A stretch of DNA of 38,475 nucleotides from Lentilactobacillus dabitei. GTDB lineage: Bacteria; Bacillota; Bacilli; Lactobacillales; Lactobacillaceae. Position 1 is the stretch's first letter, and each line of letters starts with the position of its first letter. The translations under genes were made by a program, and so were the position numbers. The DNA lies in contig NZ_JAHPPD010000013.1 in NCBI RefSeq assembly GCF_019061365.1, positions 1 through 38,475 on the forward strand, given 5' to 3'. Shown one piece after another: positions 1 to 38,475 of this stretch. The notes below the pieces were generated by a model, which was not told the DNA's origin, searched no databases, and saw only the letters and a list, made by a program, of their open reading frames with translations.

Positions 1-4
1 GGTC

Positions 5-43
5 AAAACAAAAAGAGCCCTAATCACAAAGTGATTAGAACTC
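5..43 (-). terminator. Rho-independent terminator, minus strand
   Basis: Read on the minus strand, an 8-bp perfect stem (CTAATCAC / GTGATTAG, loop TTT) is extended by an outer GAG/CTC pair and followed by TTTTTGTTTT. It lies about 100 nt beyond another minus-strand terminator after the penicillin-binding protein gene, so it either backs that one up or ends or attenuates a separate short transcript. Confidence 0.75.
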
Positions 44-140
44 GAATTTAGTTTCACCAACAACAGTTGACGAAGAGCCTCCAAAAAACAGGAATGGTTG
101 TCCTTTTCATTAGTTGGAACCAATTCGAGCGTATTTAGCC

Positions 141-172
141 AAAAGAACGCCAAGGCAAACAGCAACTTGGCG
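141..172 (-). terminator. Terminator of the recU-ponA operon
   Basis: On the minus strand CGCCAAG pairs with CTTGGCG around an 11-nt loop, followed by TTCTTTT. It lies directly after the stop of the PBP1A gene. Confidence 0.8.
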
Positions 173-185
173 TAGACAATCTTCT

Positions 186-2513
186 CTATGGATTGGTTTG
201 ATTTCCGTTCGTATCAGTTCCGTTATTATTATCTGGGGTTGTATTGTTATCAGTACTATTGCTGGTATCATTACTACCGTCAGTACTTGAATCTGAAGAT
301 GCCGAGGATGAATTGGCATTATCATTTCCAGAGCCATCACCGCTTGGTTCTTGAGTTGTTGGTGTTTCAGACGATTCAGTTGTCCGGTCACTTCGTTCTG
401 AACTTTCGTTACTTCGTGGCTGCGTGACAGTGGTGTTACTTGAATCACTGCCTTGGTCAACAGTGTAGCCGCTGGTTGTTTGACTTGAGCTATTGTCCGC
501 AACCGTGCCCGGATAGCCGGCAACATAATATTCAGTTTGACTGCCACGGGTGGTTGCCACAACATCGTCCGGCTTGGTCCAATCAGTATTTGGTTTATCT
601 TGTGAAATATAACCCATAACTGATTTATAGATCTGCTGGGCAATCGTTGTTTCAGTCGGTGAGATATAGGAGTTGGCTTTAAATTGATGATCGTACCCAG
701 TCCAAATCGCGAGTGAATAATTTTTGGTAAATCCGGAGAACCAAGAATCCATGGACGAATCTGAAGGAACTTGGTTAATGTAGTCGTCAGGGTATTGCGT
801 GGTACCCGTTTTCCCGGCTTCAAATAAACCAGAGACTTTTGCGGCAGTTCCCGATCCATTCGCATCCGTCATAACCCCTTTGAGCATATTTGTGATCATG
901 AACGCGGTGGCGGGGGACATCGCCCGTTTGCCCTGACTGTGATACTTATGAGTAACGCCATTGACTTGGGTTACTTTTCGGATTAGGTAGGGTTTATAAT
1001 ATGTGCCACCGTTTGAGAAAGCCGCATAGGAGGCCGCTAACTGTTCTGATGAGATATACAGGCCAATCCCATTTTGAAGTTCAAGCGGCTTACTGAATGA
1101 CATTCCCAAACTTTTGAGGAATTTAGTTGCTCGAGGAACCCCAACATTTTCCAAAGTACGGATTGCCGGAATATTCCGCGATTCAACTAATGCTTTTCGC
1201 ATCGTGATTGTTCCTTGGTATTTATTATCAAAATCCATCACAGATTTGTCAGAGCCGGCATAAGTATATGGGGTATCTTTGACCGGTTGATAAGTTGGAT
1301 ACTTGAGGTACTGGATTGCAGGACCATAATCCATAATTGGCTTGGCAGTTGAACCTGAAGATCGGCCGGTTTGAACGGCTCGGTTTAACCCGAAAGCGAC
1401 TTTAATTTTTCTACCACCTTGCATGGCAAGAACTTTACCATTGTTGGGATTGACTAAGGTTGCCCCAAGCTGGAATCGATTACTTGGATAAACAATCCCT
1501 GAAGAGGTACCATTTGCGACATTGTACAGTTTCTTTTGGGCATTTAAGTCTAAATTCGTGTAAACTTTCAGGCCACTATTTGTTTTGTAGCCTTTATCAT
1601 GAAGCTCTTCTATTGTTTGTTTGAGATAAGAATCGATATATTTGGACGTTTTTTCAGAAGTTTTGGCTTTGGCATGTGTTTTTGACAGGTTACGCTGAAC
1701 GCTGACATTTTTCGCATTCTGGGCCTGTTGCTCCGTGATTACTTTATTTTTAACCATTGCATTGAGGACTTCGTTACGTCGTTCAGTCGCGTATTTTGGA
1801 TATTTATACGGATTATATAGGGTCGGGGACTGCGGCATCCCAGCTAACATGGCAAATTCTGGTAATGTCAGGTGATCAAGAGTCTTATTATAATAGAACT
1901 CAGCCGCCGTTTGCATCCCGTAAACTCCATTGCCCATATACACTTTATTAATATAGAATTCTAAGATTTGACTCTTGGAGTAGTGTCGTTCCACTTTAAT
2001 AGCCAGCCAAGCTTCTTGGGCTTTTCGCTTTAAAGTTCGGTCACTGGCAGCAGTTGAAAAGACTGATAATTTAACTAATTGTTGGGTTAACGTACTACCA
2101 CCCTGAAGACCCAGGGAAGACCCGGTGACGTTTGAAATGGCAGCTCCCATAATTCTAATCGGGTCGACACCACCATGTTTGTAAAATCGGCGGTCCTCAA
2201 TTGAAACGACAGCTTGCTTCAGCGTCTTTGGAATCTTCTTGGATTTAACGTAATCCCGGTTTTGACTTCCTAATCTGGAAATCACATGACCATTTGCATC
2301 ATAAAACTTGGTCGAATTATCACTTGAAAGGGCAGAACGGGTAATCTGTGGGGCACTGGATGCATAAAAAGTAAACAAACCTGCACCGAACAAAATGATC
2401 AGGCCGAAGAAAATTAAAAGATACTTTAAAATTCTTTTAAACGGTCCTTTTTTCTTGGTAAACTGGCGTCCGCGTCGACGTTCGGCACGAGACTTAGGAC
2501 TATTCTGTGACAT
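186..2513 (-). CDS. ponA: Class A penicillin-binding protein 1A
   Basis: Bifunctional peptidoglycan glycosyltransferase and DD-transpeptidase that polymerises lipid II and cross-links the wall at the outer membrane face. The 775-residue protein has a basic cytoplasmic N-terminus, one membrane anchor at about residues 29-51, a glycosyltransferase domain with the catalytic glutamate E106 in EDRRF and the GGSTLTQQL motif, then a transpeptidase domain with STAK (S388, K391), an SRN motif and AGKTGT (K568). The last ~110 residues are a low-complexity Ser/Asn/Thr/Asp tail, probably wall-embedded. It follows recU with an 18-bp gap, the usual Firmicute recU-ponA operon, and is closed by a terminator. 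All catalytic motifs are present. Confidence 0.95.
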   Translation of the reverse strand: MSQNSPKSRAERRRGRQFTKKKGPFKRILKYLLIFFGLIILFGAGLFTFYASSAPQITRSALSSDNSTKFYDANGHVISRLGSQNRDYVKSKKIPKTLKQAVVSIEDRRFYKHGGVDPIRIMGAAISNVTGSSLGLQGGSTLTQQLVKLSVFSTAASDRTLKRKAQEAWLAIKVERHYSKSQILEFYINKVYMGNGVYGMQTAAEFYYNKTLDHLTLPEFAMLAGMPQSPTLYNPYKYPKYATERRNEVLNAMVKNKVITEQQAQNAKNVSVQRNLSKTHAKAKTSEKTSKYIDSYLKQTIEELHDKGYKTNSGLKVYTNLDLNAQKKLYNVANGTSSGIVYPSNRFQLGATLVNPNNGKVLAMQGGRKIKVAFGLNRAVQTGRSSGSTAKPIMDYGPAIQYLKYPTYQPVKDTPYTYAGSDKSVMDFDNKYQGTITMRKALVESRNIPAIRTLENVGVPRATKFLKSLGMSFSKPLELQNGIGLYISSEQLAASYAAFSNGGTYYKPYLIRKVTQVNGVTHKYHSQGKRAMSPATAFMITNMLKGVMTDANGSGTAAKVSGLFEAGKTGTTQYPDDYINQVPSDSSMDSWFSGFTKNYSLAIWTGYDHQFKANSYISPTETTIAQQIYKSVMGYISQDKPNTDWTKPDDVVATTRGSQTEYYVAGYPGTVADNSSSQTTSGYTVDQGSDSSNTTVTQPRSNESSERSDRTTESSETPTTQEPSGDGSGNDNANSSSASSDSSTDGSNDTSNSTDNNTTPDNNNGTDTNGNQTNP

Positions 2514-2531
2514 AGAGTTCTCCTTCGTATC

Positions 2532-3131
2532 TTAATCAATGATTGAATCAACCGCCCGCAAATAGGGAAGCAGTGGGTTAATTCTGTATGGAACTAAAAA
2601 ACCGGTTTCTTCGATGACTTTTCTTGGAATGGATTTTCGACCTCCTGAATTTTGGTTATCCCAGTAGTCAATCAGCGTGGTTGCTTTGAGAACAAAGACG
2701 GATTGGTCATTCACAAATTTGATGACAGCAAAACAAATACCTTGTTGCTTTAGACATTGTCTCATATGTTCCACTTGATGTTTATGAAAATTCTTTAAAG
2801 GAAATGATGTCCGATTCTTGGTCTCTTTGGCATCAAAGTCGATGTAGCGGCCTTTGTAAACGCCGTTATAGTCGGTCGTTGAAGAGCGTCGAAAATAAGC
2901 CTCGTTAATTCTGGCGGCACTTCGCTTGGGATAATCCACCGAAACAATTTGAATGGGGGTCGGCTTCTTGTGAATGACCGCAATTCCATTATTCAGGTAA
3001 TAGGTATTGCTTTTATTAATCTCATCTTCTAGCGTCATTCCTCGATTTGAAAAATCTATGGCGTCGTTGTGTTCATTCGTAGAGGCCGGTTGTTCGTAAA
3101 ATTGATTGCCATTGGGGTATCTAATAGTCAT
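2532..3131 (-). CDS. recU: Holliday junction resolvase RecU
   Basis: Cuts four-way DNA junctions in recombination and repair and helps chromosome segregation. The sequence carries the family blocks SNRGMTLEDEIN, IHKKPTPIQIV, TDYNGVYKGRYIDFDAKETK (the nuclease D-x-E-x-K core) and NFHKHQ. The frame can be extended upstream to a TTG at 3179, but I place the start at the ATG ending at 3131 because RecU proteins begin with a short Met-Xaa-IRYPNG segment there and an AAGGA sequence lies 12 nt upstream. That gives 199 residues, close to the usual ~200. First gene of the recU-ponA operon, divergent from ypsA. Confidence 0.93.
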   Translation of the reverse strand: MTIRYPNGNQFYEQPASTNEHNDAIDFSNRGMTLEDEINKSNTYYLNNGIAVIHKKPTPIQIVSVDYPKRSAARINEAYFRRSSTTDYNGVYKGRYIDFDAKETKNRTSFPLKNFHKHQVEHMRQCLKQQGICFAVIKFVNDQSVFVLKATTLIDYWDNQNSGGRKSIPRKVIEETGFLVPYRINPLLPYLRAVDSIID

Positions 3132-3259
3132 GAACTGAAAGCTTCCTTTTTGATTGTGAATAGTTACATTGTACTGCAAATTTGGAAAAAATAATCATAA
3201 TAATGTTATTATATCAAGAGTGGGTATTAATGAAAATAATTTATTGTAAGGGTGATACT

Positions 3260-3832
3260 TTGAGCCGCTTGTGGATAACTGGCTACCGAAACTATGAATT
3301 AGGGATCTTTAAGGACGATGATCCTAAACTAAAAGTAATTGATTCAGTGTTAAAGGCTGAACTGGTTCAAGCAATTATAGATGGAACTGACTGGATTATT
3401 TCTGGTGGCCAGCTTGGTGTTGAACAATGGGCGTTAAGAGTTGGAACTGATTTGAAGAAAGATTATCCGGGGGAATTTCAAACCGCGATGATGCTTCCAT
3501 TTTTGGAATTTGGCAGTAATTGGAACGCGGCTAATCAGGAGAAATTTGCCAAGATTAAAAGTCTCGTAGATTTTTCTGCCGTGGTGAGTCAAAAGCCCTA
3601 TACTTCGCCAGAACAATTAAGAAATTATCAAGAATTTATGTTAACCCATACAGACCAGGCAATCTTGATATATGATTTAGATAATCCAGGAAAGACCCAA
3701 TACGATTTCGACAAAATTAAAAAATTTGCTGAGAATCATCCGTATCCGTACAAATTAATCACTTTCGATGATTTGCAGGCGGCTGCAGATGAATATCAAG
3801 AAAACTTAAATAATGGTTCCCAAGACAACTAA
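3260..3832 (+). CDS. ypsA: YpsA family SLOG-like protein (DUF1273)
   Basis: About 190 residues. The core LWITGYRNYELGIFKDDD, followed by WIISGGQLGVEQWA and NPGKTQYDF, matches the YpsA family, a Rossmann-like SLOG fold presumed to bind a nucleotide-type ligand. In Bacillus and Staphylococcus YpsA has been linked to cell division alongside GpsB, which is the next gene here. The frame is open further upstream (ATG at 3230), but the TTG at 3260 fits the family N-terminus and has an AAGGGTG Shine-Dalgarno just upstream. The molecular function is unproven. Confidence 0.85.
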   Translation: MSRLWITGYRNYELGIFKDDDPKLKVIDSVLKAELVQAIIDGTDWIISGGQLGVEQWALRVGTDLKKDYPGEFQTAMMLPFLEFGSNWNAANQEKFAKIKSLVDFSAVVSQKPYTSPEQLRNYQEFMLTHTDQAILIYDLDNPGKTQYDFDKIKKFAENHPYPYKLITFDDLQAAADEYQENLNNGSQDN

Positions 3833-3889
3833 ACTATGATATTATTTTATTGGTTTGTTGCAAATTAAAGATGAGGTGTACCCAATAGT

Positions 3890-4270
3890 ATGGAAAACAT
3901 TAATTATACTCCGAAAGATATTCTTCAAAAAGAATTTCGACAAAAGATGCGGGGCTATGATCCCAATGATGTCGATAGCTTTTTGGACAATATAATCAAA
4001 GATTACGAGGCCTTTAATAAGCAATTGCAAGAATTGAGCGACGAAAATGAACGGCTTAAGGTTCAGGTCGATGAACTGAACAAGCAGATTGCCGTTTCTG
4101 GTACTCAACCACTTCCAACTGCTGGTGTCGCGCCAAGTCGGGCTACTACTGCCAGCCAGCCAATGTCCAGCGCAACTAATATGGACATTCTAAAACGTTT
4201 ATCCAATTTGGAACGGCGAGTATTTGGGTCTCAGTTAGACAATAATGCCAACGATTCCCATAGACTTTAG
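3890..4270 (+). CDS. gpsB: Cell-division/elongation regulator GpsB
   Basis: A 126-residue DivIVA-like protein. Residues 1-70 hold the lipid-binding and coiled-coil DivIVA domain (NYTPKDILQKEF, MRGYDPNDVDSFLDNIIKDYE). A flexible Gln/Ser/Ala/Thr-rich linker follows, then a short C-terminal helix that normally trimerises (MDILKRLSNLERRVFG). GpsB docks class A penicillin-binding proteins at midcell, so the PBP1A gene 1.4 kb away is a plausible partner. It sits between ypsA and rnpB as in other Firmicutes. A GAGGTG Shine-Dalgarno lies upstream of the ATG. Confidence 0.93.
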   Translation: MENINYTPKDILQKEFRQKMRGYDPNDVDSFLDNIIKDYEAFNKQLQELSDENERLKVQVDELNKQIAVSGTQPLPTAGVAPSRATTASQPMSSATNMDILKRLSNLERRVFGSQLDNNANDSHRL

Positions 4271-4292
4271 TTTCAAGTAATTTTATACCAGC

Positions 4293-4683
4293 TGGTGTAA
4301 ATCCTGAGTAATTGCGGTCGTATTATTACGGCTGAGGAAAGTCCATTCTCGCACAGGCTGAGATGCCTGTAGTGATCGTGCTCGGTGAAAAAATAAGCCG
4401 GGGGACTCTTAATTGAGTTACGGCGGAACAAGCAGCTAAGGCTTTGCTATGCTGTTTGTTCCCTAAGGTGCCACAGTGACGAACAATGTAGGAAACTATA
4501 TTGATGGAACGCGGTAAACCCCTCGAGCGGGAAACCCAAACTTTGGTAGGGGAGCTTCACACACGGTAAATGAACCAAGTGTGGGGGAGAGGTCCTTGTG
4601 ACTTCTCAGATAGATGATTACTACTTGCTTTATCGTCCTGGGATAAAGTAAGCACAAAACATGGCTTATAGGGATTTACACCA
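4293..4683 (+). ncRNA. rnpB: RNase P RNA, class B (Bacillus type)
   Basis: Catalytic RNA subunit of the enzyme that matures tRNA 5' ends. The conserved elements appear in order: GAGGAAAGTCC at 4334-4344, TCGCACAGGCTGAGATGCC-type sequence near 4350, GGTGCCACAGTGACG near 4467, GGAACGCGGTAAACCCCTCG near 4506, and ACAAAACATGGCTTA near 4655. The ends are set by the P1 pairing of TGGTGTAAATCC (from 4293) with GGGATTTACACCA (to 4683). A strong terminator follows at once. Position between gpsB and ypsC is conserved in Bacillus-like genomes. Confidence 0.96.
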
Positions 4684-4693
4684 AACAGGTTGG

Positions 4694-4717
4694 GTGGGAG
4701 CTTGCTCCCACTTTTTT
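4694..4717 (+). terminator. Terminator of rnpB
   Basis: Perfect 8-bp GC-rich stem GTGGGAGC / GCTCCCAC with a TT loop, followed by TTTTTT. Confidence 0.95.
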
Positions 4718-4749
4718 GTTACACAAAACTAGAAATGAGATGAACATCA

Positions 4750-5910
4750 ATGAAATTTAATTTAATTGCAACTTGTGCTGCAGGAATTGAGGCACTGGTT
4801 GGTAAAGAACTCCGAGATCTTGGTTACGATGTCCAAGTTGAAAATGGCCGGGCACGATTTGAAGGCACAGAAGAAGATATTATTAAAACCAATTTATGGC
4901 TGAGAACGGCTGATAAGATCAAGATTGTGATTGATGAATTTGATGCCCAGACTTTCGACGAGTTGTTTGAACAAACGACTGCCATTGCTTGGGACAAGAT
5001 GTTGCCGATGGACGCTGCCTTTCCAGTCGAAGGGCGGTCAAAAAACTCCAATCTGCACAGTGTTCCTGACTCACAAGCGATTGTTAAAAAAGCGATTGTC
5101 AACGAATTGAGTACCGCTTATCACCGTCACACAAGATTACCAGAAACGGGGGCTGAATTTCCGTTAGAAGTCGCCATTAGCAAAGATCATGTGATGTTAA
5201 CATTGAACACAACGGGTGCCAGCTTGTTCAAGCGAGGATACCGGGTGGAAAAAGGGGAAGCACCCTTAAAAGAGAATATGGCGGCCGCATTGGTCATGCT
5301 GACAAACTGGTACCCAGACGTGCCGTTTTTAGACCCATTCTGCGGTTCTGGGACAATTCCAATCGAAGCTGCACTGGTTGGTCGGAATATTGCTCCTGGC
5401 TTTAACAGGGACTTTATATGCGAACAATGGCCATGGATTGATGCAGATATGGTTCAACGCGTCCGCGATGAAGCTGACGCCAAAGCAGATTATGATACCG
5501 AACTTGATATTTCTGCCAGCGACATTGACGGCAATATGATCGAAATTTCAAAGCGAAATGCTGAAGAAGTTGGCCTACTAGATGATATTCAGTTCAAACA
5601 GTTGGCGGTTGCTGATTTCAAAACAGATAAGGTAAATGGTGTGATTGTCGGCAATCCCCCTTATGGTCAACGAATGAGTGATGCAACTCGGGCTCACGAA
5701 CTTTACCGACAAATGGGCAAGACGTTTAAACCTTTAACAAGTTGGTCAAAATATTTTCTAACTTCCGACTTGGAATTCGAAAAATATTATGGTCAAAAAG
5801 CAACTAAGCGCAGAAAGTTGTACAACGGTTCTATTAGAACGGACTATTTCCAATTCTGGGGAAAGAAAGTTCGTGATTTAAGCAGTTTAAGCAGTTTTAA
5901 AGAAAAATAA
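4750..5910 (+). CDS. ypsC: THUMP-domain class I RNA methyltransferase (RlmL/YpsC type)
   Basis: A 386-residue SAM-dependent methyltransferase, expected to make N2-methylguanosine in 23S rRNA as the N-terminal half of E. coli RlmL does. The N-terminus (LIATCAAGIEALVGKEL) and a THUMP-like RNA-binding region occupy about residues 1-160. The methyltransferase domain has the SAM-binding motif DPFCGSGT (195-202), the acidic SASDID loop and the catalytic NPPYG motif (302-306). It follows rnpB, its usual neighbour. The exact target is inferred from the family. Confidence 0.9.
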   Translation: MKFNLIATCAAGIEALVGKELRDLGYDVQVENGRARFEGTEEDIIKTNLWLRTADKIKIVIDEFDAQTFDELFEQTTAIAWDKMLPMDAAFPVEGRSKNSNLHSVPDSQAIVKKAIVNELSTAYHRHTRLPETGAEFPLEVAISKDHVMLTLNTTGASLFKRGYRVEKGEAPLKENMAAALVMLTNWYPDVPFLDPFCGSGTIPIEAALVGRNIAPGFNRDFICEQWPWIDADMVQRVRDEADAKADYDTELDISASDIDGNMIEISKRNAEEVGLLDDIQFKQLAVADFKTDKVNGVIVGNPPYGQRMSDATRAHELYRQMGKTFKPLTSWSKYFLTSDLEFEKYYGQKATKRRKLYNGSIRTDYFQFWGKKVRDLSSLSSFKEK

Positions 5911-5957
5911 TCCAATTAATATGTTAAAATAAGAACGACTCGGTTGGAAGAAGTGAT

Positions 5958-7079
5958 TTGTTTTTGAAACAGATAGCGATAATTGGTGGCGGGATCATTG
6001 GCGCGACTGCGGCATTTTATTTAACGAGGCTAACAGGAGCTGACTCTGTTCAAGTGACGTTATTTGATGATGGTGAGGGTCAGGCAACCAAAGCGGCTTC
6101 GGGAATCATTTCACCGTGGTTGTCCAAACGGCGTAATAAACGTTGGTATGCTTTGGCAAAACGTGGGGCTGAATTGATCCCTGAACTTGTCCATGATGCG
6201 CAACTCGGATCAGAGGTTTATGAGCAAACGGGAACAATCGTGACCAGAAAGTCCTCTGAGGATCTAAAAGCCCTGTATACTGAGGCGAAAGAAAAAGCAG
6301 CCATCACTCCTGCAATGGGAGAAGTCCAGCTGCTTTCGGCGATCCAAGTAGGTGAAAGGCTGCCATTCTTAACGACTGCACCCGAGGGCGTCTTTGTGAG
6401 CGGCGGGGCAAAGATTGATGGCGCACAATTTGTCAATCAGCTCTTAGATAATGCTCAAGCACATCACCTCAAAATCGTGCATGGTCGAGCGAAATTCAAT
6501 TCAAACGGTCTGATCACTTGTGATTCCAAGCAAGACAGCTTTGATCGGACGATTGTCGCGACCGGTGCTTGGATGAAAGCGACGTTGGCGCCGTTCGGAT
6601 TAAACCTAGCAGTTCGGCCTCAAAAGGGTCAGCTGATTGAGATCTCAGTCCATACCAAGGAAGCTTGGGATACACTGCCGGTGATGATGCCCGAAGGAAG
6701 CAGTGACATTATTCCCTTCGCCGGTGGAAAATTAGTGATTGGCGCAACTCATGAGGATGATCAACAGTTTGATCTGACACCAACAAAAACCGCTCGTGAC
6801 GAACTCTTGGCAAATGCTGGGGCCTTTATCAGTAGTCTGGCCAAAGAGCAGGTAGTCGATATACGGGTTGGAACTCGAGCTTACACCCCTGATTTTGGTC
6901 CATTCTTCGGTCAATTGCCCACCAATCCGGCGATTGCTGTCGGTGGTGGTTTGGGGTCATCAGGACTAACAACTGGCCCGATCATCGGTTATCTATTGGC
7001 CAAATCTGTTTTGGGTGAATTGGACGAAGACCTTAGCTGCTATACTAAACCGGTAAGTGCCTATCTGACTAATCTTTAA
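5958..7079 (+). CDS. FAD-dependent oxidoreductase, DAO/DadA family
   Basis: A 373-residue single-domain flavoenzyme of the D-amino-acid oxidase fold. The N-terminal dinucleotide motif IAIIGGGIIGA has its glycines at residues 10-15. Family features follow: ASGIISPWLS, a conserved VATGAWM near the middle, and the C-terminal FAD-binding GGGLGSSGLTTGP. Substrate is not readable from the sequence; glycine, sarcosine or D-amino acids are typical. No Tat or export signal is seen, so it is cytosolic. The start is a TTG preceded by GGAAGAAG. Its 3' end overlaps the convergent RNase H-like gene by 11 bp. Confidence 0.85.
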   Translation: MFLKQIAIIGGGIIGATAAFYLTRLTGADSVQVTLFDDGEGQATKAASGIISPWLSKRRNKRWYALAKRGAELIPELVHDAQLGSEVYEQTGTIVTRKSSEDLKALYTEAKEKAAITPAMGEVQLLSAIQVGERLPFLTTAPEGVFVSGGAKIDGAQFVNQLLDNAQAHHLKIVHGRAKFNSNGLITCDSKQDSFDRTIVATGAWMKATLAPFGLNLAVRPQKGQLIEISVHTKEAWDTLPVMMPEGSSDIIPFAGGKLVIGATHEDDQQFDLTPTKTARDELLANAGAFISSLAKEQVVDIRVGTRAYTPDFGPFFGQLPTNPAIAVGGGLGSSGLTTGPIIGYLLAKSVLGELDEDLSCYTKPVSAYLTNL

Positions 7080-7464
7080 TTGCATGTAAAGCTTGTTGTG
7101 CCAGAAAGTGGGCCCCGTGATTTTGGCTGTCGGGAATCCATGTGTTAACAACGGTTGTAAATTTTGACTGGAGATCGATCAGGTGATCAACCTCTGTTTG
7201 AAAATGTTTGGCATAACTCTTGTTGAGGCTGTCAATGACGATCTTGCTATCAGTGTAGTAAAAAACGAATTCATTTGGGTCTTGATTTAAAGTAGCCAGT
7301 TTTTCAAAAGCCTTAATTGCGGCAATAAATTCGGCCTCATGATTATTTGTAGAGGTAATTCGTTGTTTGAATTGAATTTGTTGGCCATCGTGGAGGATTA
7401 AAATCCCAATGGCGGCATGCTGGTTATTCTGGTTGACTGCTGCATCACTATATATTTTATACAT
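7069..7464 (-). CDS. RNase HI-like (reverse-transcriptase-like) protein
   Basis: A 131-residue RNase H fold protein that would cut RNA in RNA-DNA hybrids if active. Three of the four acidic catalytic positions are visible: D7 (YSDAA), the glutamate of NNHEAEF and the aspartate of YTDSK. The fourth, normally Asp in an ADxLA motif, is His (AHFLAQQA), a form seen in some RNase HI-like subfamilies. There is no N-terminal hybrid-binding domain. It is convergent with the flavoenzyme and divergent from the following membrane-protein gene, so it is probably transcribed alone. Confidence 0.8.
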   Translation of the reverse strand: MYKIYSDAAVNQNNQHAAIGILILHDGQQIQFKQRITSTNNHEAEFIAAIKAFEKLATLNQDPNEFVFYYTDSKIVIDSLNKSYAKHFQTEVDHLIDLQSKFTTVVNTWIPDSQNHGAHFLAQQALHAIKD

Positions 7465-7499
7465 TATTAATGACTAACACTTTCTAAGGAGTTTTATTA

Positions 7500-7886
7500 A
7501 TGATAACTCAAAAACGACACTTCTTTTACCAACCAAGTCCACTCGGAAGCATTATTTGTTGGAGCTGGACGTTTGTCATTTTCTTTATTGGGGTCATTAT
7601 CTGGTTGGAAATCACTCATTTTCAATGGATAACGCTATTTTTCTTTGTCTTATTTGCATTTACTGCCTGGGCAGAAATTCATTTTCGGAGTATCCAGATT
7701 TATGATCACCAATTGGTTGTGAGCCGGATTACGAATCCGCATTGGTTGGTGATCGATTTGGATAAAATCTCACATGTCCAAACTTCAAAGTATCAACTAG
7801 GGTTCGTTGCCAAGACAAAGATTTATAGTTTTATTTTACCCGCAAACTCTGTGATTGAAATAAAAGAATTAATTACCCATTGGTAG
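7500..7886 (+). CDS. Small membrane protein, possibly EbsA-like
   Basis: A 128-residue protein with two hydrophobic segments (about residues 17-36 and 43-60) separated by a short turn, then a cytosolic ~65-residue domain of alternating beta-strand character, reminiscent of small PH-like domains. Length, layout and the N-terminal FYQPSPLGSIICWSWTF segment resemble the EbsA-like proteins of enterococci and lactobacilli (sometimes annotated as pore-forming), but this assignment rests on memory of the family and no function is established. The start has a GGAG Shine-Dalgarno. Divergent from the RNase H-like gene. Confidence 0.6.
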   Translation: MITQKRHFFYQPSPLGSIICWSWTFVIFFIGVIIWLEITHFQWITLFFFVLFAFTAWAEIHFRSIQIYDHQLVVSRITNPHWLVIDLDKISHVQTSKYQLGFVAKTKIYSFILPANSVIEIKELITHW

Positions 7887-7941
7887 ACGTCCACAATGTT
7901 GTGTATTGTTCTGTGAAATAGCTTAGGAGGCCGTTATCATT

Positions 7942-9603
7942 ATGAAGAGCGATGTTGAAATTTCTCAAGAGTCATCTATGGAACCAATCACCAAAATTGC
8001 TGGTAAACTTGGTATTACTGAAGATCAGCTGGAACAATATGGTCATTATAAAGCAAAAGTTCATTTCGATCCTAAAACAGAACGAAATGATGGTAAATTA
8101 ATTTTAGTCACCTCGATTAATCCAACCGCTGCTGGAGAAGGAAAAACAACAGTGACAATCGGACTTGGCGATGCCTTTACAGAATTACATAAAAAGGTTG
8201 CCCTTGCGTTACGAGAGCCTTCGCTAGGCCCAGTTATGGGTATGAAAGGCGGTGCAACCGGGGGTGGCTACGCTCAGGTTGTCCCAATGGATGACATTAA
8301 CCTGCATTTTACGGGGGATTTTGACGCCCTAACTGAGGCCCACAACACTTTGGCTGCCTTAATTGACAATCATATTCAGCACGGGAATCAATTAAATATT
8401 GATCCTCGCCAAATCACTTGGAAACGGGTCTTGGATGTTAATGATCGCGAGCTCCGTCAGGTGGTTGTCGGCTTGGGTGGTCGAACTTCTGGCGTCCCTC
8501 GGCAAGATGGTTTTGATATTACGGTTGCCAGTGAGTTGATGGCAATTTTATGCCTGGCAACTGATTTGACTGATCTCAAAAAGCGAATTGGAAAAATGTT
8601 AATTGGATATACATATGACCGCAAGCCAGTGTTAGTTTCCGATTTACATGTTCAGGGCGCATTGACGTTGTTACTAAAAGATGCCATTAAACCAAACTTA
8701 GTTCAGACAATTGAGCATACGCCAGCGTTTATTCACGGTGGCCCATTTGCCAATATTGCCCATGGCTGTAACAGCATTTTGGCTACCCAAGCCGCTTTGC
8801 ACTTTGGGGATTATGCAATTACGGAAGCTGGATTTGGTTCAGATCTTGGCGGCGAAAAGTTCATGGATATTGTTTCACCAAAACTTAAAAAGTCGCCAGA
8901 TTGCGTTGTAGTGGTTGCAACCGTTCGGGCACTTAAGCTTAATGGCGGTGCGAACAAAAATGACCTAAACGAAGAAAACTTAGCTGCATTAAAGGCAGGG
9001 GCCGTTAATCTCAAACGTCACGTAGAGAATATGGAACAATACGGTAAACCAGTTATCGTGGCAATTAACAAATTTGTCAGTGATAGTGACGCTGAAATTG
9101 ATTTCTTAAAGCGTTACGTGGCTGATACATTGAAGGTTAAGGGCGAAGTCATCACTAGCTGGGCAGACGGTGGTAAAGGCGCTATCGATTTGGCCAAACA
9201 AGTGATTACAGCTTGCGATCAGCCGGCAGAATTTAAGCCTTTGTATACGAGTGACGACTATCTCCTGTACAAAATGAAAGCCATTGTGACCCATGTGTAT
9301 GGCGGCGCTGATGTTGAGCTATCAACTAAAGCCCGAAATGCCCTTAAGCGGATTGAAAAAATGGGTTATGGTGACCTGCCTGTTTGCATGGCTAAAACTC
9401 AATATTCGTTAACTGACAATGCCAAACAGCTGGGTGCCCCAACAAACTTCACAATTCACGTTTCAGATTTACAGTTAAAATTAGGGGCTGGCTTTATTGT
9501 GGCAATTACTGGTAAAATATTAACAATGCCAGGGTTACCAAGTCATCCAGCTGCCCTTGACATGGACATTGATGAAAACGGTCGAATTACTGGACTGTTC
9601 TAA
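7942..9603 (+). CDS. fhs: Formate-tetrahydrofolate ligase
   Basis: Makes 10-formyltetrahydrofolate from formate, ATP and tetrahydrofolate, feeding purine and formyl-Met-tRNA synthesis. The 553-residue length is standard. The ATP-binding loop [10 protein letters not shown] is at residues 61-70, followed by the conserved [20 protein letters not shown] stretch and [16 protein letters not shown]. An AGGAGG Shine-Dalgarno precedes the ATG. It fits with the folate block 9 kb downstream, which supplies its cofactor. lspA starts 13 bp after its stop and may be co-transcribed. Confidence 0.97.
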
Positions 9604-9616
9604 AGGAGTTTTTAAA

Positions 9617-10057
9617 TTGCCTGTCGTATATATTATCGGAATTGCTTTGCTAGTTGGGGTTGACCAATTTGTTAAGCACTGGGTTGTAGTGAGCTTAGCA
9701 CTGGGACAGTCGTTTACGCTTATCCCTGGTGTGATTTCACTAACCCGGATTAATAATACCGGTGCTGCTTGGAGCATTTTGGCAGGCCACCAGGAAGTGT
9801 TTATCATCATCGCATTGTTAGCTGTGGTGATCATCGGCTACTTCTTGGTTCATTATTGGAAAAATGTGCCTTATCGCATCGGCTTAAGTCTCTTATTTGC
9901 GGGGACTGCCGGTAATGTCATCGATAGAATTTTAAATGGTCATGTTGTTGATATGTTTCAACTGGATTTTATTAACTTTCCGATCTTCAACTGTGCAGAT
10001 ATGTTCTTGACGTTTGGAATCATTATTTTAGGAATTGCGATCTTGCGGGAACAATAA
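9617..10057 (+). CDS. lspA: Signal peptidase II (lipoprotein signal peptidase)
   Basis: Membrane aspartic protease that cleaves prolipoprotein signal peptides after lipidation. The 146-residue protein has four hydrophobic helices and the family motifs DQFVKHW, RINNTGAAWS, GNVIDR (first catalytic Asp) and FNCADMFLTFG (second catalytic Asp). I use the TTG start at 9617 because AAGGAG lies 8 nt upstream and the frame upstream overlaps fhs. It is followed by rluD and pyrR, as in Bacillus. Confidence 0.93.
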   Translation: MPVVYIIGIALLVGVDQFVKHWVVVSLALGQSFTLIPGVISLTRINNTGAAWSILAGHQEVFIIIALLAVVIIGYFLVHYWKNVPYRIGLSLLFAGTAGNVIDRILNGHVVDMFQLDFINFPIFNCADMFLTFGIIILGIAILREQ

Positions 10058-10076
10058 ATTGAGGATTGATAATAAG

Positions 10077-10985
10077 TTGAAAACAGTTGTATTAACCGAA
10101 CATACCGGGCGACTTGATAAAGTGGTTTCAGAGATTGATACCACAATTAGTCGCTCTCGGGCAAAAAAATTAATTGAAGATGGTCACATCAAGGTCAATG
10201 GGCAACTTAAGAAGCCTAAATACCATGCAGAAGTGGGTGACCAAATTGACATTGAGGATATTGAACCCACACCAATCAGCTTGGAACCAGAAAACATTCC
10301 CTTGGATATCATTTACGAAGATGATGATGTCATTGTCGTCAATAAACCCCAAGGAATGGTCGTTCATCCATCAGCGGGTCATCCCAACCACACACTAGTC
10401 AACGCACTACTGTTTCATAGTCCATTATCAACGATTAACGGGGAGTTTCGCCCCGGAATCGTTCACCGAATTGATAAGGACACCTCAGGTTTGTTAATGG
10501 TCGCCAAAAACGACGCAGCTCATCAAGCGTTATCGGAACAATTAAAGAAACAAAAAAATTTGAGAAAGTACATTGCGTTAGTTCACGGTCGGATTGATGA
10601 AAATTCCGGGGTTGTCAATGCTCCAATTGGCCGCTCTGTTAAAGATCGTAAAAAACAGGCAGTTGTTGCTGATGGGCGACCTGCGATTACCCATTTTAAG
10701 GTGCTCGAGCGTTTTCAAGATTACACATTAATCAGTTGTCAACTTGAGACTGGTCGAACTCACCAGATTAGAGTCCATATGAAATATATTGGCCATCCAA
10801 TTGCCGGCGACCCACTTTATGGCCCCCGAAAGACCCTCAAGGGGAATGGTCAGTTCTTACATGCTCAGGAATTGGGATTTGAGCACCCGGTGACGGACAA
10901 GTTAATGGTCTTTTCAGCCCCGATTCCAACGATTTTTGAGAAAACTTTGGCTCATTTACGGCTGAATAATGCGTTGAATTCTTGA
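10077..10985 (+). CDS. rluD: 23S rRNA pseudouridine synthase, RluD family
   Basis: Converts uridines to pseudouridine in 23S rRNA. About 303 residues: an N-terminal S4 RNA-binding domain (ISRSRAKKLIEDGHIKVNG) then the RluA-family catalytic domain with HRIDKDTSG, the catalytic Asp being D133, and the conserved ETGRTHQIRVH. The start is ambiguous: the frame opens inside lspA, but a TTG at 10077 has GAGGA 11 nt upstream and gives the normal family N-terminus. Part of the lspA-rluD-pyrR row. Confidence 0.9.
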   Translation: MKTVVLTEHTGRLDKVVSEIDTTISRSRAKKLIEDGHIKVNGQLKKPKYHAEVGDQIDIEDIEPTPISLEPENIPLDIIYEDDDVIVVNKPQGMVVHPSAGHPNHTLVNALLFHSPLSTINGEFRPGIVHRIDKDTSGLLMVAKNDAAHQALSEQLKKQKNLRKYIALVHGRIDENSGVVNAPIGRSVKDRKKQAVVADGRPAITHFKVLERFQDYTLISCQLETGRTHQIRVHMKYIGHPIAGDPLYGPRKTLKGNGQFLHAQELGFEHPVTDKLMVFSAPIPTIFEKTLAHLRLNNALNS

Positions 10986-11066
10986 CAAGTTGGCTCAGCT
11001 CTCATATTCTGAAACTAACATGCTTTTTCGGTTTATAAAACCTTACACTAATTTAAGGAGCACTTG

Positions 11067-11603
11067 ATGATGGGAAAAATTATTTTAGACAAAATGGCGA
11101 TGCAACGTGCTTTAACCCGGATCACATATGAAATTGTTGAAAAAAACAAGGGTGTTGAAGACCTCGTCCTCATTGGGATCAAAACGCGGGGGATTTTTCT
11201 CGCCAATCGCATTGCCGACCGGCTGCAACAATTAGAAAATGTCACCATTCCAGTAGGTGAACTCGATATCACGAATTATCGGGACGATATTGAACACGAT
11301 TCAATGAGTATCGACGTCAAAATGTCCAATAATAAGATTGATTTTTCAATTGAAGGCAAGCGGGTGATTCTAGTCGATGATGTTTTATACACAGGCAGAA
11401 CCGTTCGAGCTGCTCTTTCGGCTGTTATGGACCTTGGCAGGCCTAAGAGCATTAATCTCGCAGTTTTAGTCGACCGCGGTCATCGTGAATTGCCAATTCG
11501 CGCCGACTTTGTGGGTAAAAACATTCCAAGTTCACAAAAAGAGCAAATCAAAGTATACGTATCGGAAATTGATGATAAAGATGCTGTTGAACTCATCAAA
11601 TGA
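11067..11603 (+). CDS. pyrR: PyrR, pyrimidine regulator / uracil phosphoribosyltransferase
   Basis: RNA-binding attenuator of pyr operons that senses UMP and PRPP, with weak uracil phosphoribosyltransferase activity. About 178 residues. The PRPP loop [13 protein letters not shown] (about residues 100-112) is intact, as are [15 protein letters not shown] and [23 protein letters not shown] at 11055-11060 precedes two tandem ATGs; I chose the first. No PyrR-binding attenuator is evident in the 80-bp gap upstream or the 22-bp gap to the next gene, so targets are likely elsewhere. It heads an apparent operon with two degenerate carbamoyl-phosphate synthase homologues. Confidence 0.95.
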
Positions 11604-11625
11604 TACTTAGTAATGGGGAGTCAGC

Positions 11626-12717
11626 ATGACGCAAAGATATTTGATATTAGAAGATGGATCTGCGTACCCTGGTAAGGCATTCGGTTCATTAGCGACAACA
11701 ACTGGAGAACTGGTTGCCAATTCAACGATGAATGGCTACCAGGAAATCATCTCCAACCAAATTTACCACAACCAAATAATTGTTTTTACCCAATCATCAA
11801 TTGGCAATACCGGACTCGACCAAAACGCGTACGAGTCCATTTTGCCATCTGCTAAAGGCGTGATTGTTCGTGAATATGAGAATCTGGCAACTGACCACTT
11901 TAAGCGAATTTCGTTGGATCGTTATTTGAAACAGCATAAGATTCCCGGTATTTATGATGTAGATACCCGTGAACTTCGTCACCGACTCCAGAAATACGGT
12001 AATATGAAAGCCAGCATTGTTGACGTGGCAGATGATCATGCATTCGATCAGCTGCATGCCACTGTTTTAACGAATCAACAAGTCGCCCAGGTTGCAACAC
12101 CGAAACCTTATCCCAATCCTGATGAGGGGGATAACGTTGTTGTGGTTGACTTTGGCCTCAAAAGTGGAATTTTGCGTGAACTATCCCGCAGAAATTGCAA
12201 CGTAACGGTTGTGCCTTGGAATGCATCCAGTGAGATGATCCTTGACTTAGATCCAGATGGGATTGTTTTATCAACTGGCCCTGGGGCACCGTCGAATTTG
12301 CCACAGTCCGTTCTAAAGATGATTGAAGAAGTTCAAAGCCAAGCGCCGTTATTTGCTATTGGGTTGGGTCATGAATTATTCGCTTTGGCGAACGATGCCA
12401 GTGTTTACCAACTTAGAGTTGAGCATCACGGGGCCAACCATCCAATTCGTGAAATTATCACAAATGAAATCTTTTATTCCGGTCAGGAACAAGGATATGC
12501 GGTTGATCCCAAGTCAATTGATCACGCAAAATTATTTATTACCCACATTGATTTAGTTAATGGTACGGTTCAGGGGCTTCGTCACCGTGATTTTCCGGCC
12601 TTTTCAGTTCAATTTTCACCTGATGGGGCACCGGGACCTAAAGATAGTGTTGGCTTGTTTGATGACTTCACGGAAATAATGGAAAGAAGAAGGGTCGACA
12701 ATGGCAATAGTTTTTAA
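11626..12717 (+). CDS. carA: CarA homologue (CPS small subunit) lacking the glutaminase triad
   Basis: A 363-residue protein collinear with CarA/PyrAA, normally the glutamine amidotransferase subunit of carbamoyl-phosphate synthase. The N-terminal domain is well kept (LILEDGSAYPGKAFG, NSTMNGYQEI, DVDTRELRHRL) and the class I amidotransferase domain is recognisable (DGIVLSTGPGAP, HHGANHP, QGYAVD). The catalytic residues are gone: the nucleophile Cys of GICLGHQ is Gly246 (AIGLGHE), and the His and Glu of the HPE motif are Ser331 and Asp333 (FSPDGAPGP). Glutamine hydrolysis should be impossible. The reading frame is intact and its end overlaps the CarB homologue by 17 bp, suggesting translational coupling. 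Annotation pipelines would name it carA; I infer a non-catalytic role. Confidence 0.85.
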   Translation: MTQRYLILEDGSAYPGKAFGSLATTTGELVANSTMNGYQEIISNQIYHNQIIVFTQSSIGNTGLDQNAYESILPSAKGVIVREYENLATDHFKRISLDRYLKQHKIPGIYDVDTRELRHRLQKYGNMKASIVDVADDHAFDQLHATVLTNQQVAQVATPKPYPNPDEGDNVVVVDFGLKSGILRELSRRNCNVTVVPWNASSEMILDLDPDGIVLSTGPGAPSNLPQSVLKMIEEVQSQAPLFAIGLGHELFALANDASVYQLRVEHHGANHPIREIITNEIFYSGQEQGYAVDPKSIDHAKLFITHIDLVNGTVQGLRHRDFPAFSVQFSPDGAPGPKDSVGLFDDFTEIMERRRVDNGNSF

Positions 12718-15199
12718 TAAAGTCCTATTACTAGGTGGTGGCCCAACAAGTATTGGTCACGAAAATGAGCTCGATGCGGCCGCTTTTGAGCGATTAATTG
12801 CCCTGCGAAAAACGGGTGCTCAAATTATTTATGTCGATGATAATCCGTTCTCGGTCACTAGTGAAGAAATTCAGCCTGCCAACGTTTATGTTCAGCAGGT
12901 CAATTTCAAAAATGTTGTGAACATTATTGAGAAGGAACAGCCGGATGCAATTATGGCCACGACGGGTGGGTTAAATGCGATGCAAATTGCCTGGCAGTTG
13001 TCAGAAAGTGGCGTGTTAAGTGCCAATAACGTGACATTGCTTGGCATTAAGCCAGCAGATTTGCGTAAAGTCATCGATAATCAGAAATTACGAGATTTGC
13101 TGACCGAAATCAGTGAGAAAGTGATTGCTTCCAAAATTGTCGCTGACGATAGTGAAGCAATGGATTTTGTCCGCGAAGTCGGCTTCCCAGTTATTGTAAA
13201 GCCAATTTCAGCTAGCCATGATACCAGCCGGTTCATTTGTAACAATACCGATGAACTAGAAGATGCCCTAGACGTGAGCTTTAAACGAACTTATATTAAA
13301 CGCTGTTCGATTGAACAAAGTATTGTTGGTTATAAAGAAATTGAAATGGTTGGTGTTCGGGATACCAACGGAAATAAAATGTTGATTACTGGTTTGGAAG
13401 ACATGGATCCAATTGGAATTCATTCTGGTGATTCAATCATTTTTGCCCCAACCCAGACATTAATTAACGAAGAATATCAAGCACTGCGAACAGCTACTTT
13501 TCGAATTATGGATGCGCTTAATGTGACGGGAACTTGTCATGTCCAATTTGCCCAGAGTAGAACGGATTCAAATTATTTTGTCACCAAAGTTAGCCCTTTC
13601 TTTACTCGGAATACTTTGTTGGCAGCTAAGGCAACCGGTTATCCATTAACCTACGTTTCAAGCTTTTTGGAATTAGGCTATACTTTCACAGAGATTAAAC
13701 TGCCTACGAAATATAGCAAATATCTTCCATTCATGGAACCAACGATGGATCACGTACTGGTTAGAATTCCTCTCTGGCCATTTAGGGATATCAATGACGT
13801 TGATCAACATCTCAATACCCTAATGAAATCGGTAGGGTCGACAATCGGGGTTGGCAGAACCGTTGAGGAAGCGATTATCAAGTCCATGCATAGCTCCCAG
13901 TTTTCACCAAGGGATATTCTTCCGAGTGTGTCTAAAGTTGATGACGATGATGTGATCAATCAATTAATTCACCCGTTGGCCAGCAGAATATTGATCTTAA
14001 TGGAAGCACTAAGAAGAGGCTTCTCAATTGACGAGTTATCTGAACTGACCCGAATTGATCGTTTTTATTTCTATAAGCTCAATCAATTATTACGGGCTCA
14101 GGACTATGTGATTAATAACCCAATGTCGCCGCATTCGGTTCAGGTTGGTCACAAATACGGTTTTGGTGATGGTATGCTAGCCGAGCTATGGAATGTAAAC
14201 ATTTCTGAAATCACTCGAATGAATCGAAATACCAAGCAACCAGTGACTTATAAAGAAATCGAACCAAGTGCTGGGGAATTCATAGAAGCAACCAATATTT
14301 TTTACAGCAGCTATGAACTTGAAAATGAAAGTCAACCATTTTCCGGCAAAACAGCCTTAGTAATTGGCAGAGGTGGCAACCAGTTGGGACCCAATTCTGC
14401 AGCTGATTATTATACGACTCAAATCCTTATATCGCTTAAAAAAGCCGGTTACAAAACAATCATTATGAATACCAATCCCAATGCAGTTTCACTTACGCCT
14501 CAGTTGAGTGACAAGCAATACATTGAGCCGATCCAATTGGGAAACATTTTGAATATTATTAATGTTGATCAGCCTGACGTGGTTTTCCTACCAGGAAATC
14601 GGCATTATCTTTCAAAACAGTTAAAACAGTTCACTGGCTTAAATATGGTCGTTTTGCCGCCAGATCAAAAGGTTGCCATATACAAAGAACAAGAAGCGAC
14701 AGCGGCAGTTGATCTGTTCATTCAGGACGACGAAATTATTCCTGTCACGACGCTTTCGTTTTTCAACCATAACAATCGGATGGATCTCCATCATATTAAT
14801 GATTATCAAGAACCCATGAGTCACTGGGAAACTGATGAACAGTCATTGATTAAGCAGGCGATTAGTTCAGTGGATCCAACTGAATGGCAGGGCCTCGTAC
14901 AAGTATTATTTGATCAATCAGGATCTGAGTACACATGCACAGGGATTCGGCCCGTTCGAATTACTGAAACAGCTTTTTTAACTAAGACGACAGGGGTTAA
15001 CTGGATTAATGTATTGGTTCGAAAATATCTTGGGCTGCTTGATATGGCATCTTTGAGGGAACAGTTACGACCGGCTGAGCATAAGCGTTATTCAATTATG
15101 ACTGCCAAGTTCCCATTTAAAGAACTCCAGTCTAATCGTCAAGAGGGAACCACGAAACAGGAGGTTGGCGCATCTTTATCATTTAAAAATTTTGAATAG
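12701..15199 (+). CDS. carB: Shortened, probably inactive CarB homologue (CPS large subunit)
   Basis: An 832-residue protein homologous to CarB/PyrAB, which is usually about 1060. The order is: first pre-ATP-grasp domain (LLLGGGPTSIGHENE), first ATP-grasp, the central oligomerisation region, second pre-ATP-grasp (LVIGRGGNQLGPNSAADYY), a shrunken second ATP-grasp, then the end. In the first ATP-grasp the glycine-rich loop is replaced (residues 169-178, no glycine) and the metal-binding E-x-N-P-R motif reads K296-V-S298-P-F300. The second ATP-grasp has lost some 60 residues and its E-x-N-P-R. The C-terminal allosteric (MGS-like) domain is absent. GIHSGDSI and KATGYP remain. Open throughout, no frameshift; it looks like a pseudoenzyme. 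Confidence 0.85.
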   Translation: MAIVFNKVLLLGGGPTSIGHENELDAAAFERLIALRKTGAQIIYVDDNPFSVTSEEIQPANVYVQQVNFKNVVNIIEKEQPDAIMATTGGLNAMQIAWQLSESGVLSANNVTLLGIKPADLRKVIDNQKLRDLLTEISEKVIASKIVADDSEAMDFVREVGFPVIVKPISASHDTSRFICNNTDELEDALDVSFKRTYIKRCSIEQSIVGYKEIEMVGVRDTNGNKMLITGLEDMDPIGIHSGDSIIFAPTQTLINEEYQALRTATFRIMDALNVTGTCHVQFAQSRTDSNYFVTKVSPFFTRNTLLAAKATGYPLTYVSSFLELGYTFTEIKLPTKYSKYLPFMEPTMDHVLVRIPLWPFRDINDVDQHLNTLMKSVGSTIGVGRTVEEAIIKSMHSSQFSPRDILPSVSKVDDDDVINQLIHPLASRILILMEALRRGFSIDELSELTRIDRFYFYKLNQLLRAQDYVINNPMSPHSVQVGHKYGFGDGMLAELWNVNISEITRMNRNTKQPVTYKEIEPSAGEFIEATNIFYSSYELENESQPFSGKTALVIGRGGNQLGPNSAADYYTTQILISLKKAGYKTIIMNTNPNAVSLTPQLSDKQYIEPIQLGNILNIINVDQPDVVFLPGNRHYLSKQLKQFTGLNMVVLPPDQKVAIYKEQEATAAVDLFIQDDEIIPVTTLSFFNHNNRMDLHHINDYQEPMSHWETDEQSLIKQAISSVDPTEWQGLVQVLFDQSGSEYTCTGIRPVRITETAFLTKTTGVNWINVLVRKYLGLLDMASLREQLRPAEHKRYSIMTAKFPFKELQSNRQEGTTKQEVGASLSFKNFE

Positions 15200-15220
15200 T
15201 CAATCAATTGTATATAGCAA

Positions 15221-15263
15221 ATAGTGGCTGAACCAGACAATTTCCATCTGGTTCAGCCACTAT
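15221..15263. terminator. Long hairpin between convergent carB and rqcH
   Basis: A 17-bp perfect inverted repeat (ATAGTGGCTGAACCAGA and its complement) with a 9-nt loop lies between two convergent genes, the usual place for a bidirectional terminator. Neither side has a clear T-run, so termination is inferred from position and stem strength. Confidence 0.7.
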
Positions 15264-15274
15264 GTTATCCTGAA

Positions 15275-16984
15275 TTATTTTCTAAGTTTATTAACGATGT
15301 CTTCTGAAGGATCAATGAATAACGTTTGCTGACTATCATAAATAACGAAGCCGGGTTTTGCGCCATTCGGCTTTCTAATATGCTTAACCTTTGTATAATC
15401 GACAGGAACCTTAGCTGAGTCACGAGCTTTTGAGAAATACGCTGCTAAATTGGCAGCCTCGGTCAAGGTTTGCTCGGATGGATTAAAGCTTCGGACAATC
15501 ACATGAGAGCCGGGAATATTCTTCGTATGAAGCCATGTTTCCCGTTTGTCAGCAGTATGCATGGTCAAACGTTCGTTTTGGAGATTATTTTTCCCGACGA
15601 GAATTTCGGTACCATCAGTTGAAACAAATTCCTCTGGTTTGTTAATCTTTGGGCGCTTGGCTTTTTTCTTCTTACCATGTTGTTCATGATCCCGAAGATA
15701 GTGGCCCTGTTCTAATTCGTAGCGAATGTCTACTAAGTCTTCTGGTTTAGCCAGTTCAATCTGAGACTGAATATTTTCAAAATAATCAATTTCTTGTTGC
15801 GTTAACTTAATCTGTTCGTTCAAATATTTAACAGCATTCTTTAATTTTTGATACTTTTTAAAATAACGCTGGGCATTTTCTGAAGGAGACAATTGATTCG
15901 AAAGGCTGATTGAGATCATGGCGTTGTTGTCATAATAGTTGGGAAGCTCAATTGTTTGCATTCCCCGTTGGATTTTGTTGAGATACGTCGTTAAGATTTC
16001 ACCTTTAATTTTGAACGCATCTGCATTCTCAGTTTCAGCCATATCCCGAGTTAATCGTTTAAGTTTCGTTCGATTTTTTTTGAGCTGTTTTTTAACGACT
16101 TGAATTAAAACGGCCCCTTGTTCACGAACTCGATCCCGTTGCGCTTTTTCTGCGTAATAGGCATCCAATAATTCGCTAAGCGTCGAATAAAAAGTATTTT
16201 TTGCTGTATCTGGATACGGAAATGCGGTAAAATTAAGCTTGTTATTAGCAATATTGCTCAACGTCGGCTTTGACTCATCAAATTGACTAAAAAAGTTCTT
16301 GAAATTAGTTTCCGTTTGATCGGATTTGTGCAAATAACTTGCTAGTGCCAAGGATGTGTCTTTACCCAATCCCTGAATCATTTTTCGAACATTATCTGCG
16401 AGAACCTGAATATTTGGAAATTCTTCAATTAGTTGATCAATATCAGTAAAGCTTGTCTTTGTAAATGGATTTTGTACGTCTTGCTTTGGTGGATTAATGT
16501 AAGTAGCTCCTGGTAACAAAATCCGATACCGGTTCACATCTGAACCAACATGCTTAATAGCATCGATGACCTTGCTGGTTTTTTGATCAACTAAAATAAT
16601 GTTACTGTGTCTGGCCATAATTTCGACATTTAAACACAGTTCGGTTTGATCCCCGAGTTCATTTCTTGAGGTGAACAGAAATTTGAGGACCCGATCGTTG
16701 TCTAATTGCTGAACATCGGTCAAAATTGCACCACTCAGATGTTTTCTCATAATCATCGTAAAATTACTTGGAACACTTGGGTTTGAATAGGGAATTTTAG
16801 TTAATTGAACCCGTGCATAGGTTGGATTAGCAGACAGCAATAATTGTTGATTTTTACTTTGGGCACGAATTGTTAATATTAATTCATTTGGATAGGGTTG
16901 ATTTATTTTACTTACCCTTCCAGTCTTCAAAATTGAAGCTAATTCGTTTCTCATGGAATGGGTAAAAGAACCATCAAATGACAT
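15275..16984 (-). CDS. rqcH: RqcH / Rqc2 homologue (fibronectin-binding A family), ribosome quality control
   Basis: Binds stalled 50S subunits carrying peptidyl-tRNA and recruits tRNA-Ala to add alanine tails that mark nascent chains for degradation. With the ATG ending at 16984 the protein is 569 residues and starts MSFDGSFTHSMRNEL; in this numbering the functional Asp-Arg pair falls at D97-R98 (LDNDRVLKF), as in B. subtilis. NFACT-N is followed by long coiled coils at about 280-430 and an NFACT-R domain (LHTKNIPGSHVIVRS). A 17-codon upstream extension is possible but unlikely. The older name fbpA reflects adhesin claims. Convergent with carB, divergent from marR. Confidence 0.93.
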   Translation of the reverse strand: MSFDGSFTHSMRNELASILKTGRVSKINQPYPNELILTIRAQSKNQQLLLSANPTYARVQLTKIPYSNPSVPSNFTMIMRKHLSGAILTDVQQLDNDRVLKFLFTSRNELGDQTELCLNVEIMARHSNIILVDQKTSKVIDAIKHVGSDVNRYRILLPGATYINPPKQDVQNPFTKTSFTDIDQLIEEFPNIQVLADNVRKMIQGLGKDTSLALASYLHKSDQTETNFKNFFSQFDESKPTLSNIANNKLNFTAFPYPDTAKNTFYSTLSELLDAYYAEKAQRDRVREQGAVLIQVVKKQLKKNRTKLKRLTRDMAETENADAFKIKGEILTTYLNKIQRGMQTIELPNYYDNNAMISISLSNQLSPSENAQRYFKKYQKLKNAVKYLNEQIKLTQQEIDYFENIQSQIELAKPEDLVDIRYELEQGHYLRDHEQHGKKKKAKRPKINKPEEFVSTDGTEILVGKNNLQNERLTMHTADKRETWLHTKNIPGSHVIVRSFNPSEQTLTEAANLAAYFSKARDSAKVPVDYTKVKHIRKPNGAKPGFVIYDSQQTLFIDPSEDIVNKLRK

Positions 16985-17061
16985 CTTATCACTCACTTTC
17001 ATATAGGTAGCATCTATTAGTATAGCGCACTTCACGCCTTGATGCGAAGCCTGTTGTTCAT

Positions 17062-17090
17062 TTGTAAGTCATAATTATTTAGCGTATACT
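17062..17090 (+). promoter_or_regulatory. Sigma-A type promoter of the MarR gene
   Basis: TTGTAA at 17062-17067 and TATACT at 17085-17090 are separated by 17 bp, 24 bp before the MarR start codon and just upstream of its GGAGGT ribosome binding site. Confidence 0.65.
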
Positions 17091-17113
17091 ATTTTTTCGG
17101 AGGTATTGTCATC

Positions 17114-17527
17114 ATGAAGGATATTCTTCCAGCACTTAATTCTGCTGCCAAAAACCATAAAGCGCAATTATTTGCGATCACCAAAGCAACGGGGCTCACA
17201 ATTTCGGAATGGAAGTTACTGGATCAGGTCATTGATGGTCATACCACTCAAGAAGCTTTGTCGGCAACAACCCAATTGGACATTTCAACCCTGTCCCGCC
17301 AGTTAAAGCGCCTCGTTGAAAAAGACATGTTAGAAAAGACAGCCGTGGGTAAGGATAAACGTCAATTAATCTATAATGTTACCCACCAAGGCATCGAATC
17401 GAGTACATACGTCAAAACCAAGCTTAATGCTCTTACAGATCAAATTTTTAGTCACTGGACCGATGAAGAGAAGAATTTATTGAAGATTTTGATCAATCGG
17501 TTGGAACAGAGTCTTGGCAGAATATAA
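17114..17527 (+). CDS. MarR family transcriptional regulator
   Basis: A 137-residue winged-helix DNA-binding protein. The helix-turn-helix and wing span about residues 30-100 (SEWKLLDQVIDG, QLDISTLSRQLKRLVEKDML, VGKDKRQLIYNVT), flanked by dimerisation helices. The ligand and target genes cannot be told. It has its own promoter and a strong GGAGGT ribosome binding site. The DegV gene begins 19 bp after its stop, so the two are likely co-transcribed and degV may be a target. Confidence 0.88.
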   Translation: MKDILPALNSAAKNHKAQLFAITKATGLTISEWKLLDQVIDGHTTQEALSATTQLDISTLSRQLKRLVEKDMLEKTAVGKDKRQLIYNVTHQGIESSTYVKTKLNALTDQIFSHWTDEEKNLLKILINRLEQSLGRI

Positions 17528-17546
17528 TTATGAGCAGGTGGATTGA

Positions 17547-18419
17547 ATGAAGATTGCTATTGTAACTGATAGTACTGCGTACCTTACTGAAGCAGAACAA
17601 CGAAAATACCATATAACAGTGGTTCCAATTCCAGTCATTATTGATGGTAAGGAGTACAAGGAAGGCGACGATATCACTACTGAGGCCTTCTATGGAAAAT
17701 TAAAAACGTCTCATTCCTTTCCAAGCACCTCTCAACCACCAGTTGGTGAAATGATTGAACTGTACGAGAAGCTAGCAGATGAAGGCTATGATACTGTTAT
17801 TAGTATCCATTTAGCCAGCACAATATCGGGCTTTTATAATTCATTGGAACAGGTGGCCCCTTCGATCGATAAAATTAAGGTGATCCCTTATGATTCTAAA
17901 ATCACTGTCAAGTTGATGGGGTATCTTGCGATTCAAGCTAGTAAGATGGCTAGTTTGGGAAGGACCCCTGAACAGATCATCCATTATTTGGACGATTTAC
18001 GGTCAACAATCGACGAGTTGTTTGTAGTTGATGACCTTCAGAATCTTGTTCGTGGTGGACGCTTATCTAATGCATCCGCATTTATTGGGGGAATTCTTAA
18101 AATTAAGCCATTACTCACGTTTGACGATAAGAGTAATGAAATTGTGGCTTTCGAAAAAATTCGATCTCGAAAGAAAGCGCTCAAGAGGGTTGAAGAGTTG
18201 TTTGCACAGGCTCAACAGCGGGCAACTTATCCGTTGCGTGCTTTTGTCATTAATGGGAATGATCCTAAAGCGGGAAATGAATGGGCAAACAAAATTCACG
18301 AACTTTATCCGGATATGAAAATTGAGCAAAGTTATTTTGGTCCAACCATCGGAACCCATCTGGGAGACAAAGCACTGGCACTTGCATGGCTTCGTGATTT
18401 TGATCAGGATCAGTTATAA
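17547..18419 (+). CDS. DegV family fatty-acid-binding protein (FakB-like)
   Basis: A 290-residue DegV protein. This family binds a fatty acid and, in FakA/FakB systems, presents it for phosphorylation so that exogenous fatty acids enter phospholipid synthesis. Visible family features are IAIVTDSTAYLTEAE at the N-terminus, TSQPPVGEM, IHLASTISGFYNS, and LVRGGRLSNASAFIGGILKIKPLL. No kinase subunit (FakA) is in the window. It follows marR in an apparent operon and ends in its own terminator. Confidence 0.9.
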   Translation: MKIAIVTDSTAYLTEAEQRKYHITVVPIPVIIDGKEYKEGDDITTEAFYGKLKTSHSFPSTSQPPVGEMIELYEKLADEGYDTVISIHLASTISGFYNSLEQVAPSIDKIKVIPYDSKITVKLMGYLAIQASKMASLGRTPEQIIHYLDDLRSTIDELFVVDDLQNLVRGGRLSNASAFIGGILKIKPLLTFDDKSNEIVAFEKIRSRKKALKRVEELFAQAQQRATYPLRAFVINGNDPKAGNEWANKIHELYPDMKIEQSYFGPTIGTHLGDKALALAWLRDFDQDQL

Positions 18420-18441
18420 AAACGAAACAATAATTTGGGAT

Positions 18442-18486
18442 AATCACTAAACGTTCGGTAAAATCCGGCTAAGTGATTGCTTTTTT
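18442..18486 (+). terminator. Terminator after degV
   Basis: AATCACT pairs with AGTGATT, an inner CGG/CCG adds to the stem, and the run GCTTTTTT follows. Confidence 0.85.
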
Positions 18487-18528
18487 ATTTGAATATGATA
18501 AGCTTTAATAGTTACATAATTAAATATT

Positions 18529-18629
18529 GGGGTAGGATTCAATGCGTTAAGTGTCGAAGGAACGGAATGTGAACTTCGAACGAAAGCTAAAGAGCTTCGA
18601 CTTGTTCTTTAACTGCGGTGTTGTTTCCG
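18529..18629 (+). promoter_or_regulatory. Tetrahydrofolate riboswitch (folT motif)
   Basis: The conserved core GCGTTAAGTG is at 18544-18553. It is followed by a perfect hairpin TCGAAG / CTTCGA whose loop carries GGAACGGAATGTGAA, then CGAAAGCTAAAGAGCT, and the closing GCGGTG near 18615. P1 can form between CAAT (18540-18543) and GTTG, and GG with CC further out. This is the class that senses reduced folates, and the gene downstream is a folate transporter. AATGCG (18541-18546) can instead pair with CGCATT (18628-18633), a possible alternative state. Confidence 0.9.
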
Positions 18630-18668
18630 CATTCACCAGCTTATTTAGACATTCTAAATAGTGGTGAG

Positions 18669-18682
18669 CTCCTTTAGAGGAG
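18669..18682 (+). promoter_or_regulatory. Shine-Dalgarno-sequestering hairpin before folT
   Basis: CTCCT (18669-18673) pairs perfectly with AGGAG (18678-18682), the ribosome binding site of folT, leaving a TTAG loop. Just upstream CACCA / TGGTG enclose another hairpin ATTTAGA / TCTAAAT (18634-18666). This arrangement is consistent with a translational expression platform for the riboswitch. Confidence 0.65.
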
Positions 18683-18693
18683 ATGTCAGCATT

Positions 18694-19224
18694 ATGAAGT
18701 CATTATCACTAGGTTTTAGGAAGCTCAGAACATTGGATGTTGTCGTGTTAGGTGTCTTAATGGCACTTGCGCTGATATTGGGTCGATTTACGGTTGGAAC
18801 CCAATTTATGAGACTGAGCTTTGGCTTTATCGTAGTTGCAATCACCAGTTACTTATATGGACCATTGTGGTCTTCAACGACGGCAGCATTGGGTGATATT
18901 ATTGGGACGCTTATTTCTGGCAGTCCATACTTTCCTGGTTTCACTGTTTCTGCTATTTTGGGAGCGGCCATTTATGGTTTCTTTTTCTACAACAAGGAAA
19001 TCACTTGGAAACGTGTTATTGTGTCTCAGCTGATCATTGCTGTCCTTGTGAATGCGGTCTTGAATACATTTTGGCTAACGGTTCTTTACAAAACGCCTTT
19101 CTTCGGGTTGCTACCAATGAGAACATTGAAGGAAGTTATTATCACTCCAATTCAAATCGCAATTTTATACTTTATTATGAATTCGAAATCATTTGAGATG
19201 ATTAAAAATCGCCTCTTAAATTGA
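18694..19224 (+). CDS. folT: Folate ECF transporter substrate-binding (S) component FolT
   Basis: Membrane S-component that binds folate and works with a shared EcfA-EcfA'-EcfT module encoded elsewhere. The protein has about six hydrophobic segments and the S-component signature near the first helix (LGVLMALALILGRFTVG, then RLSFGFIVVAITSYLYGP), and ends KSFEMIKNRLLN. I use the ATG at 18694, 11 nt after AGGAG, giving 176 residues; the GTG at 18661 precedes the ribosome binding site. The riboswitch upstream and the folate genes downstream support folate as substrate. A terminator separates it from folB. Confidence 0.93.
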   Translation: MKSLSLGFRKLRTLDVVVLGVLMALALILGRFTVGTQFMRLSFGFIVVAITSYLYGPLWSSTTAALGDIIGTLISGSPYFPGFTVSAILGAAIYGFFFYNKEITWKRVIVSQLIIAVLVNAVLNTFWLTVLYKTPFFGLLPMRTLKEVIITPIQIAILYFIMNSKSFEMIKNRLLN

Positions 19225-19231
19225 TTACCGT

Positions 19232-19279
19232 GACGACACACAGTACACGTTTAACGTTGTACTTGTGGGCCGTCTTTTT
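19232..19279 (+). terminator. Terminator between folT and folB
   Basis: An imperfect long stem (GACG/CGTC, CACA/TGTG, GTACA/TGTAC) is followed by TTTTT. Only 33 bp separate it from the folB start, so the biosynthetic genes depend on read-through or on a promoter hidden in this hairpin. Confidence 0.8.
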
Positions 19280-19312
19280 GTCCTATGATATTTATAAAAA
19301 AGGAGTCGAATA

Positions 19313-19660
19313 ATGTACACAATCAAGTTAAATAATATGGCGTTTCATTCACATATTGGTGTTTTACCAGAAGAGCAGGTGGTGGGGCAATCACTTCAGA
19401 TTGATTTGATTACGCAAATTGAGGCGGACCCCAAGCACGATGAGTTGGCAACGACTGTTTCTTACGGCGACTTTTATCAAAAGGTGCAAACCATTGTCAC
19501 CAATCAGCACGTTAAACTAATCGAAACTCTGGCTCAGATGATCATCATCCAAATTAAGACATTGGATCCCCGAATCGGAAAAACAACTGTTAGAATCAGA
19601 AAACTTGGGCTGCCGATTGATGGCGTCCTAGACAGTGTTGAAATTGAAATGGAGGATTAA
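19313..19660 (+). CDS. folB: Dihydroneopterin aldolase
   Basis: Converts 7,8-dihydroneopterin to 6-hydroxymethyl-7,8-dihydropterin and glycolaldehyde, mid-way in folate synthesis. The 115-residue length is typical. It begins IKLNNMAFHSHIGVLPEEQ with the conserved active-site glutamate, continues with TVSYGDFYQKV and HVKLIETLA, and ends with the catalytic lysine region RIRKLGLPIDGVLDSV. AAGGAG precedes the ATG. First gene of folB-folKE-folC-folP; its stop overlaps the folKE start region. Confidence 0.95.
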   Translation: MYTIKLNNMAFHSHIGVLPEEQVVGQSLQIDLITQIEADPKHDELATTVSYGDFYQKVQTIVTNQHVKLIETLAQMIIIQIKTLDPRIGKTTVRIRKLGLPIDGVLDSVEIEMED

Positions 19661-20718
19661 TGATGGAAGAAGTTTATTTAAGTCTGGGAAGTAACATTGG
19701 TAATCGGCAACGTTATATTAATAACGCGATTCAAATGCTTGGCAATAATTCCCAAATTATCATTGACGATGTCGCAAGCTACTATGAAACATCACCAGTT
19801 GGTAATGTTTCTCAGCGATCGTTTATTAATACGGCGGTGAAAATCACCACTAATCTTGATCCAGAATCATTATTAAGTGTGATTCACACCATTGAAAAGA
19901 GTCTTCGGCGAACACGAAAAGTTCATTGGGGACCCCGGACGTTAGATATTGATATTATCTTTTATGGAAACCAAGTGATCAATAGTGACGATTTACAGAT
20001 TCCTCACCCAGAAACATTTAACCGAAAATTTGTGCTTGTTCCAGTTAAACAATTAATCCAACGGACATTCCCGTACTACGAACAAATCAATACAGCTATT
20101 TCAAAGCTTGATTCCCAAGAGCAACGATTAACCAAAGTTCCAGATACTGATAATAGTCAAGATACCATTGAAAAAGCAATTACCGATATTCTGGCAGCAA
20201 TTGGAGACGATCCACAACGTGACGGGCTCGTTGAGACACCTAATCGGGTGAGTCGTATGTATAGCGAAATCTTTTCTTCAGTAGGATTGAAAGATTTTTC
20301 AGATTATAAATTGTTCCATTCTGAAGAATCTGGCAAGTCTAAAATGGTGATCATGAACCACATTCCATTTTATTCAATGTGTGAGCATCACCTGATGCCA
20401 TTTTTTGGGACCGTTAATGTGGCTTACGTTCCAAATAACGGAACCATTATTGGACTGAGTAAGATCCCCAGACTAGTTGATTTTGTATCACACAAGTTAA
20501 CATTGCAAGAACAAGTAACGGATGATATTCTTGATCAACTGAATCAAATTCTGTCACCTAAAGGAGTCGCAGTCGTGATTGATGCCCGCCACATGTGTGT
20601 TGAAATGCGGGGAGTTAAGAAATCCGGCTCAACAACAAGAACAGTCCGGTTTGATGGTGATTTTGATGATAACGCACCACTGCAAAACGAATTTTTGAGC
20701 TCAATTGAGGTAAACTAA
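19660..20718 (+). CDS. folKE: Bifunctional FolK-FolE fusion (HPPK and GTP cyclohydrolase I)
   Basis: Two folate enzymes in one 352-residue chain. Residues 1 to about 160 are hydroxymethyldihydropterin pyrophosphokinase (YLSLGSNIGNR, VHWGPRTLDIDIIFYG, IPHPETFNRKFVL). From about 165 on is GTP cyclohydrolase I, with the zinc and catalytic motif CEHH (C241, H243, H244) and the second zinc cysteine region ARHMCVEMRGVKKSGS. The enzymes catalyse the first and a later step of pterin synthesis. A folKE fusion is also known in Lactococcus lactis. The first ATG overlaps the folB stop; a second ATG three bases on is better spaced from GGAGG. Confidence 0.95.
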   Translation: MMEEVYLSLGSNIGNRQRYINNAIQMLGNNSQIIIDDVASYYETSPVGNVSQRSFINTAVKITTNLDPESLLSVIHTIEKSLRRTRKVHWGPRTLDIDIIFYGNQVINSDDLQIPHPETFNRKFVLVPVKQLIQRTFPYYEQINTAISKLDSQEQRLTKVPDTDNSQDTIEKAITDILAAIGDDPQRDGLVETPNRVSRMYSEIFSSVGLKDFSDYKLFHSEESGKSKMVIMNHIPFYSMCEHHLMPFFGTVNVAYVPNNGTIIGLSKIPRLVDFVSHKLTLQEQVTDDILDQLNQILSPKGVAVVIDARHMCVEMRGVKKSGSTTRTVRFDGDFDDNAPLQNEFLSSIEVN

Positions 20719-20719
20719 A

Positions 20720-22030
20720 ATGGCAGACACAAAATTTGCTTCTTTTTTATACGATCAAGGTGATCGGATTACGCTTCTGAAGCGAATCCTAACGAAACTT
20801 GGAAATCCGGATCAAGATTTTTCAATCATCCACGTTTGTGGGACTAATGGCAAAGGGTCAACCTCCATGATGATTGCCGCCTGTTTGGAGACTATGGGTC
20901 AAAAGGTAGGGTTATTCACCAGTCCTTTCATTGGTGATCAAACAAATAGCATCCAAATTAACAGTCAATCAATTAGCCAATCCCAATTGGCTGGATTAAC
21001 TGGTTTAGTGAAAAATATGATGGTTACACCGCAGTTTGCAAACAATGAGTTGTCCGATTTTGAAGCATTGTTCCTCATTGCGATGCTGTATTTTTCTAAC
21101 CAGTCAGTTGATTATGTGGTGCTTGAATGCGGCCTAGGTGGTGAATTAGATGCAACCAACGCCGTCACCACAACTCAATACTCGATTTTTACAGAAATTG
21201 GTTTGGATCACGTTGGCATTTTGGGTAGTACGATTGAAAAAATTACTGCAACCAAGTCGAAGATCATGCGGCCTGGCAATACGACCATTATTGCGCCGCA
21301 ACATTCTGATGCTGTTAACCGGATTATTCGCGAAGAAGCCAGGTCCAAAGGTGCTAAAGTGATTGATGCTGGTCGCTTTGTCAATGTCAAATATCAAAAA
21401 TTGAATAGTCAACTTATCATCGATTATCAGACGACAAAATTAGCTGGGACATTTAAATTTGGCTTAATAGCTGATTACCAACTCGAAAATCTTCGAACAG
21501 TTTTAACCTGGTTGATTAATTTTTTCCAGTCAGCTAACACAACTTTAACGATTGACGAAATATTGGAACACTCCTTGAGCCAAATAAGTATTCCAGGTCG
21601 TTTTGAAATGATCAATGAGTCACCAGTGATGATTGTTGACGGTGCGCATAATTTAGACGGCATTAGATCATTCGTCGACAGTGTCAATACAAATTTTGAA
21701 AGCTTAAAAAAAGTCATCGTTGTTGGTTTTTTAAAGGATAAGGATTATCAGGATTCAGTCGATCAATTGTCGAGGATCAAACATGCCACTTTCATTATCT
21801 CTGAACCAGCTAATGATTCTAGAAAATTGTCAGGCGAGCAATTACGGCAAACGTTTTATAACACAACGCACATCAAATATCCAGTGATTAAAGATCCAAT
21901 TGATGCCATTAATGCTGCAAAAATCCAAAGTGGCTCATTAGATTTAGTTGTTGGATCCTTTTATTTGTTAAACCCAATCAGAACCTACATCAAAAGTTTG
22001 GAGGATAACACCCATGACAAAACAAGCTGA
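20720..22030 (+). CDS. folC: Folylpolyglutamate / dihydrofolate synthase
   Basis: Mur-ligase-like enzyme that adds glutamate to dihydropteroate or folates, retaining them in the cell. The 436-residue protein shows the P-loop GTNGKGST at 41-48, the ILECGLGGELDATN-type loop, GLDHVGILG, the ligase-domain GRFEMI and VDGAHNLDGI, as expected for FolC. It sits between folKE (1-bp gap) and folP (17-bp overlap), so it probably acts as the dihydrofolate synthase of this pathway; a second FolC for polyglutamylation may exist elsewhere. Confidence 0.93.
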   Translation: MADTKFASFLYDQGDRITLLKRILTKLGNPDQDFSIIHVCGTNGKGSTSMMIAACLETMGQKVGLFTSPFIGDQTNSIQINSQSISQSQLAGLTGLVKNMMVTPQFANNELSDFEALFLIAMLYFSNQSVDYVVLECGLGGELDATNAVTTTQYSIFTEIGLDHVGILGSTIEKITATKSKIMRPGNTTIIAPQHSDAVNRIIREEARSKGAKVIDAGRFVNVKYQKLNSQLIIDYQTTKLAGTFKFGLIADYQLENLRTVLTWLINFFQSANTTLTIDEILEHSLSQISIPGRFEMINESPVMIVDGAHNLDGIRSFVDSVNTNFESLKKVIVVGFLKDKDYQDSVDQLSRIKHATFIISEPANDSRKLSGEQLRQTFYNTTHIKYPVIKDPIDAINAAKIQSGSLDLVVGSFYLLNPIRTYIKSLEDNTHDKTS

Positions 22031-22862
22031 TCATCACTTTACAGGCAACAACTTTGACTTTAATCTGACAAAATCGCCAATCATTTATTCCATTTTGAAT
22101 TTAACCCCGGATTCCTTTTATGACGGTGGGGTAAATTCAAGTGTTGATAAGGTATTGGATCGAATTGAAACAGAGATCAGGTACGGCGCTTCGATTTTTG
22201 AACTTGGTGGCAAGTCTTCCAAACCACATTTTGATGATATTAGTGCAGACGAAGAATGGGGGAGAATTGAACCTTATTTGACAGCCATTCAGCAAAAATT
22301 TCCTAAGATTGTGTTGGCACTAGATTCAAATACCGATGAAGTAATCGAACGTGGATTAAAATCTGGTATTCAGATCATTAATGACATCGATGGTTTTAAT
22401 TCCAATAAAAAGCTCCAATTGGTTCAGCAATATCATCCGTCAGTTGTCACCATGTTCAATGGTCGAAACTTTGATGAGCAACCGGATACTTTGGTAACAA
22501 CAATGACAGATTTTTTCCAAGATTCTATCGATCGACTTCAAGAAGTTGGTCTGAGGAAGTCGGAAATTGTGATTGATCCAGGTGTCGGTTTCTCTAATCA
22601 CAATACATTAGAATTTGATACCATCAAAATGAAAGCAACAAAACGGTTTGCGAGTTTTAACACGCCAGTGATGGTTGCCATTTCCAGAAAGAGTTTTGCA
22701 AAGCGATTATTCGACTTGGAATTATCTGATCGCTTAATTCCGACGTTGCTGTTTGAATCCTTTATGATACAACTTGGCGGTCGTGTCATTCGGGTTCATG
22801 ACGTGAAAGAAACCAAGCAGTTGATTGATACGTTTAATTTGTTTAAAGACAAATTGAGTTAA
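22014..22862 (+). CDS. folP: Dihydropteroate synthase, divergent
   Basis: Condenses hydroxymethyldihydropterin pyrophosphate with p-aminobenzoate; the sulfonamide target. At 282 residues the TIM-barrel family blocks are visible: ILNLTPDSFYDGG, LGGKSSKP (in place of GGESTRP), LALDSN, IINDIDGF, VIDPGVGF, ISRKSF and RVHDV. The pterin-pocket residues (Asn and Asp positions, SRK lysine, RVH arginine and histidine) are kept. The MHN-type motif is MFN and the lysine after DPGxGF is missing. Probably active but diverged. Overlaps folC by 17 bp and is followed by a terminator. Confidence 0.9.
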   Translation: MTKQADHHFTGNNFDFNLTKSPIIYSILNLTPDSFYDGGVNSSVDKVLDRIETEIRYGASIFELGGKSSKPHFDDISADEEWGRIEPYLTAIQQKFPKIVLALDSNTDEVIERGLKSGIQIINDIDGFNSNKKLQLVQQYHPSVVTMFNGRNFDEQPDTLVTTMTDFFQDSIDRLQEVGLRKSEIVIDPGVGFSNHNTLEFDTIKMKATKRFASFNTPVMVAISRKSFAKRLFDLELSDRLIPTLLFESFMIQLGGRVIRVHDVKETKQLIDTFNLFKDKLS

Positions 22863-22879
22863 TTCAAGTTGCAAAAAAG

Positions 22880-22937
22880 AAGCTAGTTATGCAATAGGTG
22901 AGCGTTTAAATTGTGTGATGGGCTTTTTTCTTTTTTT
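22880..22937 (+). terminator. Terminator of the folate operon
   Basis: As RNA, AAGCUAGUUAUGCAAU (22880-22895) pairs with AUUGUGUGAUGGGCUU over 16 positions with one mismatch and several G-U pairs, followed by a long T-rich run. The wobble pairs mean the stem forms well only in the plus-strand transcript. Confidence 0.8.
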
Positions 22938-23559
22938 ACTTTACATAATATATATTATACGAAGTAGCTAAATTTAAAAAATATGGTCGATACAGGCCTA
23001 ATCATTCATTTCTACTTAGCAGTTATTGATCATATCTGTCTTTCCGTTAAACTGGTTAAACATCACGTTCTCAATTGTTAAGACTTGCAGAAAGTCAGCT
23101 ACAGACTCAGCAAAGTTCACAAAAACTTGTTGATCAATTATCTGTCTTCATTGTTAAAGCATGACGCTCAACACGTTTCCTTAACACGATATTTGGTAAA
23201 ATGCCGTTTAACAGCCTTGAGCGCTTAATGCTACCATTTTTATTAGTATGGCAATATCCGGATACTTCAGAAAGTTATTTTGAAGATTCATAGTGCTGCT
23301 TTTTACGATATCCTGTTACTTCAAATTAAGACTTCTGTATTACTTAATCACTTACAAATTCTGATCCATTCCGCAAAACCGTTAATATGGTATTTCTAAG
23401 GAGTTGTGTAAATACGCCTCGCTTGATGGTTTTCTGAGCTAAGCTATTTTAAAATAGGTTAACGGAAAATACGCTTATTTCACACCGAATTGTGTCAGAA
23501 AATTACCCTGGACTGTCACTAATTTCCTCTCGTTTTTTAAGGATGTGAAAACAATTATA
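22938..23559. other. Gene-free AT-rich region upstream of xerS
   Basis: With its flanks this is an ~820-bp gap between folP and xerS, exceptional in this otherwise tightly packed window. I find no open frame of note, no RNA gene and no recognisable pseudogene. Small structures seen: the palindrome TATCCGGATA near 23255-23264 and an imperfect direct repeat of ATATCC-N4-ACTTCA at 23254-23269 and 23308-23323. It ends at the palindrome and promoter-like element before xerS. Confidence 0.6.
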
Positions 23560-23568
23560 TGGTAAAAT
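23560..23568 (+). promoter_or_regulatory. Possible extended -10 element for xerS
   Basis: TGGTAAAAT has the extended -10 form (TG-N-TAAAAT). No good -35 is seen. The start of transcription would fall inside the adjacent palindrome. Confidence 0.4.
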
Positions 23569-23602
23569 ATAACTTAATAAAACCAATATTTTATTAAGTT
23601 AT
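23569..23602. repeat. Perfect 34-bp inverted repeat, candidate XerS/dif recombination site
   Basis: Arms ATAACTTAATAAAA and TTTTATTAAGTTAT (14 bp, perfect) flank CCAATA. The inner 28 bp (23572-23599) have the 11-6-11 layout of Xer sites, with outer ACTT...AAGT ends. It lies 79 bp before xerS, where difSL is found in lactococci and streptococci. The stem is almost entirely A/T and no T-run follows, so a terminator is unlikely. An operator for xerS autoregulation is the main alternative. Confidence 0.6.
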
Positions 23603-23681
23603 CTATCTCAACAAAAGTAGGTACCTCTTAATTTCTAACCATATTTCGAATTAATTAATGCTTATTTTAAGGTGATTTTAC

Positions 23682-24770
23682 ATGAAAAAAGAAAATTATA
23701 TTTCCAATAACGAACAACTCAGTCAACTAATGCCATCTTACGTTCAGGATTACTATCTTGAAAAGTCCACCGTTCCACTGTCACCAGCTACTCTCTATCA
23801 ATATCTCAATGAGTTTAAGCGATTTTTTACTTGGATGATTGATACTAATATTACGGACGCTTCTGCCATTAATAACATTTCTCTTACTGAGTTAGAACAT
23901 CTTTCAAAACAAGATATGGAGCTTTATAAGGCATTTTTGCTGAATCGTGGCAAACAAAGTGCTAACAAACCTCAGGGAACACTTTCTCATCAGACAATTA
24001 ACCGCTCTCTAAATGCGCTGAGTGCCCTTTTTCGCTACTTAACGGAGGAATCAGAAAATGAGAATGGTGAGCCTTATTTTTACAGAAATGTCATGAAAAA
24101 GATTGCTTTAATACCAGATAGTGAAACATACCAGACTCGTGCCCATAATATTAAAGACAAGTTGATGCTTGGCAACGCGGATGTTGATTATTTGGATTTC
24201 ATTCAGAATCGCTATCCCAAACAACTCCGCGGCAAACGGCTGTTGAAGATGTATGAACGCGACCGTGAACGTGATGTGGCGATCAATGCCTTAATGTTGG
24301 GAACCGGTATTCGAGTATCAGAATTAACAAATTCAAATCTGAGTGATCTAAACTTAAAGAAAGCAATTATTTCAGTTATTCGTAAAGGCGGCAAACGAGA
24401 TGCCGTGCCAATTGCAGACTGGGTGTTACCTTATATTGAGCCATATTTATCGATTCGCACTAATCGTTATCTCGCAACAAAGGCCACCCCTGCCCTCTTT
24501 CTTACAAAGGGGGAGCACCATCCGCGTCGGATTTCCACAGCCACGATCGAGTTATTAGTTGCAAAGTACTCTCAGGCATTTAACCATGTGAGAATCACTC
24601 CCCATAAATTAAGACATACATTAGCATCTAAGCTTTATCTTGAAACAAACAATGAGCACTTGGTTGCAACTCAACTAGGCCAAACGTCAACAAAGGCAAC
24701 CGGGCTTTATACGCACATTATTGATACCAAGCAAAAAGCTGCCCTTGATGAATTGCATCGAGATCATTAA
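23682..24770 (+). CDS. xerS: Tyrosine recombinase XerS
   Basis: Single-protein chromosome dimer resolvase of the lactococcal/streptococcal type, acting at one dif site with FtsK. The 362 residues match XerS in order: MPSYVQDYYLEKSTVPLSP, TLYQYLNEFKRFFTWM, LSHQTINRSLNALSALFRYLTE, GEPYFYRNVMKKI, then the catalytic domain with R211 (GTGIRVSE), the RKGGKRD hairpin lysine, H308 and R311 (HKLRH) and the nucleophile Y343 (LYTHI). The usual His of LGHSS is Gln334 (LGQTS). AAGGTGA precedes the ATG. It is preceded by a candidate recombination palindrome and convergent with mutY. Not a phage integrase: no phage genes are nearby. Confidence 0.93.
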   Translation: MKKENYISNNEQLSQLMPSYVQDYYLEKSTVPLSPATLYQYLNEFKRFFTWMIDTNITDASAINNISLTELEHLSKQDMELYKAFLLNRGKQSANKPQGTLSHQTINRSLNALSALFRYLTEESENENGEPYFYRNVMKKIALIPDSETYQTRAHNIKDKLMLGNADVDYLDFIQNRYPKQLRGKRLLKMYERDRERDVAINALMLGTGIRVSELTNSNLSDLNLKKAIISVIRKGGKRDAVPIADWVLPYIEPYLSIRTNRYLATKATPALFLTKGEHHPRRISTATIELLVAKYSQAFNHVRITPHKLRHTLASKLYLETNNEHLVATQLGQTSTKATGLYTHIIDTKQKAALDELHRDH

Positions 24771-24791
24771 CAAGGTGATGCTCGAACGTTT

Positions 24792-25907
24792 CTAAGGAGT
24801 TTTGACTGATCTTTCGTACTTCAACCACATTTTTGATTGTACCTTGGAAAAAGTCATCGTTTCAAAGTCCGTAGTTGGAATCCATTTGCCGGGGAAAAAA
24901 CTCAGGTCGGAATCTGCTGGTAACTCACCTGATAGCAACGTGATCTGCCACTTTTGATGCGTAAATGTGTGACTAACCAGCTGATGATCAATTTCTGATA
25001 AACGGACCTGAAGTTGGTAATCTGCCGCAAGTTTGTCCTGCAACCGTTGGGTTAAGACCTGCTTTGAACTGGGTTGATCATTTATTAATTCCTGTTGGTT
25101 AATTAGTGGAAACATCCAAAAGCCCGCTAAGATTCCTTTAGCTGGTCGTTGTTCAAATAAGTAACCCTTTGCGGAATGAATCACCAATCCAAAGTAATTG
25201 ACTGGGATTGGTCTTTTTTTCTTCGTCTTAACAGGATATTGAGATTCAACCCCATCTAGGTAAGCCTGGTTGAACGCTTTGACTGGTGATTGACTCGTAT
25301 CATAGTTCGTTGCCGTCATGTAACCTGCGCCTAAGTCCATGATTGCCTGATTAAAATCACCAGGTCGATCTTTGGAAATGATTTGGTTAATGATCTTTTC
25401 AAAGATTTTTCGGGTTTGCGGTTTTGCAATATCATCGTCAATTTCTAATAGCCGAGCAAAAACACGAAATGCATTTCCATCCACAGCGGCAACCGGCTGG
25501 TTAAATGCAATACTAGCAATTGCGCCAGCCGTGTATGGACCAATTCCACTTAATTCTTGAAGCTCACCAACAGTTGTTGGCCACTTTCCCTGATAATCAT
25601 CCACAAGCTGGTGGGCCGCTCTTTGCAAATTTCTGGCACGACTGTAATATCCCAAGCCTTCCCATGCTTTCATTAACTTTGGTGTATCGGCGTTTGCCAG
25701 CGACTGGATAGTTGGAAATTGCTTCATGAAATTCAAATAATAAGGAATGACCGTCTGAACTTGAGTTTGCTGAAGCATGATTTCTGATATCCAGACATGA
25801 TAAGGATCATGATCTTTGCGCCAAGGGAGATCTCGTTTGTGATGGTCATACCAATCAAGTAAAGTCTTTTGAAATGCTTGAATTTGTTTTGGGGACCAGG
25901 TAATCAT
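24792..25907 (-). CDS. mutY: A/G-specific adenine glycosylase MutY without iron-sulfur cysteines
   Basis: Removes adenine mispaired with 8-oxoguanine. The 371-residue protein has the catalytic glutamate E42 (SEIMLQQTQV), the helix-hairpin-helix ELSGIGPYTAGAIASIAF, the catalytic aspartate D143 (VDGNAFRV), and a C-terminal NUDIX-like 8-oxoG recognition domain (FGLVIHSAKGYLFEQRP). The four cysteines that bind a [4Fe-4S] cluster in most MutY proteins are replaced: after MDLGA the expected positions are M197, T204, S207 and N213. Clusterless MutY homologues are known, including in lactic acid bacteria. Monocistronic, convergent with xerS. Confidence 0.94.
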   Translation of the reverse strand: MITWSPKQIQAFQKTLLDWYDHHKRDLPWRKDHDPYHVWISEIMLQQTQVQTVIPYYLNFMKQFPTIQSLANADTPKLMKAWEGLGYYSRARNLQRAAHQLVDDYQGKWPTTVGELQELSGIGPYTAGAIASIAFNQPVAAVDGNAFRVFARLLEIDDDIAKPQTRKIFEKIINQIISKDRPGDFNQAIMDLGAGYMTATNYDTSQSPVKAFNQAYLDGVESQYPVKTKKKRPIPVNYFGLVIHSAKGYLFEQRPAKGILAGFWMFPLINQQELINDQPSSKQVLTQRLQDKLAADYQLQVRLSEIDHQLVSHTFTHQKWQITLLSGELPADSDLSFFPGKWIPTTDFETMTFSKVQSKMWLKYERSVKTP

Positions 25908-25965
25908 GGATAATACCGCCTTTCAGATGATGCTTGATTGTTCATTGGATCTTCGAGATTTATGT

Positions 25966-26007
25966 AAAAAGCAGCCAACCAATCACGTCAAGTGTGGTGG
26001 TTAGCTG
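25966..26007 (-). terminator. Terminator of msrB-msrA
   Basis: On the minus strand CAGCTAACCA pairs with TGGTTGGCTG (one mismatch), followed by CTTTTT. Confidence 0.75.
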
Positions 26008-26017
26008 TCTCAAACCA

Positions 26018-26536
26018 TTACTTTTGCCAATTCTGTTTAATAAACTTCTCACGTCCACCCATCTCTTCCATTTGAAAGCGTAACGGATTCTTTTTGTAAA
26101 ACTGTTGGTGCTCATCTTCTGCCGGATAAAATGGTTTCGCATCTTCTATTTGGGTCACGATTGGGTCATCAAATTGATTACTTTCTGCCAACGCTTTTTT
26201 AGATGCTTCAGCGATCTGTCGCTGTTCATCATCTTTAACAAAAATCACTGGGCGATAATTGTCACCTCGATCTTGAAACTGACCCATTGCATCGGTTGGA
26301 TCCGTCTGGTGCCAATAAATATCAACTAATTGTTTGTAACTAATTTTTTCAGGGTCGAAAATGATCTTAACCGCCTCAGTATGGCCGGTGGTATGACTGC
26401 TGACCTGCTCATAAGTTGGGTTAGGCACATGACCACCTGTATAACCTGAAATGACCTTGTTGATTCCAGGCATGGTGTCAAATGGTTTTACCATACACCA
26501 GAAGCAACCACCAGCAAAAATCGCTGTATCTTCCAT
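26018..26536 (-). CDS. msrA: Peptide methionine-S-sulfoxide reductase MsrA
   Basis: Reduces the S-epimer of methionine sulfoxide in proteins. With the ATG ending at 26536 it is 172 residues and starts [14 protein letters not shown], placing the catalytic Cys at C11 in GCFWC; GAGGTG lies 7 nt upstream. [22 protein letters not shown] and [22 protein letters not shown] are diagnostic. The frame extends 13 codons further, over the ribosome binding site and into the msrB end, so the shorter start is preferred. Second gene of the msrB-msrA operon. Confidence 0.95.
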
Positions 26537-26546
26537 GAATTTCACC

Positions 26547-26975
26547 TCATTTAAATAATGTCGTATATTTACCATATCCTGATTCTACAAGTTTTTCAAC
26601 CGGAATAAACTTTAATGCAGCAGAATTAATGCAAAAACGTTGGCCACCGGCTTCTTTCGGGCCGTCAGGAAAAACATGTCCAAGATGAGAATTGGCATCC
26701 TTACTGGTAACTTCTTCGCGAATCATGCCGTGCGATGTATCTAAATGGCGCTTCACAGTTGACTCATCGATTGGTTTTGTGAAGGAAGGCCAACCACATC
26801 CCGCATCATACTTATCTGTAGATGAAAATAAAGGTTCTCCGCTGACAATGTCAACGTAGATGCCATCTTGGTAGAAATCGTCATATTGACCGGAAAATGG
26901 GGCTTCAGTTCCCTTTTCTTGTGTCACGGCATATTGTTCAGGGGTTAAGTGATTTTTTAGCTCATTTTTGTCCAT
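26547..26975 (-). CDS. msrB: Peptide methionine-R-sulfoxide reductase MsrB, zinc-less form
   Basis: Reduces the R-epimer of methionine sulfoxide, complementing MsrA encoded 10 bp downstream. The 142-residue protein carries GCGWPSF (C60), [19 protein letters not shown] and the catalytic Cys C115 in RFCINSAAL. The two CxxC pairs that bind structural zinc in many MsrB proteins are absent (IVSGEPLF and [10 protein letters not shown] at those places). Start at ATG with GGAGG upstream. Likely the oxidative-stress partner gene of msrA; no regulator site was recognised. Confidence 0.95.
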
Positions 26976-27071
26976 TAGAGTCCTCCATTAAAATAGTGAG
27001 AATACCGACTTCTGGTATATAAATTGTGCACAATCTAACATTTAGTATAGAAGCATTTTCGGACAAAGTAA

Positions 27072-27110
27072 ACAAAAATAGCCGCAACCCATGCATCGGG
27101 TCCGGCTATT
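27072..27110 (-). terminator. Terminator of ppaC
   Basis: On the minus strand AATAGCCG and CGGCTATT form the outer stem with an inner CCC/GGG, followed by TTTTG. Confidence 0.85.
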
Positions 27111-27119
27111 CAGGCTAAA

Positions 27120-28049
27120 TTAGTTTAAAGCATCATTTAATGGTGGGACAACCTGCTTCTTACGTGAAACAACCCCTGGCAATGATAAAGTTGCATCCTT
27201 GCTGAGCTTGCTATTAAAGGCCTTCTCAACAGCATCAACGGGATCACCAATGACGATCATTCTTGAGTCACTATTCAAGACGTTGGTGACAAGAACGAGG
27301 AATAAATCATAACCCTTGTCGGCAGCCTCTGCCTTCATAGCTTTCTTGATGTCTTCTTGACGTTTGTCGATGTCACTAAATTCAACAACGTTAATTTGAT
27401 CAATTCGAACGCTCTTACCACCCATCGTGAATGACTTAGCATCAGAATCAATTAATTCTTGGTCACTCTTGGCAGCAACGTTTGTCCCTGCCTTAAGCAT
27501 TTCAATCCCATACTTTTCGTAATCAATATCAGCGATCTTAGCCAATGTCTTTACGACAATTCGATCCTCATCTGTGGTGGTTGGTGACTTCAGCAACAAG
27601 GTATCAGAAATAATCGCTGATAACATCAAACCAGCTAATTGAACGGGGATGTCAATCTTGTTTTCATCAAACATTTTGGTAATGATCGTACTGCAACAGC
27701 CAACTGGTTCTGCCCGGTAATACAATGGTTGATCAGTCTGGAAGTTGGAAATTCGGTGATGATCAACAACGTGCGTGATGGTTAAATCTTTGATATCACT
27801 AACACTTTGTTGGAATTCATTATGATCAACCAACATAACAGAATCAACTTCATTTTTAGCGGTTTTGATGATGCGTGGTGTTGGCTCGTCGAAGTAATTC
27901 AATACAAAGGCAGTTTCGGCATTCGGTTCACCGAGGGCAACGGCTTCCGTGTCGTAGCCTAACTGGTTTTGCAAATAAGAATATGCTTTAGCAGCAACAA
28001 TCGCGTCAGTATCAGGACTTTGGTGACCAAAAACTAATTCTTTACTCAT
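27120..28049 (-). CDS. ppaC: Manganese-dependent inorganic pyrophosphatase (family II)
   Basis: Hydrolyses pyrophosphate and so drives biosynthetic reactions. A 309-residue DHH phosphoesterase. Metal ligands lie in [10 protein letters not shown] (H9, D13, D15), VDHNE and the DHH of HVVDHHR; the C-terminal substrate-binding SRKKQVVP is intact. The gene follows a LysR regulator gene with a 29-bp gap on the same strand, suggesting co-transcription, and ends in a terminator. No CBS or regulatory insert is present. Confidence 0.96.
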
Positions 28050-28078
28050 TAATATGATCTCCTTTAAAGTAATTTTAT

Positions 28079-29038
28079 TTATTTTGCCAGGCGAGACAAA
28101 TAATCTTTCTTGGCGAGATATTCATCAAATTTAGTTAAGAATCGACCAATTCGAGGAATTTCATTCTTATTTTTTCGGTAAACAAATTTTAAATCAAATC
28201 GGATCTTTGGATCAAACTCAGTAACCCAGATATCATCGTCAGTCATCTTGTTTAAATCAAGGTTGAGTAAGAACGACTTCGGCAATGCCGTGTTGGTATG
28301 AGTATTGATCGCAAATTTCAAAATTTGTTCTGGCATCGTATATCTTGCGGCCGTTTGTGGAAAATCAACCATTTGGTTCTTGAACGTTTCCCGCAACGTC
28401 TGGTTCAAATAATAGTCTTCAGGATACATCACCCACGGACGGTCACCTGAATACTTTAAGCGAATCTTTTTCTTATCGGCAAATTTTGGATTGTGATGAA
28501 TAAACAATAAATCATCAGAAATAATCTTCTTCGAACTGTATGGTTTCCAGTTCTTAATCGATTCGTCAGGCAAATACATGATGGCTAAATCGATCCGGTT
28601 ATTCTCCAAACTTTCCCAAATTTCCTTGCGAGTCAACATATGGAAGTTAACTTCAAGATCAGGATTCTCCTTGTATAAGTCGAGCGCAAAATCCTCAAAT
28701 ACCTTGGTTTCAATGGAAGCTAAGATCCCTAAGTTAATTTGACCAGTTGTTGAGCTGGTTGCTTGTTGAATTTCGTCAGTTGCATCGTTCAACAGGTCAT
28801 AAATCTGATGGGTTGTTTTAAGCATGATATAGCCGGCATCAGTTAGCCGCAATTTTTTACCCACCGAGTAAAATAATGGTGTTCCAACAGTCCGCTCAAG
28901 CTTTTTAATTTGTTGTGTCAATGCAGGTTGGGTAATTCCCAAGATCTGAGCTGCTTGAGTATAGTTCATGGTATCGGTTAGTTGGAGGAAGTACGTTAAA
29001 GTTTTTGACGAAAAAATATTTTCCTGAGTGGTTTTCAT
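28079..29038 (-). CDS. LysR family transcriptional regulator
   Basis: A 319-residue LysR-type regulator. The N-terminal winged helix (about residues 12-75) includes [33 protein letters not shown]; a linker helix and a two-lobed ligand-binding domain follow ([26 protein letters not shown]). The inducer cannot be read from sequence. Directly upstream of ppaC on the same strand, so the pyrophosphatase is either a target or simply co-transcribed. A good promoter lies upstream, and its -35 is part of a TTGAAA-N4-TTTCAA dyad, a possible autoregulatory site. Confidence 0.88.
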
Positions 29039-29101
29039 TCAGTCTCTCCTTAATAGGCCAATACTGACCATTAGATAATTAATACTTAACGGTTACCATT
29101 A

Positions 29102-29130
29102 ATAATAATTCGAATTGAAAATACTTTCAA
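29102..29130 (-). promoter_or_regulatory. Promoter and dyad upstream of the LysR gene
   Basis: On the minus strand TTGAAA (29125-29130) and TATTAT (29102-29107) are 17 bp apart. The -35 forms half of the dyad TTGAAA-ATAC-TTTCAA at 29115-29130. Confidence 0.65.
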
Positions 29131-29160
29131 TCAATATAACCTAACATGAGATAAATTTAA

Positions 29161-31599
29161 TTAATTGATAGAAATTTCTGATGGTTTTTGCCGAATTTTT
29201 GTTGGAACCCCTTCACTTTCGGCATCCACCACAAACGAACCGTTCGAATAACGTCCGCCGATTGAGAATTCGCTTGGCAAAATGTCATGAACTCGTTTGC
29301 GATCGGTCAAAATTTCCAACGGTGAATGTTCATCGGCGATCGTTTCAAAGTCGATTACGCGATGTGAATTGCTCTTGAGTTCGCGAAGAATCATTACCCC
29401 TTTACGAGCCCGTGAAGTTACAGGAATTTCTTTCACAGCCAACTTCTTGAAGGCGCCTCGCTGAGTCACAATGGCCACAATACTGTCTTCATTAACCAAT
29501 TGCAGGTTAACAACCTTATCATCGCCCCGAAGATCCATCGATTTAACCCCGGTTGTCCTTGAACCGTTAACTGGTACTTCGGGAAGCGTGTATCTGATTG
29601 CCAGGCCGTTCTTGGAAACCAATAATAACTGCCCAGCTTCCTCTGGATCTGAAAGATAATTTACAGAAACAACTCGCGAATCAGCACTCTTTAATTTTTC
29701 ATACATATAGGCATGTTTTTTGTAGGTTCGACCAGGCTTTAAGTCCGCAAATGCGGTCTGCTTAATATGGCCCTCATCGGTTGTAATCAGGAAGTTACCG
29801 GGTTCCTTTAACGAGTTGAAGGCAAAGGTCCCAATAATTTCTTCATCGTTGTCTAAACCGATTGTTTGTGAAATATGTTCGCCAGTATCTTTCCACTTAA
29901 CGTCAGCAATTTCATAAACGGGTCGATAGATCAAATTACCCTTGCTGGTGAACATAAACAAGTGGTCCCGAGCATTGAGCTGTTCCATGAAGATCGGATA
30001 ATCCTCGTCTTTGAGGCCACTTTCACTTGTCGAGGCTTTGTATGAACGAATGCTGCTTCGTTTGATATACCCATCATGGCTGACCATGACAACCACGTCC
30101 TCATCGGGGATCAAGACGTCCGTATTAATCTTAATATCGGAAACTTGGCTCTGAATCTCTGTCCGGCGAGGATTCCGATAGGTTTTAGCCAGTTGACGTA
30201 ATTCTTTTGACAGAACCCGATTGAGTTCAGTTGAATTATTGAGAATTTTTTCAAATTCGGCGATTTGTTCGGAAAGCTGTTTGGATTCATTTTCGAGTTG
30301 GGTAACATCGGTATTCGTCAACCGATAAAGTTGTAATGCCACGATTGCGTCAGCCTGTTTTTCGGAAAAATCGTATTCTTTCACTAAATTATCCCGAGCA
30401 TCTTTTCGATTCTTACTTGCTCGGATCGTTTTAATGACTTTATCCAAGATTGAAAGGGCCTTAATTAAACCGAGAACAATATGTTGACGTTCCTGGGCCT
30501 TCTTGAGATTAAAGGTTGTTCGTTTTTCAATGACCTGTTGCTGAAATTCTAAATATGATGCCAGGATCCGCTTGAGAGAAAGTCGTTCCGGCCTCATGTG
30601 ATCAATGGCAACCATGTTGAAATTGTATGAAACCTGTAGATCCGTATTTTTAAACAGATAATTCAGAATTCCGGTCGAATCAACATCACGTTTCAACTCA
30701 ACCACAATGCTTAAACCATTCCGGTCACTTTGATCGCGAACTTCTGCAATTCCTTCGATCTTTTTATTGAGGCGAATTTCATCCATCCTTTTGACCAATT
30801 GTGCCTTATTGACTTCATAAGGGATCTCAGTGATTACGATCTGCGATTTATTACCCTTCAATGGCTCGATTGATGTTCGTGAACGAACTATAATTTTTCC
30901 GTGGCCAGTTTCGTAGGCTTTCTTAATGCCGTCAATTCCTTGAACAATTGCGCCCGTTGGGAAATCGGGACCTTTCACAAACTGCATCAAATCATCCAAT
31001 GTTGCGTTCGGGTGTTTTTGTAGATACAAAATGGCATCGATCACTTCACCTAAATTATGTGGGGGAATATCCGTTGCATACCCAGCTGAGATTCCAGTAG
31101 AACCGTTAACCAATAAGTTCGGAAATCTTGACGGTAACACGGTTGGTTCATATTCAGTATCGTCAAAGTTCAATACCCAATCGACCGTATCTTTGTCAAT
31201 ATCCCGAAGCATTTCACTCGATATTTTACTTAACCGTGCTTCAGTGTATCGCATAGCTGCAGGCGGATCACCATCCATCGATCCATTATTACCGTGCATT
31301 TGAATGAGTGGTTCTCGAACTTTCCAATCCTGACTCATTCGAACAAGCGCTTCATAAATCGAACTGTCACCATGAGGATGAAAATTACCCATCACGTTTC
31401 CGACCGACTTGGCAGACTTGCGAAAAGCCTTGTCGAAGGTGTTACCATCCTTATTCATTGCGTATAAGATTCGTCGTTGAACGGGTTTTAAGCCATCGCG
31501 AATGTCTGGTAGTGCCCGTTCTTGAATGATTGAACGGGAATAACGGCTAAACCGCTCCCCCATGACATCCTCGAGGGTTAAACTCTCAATTTTACTCAA
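29161..31599 (-). CDS. parC: DNA topoisomerase IV subunit A
   Basis: DNA-cleaving subunit of topoisomerase IV, which decatenates daughter chromosomes. The 812-residue protein has the winged-helix and catalytic tyrosine Y118 (AAMRYTEARLS), the coiled coil with YRLTNTDV, and a C-terminal beta-pinwheel with repeated blades. The quinolone region reads HPHGDSSIYEA (S79, S80, E83), the usual susceptible-type residues. The start is TTG with AAGGGGGAG upstream. Its ATG-less start lies 12 bp after parE, forming a parE-parC operon. A ParC rather than GyrA assignment rests on the pairing and on the blade sequences. Confidence 0.93.
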   Translation of the reverse strand: MSKIESLTLEDVMGERFSRYSRSIIQERALPDIRDGLKPVQRRILYAMNKDGNTFDKAFRKSAKSVGNVMGNFHPHGDSSIYEALVRMSQDWKVREPLIQMHGNNGSMDGDPPAAMRYTEARLSKISSEMLRDIDKDTVDWVLNFDDTEYEPTVLPSRFPNLLVNGSTGISAGYATDIPPHNLGEVIDAILYLQKHPNATLDDLMQFVKGPDFPTGAIVQGIDGIKKAYETGHGKIIVRSRTSIEPLKGNKSQIVITEIPYEVNKAQLVKRMDEIRLNKKIEGIAEVRDQSDRNGLSIVVELKRDVDSTGILNYLFKNTDLQVSYNFNMVAIDHMRPERLSLKRILASYLEFQQQVIEKRTTFNLKKAQERQHIVLGLIKALSILDKVIKTIRASKNRKDARDNLVKEYDFSEKQADAIVALQLYRLTNTDVTQLENESKQLSEQIAEFEKILNNSTELNRVLSKELRQLAKTYRNPRRTEIQSQVSDIKINTDVLIPDEDVVVMVSHDGYIKRSSIRSYKASTSESGLKDEDYPIFMEQLNARDHLFMFTSKGNLIYRPVYEIADVKWKDTGEHISQTIGLDNDEEIIGTFAFNSLKEPGNFLITTDEGHIKQTAFADLKPGRTYKKHAYMYEKLKSADSRVVSVNYLSDPEEAGQLLLVSKNGLAIRYTLPEVPVNGSRTTGVKSMDLRGDDKVVNLQLVNEDSIVAIVTQRGAFKKLAVKEIPVTSRARKGVMILRELKSNSHRVIDFETIADEHSPLEILTDRKRVHDILPSEFSIGGRYSNGSFVVDAESEGVPTKIRQKPSEISIN

Positions 31600-31611
31600 A
31601 GCCGCTCCCCC

Positions 31612-33567
31612 TTAATTAGTTGTGTTATCCAAAATACTGCCCTCTTCTTCGAGGTTGAATTTAACGTTCGTTTCGATCCATTTCCGGCGAGGCTCCACTT
31701 TGTCACCCATAAGTGTGGTTACTCGGCGCTCTGCCAAAGCAGCATCGTCAATTCGGACCCGGATCAGGGTTCTGGTCTTAGGATCCATCGTGGTCTCCCA
31801 CAGTTGATCAGCGTTCATTTCTCCAAGACCTTTGAATCGCTGTAGGCTATAACCCTTACCAAATTGTTTGGAGACCTTGGTAAGCTCCTCATTAGTCCAG
31901 GCATACTGGATCTTCGTTTTCTTTCCGGCACCCTTTTGGAGCTTGTACAGAGGCGGTAAAGCAATATAAACTCGACCACTGTCAATCATTGGTCGCATAT
32001 ATTTATAGAAAAATGTCAGCAGGAGGATTTGAATGTGGGCACCATCATCATCGGCATCGGTCATGATAATGATCTTATCGTAATTGGCATCGTCAATATT
32101 AAAATCCGCGCCGACTCCTGCCCCAATCGTGTAAATCATCGTATTGATTTCTTCGTTCTTCATGATTTCGGGTAACTTGGCCCGTTCAGTATTTAATACT
32201 TTACCTCTTAACGGTAAAATTGCTTGGTAGCGACGATCACGGCCCTGCTTAGCTGAACCACCGGCAGAATCACCTTCAACTAGAAACAATTCGTTTTTAC
32301 TATAATCTTTAGATTGAGCTGGGGTCAGTTTCCCGGACAGCAGTCGCTCCTGTTTCTTATGACGCTTACCGTGCCGAGTTTCATCACGGGCTTTTCTGGC
32401 TGCTTGGCGGGCTTGACGGGCACGTAATGCTTTATGAACCAACGTTTGAGCAAACTCACCGTTTTCCATGAGGTAGTAGCCTAATTTTTCGCTCACAACG
32501 CCGTCCACAATTGCTCGGGCTTCTGGGGTTCCCAATTTTTCCTTGGTTTGGCCTTCAAATTGCAAAATTTCTTCTGGAATTCGAAGTGATAAGACCACAG
32601 AAAGTCCCTCGCGGACATCGCTACCCTCGAGATTTTTATCCTTTTCTTTTAACATCCCGACTTTGCGGGCGTAGTCGTTAAATGCCTTAGTCCAGGCATT
32701 TCGAAACCCAGCTTCATGCGTTCCACCGTCTTTGGTACGGACGTTGTTAACAAATGACAACATGGTTTCTGAATAACCATCATTGTATTGGGCGGCGACC
32801 TCTACTTCAACTCCAGATTTAACGCCATCAAAGAACATAACATCGCCAAGCGTGTGTTTGTCTTCGTTCAAATATTGGACAAACTCCTTGATGCCTTCAT
32901 CATAATGAAAGACGTCTTCTTGCTCTTGACCAGGGCGTTCATCAGTTAATGTGATCTTGGTCCCTTTTAGCAGAAATGCAGATTCCCGCAGCCGTTCTGA
33001 CAAGGTTGAAAAATTATAAACGGTACTGGTGAAAATCTTTGAGTCTGGTTTAAACGTGAGGGTCGTTCCACTATGTTCCCGGGTTTTACCGGTTTTTTTC
33101 AAAGTGCCAACCGGATGCCCACCATTGGTGAAATTCTCTTTGTACTTGTAGCCATCTCTAACAATGACAACCTTCAATGAGGAAGATAATGCGTTAACAA
33201 CACTGGCACCAACTCCGTGCAGTCCGCCGGAAGTTTTATAACCACCTTGGCCAAATTTTCCACCGGCGTGCAGCATTGTCAGAATTACTTCCGGGGTGGG
33301 TTTGCCAGAAGCATGCATCCCAACTGGCATCCCTCGGCCATGATCCTTGACCGTGATACTGTTGTCCTTGTGAATCGTGACATTGATCTCATCACCATAT
33401 CCAGCCAGGACTTCATCAACCGCGTTATCAACAATTTCATACACAAGATGGTGTAAGCCTCGGGAATCGGTTGAGCCAATGTACATTCCAGGACGTTTTC
33501 TAACAGCGTCGAGTCCCTCTAATATTTGTATCGAGGAATCATCGTATTTTACTTTTTGTTTTACCAT
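31612..33567 (-). CDS. parE: DNA topoisomerase IV subunit B
   Basis: ATPase subunit of topoisomerase IV. GHKL ATP-binding motifs (YEIVDNAVDEVLAGYG, DHGRGMPVG, GGLHGVGASVVNALS) are followed by the transducer and TOPRIM domains (LVEGDSAGGSAKQGRDRRYQAI, MTDADDDGAHI) and the C-terminal QRFKGLGEMNADQLWETTM. The frame opens at a TTG at 33591, but the ATG ending at 33567 has AAGGAG 10 nt upstream and gives 651 residues, the normal length. First gene of parE-parC, divergent from plsY, the common arrangement in Firmicutes. Confidence 0.94.
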   Translation of the reverse strand: MVKQKVKYDDSSIQILEGLDAVRKRPGMYIGSTDSRGLHHLVYEIVDNAVDEVLAGYGDEINVTIHKDNSITVKDHGRGMPVGMHASGKPTPEVILTMLHAGGKFGQGGYKTSGGLHGVGASVVNALSSSLKVVIVRDGYKYKENFTNGGHPVGTLKKTGKTREHSGTTLTFKPDSKIFTSTVYNFSTLSERLRESAFLLKGTKITLTDERPGQEQEDVFHYDEGIKEFVQYLNEDKHTLGDVMFFDGVKSGVEVEVAAQYNDGYSETMLSFVNNVRTKDGGTHEAGFRNAWTKAFNDYARKVGMLKEKDKNLEGSDVREGLSVVLSLRIPEEILQFEGQTKEKLGTPEARAIVDGVVSEKLGYYLMENGEFAQTLVHKALRARQARQAARKARDETRHGKRHKKQERLLSGKLTPAQSKDYSKNELFLVEGDSAGGSAKQGRDRRYQAILPLRGKVLNTERAKLPEIMKNEEINTMIYTIGAGVGADFNIDDANYDKIIIMTDADDDGAHIQILLLTFFYKYMRPMIDSGRVYIALPPLYKLQKGAGKKTKIQYAWTNEELTKVSKQFGKGYSLQRFKGLGEMNADQLWETTMDPKTRTLIRVRIDDAALAERRVTTLMGDKVEPRRKWIETNVKFNLEEEGSILDNTTN

Positions 33568-33637
33568 TTCGTCGTGACTCCTTTTTTGCAATCTACTTCA
33601 TAATAACCTAAAATCACCACTTTGAAAATAAATTTTG

Positions 33638-33666
33638 TTGGCGCAAACCGATTATCATGCTAAAAT
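33638..33666 (+). promoter_or_regulatory. Promoter of plsY
   Basis: TTGGCG at 33638-33643 and TAAAAT at 33661-33666 are spaced by 17 bp, 48 bp before the plsY start. Confidence 0.65.
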
Positions 33667-33714
33667 TAAAGGCGCTATATTGGTTCGATACATCCTAATA
33701 ATAAGAGGTTTAAC

Positions 33715-34350
33715 ATGAATTCAGACACAATCCAAATTATATCAATGTTAGTTATCGCTTATCTACTCGGTTCAATTCCAAGTGGCGTCTGGATCGGCAA
33801 ACTATTCTTTCATATCGACATCCGTCGCCATGGTTCTGGTAATATTGGAACCACTAATACTTATCGGGTTTTGGGACCCATTGCCGGGACGATTGTAATG
33901 GCAATGGATATCTCAAAAGGGGCGATTGCCACCCTGTTACCAACTTTTTTCGGGAATTTTACTGTGAATGCGCTAGTTTTTGGCTTAGCGGCCATTTTAG
34001 GACACACATTTTCCGTCTTTGACCACTTCAAAGGCGGTAAAGCAGTCGCAACCAGTGCAGGGATGATTCTCGCTTACCGACCCATGTTTTTCTTAATTGC
34101 TGCTGGAATTTGGATCCTGTTGATTCTGCTGACCAGTATGGTGAGCCTTGCCAGCATGGTGGCCTTCACGCTGACAACTATTACCACATTTTTTGTTAAT
34201 GATGCCTTCCTGAGTATCCTGGCAATTGTGCTGACAATCTTTATTTTCTATCGGCACCACACAAATATTCGGCGAATTATGAACGGAACGGAGAGTATGG
34301 TGCCATTTGGGTTAGGAAATTACTTTCGAAAGAAAAAGGCAACCAACTGA
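33715..34350 (+). CDS. plsY: Glycerol-3-phosphate acyltransferase PlsY
   Basis: Transfers the acyl group of acyl-phosphate to glycerol-3-phosphate, the first step of phospholipid synthesis in Gram-positive bacteria. The 211-residue membrane protein has about five hydrophobic helices and the three family motifs: [11 protein letters not shown] (19-29), [16 protein letters not shown] (39-54) and [28 protein letters not shown] precedes the ATG. Divergent from parE and the only plus-strand gene in the right third; a bidirectional terminator follows. Confidence 0.95.
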
Positions 34351-34370
34351 AATTTAACCGTCATACCAAC

Positions 34371-34406
34371 AAAAGCGAGCGATTCGATGCTGAATCACCC
34401 GCTTTT
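34371..34406. terminator. Bidirectional terminator between plsY and the epimerase gene
   Basis: AAAAGCG and GATTC pair with GAATC and CGCTTTT, with T-runs on both sides, placed between convergent genes. Confidence 0.85.
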
Positions 34407-34421
34407 TGCTACCTTAAATTA

Positions 34422-35303
34422 TTAAAAGAAACTAATTTCATATTTGGCATCAAAGGTTTGTTTGCCAGCCAACTCGTTGATTGCAAACTTATGGGCCAAA
34501 ATACCGTCAGAATCGACAGGATCTGCTAATCCCCACCAGGGCTCAATACAAACGAATGGTGCCTTCTTTGGATACGGCGACCAAATACCTACATATGGCG
34601 CATTAAAAACCGTAACGGCGACACCATGGTCATTGGCAGTACTTGCCAGCATCATAGTAGTCTCTTGATGATCTAAATTTAAAATCAACGCGTCATTCTC
34701 AAACAATTTGTGTTTTAATGCTAACGGTTTAGTTAAATCTAACTCTCGGGGATTTTCTGGATCGCTGTACGGTGGTTTAAGAGGCGTTCGCTGGTAGTTC
34801 TTTTTAGGAGCCACCCGGACAAAGGCATCTTTGAAAGTTCCTTGACCGTCGATGAGCGACACGTTAAACCCAGGATGAGCACCAATTGAGAACAAAAGTT
34901 GATCATCGTTTGGATTAAACACGCTCAATTGAACTTTGAGTGCATGGCCAACTAACTGATATGAAATTCTGAGTCGAAAATGGAATGGATAATGTTGGAG
35001 GGTTTCTTCATTATCTTTTAATTCCAATTGAACAGAGTTATCATCTTGGTCAACAACATCAAAAAAGTTATCTCGAGCAAACCCATGTTGAGTCATCTCA
35101 TAAGTTTGATGATTGTATTGATATTGATTATCCTTTAACCGACCAACGATTGGAAAGAGAATTGGCGCGTGACGTTTCCAATAATTGGGGTTGGCTTGCC
35201 AAATATACTCAATTCTCTCACCATCCTTTTCGTGAACACTGCTTAATTCGGCACCAAATTCATTAATCTGGACTGACAAATATTGATTCTTTAATGTAAT
35301 CAT
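34422..35303 (-). CDS. Aldose 1-epimerase family protein (GalM/LacX-like)
   Basis: A 293-residue protein of the galactose mutarotase fold, which interconverts anomers of sugars or sugar phosphates. Visible features are the start LKNQYLSVQINEFGAELSSV, HAPILFPIVGRL, TQHGFARDNFF (conserved His), the core histidine motif SIGAHPGFN, and the C-terminal FVCIEPWWGLADP with the probable catalytic glutamate. Sequence style matches the LacX-like branch rather than canonical GalM; the substrate is unknown. It follows hslU by 20 bp and may be the last gene of the xerC-hslV-hslU transcript. Confidence 0.88.
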   Translation of the reverse strand: MITLKNQYLSVQINEFGAELSSVHEKDGERIEYIWQANPNYWKRHAPILFPIVGRLKDNQYQYNHQTYEMTQHGFARDNFFDVVDQDDNSVQLELKDNEETLQHYPFHFRLRISYQLVGHALKVQLSVFNPNDDQLLFSIGAHPGFNVSLIDGQGTFKDAFVRVAPKKNYQRTPLKPPYSDPENPRELDLTKPLALKHKLFENDALILNLDHQETTMMLASTANDHGVAVTVFNAPYVGIWSPYPKKAPFVCIEPWWGLADPVDSDGILAHKFAINELAGKQTFDAKYEISFF

Positions 35304-35323
35304 TGTAGTCTCCCCGGCTTATC

Positions 35324-36736
35324 CTAGAGAATGTATCGTGAAAGGTCCTTATTCTGAGCAAGTTTGCCCACTTTATCGTCGACATATTTTTCGGTGATCG
35401 TAATGTCGCCCATCTGCATGTCAGGACCTTCATACAAGATATCTTCAAGTAATTTTTCCAAAATTGTGTGTAATCGGCGGGCCCCGATGTTATCAGTATT
35501 GTGATTAACATTAGTTGCGATCTCAGCAATTCGATTAATCGCTTCGATCGTGAAAGTCACCTTAATGTTGTCAGTTCCAATCAAGGCGATATATTGTTTA
35601 GTCAGTGAGTTCGTTGGCTCCGTTAAGATGCGGACAAAGTCGTCCTTGGTTAGATCATTTAATTCAACCCGGATTGGGAAACGGCCTTGAAGTTCAGGAA
35701 TCAAGTCAGAAGGCTTACTTTCAGCAAAGGCACCTGAGCCGATAAACAACATGTGATCGGTGTTAACGGGGCCATACTTGGTATTTACCTGAGAACCTTC
35801 AACGATCGGTAGGATGTCTCTTTGAACCCCTTCACGTGAAACCTCACCACTGTTCTTGGAATTACCTGGGGCAATCTTATCAATTTCATCAATGAAGATG
35901 ATACCGGTATTTTCGGCCCTGGTAATTGCATTATGATAGAGATCAGCTTTGTTAATTAATTCTTCTGATGCTTGGCGGGTCAAAATGGTTCGAGCTTCAC
36001 TAACGGGAACTGTTCGTTTGATTGTCTTCTTTGGCATTAAACCAGACAGCGTATCATTAAGATCAATTCCCATTTGATTCAGCATGGTATTTTGACCGGA
36101 AAGTTGTTGGGAAGGATCAGCCATTTCAATTTCAACCTGGTCATTTTCAAGTAGGCCGGAACGCAATTTTTCGGCAACTGACATCCGCTTTTCCCGAACA
36201 TCATCCGTCACATTTTCCTGATCATCTGCTTCTTGGGATGGCATTTGACCCTGTTGCATCTGGCTGAACATACTCATCAAGTTCTGCATTTCGTTTTGGT
36301 TCTTCTTTTTCTTTTCTGCTGGAACCAGTAATTTGACCAGTTTATTGTTAGCACGTTTTTCAGCTTCAACGTGAACCTGTTTATATTCATCCTCGCGTTC
36401 GAGCTGAATGGCATTTTCAACCAAATCGCGAACCATTGATTCAACATCACCGCCCACATAGCCAACTTCGGTAAATTTAGTGGCTTCCACTTTAACAAAT
36501 GGCGCATTCACAATTTTGGCCAAACGGCGGGCAATTTCAGTTTTGCCGACTCCAGTGGGGCCGATCATGAGTAAGTTTTTAGGGGAAATTTCATCTTGCA
36601 TATCCTGTGAGAGTTGCATGCGCCGATAACGGTTTCTCAATGCGACTGCGACAGCCTTTTTAGCTTCTCCCTGGCCGACAATATATTGGTCTAAAACTTC
36701 AACAATTTCTTTGGGTGTTTGGGTAGATTCTGTCAA
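35324..36736 (-). CDS. hslU: HslU (ClpY), ATPase of the HslUV protease
   Basis: AAA+ unfoldase that feeds substrates to HslV. The 470-residue protein has the N-terminal TPKEIVEVLDQYIVGQ, Walker A GPTGVGKT at 59-66, an inserted I-domain rich in Gln and Met (about 120-240), Walker B IIFIDEIDKIA, and the sensor 2 GARRLHTILE. The C-terminal tail ends KDLSRYIL, the peptide that docks between HslV subunits. Gap of 14 bp after hslV. ATG start. Confidence 0.97.
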   Translation of the reverse strand: MTESTQTPKEIVEVLDQYIVGQGEAKKAVAVALRNRYRRMQLSQDMQDEISPKNLLMIGPTGVGKTEIARRLAKIVNAPFVKVEATKFTEVGYVGGDVESMVRDLVENAIQLEREDEYKQVHVEAEKRANNKLVKLLVPAEKKKKNQNEMQNLMSMFSQMQQGQMPSQEADDQENVTDDVREKRMSVAEKLRSGLLENDQVEIEMADPSQQLSGQNTMLNQMGIDLNDTLSGLMPKKTIKRTVPVSEARTILTRQASEELINKADLYHNAITRAENTGIIFIDEIDKIAPGNSKNSGEVSREGVQRDILPIVEGSQVNTKYGPVNTDHMLFIGSGAFAESKPSDLIPELQGRFPIRVELNDLTKDDFVRILTEPTNSLTKQYIALIGTDNIKVTFTIEAINRIAEIATNVNHNTDNIGARRLHTILEKLLEDILYEGPDMQMGDITITEKYVDDKVGKLAQNKDLSRYIL

Positions 36737-36750
36737 TGTTAATTACCTCT

Positions 36751-37293
36751 CTATATTTCTTCAGAAATGACATTTTGATTGGTAAAAATGTCAATATTAC
36801 CAGCAATATGAATAGCAGCTTCAGCAATTTCTCTAGCACTCATATCAGGTGCGTGGTGCTTCATGGCAGTTGCTGCGGCCAAAGCAAAATTGCCACCCGA
36901 ACCAATTGCGAGAATATCGTCGTCTGGTTCAATCACTTCTCCTTGGCCAGAAACCAACAGTAAATCGTGATCGTTCATCACAATGAGTAATGCTTCAAGC
37001 TTTTGCAATTGTTGGTCTCCACGCCATTCTTGAGCGAGTTCAACAGATGAGCGTTTGAGATCGCCGTCAAATTGATTGAGCTTTTTTTCGAAACGTTCTT
37101 CCAGGTTAAATGCATCGGCCACACTGCCGGCAAAGCCGACGACAACTTTATCGTTATAAATTCGCCGAACTTTGTGTGCAGTTCCTTTCATAATCACTTT
37201 TTCGCCCATGGTAACCTGACCATCACCCGCCATTGCTAAGTGACCTTGATGACGAACGGCGACGATTGTTGTTGCTTCAAATTTAATTGGCAT
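36751..37293 (-). CDS. hslV: HslV (ClpQ), peptidase of the HslUV protease
   Basis: Proteasome-beta-like N-terminal nucleophile hydrolase forming double hexamer rings capped by HslU. The 180-residue chain starts [18 protein letters not shown] mature N-terminal Thr would require removing seven residues to expose T8, as in the staphylococcal form, unlike E. coli HslV where Thr follows the initiator Met. [28 protein letters not shown] and [11 protein letters not shown] are characteristic. Between xerC (12-bp gap) and hslU. Confidence 0.95.
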
Positions 37294-37305
37294 AATAGTC
37301 CTCTT

Positions 37306-38241
37306 TCAATCTTTAGATTTTAATGATGCGTTGTTTCTTGGAAAATACTTCTGATAATCTTTCATTAAATGACTTTTGGTGACGTGAGTATAAATTTGGG
37401 TAGTGGATAAACTGCTATGGCCAAGCAATTCTTGGACCGAGCGCATATCTGCCCCATTGTTCAACATCTCAGTGGCAAATGTGTGCCGCAGCATGTGGGG
37501 ATGAATGCCTGTAGTCAAACTACTTTGATTAATGATTTCATTCATAATGTATTCAATACCACGGGGCGTGATCGGCTTGCCATAGTGGTTAACGAATAGA
37601 AATGAATGATTTTGCCCATATTTTTTCATTAATGGTGTCCGAGCACCCTGTTCATAAGCGAGAATTGCTTCTCTTGCATGATTACCAAAGGGAACGTAAC
37701 GTTGCTTGTTCCCTTTCCCAGTGACCAGCAAGATCCGATTATCCAAATCAATATCCAGTAGCTGTATCCCTGAGCACTCACTCACCCGAATCCCGGTAGC
37801 GTAAAGCAGTTCAAGGACAGCTGTGTTTCGAAGAGCCAACTGGTCATCTGGCCCCTTCCTTGCTGCGGTAAACAGTTCACGCATTTCATTTTGGTAGAAA
37901 AATCGTGGTAAGTGGCGATGATGGCTTTTCAAATGCACATATTCAAACGGATTAACCTTGAGCACTTCATTTTTCACTAGAAAGTTATAAAACGATTTGA
38001 GTGCCGATATCTTTTGAGCAATTGAATTCCGAGAATACTGATGTTCATAGAGCTGGGTCAAATACGATTCCACATCAAATGCATCAACATCGATCAGGGA
38101 CTTAACGTCTTCAGGAACCGCATCTAAAAAGGCAATAAATTCACTGATAGAGATTTTGTATGCAGTAATTGTATCTTCGGAGTACTGGCGTTCACTCTTT
38201 AAATACTGTAAAAACCGCTTAAAATGTTTTTGATTATCCAT
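37306..38241 (-). CDS. xerC: Tyrosine recombinase XerC (CodV-like)
   Basis: Site-specific recombinase of the XerC/CodV type, encoded with hslV and hslU as in Bacillus codV-clpQ-clpY. About 311 residues with a SAM-like N-terminal domain (FKRFLQYLKSERQYSEDTITAYK) and an intact catalytic set: Arg in YATGIRVSE, Lys in GKGNKQRYVPFG, HMLRH, LGHSS and the nucleophile Tyr in TQIYTHV. The frame has ATG at 38247 and at 38241; the second is better spaced from AGGG. Its presence beside XerS in one genome raises the question of which protein resolves dimers. Confidence 0.92.
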   Translation of the reverse strand: MDNQKHFKRFLQYLKSERQYSEDTITAYKISISEFIAFLDAVPEDVKSLIDVDAFDVESYLTQLYEHQYSRNSIAQKISALKSFYNFLVKNEVLKVNPFEYVHLKSHHRHLPRFFYQNEMRELFTAARKGPDDQLALRNTAVLELLYATGIRVSECSGIQLLDIDLDNRILLVTGKGNKQRYVPFGNHAREAILAYEQGARTPLMKKYGQNHSFLFVNHYGKPITPRGIEYIMNEIINQSSLTTGIHPHMLRHTFATEMLNNGADMRSVQELLGHSSLSTTQIYTHVTKSHLMKDYQKYFPRNNASLKSKD

Positions 38242-38414
38242 CAACATCGCCCTACTTGAAATTCATTTCTGCCAAGTAACTGATAATTCGCAAATGTAAT
38301 CGTCATCATGCACTAATACTATCATATCAAATAAATCACATTCGTGTCTGGATTTATGTGATTAATTGGTAAATATTGAATGCATGTAAGGCATTTGTAA
38401 GCATTAAATAACTG

Positions 38415-38440
38415 GACGTCTACTTCGTAGACGTCTTTTT
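38415..38440 (+). terminator. Plus-strand terminator or attenuator at the right end
   Basis: Perfect 9-bp stem GACGTCTAC / GTAGACGTC with a TTC loop, then TTTTT. No complete plus-strand gene precedes it; the window ends in GAGGTGA, which looks like a ribosome binding site, so this may be a leader attenuator for a gene beyond the window. Confidence 0.8.
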
Positions 38441-38475
38441 GAGTACCATAGAATTATTAATTAAGTATGAGGTGA

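Follow-up and report, generated by a model that had tools for sequence, protein, structure and literature searches.

Why has Lentilactobacillus dabitei kept, directly behind the regulatory gene pyrR, long open reading frames for both subunits of a carbamoyl-phosphate synthase (CPS), when each appears to have lost the residues needed for its reaction? The window, that is, the whole stretch of 38,475 nucleotides that was analysed, contains the following features at this locus, where the two frames are termed psA and psB.

10982..11010, + strand: promoter-like site 5' of pyrR, 10/12 matches (such sites are region-wide no commoner than in shuffles)
11067..11603, + strand: pyrR, intact bifunctional regulator / uracil phosphoribosyltransferase by profile (268 bits against a cut-off of 218)
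11626..12717, + strand: psA, pseudo carbamoyl-phosphate synthase small subunit, 363 aa
12701..15199, + strand: psB, truncated pseudo carbamoyl-phosphate synthase large subunit, 832 aa
15214..15268, no strand assigned: strong hairpin between psB and the convergent gene (-31.5 kcal/mol, z -9.3)

The long open row of genes described by the original prediction is present, with a gap of 22 bp between pyrR and psA, an overlap of 17 bp between psA and psB, and no internal stops. The pyrR frame has an alternative TTG start 3 bases upstream of the start at 11067, and its product reaches the equivalog score and carries the PRPP loop, with both LVDRGHREL and a second, 10-residue motif found. It is the only PyrR match at E<=1e-30 in the window's genome. 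The hairpin, absent from the terminator-scan list, is probably a two-way terminator.

Residues and domains of psA and psB

We mapped residues through alignments onto E. coli CarA and CarB, whose numbering and residue roles follow the literature. The changes with a defined position are as follows.

12361..12363, + strand: psA codon 246, catalytic Cys (C269) replaced by Gly246
12616..12618, + strand: psA codon 331, catalytic His (H353) replaced by Ser331
13211..13237, + strand: psB residues 171-179, Gly-rich ATP loop replaced by ASHDTSRFI (loop to HDTSR)
13586..13609, + strand: psB residues 296-303, EVNPRVSR replaced by KVSPFFTR, with the Mg ligand E299 changed to Lys
14651..15112, + strand: shrunken synthetase-2 ATP-grasp remnant by alignment, with no Pfam match to the second ATP-grasp

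Despite these losses, psA scores 347.6 bits against the CarA profile (TIGR01368), above the cut-off of 307.35; as it passes curated CarA cut-offs, annotation and pathway reconstruction could assign a non-working CPS. In addition to the catalytic Cys and His, the alignment revealed the changes H312 to Gln289 and Q273 to Glu250. The Cys position is Gly in 49/49 rows checked (43 and 6 from two alignments, leaving out the degenerate row of genome G033, which keeps Cys). The acid of the triad, by contrast, had been predicted to be lost, which was not borne out: Asp333 is kept and is the usual residue of intact rows (D in 20/24 rows used as intact, the degenerate G033 being among the rows so labelled).

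The large subunit is more heavily altered. Against TIGR01369, psB scores 536 bits, below the cut-off of 1027, and covers only profile positions 7-634; its 832 aa compare with about 1020-1071 aa for intact rows. Instead of two ATP-grasp domains with Mg ligands, it has a synthetase-2 ATP-grasp that is mostly deleted, and Pfam and alignment placed no C-terminal allosteric domain after this remnant. Within synthetase 1, the substitutions are R129 to Asn127, R169 to Lys167, N283 to His280, E299 to Lys296, N301 to Ser298 and R303 to Phe300, and the nucleotide-site residues E215, H243, Q285 and R306 are retained. For the truncated class, the residues come from 27 rows that cover 21 genera, with degenerate G033 counted among the intact-labelled rows. 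Two replacements characterise the class: the E299 position is K in 25/27 rows and R in 2/27, and G176 has become Arg, corresponding to Arg177 of psB, in 26/27, while E215, H243 and Q285 are mostly retained. The columns of both former sites, hand-chosen for this comparison, exceed the rest of the class in conservation (116/5000 random draws as high for psB and 43/5000 for psA). Both Lys296 and Arg177 are missing from a deeper dead class (9 rows), which means that not every pair has the apparently rebuilt site.

The predicted folds are nevertheless maintained. The psA fold is close to E. coli CarA, with a TM-score of 0.91, and the AlphaFold model of psB (pLDDT 89.0) matches E. coli CarB with a TM-score of 0.87, normalised by query length. 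Altogether, the pair displays the marks of a pseudoenzyme, namely a predicted fold that is kept, catalytic residues that are gone and purifying selection. The predicted loss of reaction residues in both subunits holds for C269 and H353 of psA and for the Mg/ATP residues of psB, and by its sequence the pair is catalytically dead. A new or residual reaction, such as that of a different ligase or an ammonia- or bicarbonate-dependent partial reaction, might be suggested by the retained fold and by g21, which keeps the synthetase-1 motifs EVNPR and GGTGGG. However, with E299 changed to Lys or Arg and Gly176 lost in the window and the 27-row class, and with both CarA catalytic residues gone, we regard such an enzyme as unlikely.

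Distribution, selection and origin of the pair

The search for orthologues across Lactobacillaceae that had been proposed was productive. psA was found in 24/24 Lentilactobacillus genomes, and truncated psB in 82/151 Lactobacillaceae genomes from 21/40 genera, these 82 being assigned on their score and an open frame of 820-901 aa. A further 23 genomes of the family, all with residues read, have dead pairs that are either full-length or more diverged, which brings the genomes with the pair to 105. An 853 aa frame in G029 is uncounted, being a pyr-operon CarB with intact catalytic motifs that is interrupted near its end. Outside the family, a search of 118 genomes of the order matched 87 at E<=1e-80, of which 15 belong to this family, with no frame shorter than 1057 aa among the remaining 72; a strongly diverged form would escape this search, in which 31/118 genomes gave no match.

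Between the window and L. rapi, the closest pair, psB differs by 87 nt and 10 aa and psA by 25 nt and 3 aa, with dN/dS of 0.033 and 0.037; the estimate leans on this pair, as dS is saturated in many others. These values and the retention throughout the genus uphold the view that selection has preserved the pair. It might instead be a redundant pyr remnant in slow decay, as the C-terminal part of psB evolves faster and 1/82 truncated-class matches (G120) has an in-frame stop. Against this stand the dN/dS of ~0.03 in the closest pair, the 24/24 retention and the same residues fixed across 21 genera, by which decay is effectively refuted for this lineage and is left with hardly any credibility.

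The genomic neighbourhood indicates where the pair came from. Between rluD and rqcH, genome G123 carries a complete pyr operon (pyrR-pyrP-pyrB-pyrC-pyrAa-pyrAb-pyrK-pyrD-pyrF-pyrE). The same slot holds pyrR, a uracil-permease-like gene and psA-psB in L120-L125, in L162 and, spread over two contigs, in G033, whose pair is full-length and degenerate. Since the full operon and stripped intermediates occupy the same slot, the derivation of psA-psB from a stripped pyr operon, as originally proposed, is well supported. In G123, rqcH is split into two frames.

Whether the dead pairs arose once is less clear-cut. The CarA of G033 is 79% identical to that of G123, a member of the same genus, which suggests from sequence that the G033 pair arose independently. 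AU tests do not reject a single clade including it, with p 0.34 for CarB (omitting near-duplicates, g37_G124, g40_G040, g26, g5 and g28) and 0.30 for CarA (omitting near-duplicates, g37_G124, g40_G040, int_own and int_g4_G128). A single origin of the other dead rows has a support of 99 in the CarB tree, for which the joining of long branches and unusual composition are a flagged risk, and of 29 in the CarA tree, three near-duplicates being omitted from each. The CarA tree of the AU test, with fewer rows, needs two changes for the dead rows, and forcing them together is not worse.

Association with PyrR and with the pyrimidine pathway

PyrR is present in 104/105 genomes with the pair against 38/46 without (Fisher p 3e-4, shared ancestry ignored), and the p value becomes 0.01 once three PyrR-like frames with TGA count as PyrR. 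A rule that the pair always occurs with PyrR was dropped on account of G017, in which the slot reads rluD-psA-psB-rqcH with a dead pair; this genome yielded no PyrR match above 20 bits, no pyrB over the cut-off and no other CarB-like match. With its genome 87% complete and containing a weak candidate PyrR RNA (33.8 bits, under the gathering score), G017 may have a PyrR in the missing part. In g3 and g6 (4/38 loci: L064, L066, L067 and L128), the pair still adjoins rluD, and pyrR is not its neighbour; L116, L130, L132, L163 and L164 were fetched by PyrR position, and the adjacency seen there partly reflects this choice.

A PyrR-binding RNA is not a constant part of the locus. Before the window's pyrR there is no Rfam or motif match, and the motif was not found before pyrR in the 17 Lentilactobacillus loci scanned. 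Outside this genus, it lies directly 5' of pyrR in 6/38 loci (all four scanned of g14, the g19 locus and one of two in g35); an alignment of mixed strands served only for reading the motif. G021 has a weak covariance match before pyrR (40 bits), and the pathway-less G013 has a PyrR RNA site 5' of its uracil-permease-like gene.

The pair could act without PyrR, for instance by way of the permease on the uptake of uracil, or with rluD, lspA and rqcH in translation or the envelope, PyrR being just an old neighbour. The loci of G017, g3 and g6 and the uracil-permease-like gene inside the operon (6/18 loci of one set) speak for this role, whereas the occurrence of PyrR somewhere in 104/105 genomes with the pair, and the incompleteness and RNA match of G017, speak against it; we consider it possible, if somewhat unlikely.

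The second, intact carAB that the original prediction asked about is found elsewhere in the window's own genome; in 5/24 genomes of the genus, psA is the only CarA-like match. pyrB scores over the cut-off in 85/105 genomes with the pair, and the presence of the pair shows no association with pyrB (Fisher p 0.24). Among the 20/105 lacking pyrB over the cut-off, a CarB-like match besides the pair was absent from 19/20 (at E<=1e-60 in the 15 truncated-class genomes and at E<=1e-30 in the other 5). Because the pair is kept where a CarB-like partner was not found, binding to the true CPS, an earlier suggestion, is rejected as a general role. The same counts bear on a broader analogy, in which the pair would regulate, or serve as a scaffold for, the true CPS or aspartate transcarbamoylase (ATCase). 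The intact carAB, the frequent pyrB and the inactive dihydroorotases described in the consulted parts of two reports (PMC6245113; PMC6022934) lend it some appeal; the pyrB-less genomes and the missing association make it very improbable.

A pair that is dead yet kept across many genera, even without its ancestral pathway, has probably turned sensor or regulator, and sensing or regulation together with PyrR, as first suggested, is plausible. We propose, with a probability of about 0.4, that psA-psB forms a complex of CPS shape that does no catalysis, has had its ligand site remodelled and takes part in PyrR/uracil control; the complex, the ligand and the partner are what we infer. Counting against this are the PyrR-less G017, the separated pyrR of g3 and g6, the missing motif in Lentilactobacillus, the deeper class without Lys296 and Arg177, and a faster rate of change in psB than in psA. 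The ancestral pyr operon between rluD and rqcH would have supplied CPS (PyrAa/PyrAb), which became a two-subunit pseudoenzyme whose subunits may still assemble in the manner of CarA-CarB, without chemistry. In the truncated class, the synthetase-1 ATP site looks rebuilt, with Mg/ATP residues mostly lost and Lys296 and Arg177 nearly fixed, and so may bind a nucleotide or other anion without magnesium. Through contact with PyrR or the uracil permease, the liganded state might then adjust how PyrR controls pyrimidine genes and the uptake of uracil. That a whole two-subunit enzyme complex became a ligand-sensing co-regulator of its own former operon, early in one family, and outlasted the pathway is a more speculative idea, which we hold to be rather unlikely. 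On that view, the second stripped operon, that of G033 with its degenerate full-length pair, would suggest that the living CPS-P already had a non-catalytic role, and the retained half of CPS would suit a sensor of bicarbonate or of a nucleotide.

Comparison with known systems

No description of the psA-psB pair was found in the literature searched. Compared to CarA/CarB (PyrAa/PyrAb), the pair shares the predicted folds, the gene order with its small overlap, the place after pyrR, and homology that spans psA entirely and psB for about 630 aa. It differs in lacking the glutaminase Cys/His and the Mg/ATP residues, in its gutted synthetase 2, in having no allosteric domain, and in sitting beside an intact carAB or in genomes without one. 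Compared to the complete pyr operon of G123, the window retains just pyrR and the two dead subunits. If the regulatory reading is true, the pair would be a case of a metabolic enzyme evolving into a sensor inside the operon to which it belonged, with intermediate stages still found in present genera, and the sensing of pyrimidine or CO2 supply in lactobacilli would be testable by deletion.

Two known systems are akin to this reading. Inactive dihydroorotase subunits or domains of Pseudomonas putida and of yeast URA2, as far as the parts consulted of PMC6245113 and PMC6022934 describe them, are likewise dead pyrimidine enzymes that have been retained; however, they go with ATCase, whereas psA-psB persists without detectable pyrB. 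In Lactiplantibacillus plantarum, PyrR2 mediates an inorganic-carbon-dependent control of the pyr genes, according to the sections consulted of PMC3582564, and the likeness is that a PyrR is there experimentally tied to the supply of carbon dioxide, which is the substrate side of CPS.

The pseudo-CPS pair in the window

The window contains a same-direction gene row, lspA-rluD-pyrR-psA-psB, in which psA and psB are homologues of CarA and CarB, the small and large subunits of carbamoyl-phosphate synthase (CPS). A strong hairpin is located 3' of psB, before a convergent rqcH-like gene.

11067-11603 (+), pyrR
11626-12717 (+), psA, pseudo-CPS small subunit
12701-15199 (+), psB, pseudo-CPS large subunit

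PyrR is ordinary by profile and motifs, and at E<=1e-30 this gene is the sole PyrR match of its genome. psA matches the CPS small subunit profile over its full length, and psB matches the large subunit profile at positions 7-634 only. We describe the changes in E. coli CarA/CarB numbering, with numbering and residue roles that we take to be the accepted ones. In psA, the catalytic Cys is replaced by Gly and the catalytic His by Ser; at the acid position psA has Asp, like most of the rows treated as intact. Gly occupies the Cys position in all 49 psA rows checked (43 and 6 in two separate checks, the Cys-bearing row of genome G033 left out), whereas Cys is present in 24/24 CarA rows labelled intact, the degenerate G033 row among them. 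psB has lost R129, R169 (now Lys), the Gly-rich loop, N283, E299, N301 and R303, and keeps E215, H243, Q285 and R306; moreover, its second ATP-grasp is largely deleted and the allosteric domain is missing. Judged by homology, the pair should be incapable of the glutaminase reaction and of either phosphorylation step. Both predicted folds still resemble CPS, with a pLDDT of 78.2 and a TM of 0.91 to 1cs0_B for psA, and a pLDDT of 89.0 and a TM of 0.87 to 1c30_A for psB (TM by query length). A second, intact carAB, a possibility raised in the original prediction, is present on contig C112 of the same genome, adjoining pyrB and with the checked motifs in place; the PyrR RNA match beside it scores 44.5 bits, under the gathering score.

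Elsewhere the window holds the following features, the last two assigned by eye.

4300-4673, bacterial RNase P class B RNA gene
18526-18640, THF riboswitch, immediately 5' of the next gene
18661-19224, small membrane protein gene, product resembling a folate ECF transporter S component
19660-20718, single 352 aa frame, fusion of HPPK (FolK) and GTP cyclohydrolase I (FolE)

Retention and spread in Lactobacillaceae

The original prediction had tied decay to a dN/dS near 1 or to frameshifted orthologues. The pyrR-psA-psB trio recurs with the identical 17 bp overlap and zero stops at 17 loci from records titled Lentilactobacillus. Compared to L. rapi, the window differs by 12, 25 and 87 nucleotides in pyrR, psA and psB, and by 0, 3 and 10 amino acids, respectively, giving Nei-Gojobori dN/dS values of 0.037 for psA and 0.033 for psB, not near 1. 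In 12 of 13 pairs, psA has a smaller dN than rluD, lspA and rqcH; dS is saturated in many pairs of the dN/dS comparison. psA was found in all 24 genomes of the genus, and is the only CarA-like match (E<=1e-60) in five of them, one of which is 88% complete.

Among 151 Lactobacillaceae genomes from 40 genera (coded g##), the dead pair is present in 105. The truncated-class CarB-like protein occurs in 82 genomes and 21 genera. Another 12 genomes (g4, g9 and g35) have a more diverged class of ~800 aa, and the remaining 11 (g14, g21, g40, g17 and g33) have full-length degenerate pairs. A single one of the 82 truncated-class matches (G120:C15:11732-14257) has an in-frame TAA.

Origin from the pyr operon

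A graded series supports the proposed descent from a stripped pyr operon. In G123 (g33), the slot between rluD and rqcH holds pyrR, a uracil-permease-like gene and pyrB-pyrC-carA-carB-pyrK-pyrD-pyrF-pyrE. In g21, g40 and three of five g14 loci, the slot holds pyrR, the permease-like gene and psA-psB with a full-length psB, and the truncated class is arranged as rluD-pyrR-psA-psB. The permease name follows the best profile of the one such protein examined, which scores below that profile's own cut-off and above the NCS2 superfamily cut-off. The g21 pair still has the synthetase-1 motifs and has lost the synthetase-2 motifs and the Cys, and the g14 pair has lost E299. In G089, additional genes separate rluD from pyrR. 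The CarB tree sets 40 dead rows apart on one side of a branch with a support of 99, accompanied by long-branch warnings; the corresponding support in the CarA tree is weaker (29).

G033 (g33) has a full-length degenerate carA-carB behind a uracil-permease-like gene (L153 8237-12561), with the Cys kept and the His and Mg ligands lost; judging from two contig ends, it appears to occupy this slot too. Its CarA shares 79% identity with that of G123, which suggests a second stripping and possibly a second origin; AU tests do not settle this. Separately, the pyr-operon carB of G029 (L160 4882-8079) is split into frames of 853 aa, with intact motifs, and 207 aa.

Pathway independence and proposed role

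The pair is present in 20 of the 25 genomes that lack a pyrB over cut-off, and 19 of these 20 have no other CarB-like match (14/15 searched at E<=1e-60 and 5/5 at E<=1e-30). Thus, the pair is independent of CPS, of ATCase and of the pyrimidine pathway. Five genomes (G043, G047, G035, G069 and G102) have pyrB over cut-off, yet their sole CarB-like match is the diverged dead one; arginine deiminase may be their source of carbamoyl phosphate.

PyrR is present in 104/105 genomes with the pair versus 38/46 without (Fisher p 3e-4, kinship ignored), or p 0.01 when the three g10 genomes whose PyrR-like frame holds a TGA are counted as positive. All four g10 genomes sampled have such a match.

PyrR-like matches with one TGA in g10
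G009:C1:1093581-1094057
G106:C1:1065027-1065503
G048:C5:11043-11516
G079:C31:8602-9075

Outside Lentilactobacillus, PyrR lies upstream of the pair, adjacent or across the permease, at 34 of 38 loci, three of the 38 having been fetched by the position of PyrR, and a PyrR-binding motif precedes pyrR at six. In the pathway-less G013, a PyrR RNA site lies 5' of a uracil-permease-like gene.

The changes at the lost active site are not noise. The columns of both former active sites, hand-chosen by us, are more conserved than the remainder of their proteins and less so than in intact CPS. Arg177 of psB (own numbering) is new in 26 of 27 truncated-class rows, and position 296 has a new Lys in 25 and Arg in two, so that the truncated-class site looks rebuilt and may hold an anion without Mg. 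Arg177 and Lys296 are not shared by the deeper class.

Pathway independence, co-occurrence with PyrR and the conserved former sites together narrow the role of the pair, which we take to be a pseudo-CPS complex that would bind a small molecule and act in pyrimidine control. Beyond the established identity, losses, selection, origin and pathway independence, we infer, down to the partner and the direction of effect, that psA and psB would form a complex, that it would bind a ligand, and that it would act with a partner, most likely PyrR or uracil uptake. Against a regulatory role count the 4/38 non-Lentilactobacillus loci with pyrR elsewhere, the lack of a PyrR site at the pyrR-psA-psB operon in Lentilactobacillus, and G017. 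This genome, 87% complete and the single exception among the 105, has a full-length dead pair directly 3' of rluD (L161 3140-7405), and lacks any PyrR match over 20 bits, a pyrB over cut-off and a second CarB-like match.

The titles and abstract openings searched, with few subscription papers among them, describe no such dead CPS pair. In Lactobacillus acetotolerans under ethanol, pyrR and uraA are reported to go up together with pyr genes (PMC5453994).
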